From Branchiostoma floridae (taxonomy: Eukaryota; Chordata; Leptocardii; Amphioxiformes; Branchiostomatidae), in the NCBI RefSeq assembly GCF_000003815.2, contig NC_049982.1, forward strand, positions 11,993,183-12,057,182: a stretch of DNA of 64,000 bases. The letters run 5' to 3'. The notes under the pieces were generated by a model. The model was not told the DNA's origin, searched no databases, and was given only the letters and a program-made list of their open reading frames with translations. This document shows positions 1-64,000 of the stretch, in pieces. The first letter of the stretch is position 1, and every line of letters starts with the position of its first letter. Position numbers and translations under genes: made by a program.

Positions 1-2918
1 CAGCATCTGGTGGGGGCTCATAGTCATTTATAGCATCTTCATCCTCTTCAATCTCCTGGGTACCAGAATCCACTGGCATGAACTTCTCTGGCCTGTCCCA
101 ACTGGTTTCTGAAAAGTTTAGAACATTTACAATGATCACTCTAGCAGTGCCCCCATGATTGTTGCTGGCAATCTAATGTGCCAAATATACATTCTTGTAT
201 CTGATATTTGTGTTTATGAGAAGCTGAATGGATTCTATATTTTCAGTTACACTTTTCATAATGCATCTAACACTTTCCCTTCAGATTCATTTTTTTAGTT
301 ATTTCAGTAATTTGCAATATCAAATAAAAGGACAAGGCAAAATAAAGAAAAGTCTTTAGAATCCAAGCAATTAAACAGAGGCATCAGCAATCTTTGCCTG
401 ACAGAATTGCTTATAGCAAGGATATACCCTTGCTAATTAGTTCATATATATTATTATATGGTAACCATGAAGTGTACTTTAACAAGTAAAGTACTAGTAT
501 GATGATACAGGCTGTCCAATAGTCTTACCATTTGTTGTAATGTTCCAGTAGTATTTGAAGCCATTGTCATCTAAACATTCCTGCCATTCAATGGACTCCT
601 GCCTCATTGTGGTCAGCTGTAGAGTACAGGTACACAGAAATTTTATCATATTCAAGAAGCTGTGGTATTAATAATCTAAATGGGATTTCATTTATCAAAT
701 GATATTCATTATTGTAGCAGCTGTGGCTGTAAAATCTTGCTTCTTTCATGTCTGATAGTCTGCGATATTGATACCTACAGTGTCATCAAACTCATCAGAG
801 TCCCATCCACCATCATCGTCAGGGCTCGCTGAAAATATACAATAAGAAATATATAGATAAATGAATAAAACCAAGGAGGTTGAAAGAGGGACTGCATTGA
901 TGAAACATAAGAGGAAGCTGACCATCAAATTGGGATGGTGCATTTAGAGTTTATTAGACCATATATTACTAAGTATTTTATACTTTGTGGGTTCTTCCAA
1001 CATTTGAAACACTGAAGAGACTTTAATAGTTTCTAATTTTGTGACTCTAATATAATTATACAGCAAGTACAAATGTATGAACACAGTGTGTAGAAAGCTT
1101 AGTACTCACTTGGCTCCTGATAGTCCTTGCTAGGTAACTGTGGTTTCGAGCTCTTTGCAAATAGGCTAGTACAGAGAAAAACAAACTAGATTAAGCCAGA
1201 CACCTATATAGTACTACTGCATGTATATCTAAGGCTACATTAATCATTAATAAGCTTTAAACATGATATGATGCTAAAGGTGACACACAAAAAGTAGGCA
1301 GCAAGCAGAACAGTTATTTTGAAAAAGAATTCTTTAGTTTATGTCACCACCAATAGATACAGCTGAAAAAGCAAAATTCTCCATCATTCTTACCTGAACT
1401 TGGATTTCTTTTCTTGTTTCTTTGACTTCAATGTTTCTATATGTTTTGCAATAACTCTGTTAAGACAAAAACAATATGGAGAATGTGTGAACTGTGTACG
1501 GTTCTAAAAAAGATCAAAATTTACATCAAATCTAGATAGGCATGAGCACAATTATGACCACAGGGATTGCCAAAGGCACACAGTATATTACTATAAATGC
1601 AGAAACTTTTGCGGCCGTTTCACCGCGAATTTAAAACCACCGCAAACATTCTTCCATAACAGTAAGAGTACATGGTGCTACTGAGAAATTAAAACCACAC
1701 CGAAAAGTCTATTTTCCCGCTACCGCAAAATTAAATCTCCGCGAACTTAAATGCATTTACAGTACTGTATCCAAATTTCAAAAGCTGGTGCGAAGACATA
1801 AAAACCCTTCATGTACTTTCTGCTCTTAATGGGAAGGTCCTGCCATCTGAACAGCTGGGCTTCGTCCAGGTTCTGGAGGATAAAAGAAGTCGTAAAAAAT
1901 ATTCAATATTGTGTTGGGTCAGAACTAGCTTGGGTATCATCCAATTTCTTACAGGGCTCTTACCAAGTTATACTCGCTACCCTAAAAGAAATACTTTATT
2001 CTTTATTGTTTTAGGGTAGAGTATAAGGAATCGGAAGGTAGTGGTACCCAGGCTAGGTCAGAACAGGAAGGATCAGTAAAATACAATACAAAATACACTT
2101 TAACTACATAACTTTATACCTTTCTGTACTGTACATCAAATCAAATAAAGAGTACTAGGGCCTTACCAGGAGTTCTTGTCCAGTGACTCTTCTGTCTTGG
2201 AAAAATCGGACACAATCCTGAAGCCCAATCTGAAGTGTATAAAAAGAATTCCTGTTATCTGTAGATGCATAATATTTATCTATGATATTGTACATCACAA
2301 CTACTACATAGTAATATTAATATCAAAGTACATGTAGCAAAGGGGTCGACTTTTGACAGCACTCTCTCAGAGTATCAACCCTTTTCCTTTATCATATCTT
2401 ACAGTCACTACAATGTTGCTCATTACTCATTCAAGGAAGTTATCTGTGAATAATTCTACCTCTACTTCATGATTCATGACTTGACAGTAGGACATGTTCA
2501 TAAAAATGTCACTGTTACAGTGTGGGTCCAACAATTCATTCTATGTTTGATGAAGAAGTAAAAATTAAACTTGTCCAAAGTAGGTTGGGTCATAAGTCAA
2601 GAATGACAGACCCAGGGGAAACCTGAAGTTCTTGTGAAGCAGAAAATGGTCACAATTAGCGTTCAGATACGCTTGAAGATGCAGAGAAACTGCTCTCGTC
2701 GGCATGATCAAACAGGACAAATGATATTTTGCTCATTTTTACGACGACCGGATCGACCAGTCCCTCTTAAATGTGCCTTCACCTCAGTTTAACAGGTAGT
2801 CAAATTATAAGAGCAACTGTTGATCAGTTGTAAAAGTTCTGACCTGTGCCAGCCATTCTGCCACTTCACCTGGTCCCCATCCCTGCACCTCGTCTGTAGA
2901 AGGGTTTTTAGACACCAT
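1..2918 (-). CDS. SLP-76/BLNK-family adaptor with SAM and WW domains (partial, 3' end outside window)
   Basis: Eight exons splice in frame on the minus strand: 2844-2918, 2167-2229, 1806-1872, 1394-1454, 1110-1165, 779-828, 529-616 and 1-108 (189 residues so far). Residues about 12-75 read as a SAM domain (WGPGEVAEWLAQIGLQDC, later DEAQLFRWQDLP). A basic stretch follows, then KDYQEP and an acidic GGWDSDEFDD segment, the arrangement found in LCP2 (SLP-76) and BLNK. Residues about 132-163 are a WW domain (W135, DNGFKYYWN, W157-DRP), and DYEPPP at 182-187 resembles the tyrosine motifs these adaptors present to SH2 partners after phosphorylation. An SH2 domain would be expected beyond the left edge. 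Family members assemble signalling complexes under antigen-receptor-type tyrosine kinases in the cytoplasm. ATG at 2918 is the first start before the SAM domain. The exon 3 donor (GTTTTT) is atypical but phase-consistent. The WW domain is not known to me in vertebrate family members. Confidence 0.82.
1583..1770. repeat. Dispersed short repeat (MITE-like) in an adaptor intron
   Basis: A block alternating CCGCGAA/CCGCAAA with poly-A-rich spacers (for example CACCGCGAATTTAAAACC near 1620 and CCGCGAACTTAAATGC near 1740). Both ends carry related TAAATGC and ACAGTA words in opposite orientation. The composition differs from the flanking intron. I believe similar blocks are frequent in lancelet genomes, but that is from memory and not checked. 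Confidence 0.45.
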
Positions 2919-3373
2919 AACAGTCGATGGATGTTGTAACGATATCAATAAGTCACGAATTAAACTACAAACGCCTCATATCTGGAGACAAAACTTTTAC
3001 TGCCACACTTCCTGCAACTTTTTCACACTTCCTGGTTTGAAGCTCCCGACAACCTTCGCGAAAGGATTGTACCAATCTGCATGGTATAGGGGTGCTTTTG
3101 TTGTTTATTAAACCATTGTAGCAAATTCCTATGTCATTACAGTGATCACTGTATTGTTGACACAATTTGTGAATGTAGAAAACTGCATCTTTCTCGACAA
3201 TTTGTACGAAAACGAGATGAACACATGCAAGCCATAAGGGTATGTAATATTTGTTTCAGCCGCCAGAGGTCACTGTTGCACGGTCAATAATATTGCTGCA
3301 TTGCTAATAAATTTCCGTCAGGCGGCGTTTTTGAGCGTGGTTCCAACCCGTCTGCAGCGGAGTCGCCAAAAAT
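2919..3373. promoter_or_regulatory. Putative bidirectional promoter between the adaptor and ASB genes
   Basis: The start codons of two divergent genes (2918 minus, 3374 plus) are only 455 bp apart, so both transcription starts should fall here unless upstream untranslated exons exist. No TATA box is evident in a convincing position. The assignment rests on gene arrangement only. Confidence 0.4.
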
Positions 3374-6300
3374 ATGGCTTTCCGTGACCGTGAACAGGAA
3401 CGGCAACGGCAAATTTCACTCGGAAGGCAACTTGTGGAGGCTTCAAGGAAGGGGGAAGGCTCAGTCATCAGGAATCTGCTGAAAGTTGGCGCGTCCGTGG
3501 ATGCAGAAGAATTCAACAGGTCGCATTTCATCGGTCAAAACATCGTATGAATGGTTTTAAAGGGGAGGGGGGCGGCAGACAGAAGCCCATGAGAAAGTCT
3601 TGCAGCGGGGGCGTGACTCCCTTTTAATCATCCAGCTGTGAATTTGATGAGAGTTGAGCTTTCTGTCAATGCATGTTTTTACTAAAACCGCTGTGTGAAG
3701 ACTCTACTTTCATATTTGGCGCATATGCAGCTCCAGGTCGACATTTCTAGTGGAAAATTCCACACTCGTGACACGTATGTCTGCATCTGATGTCTTCAAG
3801 TTCAACAGCACAGGCAAAAGTCACAAGCAAAAGATTATGTTCTATGTTATGTGACGTTGTAATGTGATGTGTGTACTTGACATTGATAAAGCTGTTGATT
3901 AAAAATACTAACCTAATCGCGATTCTTGCTGCTATAAATTTCCATTGATAGATTTTTAGGTTGCAAACAACTGATAAACCTTGATCTATCTCTACAACAT
4001 CCCCTAAAAAACGTCTTACATATTCAGTAGTTGGAGTCATTACCTTGAAACAAGGTGGTTTGAGCAAGGAGTTTGAGCTTTCGTGCTTTCAATCAAGGAG
4101 GTTATAGTCAATATGACTTGACTTGACTATAGTCAATTATATTTCACTCTTGTTCCAACATCAACAATACAACTGTATGTGGATGGCAGACTGGATGACA
4201 TGATGTTGTGTTTTTTCCTGTTGTACAGAACTCTGTTCTACGCATCTCAGAACTACCTGACACCCCTGCAAGAAGCCGCAAAGTTTGGACATGCCGACTG
4301 CGTCAGGGTACTCATACAACATGCAGGTAATGATACAGTTTTTAAGACTTTATATCCGTACACAAGATAAAGCGCTTACCAACAAGCTTTCGATCAGTCC
4401 TCTGATCCGTCTCAAGTTTTAATGACCCAAAACCTAGGTCGCACTTCCGGAACCTACATGCAGGTAGGTCAACTACATATATATCTGTCCTTATTTTTAA
4501 ATCACACCAAGAACCAAGACTCAACGATCTTTGTATTGAGCTTTATAGAAAGCTTTTTTTAAAATGTGGAAGATTGTTTACAATTGTGTATAAGCTTTTG
4601 TTAGTGTTGATTGATGATACAATCTGTACTCTCAGTTTTGAGATTAGAAAAAATAAAATACTAGAATGACAAGTAGAACTAGAGTGATTAGATCAGTCCG
4701 AGTGACTCCTTACTTGACTGAAGATGGTATGCAGGTACATGTAGTATACAAACAGAGTGGAGGATGTACCCCGTCAATGTGTGATGTCCTTTCAGCTGAT
4801 GTGAACACCTGCGACCGGTTTGACGTGACAGCTGTGCACCTGGCAGGGGAGGGTGGACATGTCCAGTGTCTGCACGCTCTGCTGGAGGCAGGAGCTGACC
4901 CTAACAAGGGAACCAAGTACTCCAAACCTGGGGCCTATACAGGTAAGACATGCATTACATTTGACTATAAACTGAGCGCATGTAGAACTGGTATGTGAAG
5001 GAAATAGTTTTCCTCTGATGAGATCATCTACCTAAACTTTTAAAGGTACACTTTTTAAGCTGGTTATTTCCAGTCATGAATGCATGGTTATAAACATATG
5101 CATAAGGGATGACCATCTACATATGAGGTAGTATGATGTATGTATAATTTTGGAAGTCCCTTTTGTTGTAAGTTTTGGAACACCTCAATTTTGGGAACAG
5201 TCATGCAGCATCAGGGTGATACATATAGAATACAACGCGGTGTATTCCGTATCACCCGAGGTACCAGCCCGACCACAGGAAGGATCGCCCGAAGGCCGGA
5301 GGGTGATCCCAACCGCGGGAGGGCTGAGACCTAGGGTGATGCGGAATACACTGTGTTGTATTTTATTGATGTCATACCCACCTGGAAAACCCATGTTTTG
5401 ATGCGAAATGTGCCGAAGTTGAACAAATTGGTACCCTCGACCAAAAAATGTGTAACAACAGCAATTAATGTTCCAACGTCCGAATCAGGTATTCGCCAAC
5501 CGTGTCGCACTCGGCCCACTCGAAATGGTTTGATTTACTCGAAGGAAGCCTGTGTGATACAAACTTCGAGCCTGTGTGATACAGAAGTTATCACACGGTC
5601 CGGAACACCCATATGGAACGTGTTCGCGTCACAGGTATGACATAATAGGACTTACATGTGTTAACAGCGTACCCACACCCCGGCGGCACCACGCCCCTGC
5701 ATCTGGCAGCCACAAACGACCACGTGGACTGTATCCGCGAGCTGATCATCAACGGCGCCGACTACAAATCCCAGGACGAGCTGGGCAGGACCAGTCTGTA
5801 CATCTCCAGCTACAGGCAGAGCGAGAAGGGAGTCCTCACACACCTGCAGAACGCCATGGGCAGGGACATACTGTCTCTACCTGTGTACCAGACAGGTAAG
5901 ATGGGACACCTGTGTACCAGACAGGTAAGATGGGACATACTGTCTCTACCTGTGTACCAGACAGGTAAGATGGGACATACTGTCTCTACCTGTGTACCAG
6001 ACAGGTAAGATGGGACTTACTGTCTCTACCTGTGTACCAGACAGGTAAGATGGGACATGCTGTCTCTACCTGTGTACCAGACAGGTAAGATGGGACATAC
6101 TGTCTCTACCTGTGTACCAGACAGGTAAGATGGGACTTACTGTCTCTACCTGTGTACCAGACAGGTAAGATGGGACTTACTGTCTCTACCTGTGTACCAG
6201 ACAGGTAAGATGGGACTTACTGTCTCTACCTGTGTACCAGACAGGTAAGATGGGACTTACTGTCTCTACCTGTGTACCAGACAGGTAAGATGGGACTTAC

Positions 6301-8182
6301 TGTCTCTATCTGTGTACCAGACAGGTAAGATAGGACACCTGTGTACCAGACAGGTAAGATGGGACATACTGTCTCTACCTGTGTACCAGACAGGTAAGAT
6401 GGAACATACTGTCTCTACCTGTGTACCAGACAGGTAAGATAGGACACCTGTGTACCAGACAGGTAAGATAGGACACCTGTGAACCAGACAGGTAAAATGG
6501 GAATACTTTGCATACTGGTAGAATGGTACTTTTTTCTGTAGACCTTGCTTCATGAATACAATCTTGAACCACAAGACATTGTTATGCATTGCTAAAGACT
6601 AAGGTTTACTTCATAGGGTATTGTTTTATTTTTTTACGTAAACTCTTATGACAACGTGCACAAAAATTTTGATGCAATCCATTGTGTGAATTTACCCAGT
6701 AGCAAGACTTGCTTGTATGGATGTAAGAAAAAAGTGTTTGTATTATTTTCCCTTTTTTCAAAAACCAAAATATTTCCAATCTAGAGGAGACACCGCTACA
6801 TGAGAGTGTGAGACATGGTATGTCGGACGCAGTGCGCGCTCTGCTGAGGCACGGTTCTGACGCCAACGCCATGAACTCCTCTGGTCACTCCCCGTTCCAC
6901 TGTGCTGTGTTCCACACCGACAAGTTCTCCATGGCCATGGTCAAGGACATGCTGACCCTGGGGTACAACACAGACGTCAACCTGCCCACAACCGCAGGTA
7001 CGCTCACTACACTCATCTCATCTATTCAGCTTTACACATTAAAACACATTAAAACAAATATGGTACAAATCTGGCAAAAGAAACAAAGATGCTCCTCTAC
7101 AAGACCAGCTCCTCAGATAATGGCATAACAATTTAAAGAAATATGAATAAAAAATAAAATCAAACAAATACATTTGATAATATCAATAGCCCCAGTAGAA
7201 AGTAACATGAATGAAGTGAAATCAAAGAACAAATGGAACAATTATGATATAAAATGGCTATCAATGAACACAGAATCAAGAATTCAGTCCCAAAGCAGCA
7301 TTGCCATTGACAAATTGAAGTCCGTGTACTTGTATTTGTTGTGTATAAATTGTAAGGTGCTTTTTTTTGTTGTGTTATATGGCCATACTGCATTGTATTG
7401 AATGCCATTTAGCATTCTATTATTACATGTAACATACAACATCCAATGTTTTTACAGGTGCCTACCCTTTGTTCTTTGCCTGTTTCACGGACGGCTTCCG
7501 CGGCCAGCGACGCCCTGAGCTGGGAGAGCTGCTGATCGCGTACGGAGCCAAGCCTGAACTGCTGCACAAAAAGAGCGGTCCCCTCATCACATCAGAACTC
7601 AAGAGTCGAGACACTGACATGACAATACTACAGGTACATGTTTGAGTGGCTGGGACACTGACCTTACAACAGGAGATGTACATGTGGATGGCATGATTGT
7701 TAGGTTAAGGTCAAGTGGATTCAACAAAAACTTGTATGCAGTTGATTTTGTTCATTGAAAATTATTCTAATGTTTATTGTAAATTGTTGCATGTGTGTCA
7801 GGAAATCATTGCTAGCTAGTGGCATAAATCACTTATAAGGTAGGTAATTGATTTGTGGAGGTTGTCTGTTAACTGTATGCATGGTTTGCAGTGGAATGGG
7901 CTAGATTAGCACAACACCTTCATGTTGTATCCCGTTCTCCCTCAGTCTGTAGCCGACACCCAGCCGATGATCTCACGGAAATACCTGGCACCAGACTTCT
8001 TTGCCCCGCCCATCCCGGCACAGAAAAGGGCGTGGCTGGAGGACATGACACGGTCGCCTCGTAACCTCCAGCACCTCGCTCGCTGCGTGATCCGCTCGGC
8101 GCTCGGACAGTTCGGCCTGCGAAGAGTCTCAGAACTCCCCATCCCTTCCACACTGAAGGACTATTTGTTACTTCTGACATAA
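3374..8182 (+). CDS. Ankyrin-repeat and SOCS-box protein (ASB family)
   Basis: Seven exons join in frame: 3374-3519, 4229-4326, 4796-4942, 5668-5895, 6785-6997, 7458-7633 and 7946-8182, giving 414 residues. Ankyrin repeats run from about residue 17 to 310; clear TPLH-type helices are at TPLQEAAKFGHADCV (60-74), TAVHLAGEGGHVQCL (93-107), TTPLHLAATNDHVDC (138-152) and ETPLHESVRHG (about 208-218). The last 42 residues (SPRNLQHLARCVIRSAL ... LPIPSTLKDYLL) match a SOCS box with its BC-box and cullin-box parts. ASB proteins are substrate receptors of Elongin B/C-Cullin5 ubiquitin ligases: ankyrin repeats bind the substrate and the SOCS box recruits the ligase. I cannot assign an ASB number. ATG 3374 has an adequate context (AATATGG) and no earlier in-frame candidate seems better. 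The donor after exon 1 (GTCGCA) is weak but phase-correct. The donor of exon 4 is the start of a tandem array. Confidence 0.9.
5225..5366. repeat. Foldback element in ASB intron 3
   Basis: The left end (ATAGAATACAACGCGGTG, continuing to TATTCCGTATCACCC) is inverted at the right end (GGGTGATGCGGAATACAC, continuing to TTTTAT) with few mismatches over about 33 bp. This is typical of a non-autonomous DNA transposon or a piece of one. Related TGTGATAC words continue to about 5640, so the full insertion may be longer. Confidence 0.6.
5896..6491 (+). repeat. Minisatellite of duplicated exon end plus 5' splice site
   Basis: The array has sixteen units, twelve of 40 bp and four of 29 bp. Each ends CTGTGTACCAGACAG (one copy has GAACCAG) and is followed by GTAAGAT. 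GT donors fall at 5896, 5925, 5965, 6005, then every 40 bp to 6325, and at 6354, 6394, 6434, 6463 and 6492 (the last GTAAAA). The unit copies the last ~31 bp of ASB exon 4 (5865-5895) together with its donor, so the exon edge itself was the seed of the amplification. The 29-bp units are internal deletions of the 40-bp unit. Confidence 0.95.
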
Positions 8183-9426
8183 CAGTTTGACGTGGTGGAG
8201 GCCTAGAAACGAATATGAAAGAACTGTTGCATAGTACATTATTTTCTTTCTTTCCAAGTGTTACACTGGATCAGTCAGTGATCTTCAAATTTGCAATAAA
8301 AATGATACACCTACCTACCCCTTTATTGTGCTTAAAAATCTACATTGTATCAGTGATTGAGTTACCAAACTGTTACCAATGGTAATATATTTTGAAATCT
8401 GTGAAGAGAAGGGTATCCCTGTCTGCAAAAAAATGTGGAAATTTATGAACCAAAGTGTTGAAGGTAAGGCTAATGCTTGGGTGAAGTAGGTGAGCTATGG
8501 GTCTCTTGGTCTAGTGCAATTATATTTATTTACTTATGTATATGTTCTCTCTAACTGACAAATATAACTAGTGTTTATCTCTTTCCCCAAAACAGTTACA
8601 GGTATGACAGACTTCAAGCACTTTCAGCCCAAGTGTCAAATGACATACATGTAGATGCTGTGGTGTAGTACACATCCATTAATCAGTCCCTAGTTGTTTG
8701 TTATAAGTGGCAAGTTGATAAACTGTAGGCCACAGATTAATGTAGTAGTCAGAAGTAGGTGTTAGCTTCCAGTACAAAGCAGTTACAGTCCTTTTTCTTC
8801 TTTCTACATCTTCTTCCAGAGGATTCATCTTCATGATGCAATATACAAAGTTAGTTACTTCACATACGGAAAATATTGGTGATGTGCATTCTTGTTATAC
8901 CCCTATCCTTAGCAGGGTGTTGCTGTATATTGTATATTTGTACAAAGCTTGCTGTAATATTGCTTCCGCTGTTCATTTATGATAATAGTTAGTAATGTGC
9001 TTGGATCCAAGTCAAACAGTACCCTTGTATAGAATATTAGTTATTATACTGTACCAGGTACCAGGTACCAGGTGTGTGGACATAGCTTCATATACTGTGT
9101 CAATGATGAGACTTAAAAATATGCTATCAACAGGATTGCAGTATGTACCTTTGTTGTAAGGTTTTTTTTAAAGTAGGGGATTGGTCAAATATATACTAGT
9201 TTTGTACTCGTCATATTTACCATCTCACAAGTACTACAAGTGATTGTTCTACCCATTCATCATGCCAAAAGATCCTGCCTAACCCTTTCTGAATGCAATT
9301 TCTAGTACTTACCATGTAGTTGATATGATTAAACCAACCCTTGAAATTGTATGCCATTTAAAATCAAATTTTGTTCATTGCTGTAAATTGATAGGCCCCA
9401 TGAGCTTAAGGAATCCAACACAGCTC

Positions 9427-9556
9427 ATGAGATGATTCAAAAACGAATTTTTGTGTACTTTGTTGTCTTTTAAGACTTTTATGTATTACACAATATCTAA
9501 GTTATAAAACATCAGAGACAATAACACAACAGTGCCGCAGTGAACAAACCCCGCAG
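9427..9556 (+). repeat. Decayed copy of the 49.7-kb MITE family in the ASB 3' UTR
   Basis: AAAAACGAATTTTTGTGTACTTTGTTGTCTTTTAAG and GTGCCGCAGTGAACAAACCCCGCAGTGAGA correspond in order and orientation to the interior and right half of the element at 49677-49934, with about 80 percent apparent identity by eye. The terminal inverted repeats are lost. Confidence 0.5.
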
Positions 9557-9786
9557 TGAGATACTAAATGACACAGTACCATTTCATTCTAGAATCTAGA
9601 CCTTTACTACCAATGTGCTCGTATTTCTACATTTCTTGTACATGTACTACAGGAGAGACTGTATGAACTGCTACAGAATTGTTACATCTTTTATTTGATG
9701 TGACCAGTGAAAAGTGACTTGAGCCAATCTTGTATTTGAAAATACATTCCAGTAGTGTTAAACTTGGTAGTGTGTGACGCTGTACA

Positions 9787-9792
9787 AATAAA
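9787..9792 (+). terminator. Poly(A) signal AATAAA, likely end of the ASB transcript
   Basis: AATAAA lies 1.6 kb after the ASB stop codon and about 200 bp before the opposing THG1L signal at 10001-10006. The stretch 8183-9786 contains no coding-like ORF and reads as a long 3' UTR. Other weaker A-rich candidates occur earlier (for example near 8296). Confidence 0.45.
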
Positions 9793-10000
9793 TATAAGGT
9801 TCAGGTCATAGTCTTATGTATGTGGGCTTTTTGTGTGTCATTTTTGTCAGTCCTGGTGAAAAATCCTTGCAGTACGTGGTAGAATGTATTTTTTATAAAA
9901 AGTTATGTAAATCTACAAATAGTAACACCTTAGAAGTGAGGACATACTTAAGATAAAAGTATGTAACCCTTACATAAAGTTAAGCATTTTTATACAGTTC

Positions 10001-10006
10001 TTTATT
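10001..10006 (-). terminator. Poly(A) signal (AATAAA on the minus strand), likely end of THG1L
   Basis: TTTATT on the plus strand lies 111 bp beyond the THG1L stop codon. Together with the signal at 9787 it defines a tight convergent gene end. Confidence 0.5.
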
Positions 10007-10116
10007 TGGACATTTAATTTGGAGGAGTAATACATTTGTACCTGGGGAACATCCCAGTACCCAGGATAATTGTCCATGTATGTCTTCTTTGTTTCCAAAC
10101 CAGCAGGAAATCCTTC

Positions 10117-12567
10117 CTATCCAAAACATTCCTCTTCCAGTATATCAGGGTGTTCTTCCCAGAACACATCCCCTATAATGTCTGTATGAAGAGGCACAGC
10201 TTTCTTTCGTAGTTTAGTGACTTCCCTTGGACGTTCTACGGGGTCCTCTTCAGTCCGGCACGTTTTCATCACTGTCTCCTCCACCTGAGGGGTGCAACGC
10301 AAAGGTATCATACCTGTGTTCCAGTGAGTAGAAAGTGCCACTGAAATTAACCAAACCAAGTACTTACAACCTTGATATACTGTATATGTTTCATCCATGC
10401 CAAAGGCCCCTACTTGCCTGCACCTTAAATTGAAATATTTTTAGAAAGACAAACCATAAACACAGTGAAATGCCTTCAACTCACCCTCTTCCACACAAGA
10501 ACTGTGCCTTTCTTGTATATCTCTGGTTCATTGTTATAATTGATCCCAAACTCTGAGAACAAAATCTCATTCTTGTCAGCAGAAAATGTGTGCTGAAAGA
10601 AAAAAATTCAACCCCGATCATGAACTGTGTACCTGAATGTACTAAATGAATTAAGCTAAAAGAGAAAGACAAATTTGTGTTCTTTTCCATGTTGTCCTTC
10701 AAAATGATTAGAAACATGTACCAAGACCTCCAAAACAGGAAAAATGCACAATTTTAATATATAGGTAATTTTACTGTCTTAATCAGTTTATATACCCGTA
10801 TTCTCTCCTCTGCCTGCTTGTTTGTCATTCCTCCTTGTTGTACTAGTGCCCAGAAACAGGTGTTGTACAAGTTGTTTATGTGGCCTGCAAGAAAAAACAA
10901 AAAGTCAAACCTGTTATCCAACTATTGTAACTTACATTTTTGTTGCAGATCTTGCATTATCCTGCAGAACATCTTACAACTCACATCCACACTATGCAGT
11001 AAAATATTTATTTATTCTTGAAAAAAAAGAAGGTTTATTTATTTATTTGTTAGTTCAGCTGATACATACAGCCAGGTTTACTAGTATAGTTGCATAGATT
11101 TTATGTCAAAACAAGATTGGTACTCACAGTCTGCTTGCCTCCAGCTGAGGTAGTCCCTGAGGTTCTTGTTGCTAGGATACAGGATGACACGCCCATCAAA
11201 GCCAGGTGGGTACTGCAGGGGCTGATCAGGGAAGTGTTGAGCCCAGTGGAACACGTATGAAGATGAGAACTGTGACACGATGTGGGTCATCAGCTTACTG
11301 CACAGGAACAGATACCATGTATGTAGTGATACTGACGATAGGTCATATAATGTCTGACCGTTTCCAAAATCATATCCAGTTGCTTGAGTAACTGCTAATT
11401 GGCATATCTTATCTATTGTTATTACCTGCATGTCTAACTTTCAACAAGTAACATTAATATGGAAAATCTAAACCAGACTAACCCTAACTGTACTACACGA
11501 GTAACAGCAAGAATTGTGTTTGCCTACAGGACTATAGAGATGAAACAACCAGAGGGGCGAGTAAGAACAGAAAGAAACAACATGCCCCCTACCCGGAATC
11601 GAACCGGGGTCGGCAGATCACAAATCACGAACGCTATCACCGTCACCACAAAAGCACTAGTGCCCTTGGGCAAGGACAATAGGCAGTACTTAATTAAACA
11701 CCACTGTTACACTATATGGTCTAGTGGTTAGGATTTGGCGCTCTCACCACCAAGGCCCGGGTTCGATTCCCGGTGTGGGAACCAGTGAAACAACCAGAGG
11801 GGCGAGTAAGAACAGAAAGAAACAACATCCCCACTCCCGGGATTCGAACCCGCGCCGAACCCGGGCAGCTGGATCACAAATCCAACGTGCTAACCACAAC
11901 ACCAAAAGCTCAAGAGCTGTTGGCGTGTTCAGTTGGCAGCGCTAGAACCACACTGTTACAGAGAGACAAGCTTTTGGCTGTCATGACTGAATGCACATGT
12001 GCTCACCTGGCCCTTCTGCTGTAAAGCATTGTGGATTTCTTCAGAACAAAGCTAAACTCGTCACTCTGTCCATACGAGATGACAATGTCTCTGAAATCAT
12101 TCATGACAGTCTCAGCAGCTCTGTTCATCAGTTGCAGAGCTCGCTCATCATTTGGCTTGGTGAAGCCATGATCTGTGGAAAATCTGTGGAAAACACAAAC
12201 CACTCTTGGGTTATCTGTAAGAACAAGGAGGTTAAGAAATACATTCTTTTTAATGGGCTAAGAACAAATGACTCCCTCGTGGTAAACAGCAGCCATTCAA
12301 GCAAGTGGTAGCAAAACTTTATTGTACTTCATTGTATTAGCTATCGAGAAGACATTAGGCTTTGTCCATTCGTTTCATTCAGTCAAGCCCCACTCCTGGT
12401 CTGTATATGGGTCCAGTTGAGATGGAAGAACTTGATCTTGTAATCACTTTTGCCACTACGTACCTGTGAAAATTCCGACCATCCAGTCGGATCACAATCC
12501 AGGTGTTGGGTAGACAAGGATCCTGTGTCTCAAACTGTCGGACGTACTCAAATTTGCTCTTTGCCAT
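10117..12567 (-). CDS. THG1L: tRNA-His guanylyltransferase
   Basis: Six exons join in frame: 12464-12567, 12007-12183, 11128-11297, 10796-10884, 10485-10592 and 10117-10284, giving 271 residues from [10 protein letters not shown]. The enzyme adds a G to the 5' end (position -1) of tRNA-His, the identity mark read by histidyl-tRNA synthetase. Metal-binding aspartates are present in [10 protein letters not shown] (D29) and YGQSDEFSF (D76, E77). [26 protein letters not shown] and the C-terminal PLHTDIIGD are also conserved. The length agrees with the vertebrate protein apart from an N-terminal leader. An acceptor-like TTTTAG lies just 5' of the chosen ATG, so an upstream exon adding a leader (mitochondrial form) is possible. 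The second intron carries three tRNA-derived insertions. The gene is divergent from RAB24 and convergent with the ASB gene. Confidence 0.96.
11524..11680 (-). mobile_element. tRNA-derived SINE, copy 1 (THG1L intron)
   Basis: On the minus strand there is an A-box-like region (TGGTGACGGTGATAGCG) and a B box GGTTCGATTCC, followed by a tail running TGTTGTTTCTTTCTGTTC and CTTACTCGCCCCTCTGG. The same tail follows copy 2. This is the arrangement of a Pol III-transcribed tRNA-derived SINE. The acceptor stem is not intact, so it is not a functional tRNA gene. Confidence 0.6.
11708..11783 (+). pseudogene. tRNA-Glu(CTC)-like sequence with a broken acceptor stem
   Basis: TGGTCTAGTGGTTAGGATTT, GGCGCTCTCACC and CCCGGGTTCGATTCCCGG closely follow eukaryotic tRNA-Glu with anticodon CTC, including intact D, anticodon and T arms. 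The 3' acceptor strand TGTGGGA would need TCCCACA opposite. The sequence has CACTATA instead, giving at least two mismatches and two wobbles. A tRNA pseudogene or a SINE head is more likely than a working gene. It sits between two antisense SINE copies. Confidence 0.65.
11784..11925 (-). mobile_element. tRNA-derived SINE, copy 2 (THG1L intron)
   Basis: On the minus strand: TGGTGTTGTGGTTAGCACG (A box region), an anticodon-like loop TTTGTGA, B box GGTTCGAATCC, then the same tail as copy 1 (TGTTGTTTCTTTCTGTTC). The plus-strand tail AAACAACCAGAGGGGCGAG precedes both copies. It is closely related to the tRNA-like element near 35.7 kb. Confidence 0.65.
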
Positions 12568-13639
12568 CACTGATGTCGAGAAACTAAAATATTTCAATAC
12601 TTGGACGTGATTACCTAGACTTTCACCTCTCTGTATTATACAGGGGTAGATGCTGTTTTTGTTGACCCTATGTGTTAAGTTGCAGATGAGCCGTAATGGT
12701 ACACATCTAGTGTTTGCTTTTGGTTGCAGGATCAGAGTTTTTGCAGGTATGGTCAGTGGTGTGTGCAAGGAAAAGGCTGTTGAATACTTTTTAAATCCTC
12801 AAGTTTTTCATGAAGACATCAAAGATTGGGAAGAAAGTCTGGGTTGAAATCCTTGGCAAAATTGTACTCTCGTTGCAACTTGACTTTGATCCTCACAAAT
12901 ATCCAATCGACCGGAGCGCCTGAGAAGCTAGCTAACTAGCTAGCTGATACCTTAGAAAAGTATGATAACAGATAAGTAACAGAGCCAAAGAGGGTGCGAA
13001 AAAAATTATTCAAGTCTGCTCCACCGCAAACGTGAAATTTACACGACAAAAATAGTCCCAAAATACTACGGTTTGTATGCTCCCTTTTTTGCCGCCTGAG
13101 TAACGTGGATCTCGTCTGCTCACGAAAAAGTACTAAACCTGAATCTGATTTGTGAGAAACCGCCTGAAAATATACCTGGGCGCAGCCATTTTGTCCAAAG
13201 AATGATGGGAATTGAAAAAGTAACCAATCATGGTTTCAATAACATGTCCGTCATGAGGATTTTCCAGACGTCATTTGTGATAGCGATTCCCATTGGTTTG
13301 TTGAGAAATTGACCTGGGATCAAAGGTGAATAGGTCATGTGTGAAATGTTTATGTTTGTCAGGAAGAGTCTTGTATGATTTGTTGGTTTTAAAACATTTT
13401 CCAGCTTATAAAGTTGGTATCGTGGGAAACCTGATGACTTTATTTCTTCGAGTATGCTAGCGAATCACCCGGCATACTGCCTAGGACCTGGAGTGTAAGT
13501 GATCGAGCAAAAATAGTTCGTCAAAAAATTGCCAAGAGTCTGTCTAGGGACAAAGTCAATGAAGTAGGGTGTGATCGCTTCTGGAATCCGCCTTCGATCC
13601 GCGGCGTGATCGTGACTGTTCCGCGGACTGGGAGTGAAC
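12568..13639. promoter_or_regulatory. Shared upstream region of THG1L and RAB24
   Basis: About 1.07 kb separates divergent start codons. A CCAAT box is at 13224-13228, and a YY1-like GCCATTTTG occurs near 13187. A run of CTAG/GCTAGC words near 12930-12950 looks simple-repetitive. Transcription starts are not visible from sequence. Confidence 0.35.
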
Positions 13640-16600
13640 ATGGCGGGTAGCAGGGTGGACTGTAAAGTGGTGCTCCTCGGGAAGGCGTACGGAGGCAAAA
13701 CCTCGCTCGTAGAACGGTACCTACACGACAGATTCAACGCGGAAATGCCTTACCAAAATGTGAGTGACATATAGATACTAGATTACATTTGCTACTAGCA
13801 TATGACAAAATGTAGTTATTTTTTACTTTGTATTTCTTACATGGTCCCTTTGATATATAGTTATGTATGTCATTAACTTAAGATATCTCTCTGCTACTAG
13901 TGTTTATAGAAATAAATGCATAGTTAAGGTGCTATCGCAACTTTCAAAATTTCAATATCATTTATGGCCTAATTAAGTAATTTGAACCCCCTCCTTTGCA
14001 GGCAGCGTTTTCTTACCTAACCATAGAATTAACATTAACCTAGTAATAATACAGTTGGAACCACATTCGTAATGACGGACAAGATTTTGTGTGATTTTTT
14101 AAACAAGTATTCGAAATGTGAAAATGAAACAGTAGTGTTGCTATTGTTTTAATGCAGGAGAAACATGTGCTTGATACTAGTATGTCTATATGCGCTGACC
14201 TGTGCCAACTTATTGTTACAGTTGTAATGACATAACCGATTGGTTCTGTTATTGGATGAGATGGGACTTGGGGTGATCGTTTTGTCTTATCTCATTAACA
14301 GACAATCGCCCATTTATTCTGGGCCCAAGATTTGATTACTGTTGTTAGTGCACTTCAATTTTAGCCTGGCATGGTTCAAGGTTGCTATTGTGGTTCTGCA
14401 TTCTCTTTCAATGAAATTGCAATAATGCTGTCAGGCCAATTAGGCTGTTCCTGTGATTTTTTCGGCGCTGTTGACAGAATGTTCCTGATATACCAAAAAC
14501 TGTCGTAACCAGTATAGATTGGCCCTTCAAACATGCATGTCTACTAGTAATTAGGCTTTCAATACACATAGAAATGTATGTGACAGTTTGAAGGTTACAT
14601 TGAATGGTACAGGTACTGTTGTTGTTGTTTGTCCGTGTAACATTACACTACAGGTACTGTAATTACTTTGTAGCTTGATACAAAAACTCTGCAGCAATGG
14701 TTTGTCCGACATTTTGAAGGTGTGTAATAAATGTAATGTTACCCCCAGACTATAGGTGCGGCTTTTGGAGCAAAGAGAGTAGAAGTTGATGGAAAAATTG
14801 TCACACTAGGGATTTGGGTGAGTTGGTTTTATTTCAGGTTATGTTTGATTTACATGTGTTACTTTGAAATGGAGCAATCATTGAAAAAAAAATGAATTAT
14901 TAGCAACCAGGTGTATAAAAGAATTGTATCCTGTATGTCAATGAGTCTCTGCACTAATTATGGTATAAAAGTAACAAAATGAACAGAAGAGTAACAAACA
15001 TTACCTAATCAAGCATGACATACATGTATACAGAGAGCTAAGCCAAATGAAAGCCATATCCAGTTGCTTGAGTATCTGCTATTTGGCAAAGGAAAGCCTT
15101 CATTATCTCCCTGTCTTTATCAAGTTAAGTTAGAGTCTAGATCTAATTATATATACCGTAACAGAACACAGAAAGTCATGTTAACTGTTCTGTTCTATTC
15201 TGTATCCAGGACACAGCAGGTTCGGAGAGATACGAGGCCATGAGTAAAATTTACTACCGTGGTGCGAAGGCTGCTGTCGTCTGCTATGGTACGTGTCATT
15301 TTATATCTAAAACAGACAAGGTTATGTAGCTGTCAATTCTGCCTGAGTAACTAGAGGCATAACATATATTGTATCAAGACACAGAAGGTCTCCTATCAAA
15401 AATATTATTACATGTATTGGTAGGCAGGTATATAACATCTGACAGCCTTAAGCTTTATCAGCTGCTGCCATATGAATTACTGTGTCAATCATATTGTAAA
15501 GATGCTGTATCTGTAAATTTTCACACAAAGCTGACTTTATTACAGATCTGACGGATGATGGCAGTTTTGAAAGAGCCAAGTTTTGGGTGAAGGAACTCAA
15601 TGACAACGAGGAGGTAGGAAAAAGTATTCAATCAAATGGTAATAAAGAGATCATTCAAATAAGATAAGGCGGTTATGAATTTGTAGAATTGAAAATTTTA
15701 CTTCGAGCTTGACAACATCACGCAGTACCTTATCTTGAATGTTTATGTTATATTGTTCTCCTAGGCTTGCAGAGTCTATCTTTGTGGAACAAAGCTAGAT
15801 TTGGTACAAGAAAATAGGAAAGCCAGAAGAGTAGACTACCACATGACAACAGACTATGCTGATGGTATGTATCCTATTATTTTCTGCATTGAGACAGCAA
15901 TAGAGCTCTGTTTTGTATATTCTATTTTTAATTGGATGGTAGGATATTATTTTTGAACGTGCTGTGTCTGTTCATTTGAATGTTCCATTCTCGAAAGTAG
16001 CAAGTGTTGTAGAAGGTATTTGCTCATGCCAAGTGATTATTCTATTTAAGCTTCTTGTCTTGATATACTGTCTTACTTCACCCATTCCATTCCACACAGA
16101 AATCCATGCAGAGGTCATAGAAACATCCAGTAAAACAGGCTTTAATGTCTGTAAGTATACCTACATGTACATTATTGTATACATGTGTACATATATCGGT
16201 ACCCAGGACTTTTCTGTAATTCAATTTTGCATTGATATTTCTAAAAAGGACTACAGTATAATTTAGTGTAATCACATACAGTAAGTACCAGGTTTCAGCA
16301 CTGCAACAACAATAACTTTGTAGTTTGATTCTATTGTGAGAAGTAAGTTTCTGGTTTAGTGTACATTGCTGCAACAGTACAAAAACATGTGCACCCATGT
16401 GATTCATCAACCTCCGCCTCCGGACATTGTAGCCCCATTTTTCCACTAGTATTTCAGACCACATGCCACTTACTACTACTTCTGTAATAAAAACTTCTGT
16501 ATTTATCTGTTTATTTCTTGGTAACTTTCACTGGAGTAGAACTATACCCATTGCATGTTAAAATTACACTGCTGACGCAAGGTTGTTTTTGTCAACAGGT

Positions 16601-17617
16601 GAATTATTTGAGAAAGTAGCAGAGGGGTTTGCGAGGGACCCTGCCAATAAACAAACAGTACAAAGTAAGTGTGTTGATTGGTTAATGTTTGTGACACTAG
16701 TCTTTATATTTCAACGTACAATTTTGCATTTTCTTTTACCATCTTTGTTTACCATAATTTTGAAAGTTCTTTTCTTTGTTCAGCACTAACATTACAACTT
16801 GCTTCTTTTTCTAAATCCATACAAAATGTATATTTCCTGCTTTCCTGTCTATATTTCATTCCCTTCCTGCATGACTCATGTTTGTGTTCAGTTTGCAGCA
16901 GTGTCCCTCAATACCCTTCTACTTCCCTTTCTAAAGGTGAGTCCAGGTTTGGCATAAATATGACATTTCACAATCTCACTCCAGGCTCCTTGGTCTCATC
17001 CCATTCCTACACTGCCCCAGCGGTCTTTCTGTTCAGCAATGTTTGCTTGATTTGTTTGTACTTACCTCTCGTTTTATTGTCCTATAAGTGGTCAAGACTC
17101 ATCATATGTCGTCATTCCAACAGCCAATCTTTGATCAGTCATTGAACTCTAAGATTCAATCAAAGTCGGCAGAACAAATAAACAGAAAAAAATGAGACAA
17201 ATGTTCACATAGTAGGCTTGGAATAGCATTGGCACCAATGGTTATTATTATGTATCCAAACGATATTATGATACAGCAATCAGCTAGCAAAACTTAGATA
17301 TGCTACAGCAATGCATTTATCTTGTTGACCCAAACGTAAGGTATGTGGTATAACAGTAAGCACTTGACTGTAGGATGAAAAATAACACACATTCGGGATC
17401 TACTTTGTAAACAATTGTTTGTGTACCTGTCTGTTATGCTCAAAGCAGCTATGCTTTAATGAAACTTGGTGGTGTTTGCATTTTGCATATTACATACATG
17501 TACATATTTGTATTATATGTCATGAAAATGTGCTTTTTTGCCTGTACCATGTGCACAGATGCAGAGAACTTCCAAGTCACGGAGCAAGGCAGGTCCAGAG
17601 GAGGCTGCTGTTCATAA
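13640..17617 (+). CDS. RAB24: Ras-related protein Rab-24
   Basis: Eight exons join in frame: 13640-13759, 14749-14817, 15210-15288, 15546-15613, 15765-15864, 16100-16150, 16599-16664 and 17559-17617, giving 203 residues, which as I recall is the length of human RAB24. Rab24 is an atypical small GTPase linked to autophagosome clearance and membrane traffic. The P-loop reads GKAYGGKTS (14-22). The switch II motif is DTAGSE rather than DTAGQE, and the base-binding motif is TKLD rather than NKxD; both substitutions are hallmarks of Rab24 and fit its low GTPase activity. [18 protein letters not shown] and [11 protein letters not shown] are strongly conserved. The end [16 protein letters not shown] supplies two cysteines for prenylation, though CCS is not a classical Rab terminus. 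The terminal exon follows a good acceptor (GTGCACAG). Confidence 0.96.
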
Positions 17618-18060
17618 GAGATCTCCCTGTACAACTCTTTAGTCAGGTCCTATGTCTATGTTTTAGCAATGGTGGCAAGAGATGTTGGTCTCTTTAGGTT
17701 GGTCTGTCAGTGAAGCCTTTAGTTATGCATCTTGATACTGTCTTGATTTATATTGCAAGAAATGCTGTCTTCAAAAGATCTGTGTCTAAATATTTTCAAT
17801 CTCTATATATGCCTGATCATGAAACCGATAGCTGATTTTTATAACATTCAGCGTAACACTCCTGCCATGTGAAATACTGGATTATTGGTCTTTTATGTGC
17901 CTTTGCCATCTCTGCTACCTCTAACACAGCAAAGCTATGTAGATTTATCTCATTTACCCGGTACTTTTAAGCAAAGCCTGGCAAATCATTCCTATGGGAT
18001 GGTGTCACCAAGTTAATTGCAGTGATCATTCTTTTTTCCACTGTCTGCTGTTTGTAGATT

Positions 18061-18159
18061 CTGTATCTGTATCTATATAGCCGGTGTAACCGCCGTTCGG
18101 CGTAACACACCAGCTTCGCAGGCATGCGGCGCAGCAGCAGCTGGTTATATTACACCGAA
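18061..18159. repeat. Dispersed repeat, copy 1
   Basis: CTGTATCTATATAGCCGGTG, then TTCGGCGTAACACACCAGCTT, recurs at 33115-33180 with few changes. Inside this copy GGTGTAAC at the left is opposed by TTACACC at the right, so the element may fold back. It lies in the RAB24 3' UTR. Confidence 0.55.
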
Positions 18160-18770
18160 CAACCTGTCACAATAGTAAGATGTCAGATTAGTAAGACTTA
18201 AGTGCTTTAAGTCCAATTTATGTTTGAAATGCTTTCACATAAAATGGTAAAATGGTATTGGGGATCAGATAAAAAGATGCTTGCCTAATACAATAGCTTA
18301 GTTAGAGAATCAAATTCCTTGTTGCAAAATGATATGTATAAAAGGATGATGTAAAGCCTTTTTTTTAACTTTTAGCTGTATTTCAAGGAAACCTCTTGTA
18401 CAGTTGATGATGTTTGACTCCTGTAAAGCTTTCAGGTCTAAGTATTTCTATTAGCTTTCCCAGTGAAACCTCACACATATTGTAGTACAGGTAGATACTA
18501 TGTAAACAGGTTAGATGTAAGGAAAGTAATAACTTTTGTCATTGCACACCTTCTCAAAGTTGTTCTTGTAGCTCATTGTCAATCTTCTACTTCATATATT
18601 GTTGGAACTAGAAATGTTGCCACCTTTCAAGAGATGATTGAACTTAGACTGTGAACTGCTGTAGGTATAAACTGTCATGTTTGTAGATACCCTCATGTGA
18701 AATGTTACACCTGTCCAGCTGAAGAAATGATTTTGCTGCTGTGTATATTGATGAAACTTATAACATTTAA

Positions 18771-18776
18771 AATAAA
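18771..18776 (+). terminator. Poly(A) signal AATAAA, candidate RAB24 end
   Basis: This signal, 1.15 kb after the RAB24 stop codon in a non-coding stretch, is a plausible end of the 3' UTR. I see no competing gene before the ZIP13 3' region. Confidence 0.4.
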
Positions 18777-21685
18777 GCTCCTTGTGTCATAGGAGCGTTT
18801 AAGCTCCTTGTGTCGTAGGAGCGGTGGGCTCTGTATGGACATGTGTGTACCGGTGGGCTCTTATGTATGGGGAATGTTATATTATAGGCATATCCTGTTG
18901 ATGTTACAGCATAGGTACATGTACATGTCAGGGCAATGCTGCTGTTGTATTCAAGGGCTTGTAGTACAGTCGACTGTAAACAGTACTTTTATGTTTTATG
19001 ACTTGTATTTTTATTTCATGTGCATAAACAAAACTGTATTTCATGAAGCGAACCTGCCAGTATGTAACGGATGGATGTATTGTGGATAAACAACATACAG
19101 GGGCTGCAAGTTTCTAATCATTGCATTATGCAGAAATTTTTTTCATCTTGCCTCTGATCATGAAATCATTAATATTTTGTGGAGTTGGGTGCTTGATCTA
19201 TATTGAAACATGGAATGCTGCTGTTTTTGTGGATTCAATTTATTAATGATGCAATTTAGTGTAAAAGTTGAAAAACTTTGGCATAAGCTGACATGTTTAG
19301 TAACACATTTATATTAGTTTAACATTAAGTTTAAAGGCTTTAAATCTAAGAAAAGTGAAGATCACATTTTTTTTGCATATCGTTTGCCAGTCTCAGATGT
19401 CACGTAACATTTACTATTTAAGTATAGCTTTGCTTTTATTATTTCCAAGAAATGTACATATTGTTCATGGCCAATATGAAAAGGAATTAACATTTTCAAT
19501 GTATTGATGTAACCAATATGATTAAGTTATCCCAATGTTGGTGGGTTTTCATGCGTCTGAGTGTTTTTTGTGTGTACTAGGTCTAGTTGATAGCCTGGTA
19601 AATGGCCCATCAAACAGTTCCCCTGGCGACTTCAAATCGACCACACAACGCAAATGTAAGAATCTGGGCTAGTTGTGATCAAGATTTTATTTCCATGCCT
19701 TTGCCTTAATTTAAATCAGTGTTTTTGGTTGGATATTTGTGAGCAGAAACCGAGTTAAGCTTGCAATGTAAACATGCTGCAGTACCATCAATACATGCTA
19801 GATGTCGTGAGACCGTAAGTTTGCAACAGTTTACATGTGTATACTCCTACACTACATCAATGTGCGACACTGACAGCATCATGTAATGGCAAATCTCTTA
19901 TTGTCCAAGATACCTTACATAAGATAACATTACATAATATGAAAGGAACAAGATACAAGAAGCACCCACTGACACTTATTGATTAAATAGCATTAATTTA
20001 TTTCTCAGTCTTATTATTACAACCCAGAGGAAAAATAGATCTGTGAATGCCTCAGTGGACTGTTTTAACTGCACATGTACAGACCTGATACCAGATAAAA
20101 GCTGTCAGTGTGGAGCACACAAGTTGGAAGCTCCGCAGCACCTGCAGAATTCTTTAAAAGGTGACCTTCTCATCATATGCCCCATTTTCCGTCTACCAGC
20201 TTATGGTACAAGGTTACCAGTTTACCAGATATTAGTAAACTACATGATGTATGACATTTCGTTTCCTGTCACAATAAGTGATGTTAATTTTCAGTTGAGT
20301 CTAGCAAAAATATACACCCCCTCTTGTTAGCTTACTGCATTTGCATACAATCAGTTTTGAGTCTTTTTAAATGTCAACAAAAAAAATATCAGATTGTCCT
20401 ATGAGTAACAAATTAATGAGCACAATACCATCAACTTAGTTACAGCTATATTGGTACAAATTTCATGTCTGGCATTCTTTACTGCATCCTTTCCAAACAC
20501 ATCCCTATGAAACCCAAAATATTGGAAGCATTAAATATCATACAATAGAATAGTAGTTGGACATTACTAAATTTAGTATGGTCTAAGCACCTTATCATTG
20601 TGTTCCCATCACAGATTAAAAAAAAGCAAGCTAGGACACAAAAAACACCAGCATGATTAATAACATGGAAATCACCCTTCCTCTATAGGTCCTTCTTCCT
20701 CTAAATCACAAACATACAAAAACATACCCATACTGTTAAAATAGCTTTAATTTACATATCTTGCAGTTAAATAGCTTAATCAATTCAAAAGAAGAGTTGT
20801 GTTTATTTCTCATTTGTGATCATCAGATACTAATGTAACAGCCAGGCATGTAATATGTGATAGACACCAGAGAGATAGCCCCACCTCTTGCAAACATGAC
20901 CGATGCACACTGAACTCTTCCGCATCAGGAACAAGTTTGAGGCAGCCTGAAGTATCCATCCTAAGTGCACTACAAGTTTATCACAGTAAGCAAAATATAT
21001 AATAGTCTTTTTGGAGAGTATAATTGCACTTTAGTTTGAGAAGACCACAGCAGCTTGGCTTGCCTATTTCCACAAAAGCTGCTCCCACCCCAGAGCTACA
21101 TACTGTTCCCAGAACTACCAAATATGCTGATCCTACCGTAACATACATCTAGAGCTAGTGAACCATGGAGCTTTGCACCAGTTCTAAAAATCTGCATTGC
21201 AGAAACATACCACTGCAGATGTTCTCCACACATTGTGGTGACAAAAATAGCGTGACATCTTAGACATGGCTTGAAATCCTGAACACACGAAGCATATTCT
21301 TGTACACGTGTGTGTGCAACTTTCTACTGCTGTCAGCAAAAACGTGTTCTGCTGATGCTGAGTTTGTAAAATCACTGTTTCCTGACTTTTCACTTATGGC
21401 ACATCATGGCCTTTATAGTTAGACATTGAAAGATCAATGATACAAATTCCTGTCTTCCTCTTTGGCAATTTATGGAAATTGTAAAGTTATCTTATGTTTT
21501 ATTTCCCCCTAAAGACAAGGTCCTTCACATTATGTCACCTTTGACAATGTGAAAAAAGGTCGCGCGTCAAGCTCAGATTGTAAGTCTTCTATCAGTTTCC
21601 ATATAAGCTACTACAGGATTAAAACCTCTTTTAAAATGCCCATTGAGAAGCATGAACAAAGCAACTACTGATTGTTCTGTTTGTA
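18777..21685. other. RAB24-ZIP13 convergent interval
   Basis: AT-rich non-coding sequence. The right part (about 20000-21685) is best read as the ZIP13 3' UTR, because a minus-strand AATAAA (TTTATT at 19998-20003) is the first convincing signal after the ZIP13 stop. No ORF in the interval has family resemblance. Confidence 0.4.
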
Positions 21686-24600
21686 TCATGCGATGCAGGA
21701 CACCAGGCCCATGGTGGTGATGCCTGCTATCATCATCGCCACCTGTTTGACGGACTCCCAGCCTGACGTTTCCTCCAGCAGGTCGGGCACCACCGTAACC
21801 AAGGCAACGTAGATGAACCCGCCCGAGGTGAAGGGCAGGATCCAGGCCGTGCTGTCTCCTGAAAAACATCATGGCAAGAGGAGATTGTTCATGGAAATAT
21901 AAAGTTGCCAGTTGCCAACTGCTTTTTGTTCATTTTACAATAAACGGAACTCACAAACATACGCTCATAAAGATGTTACCTTACCCCTCTCGAGTGGTTT
22001 ACTGAGAAGAAGAAGAATTTACAGCTCTTGGTGGCAACGTGCAGGTGTTGGCACACTGGCACATCAAATCTATCTGTGTTTTTGGCACACTTTTTGACAG
22101 AATAGCCAAAGAGGCTCGGTGGGCATGTGCCTTATTTACAAGAATTAAACAGTTCCTAGCCACCTACCCGCTCCTTCAGCTGACTCTGCCAACAGTGCCG
22201 TCGCTGTCCCAAACATGCCGCCAGACGCTGTGATAATCTGTGCCTTGGCTGCCCGCCATCTCGAGAAGCCAGCGCGCATCAGGATGGCGAAGTCACCGAT
22301 CTCATGTGGGATCTCATGGAGCAGAATGGCCAGCGTCGTCAGCACACCAACCTGGGGACCAGATAGTGGGCGTATTTAATCTGTCATTTAGATTTTGAGG
22401 TTTTGTCTTCCAAATCAAGCAAAGAAACCTTTCATAAGTAAGGAGCTACATACAATGTACTGACAGGGCTTACTCTACTGGTGCACAGGCCAGAAGTAAC
22501 ACCAGATGTGATACTTCCAAATCTGGAACAGACCCAACATATCTGAGTGGAGATACATTTACATTTTCCATGGAATGTTGGAATTTCTACCTGAGGCCTG
22601 CATATTCTAACAATTGTCCTCTGTGATAATTCACATTGAAGGCTGTCAATGTGTGATAATTCACACATTGAAATTGACAGCCGTCCCTAGCCACAGAATC
22701 TCTACAGAAAATAATGAAGGACTTGTACTGCAGCTGAAATAAAGAGGACCTGTAAAGAAGTACCCTACCTTTGTACTGACAAGAAAGCTCCCTCCCACAG
22801 CCAGCCCGTGGGTGAAGTTGTCTATACAGTTGGCCAGCAGGTTGAGGTAACCTGATATCTATGTGAGAAAAGAAGCAGTGGGAACTGTTAGCATATTGTA
22901 AGGTGTAATATCATCATTTTATAACTACATGATGGGTATGCAACTAAAATTCCTTTCAATTGCAACTTTCTTCTATATCACAATATTCTTGATTCACTTG
23001 GATTCCCATTTTCTTTTCCATTAGAATAGTTATGTTCAGCTTATAGTTAAGTTTGATGGCAATTGTCTCACATAGTAACAATGCAAATAATTGAACTAGG
23101 TATCATAGAAAAGCCTAGAATCTTCAGAATCTTATTCGTTCACAACGTTTTCCTCATGAGGAAATGTGGTCTTTAACATGTTCAAGACTTAGACAAAACA
23201 ATTGGCAGTGACTCCTAAACACCATGGGCAACAAAATAAACACTCAAAATACCACCACTTAGAGATAGACATGGAAGTTAAGAAAGGAACACCTTCATTT
23301 TGTACTTCCAATTGTACACTCGAGCCCTAAAATACAATATATTTGCGGCTGAAAAGAAAACGAGTACACAGAGCGTACTGACCTGGATGTGCTGACTGGG
23401 TTGATTGTCACTGTCTCTATCATTTCTGCTATTCTCACTCTGATTCACTGGTCCATTCTCCTGCTTTAGTTTCCCATTGGCTGCTGGACTAGATGATGTT
23501 ATGGCACCATTTTTAAAAACCTCTCCATTTTTATCCCCACTGCTGTCTTTGTCGTGGAGACTCCGCCTCCTGATTTGACTGACATCTTGGTAAGGTGGCA
23601 AACTGCCATTTTCCTGTTTGAGAGGGAACAGGGTTTGTCTTTAGAGTGACTGATGTGTCTATGTACACGAACTTCAACATGCACTCTTGTTTGTAGATCT
23701 TAGTTCCATTAGGCTGGCTGTTTTGAACCTAGATTTTGCAAATTTACTCCATTTCTTTTCCTGAAACCTGACAATGACCAATACATAGGTTAGGTTTTCT
23801 CCAACTTAAAAATGATCAACACCATCTAGCCAACATGCCATCCTGGCCATAAAATTATCAGCTTGTGTAAACAAGAACCACCTGGGGATCTATATTAGGA
23901 GCCTGGGGTGATGGGAAAACAGATAACATGCAATAACTAACTTATTAGACATTCATGCCTGTAGGTACTAAAGGCTAAGCATATATCAAATAAAGGTGAC
24001 AGAAAACCTTCAACTTAGACTTCAGGGAATGAAACCATCATCTTTGTTTTGATCTGCTGCAGTGCACTGGTGCCCATAACTATCAACTACAATTTCACAA
24101 CAGAACCAATGTTGAAGGTTGGTTTCTATTCTCAGCTTGACACATCCTGACTTTGACTCTTGTCATTGATACTACTAAAATGTATATGAAACAAATTGGA
24201 AATTGTGCTGTAGTTGTGTGTCGGTTCTTTTTATGAACATAAGGTCACCTGTCAAATTTTTGTACAAGCACGTAAAGTAAAAAGTATATCTGCAGTAGTC
24301 GTAGATGTAGTCATGAAGCTGTACATGTAGATGTCACAATGTATGTAATTATTGTTACTTTTCAATAAAGCTTTTTAAAAAGATTTAAAATATATACATA
24401 TAAAAAAATAAGGTCACCTGGTGGGATGTGTGCCTGTGGTCTTCAGACGTCTCCTCTGAGTCAGCCTTGTCTTCCCCTGCTGTGTTTGTGAAGGTTTTCT
24501 CCATGATGAGGAAGGACATGATGCCAGCGATCGTCCACAACCCCACCCAGTTGTGTCCATGTTTCTCCTCCCCTGGGGACAGAATTAGCAAATGTTGTAC

Positions 24601-27600
24601 ACTATAACAATTATAGCAAAACAAGGTTTGACAGAATAGAGAAACCTAAAATACTAAGAATGTAAAAACCTGAGCTTTGTAAAGAAAAGACTCATATCAT
24701 CAGAGCAGAGCAGACCAGACCACCAGCTGACAAATATCGTTCTATCAGTCGAGACAGTATCCATGGGCCCGGTGTTAACATCATGAGCAACAAGGAGCTA
24801 GAGAAATGTTACAATTTTGACTTTAGGCATCTGCTTAAGATTAGATTACTTTTCACTGAAAATCCTTCAAACTTTTTCTCCTCCTTTTCCATCAATGCAA
24901 CAGTATTGACTTCTTGCAGTGTTGCTGGGACCCATACAGTACAAGCCAAGCNNNNNNNNNNNNNNNNNNNNNNNNNNNNNNNNNNNNNNNNNNNNNNNNN
25001 NNNNNNNNNNNNNNNNNNNNNNNNNNNNNNNNNNNNNNNNNNNNNNNNNNNAATTTGCACAGGGTGGCATTTTATGAATGGCAGCCGTGGTGGTAGAGAA
25101 CACCACCTCAGTTCCCTGCCTTGATGGGAGTCTGATTATTTACCTATAAACTACTGGGCTAAAACAAGATATACAGGCTTCCTTTGGTGGTAAATATTGT
25201 CATGTTGAAATACACAGTGAATGATTTTTGCATGTAATCACACTTGATTATCTGATCAGAGTATGAGTCTGGTCACAATCCACCAACCATAGCAGATATC
25301 AACAAATGACGAAAAATGTGTAATTGTTTGTAATTTTTTCCCTTAGGTATTTTTTGGGTTAGGCGACAGAGAGAAGTTTAAGCACAACTTTACTTCCTTC
25401 TAGTTGGGTCCTTCTGGCTTCAAATACACCAGATATTTATCTATCTATTTACTTATGATTAATTTGATGCTTGATAAAACTTCTAGCACCTTCAGTTAAT
25501 AACAAAGTAAAAGTTTTGTTATTGAAAGTAGTCTGACAAATATAATGATAATAATTAAAGGCTACAAAAAGATTCTGATACAGTACATTTTTTTATGGTT
25601 CTCCTGTCGATTCGACAGATGAGCAGGCAGACAGGCATTTACCTATTTTGCCTGACCTGCACATGGCTTTTTTATCTTTTTTTATTTATTTTTTTTTATG
25701 TACAGTTAAAGTGAGGGAACTGTACAGACCTGGATCCCCCCTGTGCACCCATGCCTCTGGCAGCAGATGAAGGAACACGTCTCCGAGCAGGGCCCCCACC
25801 GCAAAACTCAGCATCAACTTCAACCTGCCAGCGTGAGCTGCAAAGGACAACAACATACATTTCAGTTCTGACAGTTCTAACATGTTCTGGTTTGCCCACA
25901 TTGCAATGGGCTAATCTATCTAAAGGACTATTGTGTAAGAAAAGTGATCTGTTACAAGTTACATAATATGATATCATTGACTTACCAGCCTCTGTTAATA
26001 CAGGGCCAAGTCAAATATCTCTCCTAAATAAACTTGAACTTGACCTTTAACCTGGGTCTCTAGATCTGGGTGGTCTAAATGACTGTACATAATGTCAATG
26101 TTACGGTCTGTTTTGTTGTTACATGTATTTTGCAAGAGTTTAAGGCGTCATGAAGATCAGGAAAAATCATCAAAGCTTTTCATTCAAGAATTCACCAAGA
26201 AATTTCTGAATAAAGCCTTACATTAAGTTTTATATCATAAAAGCATCCAATATTTTCAGATGGAAAGTTGTCAGCCTGCAAGCAATCATTATGGTATTTT
26301 GAAGACTGCAGATTTTGTGCCATGTTAGTGCAATTAGATGGCTGTATTCTGTTCTTTCACAACTTACATACATTTCTTCTGCTTTATAAAACTTATAAAG
26401 AAAATGCCAATAAAAACTTTTGGGGGGAGAAAGAGTGATTTTGGAATAGGTTAATATAGTACATATCATCAAGTGTGCAGAGAGTAAAATCAAATCAACG
26501 AAAATTGTTAAAGTAGTGACACAGGGCATGTTTAATGTTTGAGCTTTAATTCAAATAAACCAAAGGTCAAAACAAACTGCACGTCCTTGCAGAAGCCACA
26601 TGATCATTATGACATGCGCAAGCGCTGACAATTGTCAACACAGGAAACATTATCATGATTACAAATAATTTACAATGATGCCAAAGTTGACTTTGCCTTG
26701 GAGTTATGCAATCTGTGAGTGCTTTGTCAATAAAACAAACAGCTGTGTGGGGCAGTTTGTGCATTATATGCAGTTGTTCATCGTAGGATGTAATTAACAA
26801 CCCAAGAATGTCACCTCTGGAACGTCAGACAATGTAATACTTATGGGCCATAGTGACTGACAATAAACAGACAACAAAATCTCTACAAACTTGTTGGGCT
26901 CAAATTTTTCAATCACTCTTTGTTCATCAAACCCTTAACTTGAAAATAAGCTTGACTAAATCACTCCTGATGACTCACAGTTACCACCAGTGAGAAATTG
27001 TATAAACTATTCTAAACTATTCCTTATGTTCCACAACCAAAATTTCTAGGACAATAACATTCACCAACTTCTATCCAGCGAGAATGTTAAAGTGAACATG
27101 CTCCTGGCTGATAGTGAAAGATTGCCAGCCTGTGAACCTGAGGCCTGCCCAACACTGAAATCTCATACTGGCCCACAGCCAACCAATCACAGGAACTTAC
27201 TTACCCTCCTGGAAATGTCTAGACTGGTGTTGGGACCTGGGAGTGTCACCATTCTAAACAGTTTGTTTGGAAACTAAATCAAAAGCATGTGCAGTGGGCT
27301 GACCAATTGAACTAGAACAAGACATCCAGTACCTTCCATGGTAAACACTGGTGTGGATTTCATGACCTATTCAATTTCAAGTTTACTGTTTACATCTATA
27401 GGGGAGGTGTGTTGATGTTGAATACAACAGGCAACTGTGGTAGAAGCACACCTGGTTTGTACAGGTGTTCTGGGAAATAGGTTTTAATCTCAAGTCTACA
27501 CCTCATTGGACACTGAAAGCATAATTTACAAGACTCCTGACACCATCACCTGCCTGTTTTAGTGTTACTGTTAGTTGACTTTTTCATTTCAGTTTCATTA

Positions 27601-29438
27601 CATTTCTAACAGGATGAAAGGAGACAATTTTGAAAATGCTTGCACATACAGTGGTACTACATTGTACATGTAGTAGAAGTAGTAGTACAATGGCCATATC
27701 AACAACCTAATTGTTTCATTCAGTAGGGTAAATAAAACTGCATTTTCAAAAGTGGGAACAGTCTCAGTTGTGTCTCTGTGCAAAGTTTTGTGTGGTAAGT
27801 GACCTGACAGCATGATTGTGACCATCCTGTCTATTGACTTTCACTAGTTTCAGGGATGGTAAAACTTTCACCATGGAGGTGACAATAACTATAGACCAGG
27901 CCAGTACCCACATGTACAACTGTACCCACATACCTGTAAGGGTACAAACAGGTTTATCCATATGGCAGAGTCGTGACCAATTATACAGTTATGATAGCTC
28001 CAGACCTATGCCCCAATTTGAATATAATCTGATCTATTTGCATTCGGTCCAAATCTGCACGTACACATTTACGCATGGGGGTACAAACAAGTGACCATGA
28101 CTAGTGTTGACGCTAAGTCCACTGATTAAGGTTAAGCGGTTCTTTAATTGACTATATGTTGAATGGACTTGATATCATAAACTGATCTCAAATTTTAGGA
28201 AACCTTGGATTGTTGGCATGAAAGATTTGCCAATATGTCCTAGGCCTAGGGCCAAACTGTCCTGGACTTGGGGCCGAAACGTCCAGTCCAAACTGTCCAT
28301 GAGCCAAATTATCCTCGGTAAATTTTGCCAGCTATGTATACATTCAGTCATTCTACTGATTCTAGGTTTTCTGTAAAATAAATGACTTGTCTGAAGTTGT
28401 TTATGATGGTGACAAGACATAATTAGTTCCAGGTGTCTCTTACTAATAGCTATAAATACTAGTAGAACAGGAAGAGCAACTTGGGGAATTGTCTGTCTGG
28501 TTGTCTGTTTGTTAGGCTTAGACCAGTTTTAATGCTTCACTTTCTTTCAACCTGTCATACAGATTGAGCACTATAACCTCACATTGTGCAGAGTACACCT
28601 GATTCTTGATCACACACTGTGCAGACCATACTATCATCTGGGCTATACTAATTATCAAGCAATTACTAGTATGCAAATTATGGAACAAAGCACATTAACT
28701 TTCTCAATGGGTATTTTTCAATGAATTTCTTTTCCCAGAGCCAAAAACGTACTAGTATTAACATACTACTTTCCTCATATCAATTTCATTGTTGTTAATT
28801 GTGTTCCTACTATAATGAACTAATGTTATAATTAGCCAGCTCTAAATAGCTGCAAGGCGTTGCTGGAATTCTTGATTGTGTTTTTGAACCTAAAGTTTCC
28901 GGGTGAGCTTGGAGAAACCAGAGAGTTCATTACTGTTTTGCACGGCTTTAAAACTTCTTATATTTATTCAATACTAACTGGTGCTTACAGAGGATAAATA
29001 CATTGTATGTGTCACATATATCGGATTCTAGGGCCCGACTGGATCTAGAGACTTGACCCCCATAATTTTCGGGGATATCTGGCCTGCATTTTACAATCAA
29101 TTATCTGATTATAGCGTTTGTAACTTTTTCCCCTTACAAACGCTCAGCTTAAGGACATGACGGAACCCACCTCCTTTCCTTAGCGCCGGACCAGCTTCTA
29201 GCGGGATGACCAGTAATGGGAAGACACCACACATTCCTACTGCTACAGACCCCAGGAAGGAATACAGCCAGACGTTCTCTGGTTTTGCTTCATCCCCACT
29301 GCCCGACAAGTCTTGCCTGGTGGACTCAGGAGGAGCTCGCTGTGGTCTCTGTGCCTTCGCCCTGTGAATTTCGGCTTGACAGCCAACAGTAGCGACTATC
29401 AGCAGTACAAACACAAGTCTGGCTGAGAACGTTTCCAT
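21686..29438 (-). CDS. SLC39A13: Zinc transporter ZIP13-like (SLC39A13)
   Basis: Seven exons join in frame: 29171-29438, 25730-25837, 24418-24572, 23383-23613, 22769-22858, 22168-22351 and 21686-21858, giving 402 residues. ZIP-family proteins move zinc toward the cytosol; ZIP13 acts in the secretory pathway. There is an N-terminal signal-like hydrophobic stretch (about 7-20), then [69 protein letters not shown] and [21 protein letters not shown]. The HEIPHEIGD metal motif (HExPHExGD) marks the LIV-1 subfamily. The sequence is closest to ZIP13 in [11 protein letters not shown] and HLLPEAW. The 77-residue exon 4 encodes a polar cytoplasmic loop ([16 protein letters not shown]) and makes the protein slightly longer than the mammalian form. 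The donor of exon 2 (GTCTGT) is weak. The intron between exons 2 and 3 contains a 100-N gap. Confidence 0.93.
24952..25051. other. Assembly gap of 100 N
   Basis: Exactly 100 N lie inside the ZIP13 intron between the exons at 24418-24572 and 25730-25837. This is a conventional unknown-length placeholder, so intron size is not reliable here. The spliced phase is preserved across it, so no coding exon need be missing. Confidence 0.98.
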
Positions 29439-30410
29439 GATCGGTGTAAATATGCCACGGGGGCTCTCTCAGGACAGACTGATCCCGGTGGGCTCAATCT
29501 TTGGCTCCTTCTATCCTACGACTTAGACTACCTTTAGAACCAGATGTGCTGGTTTCCCGCTGTCTTGACGTCCCTCCTTTGACGTACCGTTATCTTACCA
29601 TGAAGACGAACGGGGACAAAGTTTACGGGGACAGCCTTCAGGTAAGATCGCTGCCCCACTTCCTGATGGCTTCTCTGGAATGTTCCGAGGTCTGTTGCCA
29701 AAAATTACCCCCGCCTCCTCTCCACTCGCCGCGGCTGTTGCCCTACACTGAGAACGAACAGAAATCACACCACTGTACTGAAAGTTTGCCGGCAAATGCG
29801 ATGGCAAACCTTCCACGAGATTACATCACTGCAAACTGAACTCTGATCCTAGCTTCGTCAACAAGTTAAATCGTTTCCTTCTTCCAAACTACTTCTGCCA
29901 CCTCACTTGTTTTTCTGACGTGACCTTTGGCCTGGTGATCTCGTGCCCAGGACATCACTCTCACTTAGTTGCTTAGTAAATATACACTTTTTTCTAGTAT
30001 AAACCTTTAGAATCAATCACAGTTTTATAAGAAAGAGTATTTACATGACGCAACAGCGACAGAATTTATGAATATCTCAATACTTCACAGATGTTGAGAG
30101 TCAGTTGATTAACTCTCGCGAGACCACAGCACACTCTCGTGCCCAGAACAACAATGAAGCTGCATAGAGGAGAGAAACCACTAGAGGTCGCTTATGACTT
30201 GCATTTCCTGCAGGACACTGGTCAAACAACAAGTGATTTGTGCATGGCTTCAGGCAAGGAGGTTCCTTGACTTGAAAAGGAGAACGAATGTTTTCTTTCT
30301 GTTGTGGTAACATCAGCATCACATTATAACAGATAATTAGTTACTAGTAATGTTAACACTATCATCACAAGTTTGCTTGTCGAAACAGGCAACGCAACAT
30401 TTTAAAATCG
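29439..30410. promoter_or_regulatory. Upstream region of ZIP13
   Basis: The first few hundred bases beyond the ZIP13 start (29438, minus strand) must hold its promoter unless there is an upstream non-coding exon. The plus-strand ORF at 29501-29839 has no recognisable domain and overlaps this region. Nothing else is distinguishable to 30410. Confidence 0.3.
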
Positions 30411-30746
30411 TTAATACTCAAGCAACAGGATATGATCTCTAATTGATGTATCTTTGATACATGCATTACCTCTATGATCCTTTATCGACGTATGTTTATA
30501 TCGAATTAATACTTGAACGCATGTCTTAACAAAATGTTCTTGGTCAGTCTCAACCTCGAGAAAGCATTGAAATGCTTGACCCATTTTCTTCACGGGTGTT
30601 TCATGTAGAAGTTGAACGTTGATTCGTGCAATGCGGACTTCTCCAGAGTGGGCATTCGCTAAAAAGACTTTCCCTTGAACGGGGACATTCAGCGATGCCA
30701 AAACGGCGAACCGTGGGTTCTTCTTCTCCACTCGGCTGTCCTCCAT
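30411..30746 (-). CDS. Uncharacterised possible coding exon
   Basis: This open frame of 111 residues begins MEDSRVEKKNPRFAVLASLN after a start in good context (CTGATGG). Its first ~90 residues have coding-like composition without low-complexity runs. A donor-like AGAG|GTAATG falls near codon 93, so only the first part may be exonic, with the rest of a gene to the left unidentified. I recognise no domain and cannot name a product. It could equally be a chance ORF or a transposon relic. Confidence 0.25.
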   Translation of the reverse strand: MEDSRVEKKNPRFAVLASLNVPVQGKVFLANAHSGEVRIARINVQLLHETPVKKMGQAFQCFLEVETDQEHFVKTCVQVLIRYKHTSIKDHRGNACIKDTSIRDHILLLEY

Positions 30747-31023
30747 CAGTAAGTGAAGTTCTGCTGTGGTGATGTAGCTGCGTACAGCATCCCTTTTGAA
30801 GTTGTTGATGAAGGTTGTTAGTTAGTTCACTACAACTATATTTAAAGAGATAAAGACAGATACGTGTACGTTCGAAATTGAGTTTCCAATCATTACCCTC
30901 GAGACATATCATATTGATTACTTATATTCTCCAACCAAAATCATTTTCCATCCCTTCAACTTTTTTTGAGAAAAAAAAAACACTTTAAAAAACTTCGTTA
31001 ATTCTAAAACGTCCACTGTTATA

Positions 31024-31109
31024 CCAAGGAGGTTAAGGAGGTTAAAAATCAAGAGGCCTCTTGATTTTTAACCTTGATTTTTAACCTCCTTGATTTTTAA
31101 CCTCCTTGG
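31024..31109. repeat. Perfect palindrome and nested inverted repeat
   Basis: GGTTAAAAATCAAGAGG (31040-31056) is followed immediately by its exact reverse complement (31057-31073). An outer pair CCAAGGAGGTTAA / TTAACCTCCTTGG encloses the block (31024-31036 and 31097-31109). A third partial arm (TTGATTTTTAACCTCC) lies between. The word CAAGGAGGTTA also occurs near 4097 and 12226, so the arms may derive from a dispersed repeat. Confidence 0.8.
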
Positions 31110-31144
31110 TTATACGTACTTGTATCAAGTTCCATTCATTTATT

Positions 31145-31201
31145 CGCTCGCTCGCTCGCTCGCACACTCACCCATTCACTCACTCACTCACTCACTCACT
31201 C
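31145..31201 (+). repeat. Microsatellites (CTCG)n and (CACT)n
   Basis: Two adjacent tetranucleotide runs, CTCG repeated about five times and then CACT about six times, lie immediately after the nested palindrome. Confidence 0.9.
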
Positions 31202-33114
31202 GTCGTTGATAGCAAGGAGAAGTGACATCAGAGGGATCAGACTATTTTTTACCCAAAGCTTGGGCCTAGTAGTGAACTTTTTACAAGACAAGCCATCAGG
31301 CTGAGCAACGTTGTACCGATGGTCAGCCTAAGGACAATCAAAATACAGTAAAAATGTTGCAGAAGTCGAACACTAGTAACTGAAGGACATTAAAGGAACA
31401 TTCTAGCCCAGACAGGAATAGACCAAAGGATACCGGACAATGCATAGATGACCATGCCCCCCGTCGCGTCCCATATGTCACCCAGCACGAGGTGTATTCA
31501 GGTGATGTGTTATTCAGGCTATTAAATTCTAGATAATAGCTTATAGCTGTAAGGTAAATAACATAAACCCGAGTACGGGGCGATACACTGTGTTATACAC
31601 CTGATGTGTCAACGCTCCATAATCCATACTCAAAGCGGTCTGTACCATTATACCACAATACTGAGTCCTATACAGATGATTTTCTACTCTCTGCGCAAAG
31701 GTTAGACTAGGCTTGCTTTTGACGACTTAAAGGCATTTTTGTCAGGGTTTCTTTTTTGCCCACCAGCTAGCCAAAAGAAACCCTGACGAAATAGAAAACC
31801 CGACGGAGTTAAGTTTCGAGATATCATTTTCGTTATGATGATCCGTATCCAGGCAAGGATCAGGCTATGAACTTTTCGTCACAAGACGTTGAGGCTTACT
31901 TGGTGTCATTCATCGATCAACTCTATAATTAGAGGGCTGCAGTCAATACTTAAAGTGTAGAACTCATTATCTTCTGTGGGGCGACTATTTTTCCCAAATG
32001 AAATCTCCCTCCAGGGCCTGCCGCCTTTCCCCCCAATTTTCCTTTCTACCATTTCCATGTCTATTTTTTACTTGCAGCCTTTTTACTCCCCGGATAGTTG
32101 GAGAATCATACTCAAACCTTCTCTTATTGTTTATTTTGATACCAGTTCATACAGTGAGACTTCTTTCTGGACAATTCTCGGCGAAATCTGTCACCTGATA
32201 CATGAATAAATCATCAATCATTCCTACTGGTTTGCCAGTATGCACTTATCATTCCAAACAGTAAGATATGGGCGTACCTTTACTTTTGTTTGTTGTCTTT
32301 TCATGTTTAACCGATCATTACAGTGTACCAATATACATTCTTCCTCTGGTAATACAACAAACAGCACTTAATTGTTAAAGTTCCGATGTGAAACGACTTT
32401 TTGATAAACATATCCCGGCGCAAGGTTGCAAAAGGAACCTTTATTTGTACTCATTCTCCCAGCATGAACTATGAATCTCAAAGATCTCCCTCTATCTTAA
32501 TCATGTAGTCCTCCGCAACAGTTCAGAAGGCGTCTGATACTTGTTAGGTGAATGATATCAGGTGTAAGGGAGATCCGGGATGCTCCGACGGAGTGGTGGT
32601 CTCGTAGTACAGTATATCCTAACGTAACCGTAAACGGAAGGGTCGGATTCAATCGCCTACTGGCGCAAGTGTTTTTCTGGCGGTCTACCCTCTGACCGTC
32701 ACCTCTCACCCCCATGGCCACCTCCACTCCCTTCTCCATTCTGGCTTCTTTGCTGCTATCCCTCCCGCTTCCTTGTTCCGAACGTGCGTCTCTGTCCCAC
32801 GTTCGTGTGTCACTGCCTCGTGTGTGTCTGTTCTTCTCTTCACTGAGCTTATATACCTACGTTGTATCCCTAATTGTCACCTGTTTGGTTTCACCTGTTC
32901 TTAATTGGATTACTTATGCCGTCTCCACTTCCGCGGGGACTACAGGATTAATATGTACCTAGCTAGTTTTCATTTTCTTTGCTGTCAACTGAAGTTCTTT
33001 TGTGCGATTTCTCTTTTTTCAATTTCGTTACCGTCCTGGTACAGCGTCTGCGCCGAGCCAAGTCAGGGAGCCAGGTCCGGATCCAACACAGTCAACGTGC
33101 TGTATATGTATCCA

Positions 33115-33180
33115 TCTGTATCTATATAGCCGGTATAATCCCCCTTCGGCGTAACACAGCAGCTTCAAGCATGATGCTAC
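33115..33180. repeat. Dispersed repeat, copy 2
   Basis: CTGTATCTATATAGCCGGTA and TTCGGCGTAACACAGCAGCTT match the 18061-18159 copy, which defines a repeat family occurring twice in this window. Confidence 0.55.
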
Positions 33181-33378
33181 TGAAGCATGCAGCAATTGGT
33201 GTGGTTAAAGTGTGGTTAAAAGGAAACAGGATTAATCCTTCGGCGACACAAAGCAGGGGAAATCCCCACTAAGTGTTTGTGATAAGTCTTATCTTATTCA
33301 AAAGATTATGAGGAATACCATGCGATAATCAAGATTTCGAGTAAAGATATTGATTGGTGTGACGCTTTCAGCTGGATG

Positions 33379-33495
33379 TACTCTCCAAGCAAATGTTGGT
33401 GATGAAGATTACGACCTTCTTAGCATATACCACTGAAAACGGGACATATGATGAGAAGGTCACAATCTTCCCCACCAACTTCTTCTTGGAGGGTA
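33379..33495. repeat. Foldback MITE with TACTCTCCAAGC terminus
   Basis: The left arm TACTCTCCAAGCAAATGTTG continues to GATTACGACCTTCT. The right arm, read in reverse complement, starts TACCCTCCAAGAAGAAGTTG and ends GATTGTGACCTTCT, so about 44 bp of inverted repeat flank a short centre. The terminus is shared with the element at 54999-55144. Confidence 0.65.
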
Positions 33496-35714
33496 ATTAA
33501 CGTTGTATGTGCAAAAGTAGGATGTTACTAGGGTGTGACAGGTCCTTCAGTCTGGTACACCAAACGAGCGATCATGCCAGCTACACGGATTCAAATCTAG
33601 TTGTTGCGCATTTATAATGTGGGAGTCTTTCTTTTTTTGGGAATTACATTTTCAGTCACAGCTCCGGAGATTATTGACGGTACTATCGTATACAGTGATA
33701 AGGACGTGTGAACCCAAAGTCCCTCTGTCCTTTTATAATACATATATCTCAAAAAATAACTTATCACACCAACATCTCTAGCTTTCAAAACATATCTTCG
33801 AGTTATCAAATCACAAAATTCAAAAGTTTTTTTGTTGCTATGGTTTTACTGCATTTCTTTCTATTTCACGTTATTTGTAATATTCCAATTGTCCTGGTGG
33901 ACTCTTACAGATTATATCATGCATGAGAATATCATTATTCTCCAACATGATGGTAGCTTTCCACATGATGGTAGTGCAGGCATGTTAACACACCATAGAC
34001 CCCGATTCTTTGGAAACGTGTTGTGTTTTCAGTATCATTCCAATGAGACAATAGTAAGAGTGGTTCTGGATTTAGCGAATTAGGAACGGGGAGGGTCTGG
34101 GTTAATCCCTGCCAAGGGCCAGCACATTTATCCCCTCATACAGACGGGAAGAAGAAAGAAAAATTCCCCGGGGATTTATGTAATGACATGTACAATTAAC
34201 CTGGATGCCATGTTGTTTAGCTTACACTGGTGTGGTGGGGAATGAAAGAGTGCATACTAAAGAGTACGGTATCCAGACCAGTGCTCAATACTCCCTTTTA
34301 GTTATACACAAGTCAATGTCACACAACAGCCAGGGCTAGTGAGTACCTACAGGGGCCCACTTCGCTACATACAATGTATGGGTCCAGAATCAGATCTATG
34401 CTCATCTGGGGTAAGGAGAACTTTCAGCGGCAGGTGCAATCTCCAGTCAGATGTTGGGAAAGACAAGCAGACCGGCCCAAAAACGATTTTCTACCAAACG
34501 TTTTCTTGGAGATTACGATAGGTGGGGTATTTCTCCAAGTTGTGAGATGTTGAATATGGTATTTCATGGAAGGTGGGCACAGTTGTTTATTGTGTTAGTT
34601 GTGATAATGAATATTAGTATAAAAACCTTCTGCACAAAGTATCACAGACGTTGACATCCTGTGGGGAATAAAGGTTCGTGTCTTGTCAAGTTTCTTGCAA
34701 AACCACCATTTAAGTTACACTGTCGAGGGACCAAACGGTACCATGTTGAATGAATGGTTTATTAGCACCAAACAAGTGCGCATATACATGTATATATCAT
34801 TGCAGACATACAAGGCTGAATTGGTGTATGATACACAATTAGTTAGTTAAAGTCCTTCCCGCGCCTGATGGCGCATAGGGCGGCGCCCATCTCCGTTTCA
34901 GTAGCCCTTGGGCCACACAACGCAATTACTACACAATACTTTTGATAAAAACTTCATTAAGACTCGTTTAGCAATGACACAATGAAAGTAAGTGTGCCAT
35001 TTTTGAATCTGGATGACCTGCATCTAAACTGTGTGTAGTTGTCCTTTGTTCGTAGTTCTTTGCCATGATCACTTTCCCGTTTCGGGGGTAACCAGCCAGA
35101 GAATAGTGGGGACTTCGACACAGACAATGCAAACTTCAAACAAAGACTGCGGCGTCTCAGGTACAGGGGAGTAAGTGACAGCTGTTCTAGGGCTCTGTCG
35201 TAGTATAGCCAACATAGTGTCTACCTAGAATTATTCTGCACGCCCTCTTTTATACAGCTTCAATACACTTTGACTGGAGAGCAGTGGGGCCTGGATGCCA
35301 CACAGGGCAAGCATACTCTAACAACGGTCTTACAGATCCACAGAAAACTGTTACAGTTACTGAACATGTTACAGTTACTGAACTTCAACATGTCTTTGAC
35401 CGTCTATAATTAATGTTGGTGAATACAGATTCGCAAATATAAAAGATAGTCGATTTAAAGTCTCCAATGCCTGCTCCAATGCTTGCTTAAGAATGATATG
35501 AAGGGACCAAAGTTAGCTCACTGACAAGAAGAGTGGTTATGGTGGTCTCTTGTCATGAATCACATATAAAGTTCATTGGCATGGGTCGGATAGTTAAAAC
35601 TAAAACATAGCTGCAACACGTGGCATTGGCCTGAAATCTACCGACAAGTCCTGTCTAGAACGTGCGCTTATCTCAAGTGTGGAGTTCAAGCACCGCCAAA
35701 CCGACCTTGTCAAA

Positions 35715-35806
35715 CGGCTCTGAGCCTTTTGGCGTAATCGGTTGCGTGCTGGATTTGTGGTGTGGCGGCCCGGGATCGACACGGGTTCGAATCCCGGTAG
35801 TCAGAA
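35715..35806 (+). mobile_element. tRNA-derived SINE head, copy 3
   Basis: TGGCGTAATCGGTTGCGTG (A box) and GGTTCGAATCC (B box), separated by GGATTTGTGG and CCCGGGATCGACAC, align through most of their length with the antisense copy at 11784-11925. The acceptor ends do not pair convincingly, so this is an element and not a tRNA gene. Confidence 0.55.
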
Positions 35807-37298
35807 GTCTGTTTCTACTCCTTTCTTACAGCTGTTGTTGATTCTTCGGCATTGACAAATGTGAACCTCGCGTGTACTTTCGTGAATGACCGGAGTCGCA
35901 AGGATGAGAAATGGCGGCAATTATGTTGCAATGCAATCGGCAAGCTTTGATCTGAAGAAAAATCTCCACAGCAGGAGTCATCTTTAATCCTCTCTCCTGG
36001 CAGAGATGTGGAAGAACAATGGCTCGATACGAGTACCTTTATGGGCCTATTCATCAAGGCAGACGTTTGCTGTGGCCCAACAGATAAACGTTCAACGCAA
36101 CAAACAAAAGTGTAAACAGATTAACTGCGCGACACAACAAGGACATGGCACGGGATAGATATGAGGCCACACGACAAGTTCAGACAAGCTAAAGACTCTT
36201 CCGATGACTACATCCACATTGCACTGGACTGTAAACTCTCTGCGACAGCACTGCAATCGAGTCATTTGACAGAACGCTTAAGAATTTCATTGATAAAAGA
36301 TTTTTTTAATAATTTGTGTGTCTTTTCAGCCACACATTTTCACATGTGCATGACATTCCAGCTATGACGTCGAGGGTTACACATATCCAATTCAGAACAC
36401 ACCGAGATCACCGTCTAGTAAAGCCTATTTTAACCTCCCCAATACCGTGAGTAGGGGAATCAGCAGTTCGCGTCCTTTTCAAAACGTCGGGTCATGTGAA
36501 ATTAAGGCCAGTCTTTTATATGTATGTGGTTGGGTGGAATCCTTCGCGTGGGTCCCAGAGGAATGCTAGTGATGTGTACATCACGCGGGTCAACCGTATA
36601 ACAAGGCTGACAGTTGACATATTTTCTTACGTGCCAGCGAAAACACGCCAAATGGCGGAGATGATGGGAAAAGAGGGCACTGACTGATACCAACTGAAGC
36701 AAGTTGATACTAGTATTATGTTCATGCAATACAATGCTTATCAGTTGGATGTCAATTGTATTGATCTGCTGCTGAAATGTTGAACTGATGTAAGCACGCG
36801 TCGGCATAACAGGATAGTTAGCAGACTGGAAGCTATTGCTGGGATCATGCGTGATTCCTAGTGAAGCTATGGATCCAAAGTGTTTAATCTTCTCAGACAA
36901 ATTTGAATTCCTATGGTTGAGTGGTCTAAACTTAACCTTCATTTTGTAACAGTTTTAGAATTCAGTCATTCTTGTTGCAAAATGAAGAGCAAATGAATAA
37001 CAAAGCATGTTGCAGTATTGTGCAGATAAACGTTTCGTAATTTGTGTAATATGTCAGGTATCCTATGTGTATAACAATGATGTTACTTACGTCAAGATTT
37101 GGCATATGATGTACGTCTCTAGCATTGCGTCTGGACTTGGAACATTACTCCCAACTCACACCTGTGAATTCTGAGCGATACCAGGCATGCAATAAACCTT
37201 AATGAGGAGAGCCTTAGGCCTGATTCTCCCACATCCCTGTCTATAGCATCATTAACAACAAAGGGAACTTTAGGTTTACGACTTGTTGGTAAGTGTTC

Positions 37299-37691
37299 CT
37301 ATTGTTGAGAATAAAGTTTAGCACATAAAGGTTGTAAAACTACGCAAACTTTATCAACCTTGTTCCGAGTCGCCGTCGGTCGACAACCTGGATGAAAATC
37401 GATACCTCCGACTCCGAATTTGCCATGGTTGGCCGGTTTGGCGAGATGCCCTACGGCCCTGCCGCGCGCCTTTGTGTCGAGGCTATCCGCTCTCTGTTTG
37501 ACGCGTGTTATCTGCTCAATCAAAGCTTTATCTACGTGCCCCTTGTGACAATTTGGACATCAGATAACGACTTGCGGGAGGCGGAGACGGACGGGTTTGT
37601 GACGCGGGACGACCGCGCACACCTGTTCCCGTGCCGCTCCCCCAGGTACGGCCGGGGCCGACAGGTCGTCACGGCGCGCTACAGAACGTAG
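37299..37691. other. GC-rich block with open frames on both strands
   Basis: A CpG-rich segment in otherwise AT-rich DNA holds a plus-strand ORF (37392-37691, beginning MKIDTSDSEFAMVGRFGEMP) and a minus-strand ORF (37299-37523). A donor-like CCCCCAG|GTACGG sits near 37647. It could be a 5' exon or a CpG island. I recognise no product and do not call a gene. Confidence 0.2.
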
Positions 37692-40600
37692 AATCCTCTA
37701 CAATTCAACATCCCTGCAGTGAACGTTCAGTGTCTACATTACTGACTTTTGTTTTCTGTAATTTTGAGCTTGTGCCGTGTGAAGCGATTGGTTCTTGGAA
37801 GGTTGAGGGCCCGGGCCCGGGCATCCGCGCCGCTTCAGTCACAGAGGTGCGCAAACAGGTGGTCCGAGGGGACCGCACAGAGGAACGTCCCACGCGGTGA
37901 TCCAGCCTCGGAGACTGTTCATCGTTTGGGTGTACATCTGTATTTACCAGGTAGATATTTTAAATCTTCTAATACTCCATCTCTGCCGAGTTCTGAGTCA
38001 TTGTAAGATTTGTACAGAATTCCGTGGCATTTTGTGGCATTTTCTTCATGTTGATTGTTCATTGCCTTGCCACGGCAAACTGAAGCACGGAGGTGGATCT
38101 TGAAACATTGCATTAAATTTTCTTTTTTTGTTGCAAATCAAGTACGAGTAATAGATTATTGTACAACAATGCTGATGGTACGCAGAAGTACGCATTTATC
38201 TACGACATTTTGAAAAAAACAACAGCTCTCCATTGGGACGAAAGTAAGAGTACATGCCAAGTAGGGAAATTTATGCGGTGACATGTGAGTTCAGACGACA
38301 CACGACTGACAGGCGTGAAGTGGCGGCTATAGTGTAACGTTGCACTTCTGCGTGACGTTTGGATGGGGCATCACAGAAGAGGGTGATTTATAAGTAGAAA
38401 ACGCAACCTACCTCAGCGTTTAAACTCTTCTACAGCAATGAAATGGTGGGCTTCGCCGGATGTACGCAATAACTTACGTATTTTTCACAGGAGAAATGGC
38501 AAATCCGTCGCCTTATCTTGTCTCTGATCTCTGTGTGAACGCAAGCAATTCGTGACCACTGTCAGACTCACAGTCTGTGGAAATACTGTATCATCGACAG
38601 TTTATAGTTTGTGAAATGTCCGAAAATGTGAAATTCGTTAACTCATTCAGCCAAGCGTACACTTGTACCTGCTAATGTTCAAATCACAATCACATCAAAG
38701 AAATAGCGCAAAATACCTACTTTTCTCATAAGGAGACGGGCTTAAACCATAACCCAGTCTTGTGAGCTCCGTATGATCTTTACAATTTTAAAAGTTTAAA
38801 GCAAGCCACTTAACAGAAGAATACCATTATACGCTTACGTCGACTTTTCTTGATATCTCCTGTGTCTGTGATTAGTTGTTTTCTAAACTACATATGTCTA
38901 ATGATGACTCGGTAGGAATTCCATAGTAGGCCGTGTAAGTCCCGAAGTTTTTCAATTATCTGATAACATCAGTCTGTCTTGACTATGTATCGGTCTGTAA
39001 GATAAACGGCAAGAAGAAATCACTCTCTTACCTGTACAACGTACCGGATAGCATTGCGGAAACTTGTGAGGAGAAAGTACATATTGCTGGTTGCACTGTT
39101 GAGATTTTTCTCAAAGTGATGACGGATAGTTGAATCTTGTCCGTAGCGTTCAAGGAAGAAGCAAGAGAAGTTGTCTGGTAAAGACGTTGAGTATCTACTC
39201 ATACATGTTCTGACTTTCCGTGTATATCAATTGCATCGCCATGACGACGGCCTTAAACCTGTATTTTGCGTCGTGAGATCAAAGTGCGAAGGAATGTCCG
39301 CAAAATAGCAGCGATATAGAAACATGGGAAAAACCGAGGAAACGAGATATTATCAATAGTTTCCCACATCCTACCTAACAACGTAAACAGCACGGACGAC
39401 ACCTATCCCGACACAGGGCGTGACTATGAACTATCAACTCTCCCTTCACACGGGACCCTGCGACCACTGAGCTATTTGTAGATTGGTCAACGACAATCGT
39501 ACATAACGAACAATTCTTTACGATATGTGCGATTTGCTGTCTTTTGAATTACACCTGACATCATATTCCAAGCACAAATTCACAACCTAAATTCTGATTT
39601 CGGTCACGGTACCGTCGCTCAGTGATCACCGTCTAATGGAAAAGGGGCTTCTAGTAATGGGGAATAGAAAATACGTACTTATACATTTGATAAATGGACT
39701 AAGTTGCTCGTGGGGGAGGGGTTTTTGAAAAAAATATTTGATGTAACACCTGGATAATGGTCTCTATGTGTCCGGCAGGTTTGTCAGGGGGGCAGCAAAT
39801 GCAGGGACACACACCACCCACCATGCTCACCTAACATCCTGTGGGGAATGGTAAGCTAACTGTATTTCCGCCTAATAGAGTCTATTACTAGGTGTTGAGA
39901 AGTTCTGTTATGAAACTACAGCGCAATACATTCTTTAGGCAATGATGATTTCATATACCTACATACACTTGAACAAGTTGCCATGAACGGGTCTCAAAAT
40001 ACGACCTGGTCATGAAAGTTCGCCAAGGAATACAGACAGACCAGAAGAATGAAAATCCAACTACAAGGCTGAAAAACGCGAAAACAAGGTTGACAAGAGA
40101 TAATGCAGAACATTTGTCGAAAATTTGATGACGTAAATTGACAAATATTTACAACATTTGTCTCCGTTACCATAGCTACGTGCCCTATGGCCCTTAGCAG
40201 GCAGATATGACGGACAATTGAGCCACCTGGTCTCCAAGGCGATGTTCCGAACTTCCATTACAAAAAGAGATAAAATGTACGTAACGCTGTGGTAAAGTAC
40301 GTCCGAACACCTGTTACGTTCAGCAACCTCTTTGATATTTACCGCCACTGGACAATAGGACCTCTTCAGTACGTGCACGTTCTAAAGACACCTGTTTACC
40401 TGTGAAATACGATAGATTGGAAAGTTTTAAAAGAAAGTGAAGTCTAACTATCCTTTTAAGCCCGTCACAGAGAAGCAAAATGTCCTGTGCTTATCTACTC
40501 CCCTAGTAGACTACTTGTCTGATCCCCTGGACATAGTAACAAGTGGGTCAGGGGAGATCAGGTATCCGGTTTGCCCTGGAGAAATCCGACTTAATCCGCG

Positions 40601-43020
40601 AACCATCCATCAATCCATCTAAACTGTGTAATTTCACCATGATATCATACTAATTACACGCGGCGTCAACTTAAAAAGTTGTCGAACAGAACGAACAAAG
40701 AGTGAGAACCTTTTTGCCATGAAAAATAGAGATATTGTTTTGAGTGTGTCTCTGTATGTGTGTGTTTCTGTGGAGTCTGTGGAGTCGATTCCAAAGTCGA
40801 CTTAAAAACGCGTGTGTTCAACGGGCCTATGAGCCCCTCAACACTGTTATCTTTCCCAATGTCTGTCTATACCACCATGACGCAATCATTATTGTTTATC
40901 TATTCATCTATTTATTTATTTATTGATCTTTTGAGTGGTCCCTTCAGTTAACTAGTTTAGATAACACTCGGTTATCTAACAAACTCAATGTTGTTTAATT
41001 TTTTTCTAGAAACACATTTGTCTCCAGCTATCAACGTGAAGAGAGAAAAAAGTCATGATGCTGGGCCGTGCTTGACTGGGCTGTGGCGATGGTTATATAA
41101 AATGAAGAGTTGCGTTTGATATTCATGTCGTAGGATTTTCGAGCAGAATGTGATAGAACTAACCACCGACAACATGCTCATTAATGATCTAGCTCAGCAT
41201 TTTCTGTAATAAAACACTACGGTTAAAGTTTGTGCCACACATGACATGTACCCAAGAATGCCCTCAGCTTGTGATCGTACGGCAATCATACTACAAATGT
41301 GACCAGGTCCTAATTATAACCTTCCGCATGTTCTTCCGTATGCTGTTGTATATTGTTTTATACTTTACATTGATGTCGTATTGCCTACTCTACTGGGCAT
41401 CTGCCTACTACAAGTATGTGCAGTTACTATGGACTCAACAGTTACAGACACTCATAAACGGCTTGAAAAAGTCTGTCTATTGCCAGTATTACCAGCACGC
41501 TGTGTACTAGTAGGTTATAGGTTATTGGTCTGAAAACAATGTATTGTCTGTGAGATCAGAATCCGTTGTTGTGTACAGTAATGTGTGCAGTAGCATGCCG
41601 AGCCAAGGTTGTAGGCAGATATTGATGAGCAGGAAGATAGAATCTGAGATACAAAATCGCCACCTTCCTTATTCCATGCCTCTCATACTTAAGGTGCTCT
41701 AACACCGACATTGGAATGCTGTGGTACGTGGCAGCCAGCACGAGCTCAATGTCACAAAATCTCATTATTTCCAGTATATTTATCTGGGGGATTAACGGAT
41801 AAACACCGTCTTCACTTGAACAGCGCCCTTCACCTTATACAGATTGTTTTAATCTATTTGAGTGTATATAACGTTACTATTCGCCCTTCGTGAACACAAA
41901 ATCAAAGTCAGGTCTATACAAAACGTTCAGTATGTATTGTTGTGCATGGCTAGTATATTTCTTGGGGCGATTGGTATGTTATAGATCTGGGTAGGCAATT
42001 TCAAGTCAAGTGTTTTCTATTGGAAAGTTGTCCACACAAGTTTACTCAAGGTTTTAGTCTTAATCCGCCACCTGCAGCCGCCATCCGCCAGATGTTTTGA
42101 TAGGCCGGGGGACGTCTGCAGGTCAGGGTTTGGTACATTATTGCTATGTTCAAGAGCTTGGTGGCCATGGGTGTTTCTTGGATGAGTACACCTGTCAGAC
42201 AGCCGTATGGTTAATTTGAGTATCTTAACACATGATTGTATTCTTGGAATGAGTGCATCAGCATCATGTATCGTCTGGGGGAAGGGCGTTGCGCTGAACT
42301 GCGTTGTGTTGTGTTGTGTTGTCTAATTTTTTGCGCAAACTCTAAAACGACCATCTAGTGATAGTGATAGTAAAAGACTAACCTTGAAATAAAATGCAGA
42401 AGGAGTTGCTCGAGGACAGCCGAGAAAATGGAACATAATGGTACTACAAAAAATTGTGAACATAGGTACTATGCATAGTTAATCAATGACGTTGCCGCTT
42501 TAGTTCTTGCTTATTATTAAGTCGAGTCTATCCGGTCTCAAGTCGAGATGACTGCCAATATGTGTATGACTTGTATTTGTTAGGATAGGTACCGTATGAC
42601 TAGAGCTAAGATACTATAGTTTGAGTCCTTATCAAACTCCGTCCAAATTGTATAGGTTACGTATACAAATAAGTAACAATCATTACATATGAATTACTTG
42701 ACATTATGCCATACATGTATTTATTTACTCTGGGTGCTTACCTTTGCTATATGTAGTGTTTAGACGCTGCGACTTCTATATACTGTACAGACCCGGTGGC
42801 AGACATGTAGTACGTAGATGCGGCATCTAGCGATCATACTTATTATCGCATGTTAACAAGATAAAGATGGCAATAAAATTGACTTTTCAATGCATTCATG
42901 TTTGCAGGTGACATGCGCCATTGATCAGTAAATGTACTTGCATGAAGTGTGAGTTCTTTGATCATACATCTTGTATATAGAACCTTTTGCCATCTAAATC
43001 CCCACTAGCGTGACTACTGA
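37692..43020. other. Non-genic interval
   Basis: Only short ORFs without domains are present. There are a few simple tracts: TTTATTTA near 40910 and (GTGTT)n near 42300. No exon chain, RNA gene or large transposon coding region is visible. Confidence 0.4.
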
Positions 43021-43023
43021 CAG

Positions 43024-43098
43024 GCTCACATCTCCAAACCGGCGCTCTGTCGGACAGTGTGTGGGTATTCTTGACGAAAAGTATAATTCAAAAGACAA
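43024..43098. repeat. Dispersed repeat fragment shared with 55459-55524
   Basis: CACATCTCCAAACCGGCGC and CGAAAAGTATAATTCAAA recur at 55.46-55.52 kb as CACATCTACAAACCGGCGC and CGAAAAGTATTATTCAAA, with a diverged middle. This indicates an interspersed element of unknown type. Confidence 0.4.
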
Positions 43099-43237
43099 TA
43101 AAACACACACACGTTCAAATATCAGTCATGAGTATAATTTGTGTGTTAATTTGTGTGTGCCCCGACTCGGAAGTGTAACCAGCATAAATCGCATAATCTC
43201 CATACGGATCCTACGGCAGCATCAAAAGCAGCCAGAT

Positions 43238-43292
43238 GAGTGAAGCCGGCCTAGGAGTGTGCATGGCTACTGCTCCTAGGCCAGCTTCACTC
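43238..43292. repeat. Hairpin with 20-bp arms
   Basis: GAGTGAAGCCGGCCTAGGAG (43238-43257) pairs with CTCCTAGGCCAGCTTCACTC (43273-43292) with one mismatch around a 15-nt loop. It could be a foldback terminus or a structured RNA element. Confidence 0.75.
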
Positions 43293-43790
43293 CTCCTGCA
43301 GACTATCTTGTGCTACCTATCTGCTTGGAGATTAAAAATCACACTTCTAGCCGCCCGCCCTGTGACCGCGCCCCCTGGTAGCTAACTTCTCACCTTCCCT
43401 CCCCACCTTGGACGGTAGCACAAAAGCCATATTCCACACATACTTTCACAGGACACATGATAGCCTGGGACAAAGAACGACACTTTAAACCTGTAATTGA
43501 ATAAACACCTAACGTAAACAAGTTACAAATGCCGTCTGGTTGTGTGTGACCGGTCGTGGACTTCTAACCGTGCACTGGCTTTTGGGAGTAACTCGAACAC
43601 TTTACTGTAACTTTAGCACGTTTCTTACGAACGTTACTTTCTTTCGGAATAGTTGAAGTTTTTCTTCCTTTTCAAAAGCCATTCGATATTTGTACGTCTT
43701 TGGTGGCTTTATCGTTAGGTCCCTCAGCGACTAGCTCAGGCAATGTTAACGTAGCTTGCCACTATTGCACCACAAATGTGAATGTGCGTG

Positions 43791-43818
43791 AAGGATTGTG
43801 GTTTTAACCACAATCCTT
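43791..43818. repeat. Perfect 13-bp-arm palindrome
   Basis: AAGGATTGTGGTT, two T residues, then AACCACAATCCTT. Each arm contains TGTGGT, the core recognised by Runx factors, in opposing orientation. It lies about 0.9 kb upstream of gene A, so either a cis-regulatory or a purely structural role is possible. Confidence 0.8.
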
Positions 43819-44732
43819 AAAAGCGACATTGGTTGTACTGCTGGCAGATTACGAGTAGTAGGTAATGTTCCTGTAAGACATCCTGAAGCTCAACAAAACA
43901 TATATTGTATCCGCCCAATAACTTTAATCCTCTGAGAACCTTACAGCCAACTGCTTTGCGTGTCCGGAATGGCTTATCAACCTACCACTGCACGTTGATA
44001 GCCATCACCAAATGTCATTAAGATTTCTTTACTTGTTATGGCGGCACCTTTATGAGAACTGCACCGTGAGCACGAACCCTTCATACAAGATGTACTGTGA
44101 ACACGAATGAAACAGAGATCCGTCAGGTAACGTCAGATCCAGCTCAATCTTCTTTGCCCAATTGTGGCAACTGCTTGGGTCATTTGTCACCATATAAATC
44201 AGCGCTTAGCACAGTGAGGCTCAGCCGATAGTTCTGTGGGCAACATTGTTTGACTGATAACCCTGCAGCTAACCTGGGCCCACCGCGCTGGGAGTCGCCA
44301 TAGTTACAAGAGCTCCTTTGTCCAGCTATAAAGCAGGGCTGGTTAGAAACCGTGTTCTCGGATTGTCGTCCGGTTGATTTGCTGTGTAAAGCACGGGTAG
44401 TGTGACGGGTGTGTGTTTCAGGGCAGTTTGTGGTAGCGGTGGAGTGGGCGGGCGCCACGGGAAAACCATCCTTACCGCTGCTACCTGGATACCGGACGTG
44501 TTGTTCCTTACCAAGGACATTATATGTCCTTGTTCGTACCAATTGCAACTTGGGGTCCGCTAGACGCTAACTGGTGCGGAGCAATGGGAGGATTGGAGAG
44601 AGGTGGAGACGGAGAAAGTGTGTTTCGGTAGACCAGGTGTGGATATCACCTGAACAGGTGTTGTTAAGGCATCAAACGGAGACGCAGAGGTCAACACTGT
44701 GCACGGACCTTCACATTGACCGCGCGCTTTAG

Positions 44733-47421
44733 ATGCCGTCTGACGTCGACACCGAGGATGAACGTGGATCATCGGTAGTTAACAGTGTACGTTCTGATAT
44801 CGGGATCTTGATACGAGGCCGGATTAAAGACTTAACCGCGTACATGCGTCAGCGAGGCAGGGTCGATTCACGTGTTGGAAAGTGTAGTTTCGAATAAGGC
44901 CAGTGGTCCCAAACTTAAGACGAGGAGACGAATTCGTCCCGCAAATCACCACTTTAGCTAAGGAACTGGCGTCAAGGTCCATCTGGGTCAGACCTTGGAC
45001 TACATTTAGGTTGTCGCTATACACGGACTAAGGACACTGCAGGAAGACTTACACCCAGAGCGGGACCACCGTATTTTTACAACAGGGATATCGTCTCCCA
45101 GCGACGGGAATAAAACTTTGCCAGGCTGACTGGTACGTAACGAATGTGGGATTTTGAGGTTTAAACGAACTTAGACGTAAATTGGATCACCTGGCCAAGT
45201 TTTATTAGATAGCTTATCGTATTGTTTCGACAAAGCTGTGCCAAGAGTGCTGTACAGGACACAAAGGACCACACAACAGGTACTTGTCATCACTCGTGCT
45301 GTCAAACAATTGAGAGATTTTTTCCTGTCTTGGTGACCCGGGAATGCTTTATTTCGTTGCTACGGTGGCAGCACTAACTACATCTCGGTAGCGTTTATCA
45401 AATAGGTTCCGATACAAAAGTCGATACCTCTTAGACACGTCCGACATTTACCAAGGAAACGAGGACAAAGTTTTTGAAAATCGACGGAACTGTACCACTA
45501 CTTCATGGTGTTGCACGCCGGTGCTGACGCAGGTCTAGCCGTGCAGAAACGTCCGAACGTCCGTTCGTCTGTCAGGGACTCGGTGGTCGACCTCATCGCC
45601 CGTGGGGTTTGCAATCGTACCCACCACGGTGTCAAGCACGGCCGCTCCCGCTCCGAGGACAGGCCACGGGACAGGCTGCCGTCCTTCCGTCCTGCCATGA
45701 AGGGTTTAGAACAAAGTTTGACCACCATGTCTTTACCTCGGCGCACGCCGGGTACTCTTCACCAACTCTCACCCTCAACTCTCCTCCTAGGCAGCTCCAC
45801 CCTCCCCATGCCGGCCATGGCAAACCTGTGGACTCGGGAAGAAAGTAGTCAGAAACTACCCGTCATTAACGAAAGGCTAAGAACTCCTTCAAGGAACCAA
45901 AGGTCTCGTTCCATACCCATGCTACCCCCGCCCACTAAAGAACAGGCGTCTCCGAGGTAACAATGTCTTCTTTATGTTTCTGGTTGTATTTCATGTAACG
46001 TTACATGTATATAAACAGAATTGGGTTACAAATCTAGTTTGCGTTAGTTGAAAAATATTTGAACTGTGAATGTGTCGATGAAAGTTTTATGAGGTTTAGA
46101 GAATTCAGAAGTTTGATACGAAAAACTTCTCTCCAGCAGAAGATATGGTTTGGTAGTATTTGTACCACGTGATCTTTATTTGCACATGATTGACGGATAC
46201 TCAAGATATATCATGATTCTTATTTCTGGCCGCGTATTCGGAGAATATTACAGCTGTATCCTGGCTGTTTATGAAACTGAAATAATTCTACTAGTAATAC
46301 GATTATCGAAGGTTTTTCTATGTCAAATTTTCTCAAAATTTCCTTAGAATAGGCATTGGCCACCAGCATTGGCCTGCTGGATGTTCTCCACAGAACGTCA
46401 CAAAACTGAAATTACTCTCGATACTGAAATCTAAAAACCATGGCTATGGGCACTACATTTACCTATGTATTGGTTAACAGACGGTCATATAGCGAGGACC
46501 ATGGAAGGATGATCCCCATCAAACCCAGCACGGCGGAAATCATGTTTCCGGAGAAGATGACGGAGTCCCTGACGCCAGATTCTGGAAGAAAATCCACCAT
46601 CTTGAAGCCAGGCGGACAGGGCCAGAGACCGGTGACCACAAACGTGGACAAGTCTGCGGAGAAGCGGGTTCACTTTCAGATCACTTTACCCAGAGAAAAA
46701 GAGGTACATGTCCTTATCAGTTAGACATTTTATTGTACAGACATTGAATCAGCTGGTATATTGTTGACTATGTCTGCTGTAAGATATCCGTAGGTTGCAA
46801 TTAAAGACCATGGCAATATATATACATATGTACTTTGGGCCAAAGTAGATACATATTCCACGTTCTGCACAACTTTAAGTACGATACAAAAAGAATCATG
46901 ATTCCAGCGTCAAATACAGCAGTCTCTGTATGTTATGGTCGATAGCTGAATACTCTTCTCAAAGTTCCTGTCCCTTTTTATCGTAGGTCACATTCAGGGT
47001 ACCGACGCGGAAAGGCAGTGGATCCTCGCGGGGCGTGAGCGAAGTCAGTCCCGAGAACAACTCCACTGTCACGCCGGTCTTTAAAGTCATGGTCACCACA
47101 AAGAACAACGTGGAAGCAAAGCCGTCCACAGCGGACAACGAAAAGGCGAAAATCGTAGCTTCCCCAGCTGAAGCGCTGTGCCGTACCTTTATAGACACTC
47201 ATAAACTCGGAGCTCCGTCTACGCCTAAGCTAAGGACTTCTTCTCTCACCGTGGATCATTTCAGTGCTATAGACTCCTATGCAGGGCACGTCAACTACTG
47301 TGACCACAAGAAGACAGACCAGATTGTAAAATGGCTTGAGGACGTGAACGAACAACAAAACATAGACGCAAAAGTCAGAAGAAGTTTGTCGTCCAGTTCG
47401 TCTGAGAAGATCAGTGTATGA
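44733..47421 (+). CDS. Uncharacterised gene A with PP1-docking-like motif
   Basis: Three exons join confidently, ending at a TGA: 45533-45956 (or from ATG 45505), 46481-46703 and 46987-47421. I propose a first exon at 44733-44784 (ATG, MPSDVDTEDERGSSVVN), because its phase-1 end meets the phase-1 acceptor GCTGACGCAG|GT, giving 377 residues. Starting instead at ATG 45505 gives 369. The protein is polar, serine- and basic-rich, without membrane segments. Exon 3 contains EKRVHFQI, which fits the [KR][KR]-V-x-F type of motif that binds protein phosphatase 1, followed in exon 4 by FRVPTRKG. The C-terminal part has DQIVKWLEDVNEQQN, possibly helical. I recognise no known family. Gene B shows a parallel layout. 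The first-exon donor (GTGTAC) is weak and that exon is the least certain part. Confidence 0.6.
46797..46970 (+). repeat. Dispersed repeat, intronic copy in gene A
   Basis: CATGGCAATATATAT, ATATTCCACGTTCT, ATGTTATGG and ATAGCTGAATACTCTTCTCA align in order with 50080-50257. The copy ends just before the exon at 46987. Its reading frame is broken, unlike that of the second copy. Confidence 0.65.
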
Positions 47422-49676
47422 TGGTCGGTTTTATATCATGACGGGGTGAAGGAAGCTCTACCACTAGTTGTATGTAGCTTACAGCAAATCTTTCCATCAG
47501 TAAGTACATCTGTGACTGACCAGGAAGATGTCAGGCAACCGAAGATGAATAGTCTTAACAATTTGAAGAAAATGTTTTCAAACACAACAAATACTTTCTG
47601 GTCACAGGGTTCAGTGTGCATTGGGGGGTGTCACAAATGATCTCATAAGAGTTCATGCTACTTTTTTTATTCAGCTGAAATGGACAGAAACAGCTTCTGT
47701 GGTCCAGGATCAAAGCACTATGACAAACGAGTATGTTCTGCTGTGCCCATTAAGACAGTACTGCTGCGAGGCCGTGCTTAACAATATTTGTTTGAGATAA
47801 CCGTGTATTATTAGGTTAATCCGCCATTGTTGTTTGGTGATAGTACATGCCATTGGTCTTGATTAATGCATGCGACATACTTGTTTTCAAGTATCACAAG
47901 CACAAGAAAATCTTTATATTTCCGTTGAATTGTACTCAAACGTCTAATCATACTAAGTATTTATTGATATTTAACACTAATGATTTTATGTTCACATCGA
48001 AATATGCCTTTTATGTTGTTTCATGATTTCATTTCTCAGATAAGGTTTTGTAATTATGTCGTTTCTGTTGTTTTGTTTGGATTTATGTTCTTTTGTACAT
48101 TTCTGTATAAATTTGGTCCAGGAAAATCGATTCCTGAATGTCATTCTGTTGTGAGCCATATAAATCTAGCTAATACGGCCATTCGTTTCAAAGTTCGCTT
48201 CTCCATGTCGCCATTACGGGAGACAAATGGGAAAATGATCGTGTCGGCATGGGAGCAAATCGCGGTCGTCAACAGTTGTGTGTCACCTCTGGTGTAACCT
48301 TAATTATACTGCCTTTAAAAACAACTGCTCAAGGTTTCACAACAACTGCAATCAACCGTGATTACTGTGCAAATAAACGATATTTTTGTGGCAATTTAAC
48401 CGGTGCAGTGTTACGTAAATAATGCCTCTTACCAATCAAAACAAAATATTCTATTTCTGGACGGTTAAGCTGTAGTTAAATCTGGATTTAGATGCACCAC
48501 GTGAGAGCTAATATCCTGTCTTCAACGAAAGAACGTTTCCCGACACATGGTGTCTGTGTGGGACTTCTTGTCAGAACGTTTTGTGTAATACTACTTTCGG
48601 ATGCATGTTTTCATGGATGGGAAAACAGGTGCTTTTATCCAGTCGTATAGTATGTTTTGGCTGAATGAATCAGCAGGAGTGGTTCATTGCGTTCAGTTTG
48701 AATAGAACACTGCAAGGGTTGGATATACAGGGTAACAATGCGAGCAGGAGCAGGGTGTAGGCAACGTTTTGTGTCCCGAAGGACGGGTGCTATTATGTTC
48801 TGTTTGCTTTGGTGAAAGGGTCGCGGTGTCACGTTTAAGTTTCTTTCTCTCTCCGTTTTCAAGGTACATGCCGTAACGCATTCAAACCACTTCAAAAGGC
48901 CACAAGACGGCTCAGAGACTTGTGTTTCAAAAACGGTAAATCATGACACTTCTGTTCTGACTGGCAGTCATTGAAGTGTAGTTGCCCCATAACGGCTAAT
49001 ACCTGTTGCTAAGTAACTAAGTTTCTCGGCCGTCTGGTGTTGCACTTGGCGAACACTGACCTTGGCAATCATGATTTCCTCCCAGACCAATGCCCCCATT
49101 TTGCTAACAGTAATAATTTTCTTCTCGTGAAGACAACAAAGTAATACAGTACTGTAGAAGTACGTCTCCATTTGAAATTTATCTCTTGGGAGACATGGAA
49201 GATAACCTTCTTGTTGCTTTATTCAAATAAAACATTACGCACAGAGACGAATTTGTCGTTGTGGCTGTTATAATTAAGCACTTGCAAAAAGACTACCTTC
49301 TATTTTTGGATATATTTAAAATATACGATCACACTTAACGTTTCCGAAAGTTTTATCCGAAGAAATCATAGTCTATGTGCTCTCACCTCAAAGCTAAGAG
49401 TAAGTTTCGGTGCAAAGGAAACAGACTGATGGGAGACAAATTGAGAAATGGAAGGAAGAAGGGCAAAAGAACGAACGAATGACAGAAAGAAAAATTACAA
49501 AGAATAGAAAAGTTTGATTCTTACCACAACTGTTGCACCCTAGTATGTTTAAATCTAGATACAATGTACTTGACAAATCTTGGGCATCCACGTGTGGCAG
49601 GGGAAGGGGTCTGCGCGTACGTACCCCTTCCTTAAAAATGTATTTCTCTTTCAGAAGGTGTTAAAGCTTACGTGTA
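47422..49676. other. 3' region of gene A and intergenic DNA
   Basis: A candidate AATAAA lies at 48372-48377. The ORF at 47980-48297 is AT-rich and featureless. Nothing else coding-like is seen. Confidence 0.3.
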
Positions 49677-49934
49677 AAGGTGCACTCTCACTGCACTTGT
49701 GTCAAGCTTGCGTCACTGCGGGGTTCGAAAGATACTCAACGAATTTCAGAGATAAAAAACGAATTTTATTTTTTACCTTTTGTGTATTTTGTCGTCTTCT
49801 AAGTCATCCTTTTACTTACTACGAAATCTCGAAATTATTTAAAAAATCGAAGAAAATAACAAAACAGTGACGCAGTGAACGAACCCCGTAGTGACACAAG
49901 CTTGACGCAAGTGCAGCTAGTGAGAGTGCACCTT
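49677..49934. mobile_element. MITE with 16-bp perfect terminal inverted repeats
   Basis: AAGGTGCACTCTCACT at 49677-49692 is exactly inverted at 49919-49934. The inversion continues inward as GCACTTGTGTCAAGCTTGCG / CGAACCCCGTAGTGAC with few mismatches, giving about 55 bp of inverted repeat in a 258-bp element without coding capacity. A decayed relative lies at 9427-9556. No clear target-site duplication is visible. Confidence 0.8.
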
Positions 49935-50079
49935 AAGTTACATTTGTGTAGATTTGTTGTAAGTCGGTATGCAGAGCAGTCACGTGACGACGTTAGTGCA
50001 GGACCCAACACGACTTCAAAGCTTACTGTCCTTGCGTAACTCGCCAGATGGCGCTTATGCTTCTTGCATAGGATGTTGT

Positions 50080-50257
50080 TTTAAAGACGATGGCAATATA
50101 TATGCTTTTGGACAAAGTAGTAAAATATTCCATGTTCTACCTCTTAAACCGCGATATAAAATGATTCACGATTTCAGCGCTGAATATGACTGTACCTGCA
50201 TGTTATGGTATGTTATAGCTGGATACTCTTCTCAAATAAAGTTCCTATTCTTTCCAT
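50080..50257 (+). repeat. Dispersed repeat, second copy
   Basis: Matches 46797-46970 across its length and ends with an AATAAA (CTTCTCAAATAAAGTTCC). A 101-codon ORF (49969-50274) spans it, but since the region is repetitive I do not call a gene. The poly(A)-like end suggests a retroelement or a processed 3' end. Confidence 0.6.
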
Positions 50258-50643
50258 CATGCACACCTGTTTAACAAACTTTTCTCAACGTTTTTAAAAA
50301 CGTTCCCCGTCTAAAATTTTGGATAACATTACGTCATTTACATGTACAGTCACTTCAGTTTTATATGTCTTGTGTATATCAAGTATGTTCAAAACATGCT
50401 ATTCTGTTTCAAGTTCAGTGTTTCCGCGAACAAAAGGCTTCACAATGGATGGATTTGGGTCATCCGCACAGGACAACAGCAGGACTCGTGTTGTTCCGCT
50501 GCTTTCATGGGACGTTACTGATAGGTTATTGAACTTCAAGTCTGTTTACTCCCTTACACCCTGGGTCGTTCTGGAAGGTCAACCAAAGTGTGACGCAACA
50601 AGTTAGCGTTAGAGGGTGACTATGAACGTACGCTCTGAAACAG

Positions 50644-50850
50644 GTGTGTATGTGTGTGTGTGTGTTTGTTTGTGTGTCAGTCTGTGCACGTTTGTGTGTG
50701 TGTGCTTGTTTGAGTGCGTGCGCGTGCGTGTATGTGTATGTGGTGTGTGTCAGTGTGTGCACGTTTGTGTGTATCGGCGTGTGTGAGCGCGCGCGCGCGT
50801 GTGTATGTGGTGTGTGTGTATGTGCTTGTGCTTGTGCGTGCGTGTGTTTC
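50644..50850 (+). repeat. TG-rich microsatellite
   Basis: About 200 bp of imperfect (TG)n with GC and CTTG interruptions, including GCGCGCGCGCGTGTG near 50790. Such alternating purine-pyrimidine tracts can adopt Z-DNA. The ORFs it creates on both strands are artefacts. Confidence 0.95.
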
Positions 50851-50913
50851 TTCATTGCTTCACAAGGAAATAAACTAGCAGTTTCAGACATACTCGTCGC
50901 GTATACATTATAA

Positions 50914-53900
50914 GTCTAACTTACAGTACAACTCTTGAGTAACATAAGAATTCTTTATGACTGAGAATGAACTTGCCACAAACCCCGCCCCTACGCCGAG
51001 CCATACGACTTTACAGTTAAAGAGATATAATCTTTCCCCACCTTAAGAGGTCTCTACGTGAAGATACTGTATCTTATTCTTTTGTCTGCGGGGTGACAGT
51101 GGCCCATTCTTCTGAATACCAGCGCCGTTACTCAATACAACTGACCTGCTTACTATCACGCGGTGGCCACGTGAAAATTCAGTTTTGTTGGGTCACATCA
51201 AAAATTATATATGTATAGGTTTAATGATGTTTAGATAAGCTAGAATTTCATTAAATAGGAGGGTACTGTGGACAGGTATTTTGGTAACCTCCTCGTTTAT
51301 ACGGAAGGTGTGGTTAAGCCATCTTAAAACTCGTCACTGTGTGTAGGAACTAGTCACCCGTACAGAGGAGACGTAACACCGCGTAACGCAGACTATTGAC
51401 TCCCAGCCCCGTGACAAAGGCGTTGTAATCACTGTTTGGTAAACTGGTAGGGAGAGACGATTATAAAGGACTGTGTGGAGACGTGGGGCAAATTATCGGG
51501 CACTGCCGAAAGGTTGTGTCATCGATTGAGATAAGACACAATTTTGTTCGCATAGAGACATTGGAGAGAATACAGCTCAGTCACTACAATTTCTACAAAG
51601 ATACATTTCCTTCAAACATTAGCTTGATGTTTGAACGTTGAAATATAAAATCCAGAATTACTGTGGAGATATACCTCAGTCAATATCGAATTTTGTTTTA
51701 TCAACATTTATGTATACATTCACACTTTGTTACATCAGACAAGGCAAGACAAGTCATACCAGATTCTGCCATTAGTTTGTTATGGGTATCATTGTTGCTT
51801 TGACAACTTTGTCAGCCTTATAAACACTGAACATGAGATATAGTCAAGATGAGCCTCCGAGAAAGAATAAACTGGTACCTTTCACAGGGAGGATCCATTG
51901 CAAAACAGGTACCGCTTGGTACCTGCTGTCACTATTCATCCTAAAAGCCATTTGGTTTACTTGGTAGATTCCTTAATAGAGCGTATTAAGGGTACATAAT
52001 CCAGTCGGAGCATTGGATAAAACCTCACAAGTTGATATGTGAAAGCGTGAAGACGATTTCAGGTAATCCTAGGATGAATCTTTTCTAATACCAAACTCAA
52101 CTGCTGTCTATTCCATGAAATGATCTTAAAGATAGCTTAAACATACCCGACAAGCAAAGGGACGGAAATCCCTGTACTTAAGTCTTTTCTTTCCTGTTAA
52201 GCTTTGATCACACCTTTTGTGTCCGTGAGATGGTAGGTGCCGATGTCAATCCAAACAAGTCAAATGAAATATACTAGTTCTGAGTTTAGATAATAAAAAT
52301 CGTTTTCAATGTTTCCAACTGGGCGGCAAATGACCAGGCATTTTACATCTTGCGTTACAAGATAAAGATTCGCCCGGGGAAAAATCTGTAAGTGACCCAA
52401 GTCACCTGGTTGTCACGGTAACGACCCCTGCTGTCACAAAAGGAGTTGTCAATGGCGCGTCAAACGACACCTGCCACACGAGACGACAGCGCGAGCCCGA
52501 CAGACGACAGCGAGGACGGCGTGCTGTAAACAACTATTTCAGAAACTTCTGAATTTCCTCTGAAATTCATCGGCGTAACGCATGAAGTCGGCTATTTGTG
52601 AAATGTGAGAGAATTTGGTGACTTCTAGGCAGACAGAAAGGGTGGCGACGATGAAACTTCGACGGAGTATGTCTGGGACAGAGGGAGGAGTACTGTTGCA
52701 AGGTGGGTGAGCGACACCATGTTCGATATGCTTGTAGGTAAACACAAACGTCCGCCCTTGGTAAGAACAAAACGTGGGTGATAGCTATTTTCTAAACAAG
52801 TCTAAGGTGTTCATAAGGCCTGAATTCAGGTTTTGTCGGCTGTTGGGGGTCTTCTTCACCAGTTTCACCACCAGAAAGACAACATGAACAGTGAACACAA
52901 GGTAAATTCCGCTGACACCTGTCACGGCCAAACAAAGGCGCTCGTGTGCCCAGGTCAAGGTGTGAAAACATATCGACAAAGTTTATATAAGCAATCGATT
53001 ATCCTGAATAGGAGAAAGTTACCACTACAGTGGACTCAATGTCAAGAGCCAAATGCTTGCCGTCTTCTTTCATTGTGTGTTTGTTATCGAAGGAAAGCTA
53101 AGATAAAGCATACATGAAATTGTCTGCGAGTCTCCAAGGTAAATTATTGATTAAGCTTTCCTCCCTAGAGACCAATAAAAGGAGCCGATTTATGAGTTAT
53201 CACCGGTAGAAGATGCTCACTTTTTGGTGGACATATAACTGTTTTATATTGGATCCTAAGTAAACGTGTCGTAGCTGTCAATTGCAAGAGTTGTTACACC
53301 AGGGAACCCCATGGTTAACTCCCATCCAACCAAATCTTCTCGAAGTACATGGTAACAGATTTTCCCAGAAGTCATAAAAAGGTGGATTGAATTATTAATG
53401 AGGTGTCGGCACCACCATTTTATGTGATTTACTACATGTAGTAGTTTGCCAGTCTTCCTTCCGTGGTTGCCAATACAAGACAGATATCCCTTTTACCGTT
53501 GAGTCAAGTTATGAGGAAAGAAATCATGTTCAGGAATCACTACAAGATTGGCTAGTACATCGAGTCGTAGCGATGCCGCACTGCACTAATGTACTACAGA
53601 AATTGGAGAGCCTTATTTACAATTCATCTCAACTTGATATTAAGCTTCTGTATTCATCTACGAATGCACAAGTTCGGACCCAGTCTACCACAGATAAATG
53701 CCTTGACCCTGTCATAGTTATGGTCTAGCTATGTCAGAATACTTGTGGATACATGTATAACACTCCACTCAGGTGCGAAATGTTTCGCCTGTGCAAATCC
53801 CCCAATCGTAATATAACTGTTATTTTTCGGAGGCTCTAATTCTATAAAAAAAATACGCAGGAGACATACGCAGGAGACGGTAGAGTCAAGTTTTAACAGA

Positions 53901-54998
53901 ATATATTGACCTGGCTGCCAGTAGTGCCCCAGGCCATAGTTACCACGGCAACCGACTTAAGAAACACACTACCTGAGACTACGCATGTACAGAATACCAT
54001 AACGTTACTTAAGCTTGTTTTATGAGCAATTTAGCATTTGTGTTTTTGTGTTCAAGCCTCTGGGACAAACAGCACCACGTTCGGTCTGTTTCTTTTGATG
54101 ATTTGTCTGTTCTTGGTAACGAAAATCTTCCGTAAACAGGGAAATGTCGGTATAAACACGCCTTCCCAGGAAGAATGTTGTGCACCAACGCAGCTACTTT
54201 ACTTTTGCATAGAGCCATAGACCATAAACAAAATTAAAAAGAGGCTCATTCACTCCTCTTATCCTGTTCGTCTTACCATTTGGACACCATAATTACTCTC
54301 TAATCAAGCATGCGTGTTACTAGTTACTTCGTGGGAACGAAGGACTTCCCCTGCCCCGTGTATCTGTATTGAAGCACCGCTCATGAAGCATGTCTGCCTT
54401 AAGTTTATCACTGGCTATAAGCTCAGTGGTTTGTTTGAGAGTTTTGAGGTCAGCTACGTGTAGGATCCTCTATATTTACGACACTCTGACATTCAAAGGT
54501 AGTTATATGTGCACACCCAAAGCAACACGTTCTTAGGCAGAGAAACACAGAAATAAATTACATTTTGTTGCTTTTCAATTACGATAACAACTGCCAAGCA
54601 AAGAAGTTGAACCGGTTTTCGTAGAACAATTTTCTGCTGTCATAAACTGATTTCATGGTATATGGAATTGACGAGGAGACAATGACAATCCGGCAAAACG
54701 GTGAGACATACCTCGTACCGAGTGATCAGAGACACAGAGGATACATTAGGTACCTTAAAGGCTGCCGGGTGCACTTGTTGTTCTTGTAACGCTATACTTC
54801 CTTCATTTAGGACACCGTTTTTCTATAATCAATAGTGAAGCTTTTCATGCCTTTATTCTAGCTTTGTTTGCTGACGCCACGTCCTAGATAGATTAGTAGA
54901 CTAAGTCAACAAAAAGAATAGATGATTTTGTTTTACTCTATTCTGTTGTATCATATATACAGACAAGTTGGCATATTACCAATAGCTTAGCTGATCTG
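50914..54998. other. Non-genic interval
   Basis: I find no exon chain or RNA gene. A 25-codon GC-rich ORF at 52452-52529 (MARQTTPATRDDSASPTDDS) stands out in composition but has no phase-matched partner. Confidence 0.35.
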
Positions 54999-55144
54999 TA
55001 CTCTCCAAGCAGAGGTTCAGCTCCGGCTGTTTTTGACGCATCTTAGTCGTTTTTCTTTCTATTTTGTACAATTTTCTATCATATCCATGGCCGCAGACAT
55101 GACACGTCAAACACAGCCGCAGCCGAACCTCTGCTTGGAGAGTA
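54999..55144. mobile_element. Foldback MITE with TACTCTCCAAGCAGAGGTTC termini
   Basis: TACTCTCCAAGCAGAGGTTC at the left is exactly matched in reverse complement (GAACCTCTGCTTGGAGAGTA) at the right, and the pairing continues to TTTTTGACG / CGTCAAACA. Flanks GCTGATCTG and GCTGATGTT resemble an eroded 8-9 bp target-site duplication, which would fit a hAT-type element. There is no coding capacity. Confidence 0.75.
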
Positions 55145-55458
55145 GCTGATGTTGATATGCTTAATGGATTGAATAATTTCAGACGCTGAAAAAGTTTTAT
55201 TTCCTTAATAAATTAATTGTTAGAGGTTTTGAGACTCCCTGTCACCATTTCCTGTAGCACTCAGTCTGCAGAATACAATGCAGCTGTACCGCCGATGTTT
55301 CACAATTCTACTTTCCCCTTGTAGTTGCAAGTCTTATTTTCCAACAGCGATTCATTTTTCATACCTGGACAATGCAAGGCTTGTTTGTCAACGTCAATGT
55401 CACCATCACAATTGTTTGATGTGTGTTAAGATAGAAAAGGCAAGGCAGTCTTGTGCTA

Positions 55459-55524
55459 GATCACATCTACAAACCGGCGCCTAGCAGGAAAATTGGCAGG
55501 CACGAAAAGTATTATTCAAACGGC
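55459..55524. repeat. Dispersed repeat fragment shared with 43024-43098
   Basis: CACATCTACAAACCGGCGC followed by CGAAAAGTATTATTCAAA. See the first copy for the comparison. Confidence 0.4.
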
Positions 55525-55679
55525 AGCAAAGTCACAAAAGGTGAAACTAGAGTTCCACGAACACATACCTTTGCCAAATAAAACCAGGTTTGTTATGTAG
55601 AATGATGTCTGTAGACAAATGCGTTACTCATTTCATTTTCTTTATAATTAAATGCTTGGAGTTGGTTTATAAAATTTCG

Positions 55680-56510
55680 GCATTTATTATGCAAATTAGA
55701 TCCCAATTTACAATTAATTGATATCAAATTGTATCAAGCATTACTTAAGCTATCAGCATACCAAAAATCATGATGATCCTTTGATCCATTCTTGACTTAT
55801 ATTCTTTCAAAGTCTTTAAATACACCTCTTACTCTCTTCCCTCTTTCTCAGTTACATATGTGACAACTTTGATGAAAGTACTATAATGGAATGCAGTGGA
55901 TTTATGAACTTTTCCTAATCAATTATGCAAATTAGCTGTTAACTTGCATAATAAGTATCACATTATATAAGTCTTCATTTAGGCTATCTACATGCCGAAA
56001 ATCATGACGATCCGTCAACACGTTAATATTTTCTCATTAATTATGCAAATGAGATCATCATTTGCATGATAAATATGTATTGACATTTCTGTCTTTCTCA
56101 GCTACATATGTGACAAGTTTTAAAGCCCTATAATGGAATGTAGTGAATTTATAAAATATTCTCATTAATTATGCAAATTAGCTGTTGATTTGCATAATTG
56201 TTATCTCATTATGTAGGTCTTCACTTACGCTACCTACATACAAAAAAACATGATGATCCGTCAACATGTTCATATTTTCTCATTAATTATGCAAATGAGG
56301 TCATCATTTGCATAATTGATATCTGTCGACATTTCTCTCCTTCCCAGCTACATATGTGACAAGTTTGAAAGTCCTATCATGGAATGTAGTGGATTTATAA
56401 TTTTTCCTCATTAATTATGCAAATTAGCTGCTGATTTGCATAATTAATATACCATTATGTAAGTCATCACTCATTCTATCTACATACCAAAAATCATGAC
56501 GATCCGTCAA
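55680..56510 (+). repeat. Tandem array of about 246-bp units rich in POU octamers
   Basis: About 3.5 units carry recurring anchors CATGACGATCCGTCAACACG (near 56008, 56253, 56500; a diverged one near 55773) and CAGCTACATATGTGACAAG. Each unit holds two dyads of ATGCAAAT and ATTTGCAT. Perfect forward octamers start at 55689, 55925, 56043, 56171, 56289 and 56417; reverse ones at 56060, 56188, 56306 and 56434. The offset within a dyad is always 17 bp. The array probably belongs to a larger mobile element continuing to about 56900. Confidence 0.9.
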
Positions 56511-56900
56511 CACGTTGTAGAGTTATTCTCATCCAAAGTTTGAAAGGAAACCGGCGCCTGCAGTTCCAAAAAAGCCGCTAGGGGGCCCAAACTCACAGCA
56601 CTTACTCTCTGCCTCGAGGGCTATCTACCACTCAAAAATCATGATCACAGCATGTCCAGAACACGAGATATAAAAAATTGAGGTTCTGATGCAGTACCTT
56701 AGCAAGCCGCTAGGGGGCCCATTATCGAACTTGACCTTCGTTTTCCCGACCCCTACCCACCTACCAAATATTATCGGGATCCATCCAAGACTTCTTGAGT
56801 TATGCTGTTAACAGACAGACACACAGACACACACACAGACTCACAATCCCAAAACATAACCTTAGCCATTCTGGCAAAGGTAATAATAATAAGAACGTTA
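56511..56900 (+). repeat. Right flank of the tandem-repeat element
   Basis: CCGCTAGGGGGCCCA appears twice (near 56574 and 56706), AAAATCATGATC recurs, and the block ends in an ACAGACAGACACACAGACAC tract and AAAACATAACCTTAGCC. Related tails with CAGACAGAC runs are, to my knowledge, common at the ends of interspersed repeats in marine invertebrates; this is not checked. Confidence 0.5.
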
Positions 56901-57789
56901 AGCATAGAGCTGTGCATATATCTTATTATACACTGTTGTTTTCCGCTCCCGAGCAAACAACCCGACTGGGCCTGGTTTGAAAATGCAACCATGGCATTAC
57001 CGGGATGCCTGTCATCTCAAGGAGGTTTTATTAATTCCTTGGTCATCCTAACTCACATGTATAGAAACCCGTAACGGAGTCTTTTCTTTTGGATACAGTT
57101 TCATTGAGTAAAACATGAGGCAAAAAATGACAACCTCCATTCTATCACTCCTTCTTCGACTGTCACGTTGAACAGATCGAGAGTTGATTCATATTCGACA
57201 GCTTTCTACTTTTTAATCTCTTTGCAAAGTTGTTCTGTAGGTCGTTTGCGGAGTGCCCATCCTTGGCGTGACAAATGAGAAGGTCGCAGCCCCTGTTGTC
57301 TATTGAGGTGTTCGAACCATCCTGTTTATGTTGTAATATCCTACCCGGGCCTGAACCATTTGTGAGGCCTATATTTAGCCCATCGCCGTATATATTTTGG
57401 GTTAACTGTAGTGTAGTAAAGATCTGCGACTCTTGACATCACTTTAAGACTTTGACGCACATCTTGAAGGCATCCGTGATGCGCACAAGCGTTCGTTAGT
57501 TTCTGTAAAGCTATTGAAGATACCTTGGAGATAGTATTGCGTCAACCTACTTTTGGTGGGAGTGGTTTATCTTGTAAACGTACCGGCGTTCTCCGGTTGC
57601 CCTGTCTTACATCTGTGGCGGTGATGCGGAGAATCAGAGAATGGGCAGGTGGGTGGCTTACATAAGGTTCCCATCTCCCCCACGGAGAGAGAGAGAGTCC
57701 TACACTTGAACGGTCCGGTGCTACGTCAAGAGATCACAGAATTACCTCGAAGCTCAGTCAATAAGACAGAGCAGGGAAAGAGGGGCCGA
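56901..57789. promoter_or_regulatory. Upstream region of gene B
   Basis: No gene is seen. An open frame in phase with the proposed gene B start runs from 57649 but lacks an ATG before 57790, so the 5' UTR or another exon may lie here. Confidence 0.25.
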
Positions 57790-60700
57790 ATGCCGAGCGA
57801 GGACGACCAAGGCTCTGAGCTGTCAGACTCAGGTTCGTAGATATCGTCAGATTGTCTTCATCTGTGCAACTGACAAACGCACAAGTATGTTGGTTTGCAA
57901 GAAACTGCTTCCGGACTGAAGGCAGTGTTTGTAACAAACAAGTTTTCAAGTGTCATATACGTCACTAGCAAACATTTCATGGTCTCAGACTCTATGTTGT
58001 TTGACGGAGACTGTCAACTTGGCATCTCACTTTTAATGACTGCGTAGAGTATTTTACACGTCATGGATGCAGATCTCCTCAGAGTAAGAGTGGTCCTTGT
58101 GCAAGTAGTCGCTTTCTAGTATTCATGGGATTCGTCATACTTGCGCTGCAGCAAACACGTTTCTGGGCTTCCACTGTCTAAGTCTATACGTGGTGCTGCT
58201 CTTTCTGTAGACAAAAAAATTAGACGATGGTGGAAAATAAATCACCAACGGTTTTCAACTTAAGTTGGATTAAGTTGGTGCATAGTATTGCACGTTCTTT
58301 CTTTTGGATATTCATAAAGGTGCACGTGCATGGATGTCATCTTCACAGAAAACATTTGCTTCGTCTTCGTTGGATGGCTCCTTTGATAATGGCATATGAG
58401 TCAACAATTTGTCTTTGCGTCCGGACACCGGTTAACTCCAAATGCTAAAGCCACTGTAGGCTAGTACATGTACAATTGTACGCATATACCTGATGCCAAT
58501 GGCCCCCTCAGAACTTTGCAAAGAGCTGAAGGCAGGCCTGGAAGGGTCACAGCCTGTGGTGTGACACATTGTACTGTTTTTTTTTTGCTTATCTAAACCT
58601 TTATCATTCCCTCTCAACGACTTGATGCAAATTCAGTAGGTTGTTTTCTTCACGCTATATGTGCAATTCAAATGTATCTGTTTTCATACCGTCCACTTGA
58701 CTCTTTCTGACTCGCCAGCGCTCTACATAAGCGACTTAACAGCGACAGCACTGGGATATCAGCGGTTCCGTACATAATAGCTGAAAATGTCAGGCTCCTG
58801 TGAAATCTATATCATTTCTGCCCTTGCTTCCTGTAATGTCGGTACCCATTACCGGGTCATGTTTCCGAGTAACATTCAAGCGAGATTATAGTGTAAACTG
58901 TGTACGTCAGATCACTAGTTTTTTTTACAGTTTACAAAATCCGCCAACATCTTCCGAAATACATGATATGCCCAAAAAACATTTAAACGATGTTTCCAAT
59001 TTCACCTAAATCCTAAATATCATTAAGTACGTCATATTCCGCTGTATTCTGACGTCAAGCGAGCTAGCAATGACATTTGGCGCACTCAAGTTGCCATGGT
59101 AGCAGACGACAGGGGATCAAATAAATTGCTGCCCCAGACCTCGCTCTGATCACATCAGTTGTGCGTGTGCGGTGTGGGTGCGAGGTGTATGCCTTACGGA
59201 CTATCCGCAGTGGTAGATGCACACAGGTAAATTGTTAAGCATTTTAAATTTCTACTCCCTACAGGTTCACATTCATCAGTTTTCGCACCGGCCATTCGAA
59301 AACCAGCGTTACAGCCATACATGTTGCCCAGCGCAAGTGTTGAATATTGTACATGTATTTACTGTTTAACATCATTGTCAATTGTCTGTGCTAGCGTCCA
59401 AACTATTCATTCTTTAAAACTGTTTGCCATATGGGACCTTTGTGTCTTTCTATTTTCTAGATTGTCCCTTCATATTGTGTATGACCGCTCTCTTAAGCTT
59501 CGTCTCTTTCACACTCCGAGTGGTGTCCACCCTGAAGAGTCTAATCGCCCACCTGTTGTCATGTAGCCTATAGCTAGCTCGCTTGCCCTGTAATCTAGCT
59601 GTAACCTGTAACATGCATCATAAAACGACATGATATTGCATGGCTGTGGAGTCACAAGTCATTGATAGACCTTCTTTGTGTTTTGCATCTTTAGAGTACA
59701 TAGTTAGATATGTCATAATCCTTGTTATCTATACGTAATTTACATAGAATGTGTCAATAAAGATTTTTACATAAACTAAAGAGAATAATTACATATGACA
59801 TTATGTCAATATTGACTCTGCGCATGACGCCCATATCCAATCGATATGAGATAAGCTTGTACGTTGATGAATTCAAGATGTTTAGAATCAAACAGCAAGT
59901 CATTTACGAAGGGTCATTCATGTGTCAAAACCATTCCATTCTAGCTCTCTTAACCCCTTTCAGGTCAGATTTACAACAAACTCCGTCTGCACGAAGCTCA
60001 TTAATCAGCACTTACCAGTAAAACACGCCTGCCCTTTGTCCGGGGCAGGTATTTGATCTTAGTTGTTGAACTTTGTGCCGCGGGAGATCTCAGTCACGGT
60101 GGGTACTTCTGTTTACACGGAAACGACATATGCATAAAATAACGCGGTGAGGCAACTTCTGTTCAGTAGCAGGGCTGACAGGTGGTGAGTGCTTTGGTCA
60201 TTTGGTTTCTTCTCTAGATTGTCAAGACTTATTCCAGGTATGTAACCTGCAATCCTAATAGCTCGAGGTAGTCGTGCTGAATTGGATACATATCATTCTC
60301 AATACGGTCGATATGTTGAGCGGTAAACAACAACAAAGCGAAGGGCCACATATAAGGTTACATCAGCTGGTGTACTGGCGGTGTGCAAATGAGTTCGTAT
60401 TCACGAAAATGCGCGATTCACAAAGTTATTGCACTCGTAGGATTATTGTAAAACTGATCTGAATATGCTCATGCTATTCCATTTTGATTATCTGTGACTG
60501 ATATACTTGTCCGAGTTCTTATAAGTGAGCTAAATGACTCTGAGGTAGCATGAAAGGGACAGATATAGAACAGGAAGATAATATTAGAACAGCATAGCAT
60601 ATGTCTAGTCTACTGGTCCCTAGTCTAGAAGTTAGCTTTAGATGCTACCTTGTTGGGTGGAATAAGAAGGATCCCACATTAGACAGACAGTGGCTATTTC

Positions 60701-63693
60701 ATGCTTTATTTTCGTCAATATCTAAAGTATACTTAACATTCAAGTCTGTAAGACTGTCAGAACCCACTTCTTTTGCGGATATAAAGTTGTTCCCAGCTTT
60801 TGTATCCGGGAGTTATGCAATGTCATAAAACACACGGGGAAGTCCCCTTATTTCTGGGGTAAAATTTCCTCATAGATTTGTTGTTACTGTCACTTGTGGA
60901 AACTGTTGGCTGTATCTTTAGCTCTCGTGTCAGTGGGAATCTTTACAGGGGAATACGGAAGAACGTTAATGCTGCTAATTATTACATGGCCCATTTTTAC
61001 TTGGAATGTTGCTATACCTTTTATGGTATAGAGTTCTTCAATCATCGCTTTCTTCTAGCACTGCTAAGTTTCTTGAAAATATGTAATTATCCACATTTTA
61101 CCATAGGTACCCTTCATGATTTTTGTTGCACGACTTTATTTCAATTTAGCATATAGCGAAGTATTTTCTTGCTTGGCAAGTGATCAGAACTCCATCAATA
61201 TTGCATACTGCACACAAACGTAGCCCATGGTGCTGCTTTCAGGTTATCCTCAAGCAGACGTAGGGAGGCTAAATCGTGACATTTTCTATTTGTTCTTTTC
61301 TTTGCCAAATTGCCTCGTCAATTTGACCCGGAGAGGGGCAGCTAGGAAAACGCAACGATTTAGCGCCCATGCCCAACGTTTGTTTGGAGATAAGTCTTCA
61401 GGCGCTAGGCCATAGTCTGCCATGTTATTCCTGCCTAGCATAGCAGTAGCAAGTCTACGAAAACCTCGACTTCCGCACTCATGTTCCAGTGCTGAAAAAG
61501 GAGGGCGAGATTTTCGTAGTTTTGCTCCTGCCTAGAAATTTCTGTTGTTTTTGTCTAATTTTCTCACCTATTTCCCCAGCTGCCAGCAAAAGATTGGATG
61601 TGCAAAAATAAGTTCCGTTACCGGGCGGGTCGTACAGCAATAGAATATTGATCGACGGGTACTGCCGGGAGCTAAGGCAGGAAAGTCGGAAACCTCAACA
61701 TCGATTTTGTGCAGAGGTTGTGGGACAAAACCATACGGTAGTAAAGTTAGATTTAACACAACCCGTGTCAGCAAAAGCACAATGGCCTCTCGGTAAATGG
61801 TCTGACTTTCATGACGGTAGTTATGTAAACTTGAGGGTCAACGCCCGCTCGATTAGACCTTGGCCTCCAGGCGTATTTCACGCAGTCTGCACGTTTTTGA
61901 CACGTGCTAGCGGTAATTTGTGAGAAAAGAATGACCTAAATAACTAACAAAGCATTCTTAATGAAGATGGGAAGGTTCTCCTACCGACGATAGAGTTACA
62001 AAGTATGTAATTAGAACGCAATCATGGTCAACGCACAATACAAAAGGCCAGCTGTGAGCTAGCTAGAGAGAGAGAGAGAGAGACTAACACAGGCACACCA
62101 AAAGCAACTCTATCTTTCTAGCTACAGTCTACAGACACAATGGATTGACCTTGACATTCATTTCCAAACTCTCACCAGCCCCAATGCCCTATCCCTGTAC
62201 ATCTACATACTTCATAGGTCTTCTTCTGCACGCTGATTGTTGGATCGAGTTGATGCTTGGGTGTCCCTAGAACTGTGTGGTATTCTAATGTTGTTTTGCC
62301 GACTTTGCAGAAAGGGTTTTCCTCACTGGGTTGAAATGCGCGCTGCAATTACGGTGACAATAGCATCTCTTTTAAATCTGTATAATGTTGACGTTATCGG
62401 ATATCATCATGGCGTCTACAAAATCTACGAGAAACATGCTCAGGTGGTGTAGTGGACTAAGTGTGGCCGGCTCCGTACTGAATGTCGTGTCACGCATTAA
62501 GTCGACTGGTTTAATAATAGATAACATAAACGTTCATGTGAAATGTTACAGTGGGCAGGTCACAGGCTACACAGTTACACAGCTAGTATGCAGGTGGTAC
62601 CATGGACACCGTCCGTATCGTCTTTCTTGTGCTTTTCAGCATCGTTTTATTGTGCTGCAAGTGGGTTCTTGCAATAAGTGGGAAGCGTTTTTCTTGATCA
62701 ACAATTAAACGACACCACGTTGCAAAAAGACGAGGAATCGACCTAGATGCCTGCTCATGTGCCTGTGTACAAGCGTGAATCTGTCACTCTTCTGATACAC
62801 GTACACTGGAAACGGTTTTGCATTCACTGTACTCGTTTGGTGATACTTTCCATCTAAAAACGTGGCCTAATGATCAATATCCATTAAACACCGAACAGGG
62901 TCACACAACTATAATACAAAATTGCTCTAACCTAATCTTGTTCTCCTTTCATTTTTCAGATCTTCGCATAGGTTCACGAGGGAAAGCTGACCTACCGAAG
63001 TCGAAGACTCCCGTCCGGCACTGTACCTACAAACCGCCAAAGTGGGGCTTCCGAGCGGATTCACCTGCAGTGGCGTCTCAATCTCGCCAAGTGGTGTCCC
63101 AACCTGAGGAAGACAAACTGTTCATGATGGCGTACGGCACGCAGGTGAAGATGCACATCTTTCATGGCGAGGGAGGCCGCAGTACGAGCAGCTCCATACT
63201 GAGGTCTATCAACCAAACCCCGCGGCTCGGCGGCAAGAAAGTCCGCTTCGCAGAAATCACCAATTCCCTGGACAGAGTACAAACCAGAATCGGCCGTCCT
63301 ACAACCAGGGGAAATAATTTCTTCCGCGCCGACGAAGTCTGGGGGCTTGAGGAGAACAATAACGACTTCACTAAGGAAGGCGGCCTCCTGCCGAACATTG
63401 AAAACTCGTCCGATTCAAAAGACAATTTGGATGTCGGGCTGCAGAACTCCAGAAATCTGTTCGGGATGAAGAGCGGAGAGTATGAGGAGAGCACCCCGAG
63501 TTCGCGTAACCAGGGCGTGTGGCATAACGTGCCGCCTCCCACTCCACAGAGCTCGCGCATCACCTACGATCTGAAGCTGGTGCGTGCGCAGAAGGAGACG
63601 AGGACCAGGGAAGGCCTTCCAGGTGTGCTGATCTCACAGACACACCGGCCTCACCTGGTGACCAAGGACAGGTCGTACGTCATGGACAGGTAG
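57790..63693 (+). CDS. Uncharacterised gene B with PP1-docking-like motif
   Basis: The main exon is 62960-63693: a good acceptor (CATTTTTCAG) and an open frame of 244 codons to TAG. I propose a first exon at 57790-57832 (MPSEDDQGSELSDS) because its phase-1 end fits the main exon exactly, giving 258 residues. The donor there (CTCAG|GTTCGT) is weak and the intron of 5.1 kb is long. The protein is polar, without membrane segments. KKVRFAEI, about 100 residues into the main exon, fits the PP1-binding RVxF-type motif and is preceded by SSSILRS. RVQTRIGRPTTRG follows. Near the C-terminus are PPPTPQSS and a basic RAQKETRTREG segment. I recognise no family. The layout (acidic MPS start, phase-1 intron, SxIL, KxVxF, RVxTRxG) parallels gene A on the same strand 13 kb upstream. 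Confidence 0.6.
57841..62959. other. Long intron of gene B, or intergenic DNA
   Basis: Small ORFs only, none with a domain. An imperfect inverted repeat (CTACGAAAACCTCG / CGAGATTTTCGTAG, 13 of 14) spans 61455-61519 and a (GA)n tract lies at 62064-62083. Confidence 0.35.
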
Positions 63694-64000
63694 GGAAAAC
63701 CCCTGAGAGCTATGTCATTGAATCATCCCTCGTCCTCCCCTTTGGCAGTGTATACTACATTGTTTGGCAGTATGAAACAGATCATGAAATTCATGACTTG
63801 AAATTGTTCACCTTTGATAATAAGACAAAAATAATGTTTGTTTTTTGCTCAAGCTGGAAAATAGTACAGATGTAGTGGTGGCGCACTCAAGTTGACAAAC
63901 TCATATTAGCCCCACCATTATACATAAACATTTATATACAAAGACATAAATGTAAGCAGTATAAGCAAAGATACAAAATGTTACAAAATATAAAGAGCTT
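63694..64000. other. 3' flank of gene B
   Basis: AT-rich sequence after the stop codon, with no ORF and no unambiguous poly(A) signal before the window ends. Confidence 0.4.

Follow-up and report, generated by a model that had tools for sequence, protein, structure and literature searches.

How is one splice donor chosen where the end of an exon, together with its donor, is present many times in succession, and how might such an array come about? This question is raised by a locus within a 64,000-nt window of the Branchiostoma floridae genome, the whole stretch of DNA analyzed here, from whose first letter positions are counted. An ASB-type (ankyrin/SOCS-box) gene of seven exons was predicted by hand on the + strand at 3374–8182, with exons at 3374–3519, 4229–4326, 4796–4942, 5668–5895, 6785–6997, 7458–7633, and 7946–8182. 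The predicted model comprises 1245 nt encoding 414 residues, with GT–AG introns and no internal stops, and the Pfam families Ank and SOCS_box match the full model. Exon 4 (5668–5895) ends CAGACAG|GTAAGAT, with the array beginning at this exon end, and exon 5 (6785–6997) is in phase with 5895. Intron 4 (5896–6784, 889 nt) has its own acceptor at 6784, and ∼290 nt of it lie outside the array.

Unit tiling resolved the array into 17 tandem units on the + strand that extend over 5863–6498, not 5865–6491 as in the original prediction, and Tandem Repeats Finder concurred on the array (score 937). The 40- and 29-bp units carrying GTAAGAT described in that prediction were recovered (13 of 40 bp and 4 of 29 bp, the latter being units 2, 13, 16, and 17), but the exonic part of the 40-bp unit is 33 bp (5863–5895) instead of 31, followed by the 7 intronic bases GTAAGAT; an internal stretch of 11 bp is missing from the 29-bp units, which leaves them an exonic part of 22 bp. 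The 17 candidate donors were borne out by direct counting: CAG|GTAA can be found in 17 of 17 units, with AG immediately 5' of GT every time, and the CAGGTAA exon ends fall at 5895, 5924, 5964, then in 40-bp steps to 6324, and at 6353, 6393, 6433, 6462, and 6491. Sixteen of these donors read GTAAGAT, out of 22 occurrences of this word on the + strand of the whole window, whereas the last is a weakened GTAAAAT. The units vary at seven positions as well as in length, and the variants are graded; of the two edge units, where escape from homogenization might be expected, the first is one of the two commonest types and the last (6470–6498, 29 bp, three substitutions) is the most diverged. Directly after the array, an intronic GGGA (6499–6502) matches the exonic GGGA at 5863–5866 and may be the microhomology of a founding duplication. 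An exact search of the assembly with the 24-base unit core, to which diverged copies are invisible, returned 15 copies, all within the ASB array. Neither this search nor a protein search of the assembly revealed a second haplotype or paralogue without the array, and no second ASB locus above 36% identity was present among the 150 of 249 protein-search candidates scored, the best others being ankyrin-like matches. Self-comparison of the window, in which ASB is the only gene modeled, showed no other tandem array tied to an exon end.

Each of the 17 donors was then joined in translation to exon 5, and an open frame was obtained only at offsets 0 and +69. The first donor (5896–5902, GTAAGAT) yields the normal frame, and the third (5965–5971) is the sole alternative, adding 23 residues, exactly as had been predicted. 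At offsets 29 and 109 translation is cut short by a stop in exon 5, read there in a shifted frame; 13 of the 16 extra donors, those at offsets of at least 149, run into the in-frame stop at 6006–6008, which the original prediction had also placed correctly. Since none of the other 15 extra donors keeps the frame open, the +69 donor could be taken to make a functional, regulated isoform with the 23 extra residues; a single open frame would not be surprising among 16, and the insert in part repeats the end of exon 4, so this reading appears extremely improbable.

Lancelet arrays of this kind have been named "mirages" and described for Adh, globin, troponin C, and PGBD5 genes; according to the published accounts, they leave regular splicing undisturbed. 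The units described range from 10–72 bp (Adh3) to 150–160 bp (globins), with AG/GT in many repeats. The ASB array resembles them in that it lies in the same genus, its 40- and 29-bp units are within the described range of 10–160 bp, each 40-bp unit spans the exon/intron boundary (33 bp of exon 4 plus 7 bp of intron), and AG|GT is present in 17 of 17 units. The genome also holds lancelet GFP genes, with 68 matches at exon level to a GFP of lancelet origin, and the product of one joined GFP gene equals PDB 6m9x at all aligned residues except those of the chromophore. In the globin mirages as described, the intron 3' boundary is repeated in BflGb6, with 6 and 3 units of 150–160 bp in two haplotypes, and the 3' boundary of exon 2 is duplicated in BflGb9; the ASB array, unlike these, carries the 5' boundary of its intron 17 times. 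It is thus a further mirage of an already known kind and not a novel class, and by analogy its length is likely to be polymorphic among animals. An expansion introduced during assembly has also to be weighed, because tandem arrays are hard to assemble and one globin mirage was seemingly misassembled in the draft genome according to Ebner et al.; the seven variable positions and the lengths follow an order not easily made by read duplication, making such an artefact highly unlikely.

The reading that best accommodates these data, to which we assign a probability of roughly 85%, is that a lancelet mirage formed here, a minisatellite having expanded at a splice donor, and that productive mRNA comes from the first donor. 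The process would have started with a tandem duplication across the exon 4/intron 4 boundary, the founding event probably using the common GGGA to join intron sequence following GTAAGAT to the exon, and the array would have grown by slippage or unequal exchange. Every unit except the first would then sit within the intron, and productive mRNA would be made from the donor at 5895; judged by translation, a frameshift or a stop would result from use of 15 of the 16 other donors.

What might favor the first donor is less evident, and no sequence cue for its preference is apparent in the ASB array. Where donors compete, the intron-proximal site often wins. SRSF1 has been described as promoting use of the proximal splice site, and hnRNP A1 that of the distal one. 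Folding of seven arrays ranked the accessibility of the first donor 3, 4, 4, 44, 5, 5, and 7, never at the top, with a value above the median of the rest in four of the seven. In the ASB array, considered in one folding window, first-donor accessibility was 1.4 × 10^-2 compared with a median of 2.0 × 10^-3 for the rest (rank 3 of 16). Set against the 102 other GTRAG sites in the window, the median array donor is not unusual over the nine-base site, where 27% of those sites rank lower, but is over the four central bases, where 3% do. The fold energy of this array is below that of 60 shuffles (z = -4.9), and a 211-nt stretch over its first donors shows no such difference from shuffles (z = -0.6). 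Masking of the extra donors by RNA structure was rejected as a general answer, with the first donor most accessible in none of the seven arrays.

Alternatively, donor choice may be of little consequence. Whichever donor is used, a further splicing event with 5896 as donor and the AG of the final retained unit as acceptor would restore the exact normal message; the array would be a chain of AG|GT cassettes akin to ratchet points, and the tolerance of mirages would follow. Each unit ends ACAG right before GT, the unit AGs lie 29–596 nt from 5896, and by a crude acceptor matrix the two AGs of the 40-bp unit score 6.1 and 7.2, compared with 1.4 for the acceptor of intron 4. Among the 3773 AGs of the window, these nevertheless rank just 131st and 235th; in the 40-bp units a further AG (ACCAG), lying four bases upstream, scores higher and would shift the junction by +4, the four 29-bp units have lower acceptor scores, and gaps of 29 or 69 nt would make for short introns. 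Known systems lend the idea some precedent. Ratchet points in Drosophila, as described, are juxtaposed acceptor and donor sites with a short exon and another donor downstream, and the ASB array may be like them, a candidate acceptor AG abutting a strong donor with the next donor ∼40 nt on; they belong to long introns, whereas intron 4 is a short one with many copies. Tandem AGGT duplications can likewise make a working intron, as reported for ATP2A1 and for 24-bp arrays in fission yeast, and a retained ASB unit, bounded by GT and AG, resembles the product expected under the Rogers model of intron gain; the ASB array differs in lengthening the existing intron 4, with its own acceptor at 6784, and no new intron inside a former exon is seen. 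Restoration by a second splicing event is considered unlikely, but were it to occur, junction counts to 6785 alone could miss it.

The preferred reading, minisatellite expansion at a donor, can be set against the rest of the genome, where many donor-word arrays were found, and it is this scale that is new here. A full-text literature search, reaching few subscription papers, found no published genome-wide survey of mirages. Triples of donor words were counted as raw overlapping matches, which long arrays inflate, which are lower bounds for repeats, and which carry no single-word normalization: genome-wide, CAGGTAAG gave 1553 matches versus 9 for the reversed word and CAGGTGAG 2179 versus 10. 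Fourteen words in the window outside the array occur only 0–7 times each, too few for normalizing. Triples of good AAG donors, with both strands counted, were lower (AAGGTAAG, 175, reversed 64; AAGGTGAG, 124, reversed 33), so that AAG-donor triples are about twelve-fold fewer than CAG-donor triples (299 versus 3732 matches). Poor-donor triples reached 881 (CAGGTAAC) and 382 (CAGGTCAG) matches on both strands, and CAGCTAAG 23 on both strands. The excess of arrays thus does not track donor strength, with CAGGT words favored over equally good AAG donors, and the counts lend no support to donor strength acting alone in driving arrays.

These counts suggest an unusual tendency of donors to become arrays in this genome, which may stem from the coincidence of the CAG|GT consensus with a CAGGT core favored by minisatellites. 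In its strict form, this reading holds that minisatellites favor CAGGT through DNA instability and that donors are hit simply as their consensus contains it, a view to which we give somewhat less than even odds. The higher counts of the poor-donor words relative to the good AAG donors fit this view, as does the content of the units: a second CAGGT is present in 13 of 37 array units (shuffle mean 2.9) and the complement ACCTG in 9 of 37 (shuffle mean 2.6), values reached in none of 4000 shuffles. The ACCTG excess comes mainly from CAGGTGAG units (5 of 14) and is weak in those of CAGGTAAG (3 of 12; reached in 390 of 4000 shuffles) and CAGGTAAC (1 of 11; 1400 of 4000). Also against it, CAGGTCAG exceeds its own reversed control (138) only 2.8-fold, no more than AAGGTAAG or AAGGTGAG, and the consensus donors CAGGTRAG lie 4 to 6 times above CAGGTCAG. 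The setting of the CAGGTAAC arrays bears on it in both directions, since of the six fetched, three have no visible coding exon, whereas two adjoin exon ends supported by Pfam and a third is coding-like. From general donor frequencies, we estimate that only a few per cent of CAGGTAAC-type words would be true donors, less than is seen.

Exons supported by protein homology adjoin 7 of the 15 non-dispersed arrays examined (5 of 9 for CAGGTAAG and 2 of 6 for CAGGTAAC). Dynein heavy chain exons join across one array and a TPR repeat across another; TMEM237 and dynein AAA_8 homology lies upstream of two arrays, DHC_N2 and BAAT_C homology upstream of two, and Ephrin_rec_like upstream of one. Eight listed arrays lie in C1:213–245 kb, and in three of the flanks there dynein heavy chain is encoded. 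Several array-flanking genes are ciliary (dyneins, TMEM237, and a sub-threshold match to SPATA7), in a small sample with three from one region. Such associations would be expected if active exon/intron boundaries were themselves prone to duplication, e.g. through R-loops in germ-line transcription. If AAG and CAG donors are used about equally, the twelve-fold deficit of AAG triples is not predicted by a mechanism based on splicing, and this explanation is rather doubtful. A broader proposal, that B. floridae donors are genome-wide hot spots of minisatellite birth through the CAG|GT core, whose arrays persist as GT/AG-bounded units always re-spliced to the original message, must be regarded as speculative and probably incorrect.

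The ASB array offers 17 near-identical donors in a natural context. Its proposed use as a natural test of donor choice holds insofar as it is a many-donor substrate, but it is not unique, mirages being named in lancelets already and many more arrays occurring in this genome. With many such loci of differing copy number, the choice among donors, the growth of introns, and the limits of exon definition could be tested with no need for designed constructs. Should the CAGGT excess survive annotation and normalization, a word of the splice site would be tied to DNA instability, and a concrete route would be at hand by which introns may grow or arise.

The ankyrin/SOCS-box (ASB) gene was modelled on the + strand at 3374-8182 with seven exons encoding 414 residues. 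Pfam finds ankyrin repeats in the protein (Ank, 5.8e-34) as well as a SOCS box at its C-terminus (SOCS_box, 5.5e-14); all six introns start with GT and end with AG, and the phases agree. Exon 4 ends at 5895, within a tandem array of 17 units (5863-6498, + strand), 13 of 40 bp and 4 of 29 bp. The 40-bp unit comprises the final 33 exon bases, rather than the 31 of the original prediction, and the initial seven intron bases (GGGACATACTGTCTCTACCTGTGTACCAGACAG followed by GTAAGAT); the 29-bp units lack 11 internal bases. When the 4240 GT sites of the window were ranked with a hand-written donor matrix, 16 of the 17 donors, identical over nine bases, came joint third, and the last was weaker (rank 122). 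The array coordinates, donor count and frame statements originally predicted proved right once the donor sites were located and the joins to exon 5 translated (using exon 5 up to 6996, one base less than in the final gene model). Joining to exon 5 disrupts the message for 15 of the 16 extra donors, and only the one 69 bases downstream of 5895 keeps the frame open, adding 23 residues.

Lancelet tandem repeats across exon/intron boundaries are known as mirages. The available text of Ebner et al. (2010, PMC3087553) describes them in two globin genes and cites Adh3 and other loci, with units of 10-72 bp in Adh3 and 150-160 bp in the globins. It notes AG/GT signals in many repeats as potential cryptic splice sites and 6 versus 3 units in two haplotypes of the BflGb6 mirage; Adh3 data and globin RT-PCR are said to suggest regular splicing. 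PGBD5 was added as a mirage locus, with troponin C cited, in the available text of Pavelitz et al. (2013, PMC3902484). The ASB array displays the mirage-defining features open to testing and is a lancelet mirage not described before, of a kind already known; its edge units give a mixed picture, the last being the most diverged and the first matching one of the two commonest types. The globin mirages in the available text of PMC3087553 have fewer units, a comparison that covers the globin examples only.

To survey the genome (513.4 Mb, 431 contigs), 8-base words were searched on both strands as triples whose neighbouring copies are separated by 15-45 bases, and the reversed word was counted likewise. 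The triples are raw counts, without normalisation by single-word frequency, and are not array counts because matches overlap inside arrays. Triples against reversed controls numbered 1553 versus 9 for CAGGTAAG, 2179 versus 10 for CAGGTGAG, 881 versus 40 for CAGGTAAC, 382 versus 138 for CAGGTCAG, 175 versus 64 for AAGGTAAG, 124 versus 33 for AAGGTGAG and 23 versus 1 for CAGCTAAG. AAG donors are about as frequent as CAG donors in other animals. Donor strength alone cannot be the whole story, because AAG-donor triples (AAGGTRAG, 299) are about twelve-fold fewer than CAG-donor triples (CAGGTRAG, 3732) and because CAGGTAAC, a poor donor, is nevertheless enriched. Among 37 array units analysed (12 of CAGGTAAG, the ASB unit included, 14 of CAGGTGAG and 11 of CAGGTAAC), a second CAGGT occurred in 13 against a shuffle mean of 2.9, and 9 units held the complement, ACCTG (shuffle mean 2.6), the latter excess coming mostly from CAGGTGAG units. 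Since both exceed their shuffle means, CAGGT appears to be a preferred core of minisatellites in this genome, with which the enrichment of CAGGTAAC also agrees. However, CAGGTCAG is merely 2.8-fold over its own control and not above the AAG words, the strongest enrichment belongs to consensus donors, and CAGGTAAC arrays too include true exon ends; a boundary effect behind the arrays is possible.

Among the matches listed, up to C1:32.4 Mb, CAGGTAAG fell at 14 places (grouped by reading), all of which were fetched and inspected. Five lie in two seemingly dispersed families whose flanks resemble one another on visual inspection. One comprises L046, L047 and L049 (C1 9.48, 20.22 and 29.24 Mb), which look like copies of a dispersed element: their left flanks are similar, and inside they hold tandem units of 51 bp in which CAGGTAAG/CAGGTGAG abound. 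L050 and L051 apparently form the other family, again by eye. At five of the nine non-dispersed places (L039 to L045, L048 and L052), protein homology backs an exon ending at the array. Matches span the junction when flanking exons are hand-joined at L039 (dynein heavy chain, 8.3e-27) and when flanks are joined at L043 (TPR, 8.7e-14; 56 CAGGTAAG). Homology lies upstream of the array at L040 (dynein AAA_8), a TMEM237 match stops at profile position 153 of 247 at L048, and support is weaker at L052 (Ephrin_rec_like, 1.9e-6). A SPATA7-type match at L045 was slightly below the cut-off (25.6 versus 27 bits), L042 and L044 contain open frames with no Pfam match, and L041 is ambiguous. CAGGTAAC fell at 11 to 14 places on C1 among the matches listed, depending on grouping. 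Of six fetched, L062 (DHC_N2, 1.1e-33) and L064 (BAAT_C, 1.5e-13) are exon ends by Pfam, L066 is coding in appearance with no Pfam match, and L063, L065 and L067 have no coding appearance. Exon ends by homology thus account for 7 of 15 arrays, in a test that covered CAGGTAAG and CAGGTAAC arrays.

The cluster G000 at C1:213-245 kb, which includes L039, L040 and L062, holds eight arrays of four words in some 31 kb among the matches listed; three of the eight adjoin dynein heavy chain exons, and a single gene there may contain many mirages. At C7:25808383-25811065 and C4:23471916-23472373, long arrays built of 50-bp units are coding-like by eye up to AAG/GTAAG and are possibly additional mirages with AAG donors. 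The genome also contains a lancelet-type GFP gene family, with 68 exon matches to mNeonGreen at up to 88% identity. Joining five exons of one GFP gene gave a product identical, over aligned residues outside the chromophore, to PDB 6m9x, a Branchiostoma floridae protein; another product is near 4dkm, amphioxus GFPc1a. Within the window, a tRNA-Glu-like sequence at 11710-11784 (Rfam tRNA, 40.1 bits, anticodon CTC) has a copy of a 65-bp direct repeat on either side (at 11541-11605 and at 11786-11850) and may represent a tRNA-derived short repeat. A 246-bp unit is repeated 2.7 times at 55837-56516 (84% matches), and open frames on the - strand match a Thg1-type tRNA-His guanylyltransferase (12379-12798) and a ZIP zinc transporter (22145-22375).

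GGGA occurs in the exon at 5863 and again at 6499, in the intron 3' of the ASB array; the array probably originated by duplication between these two sites, which would have produced the 40-bp unit. Both common 40-bp types can fold as a pair of hairpins. One is GGGACA/UGUCUC, which has five pairs in the TTAC type, and the second is UACCUGU/ACAGGUA; folding z is -2.1 and -2.2 for the two types, and the 29-bp type (z -1.3) retains the second hairpin only. Such predicted hairpins may have helped slippage. Units 8 to 11 are identical and divergence is greatest in the last one, unit 17, as in minisatellites with internal turnover.

Three answers were weighed as to how splicing copes with the array. 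Use of the first donor alone is consistent with the available published text, in which other mirages give no aberrant messages. Masking of later donors by predicted RNA structure suits the ASB array; of the seven arrays for which folding was computed, however, it suits only four, and in none was the first donor the most accessible. Finally, a putative second splicing from the first donor to the AG of the last retained unit would restore the normal message. Every ASB unit contains AG/GT, so retained units are flanked by GT and AG, and the AGs of 40-bp units score over the true acceptor on a crude acceptor matrix; against this, another AG lies four bases upstream, and splicing to it would often shift the product. 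Of the three answers, this putative self-healing makes the sharpest prediction.
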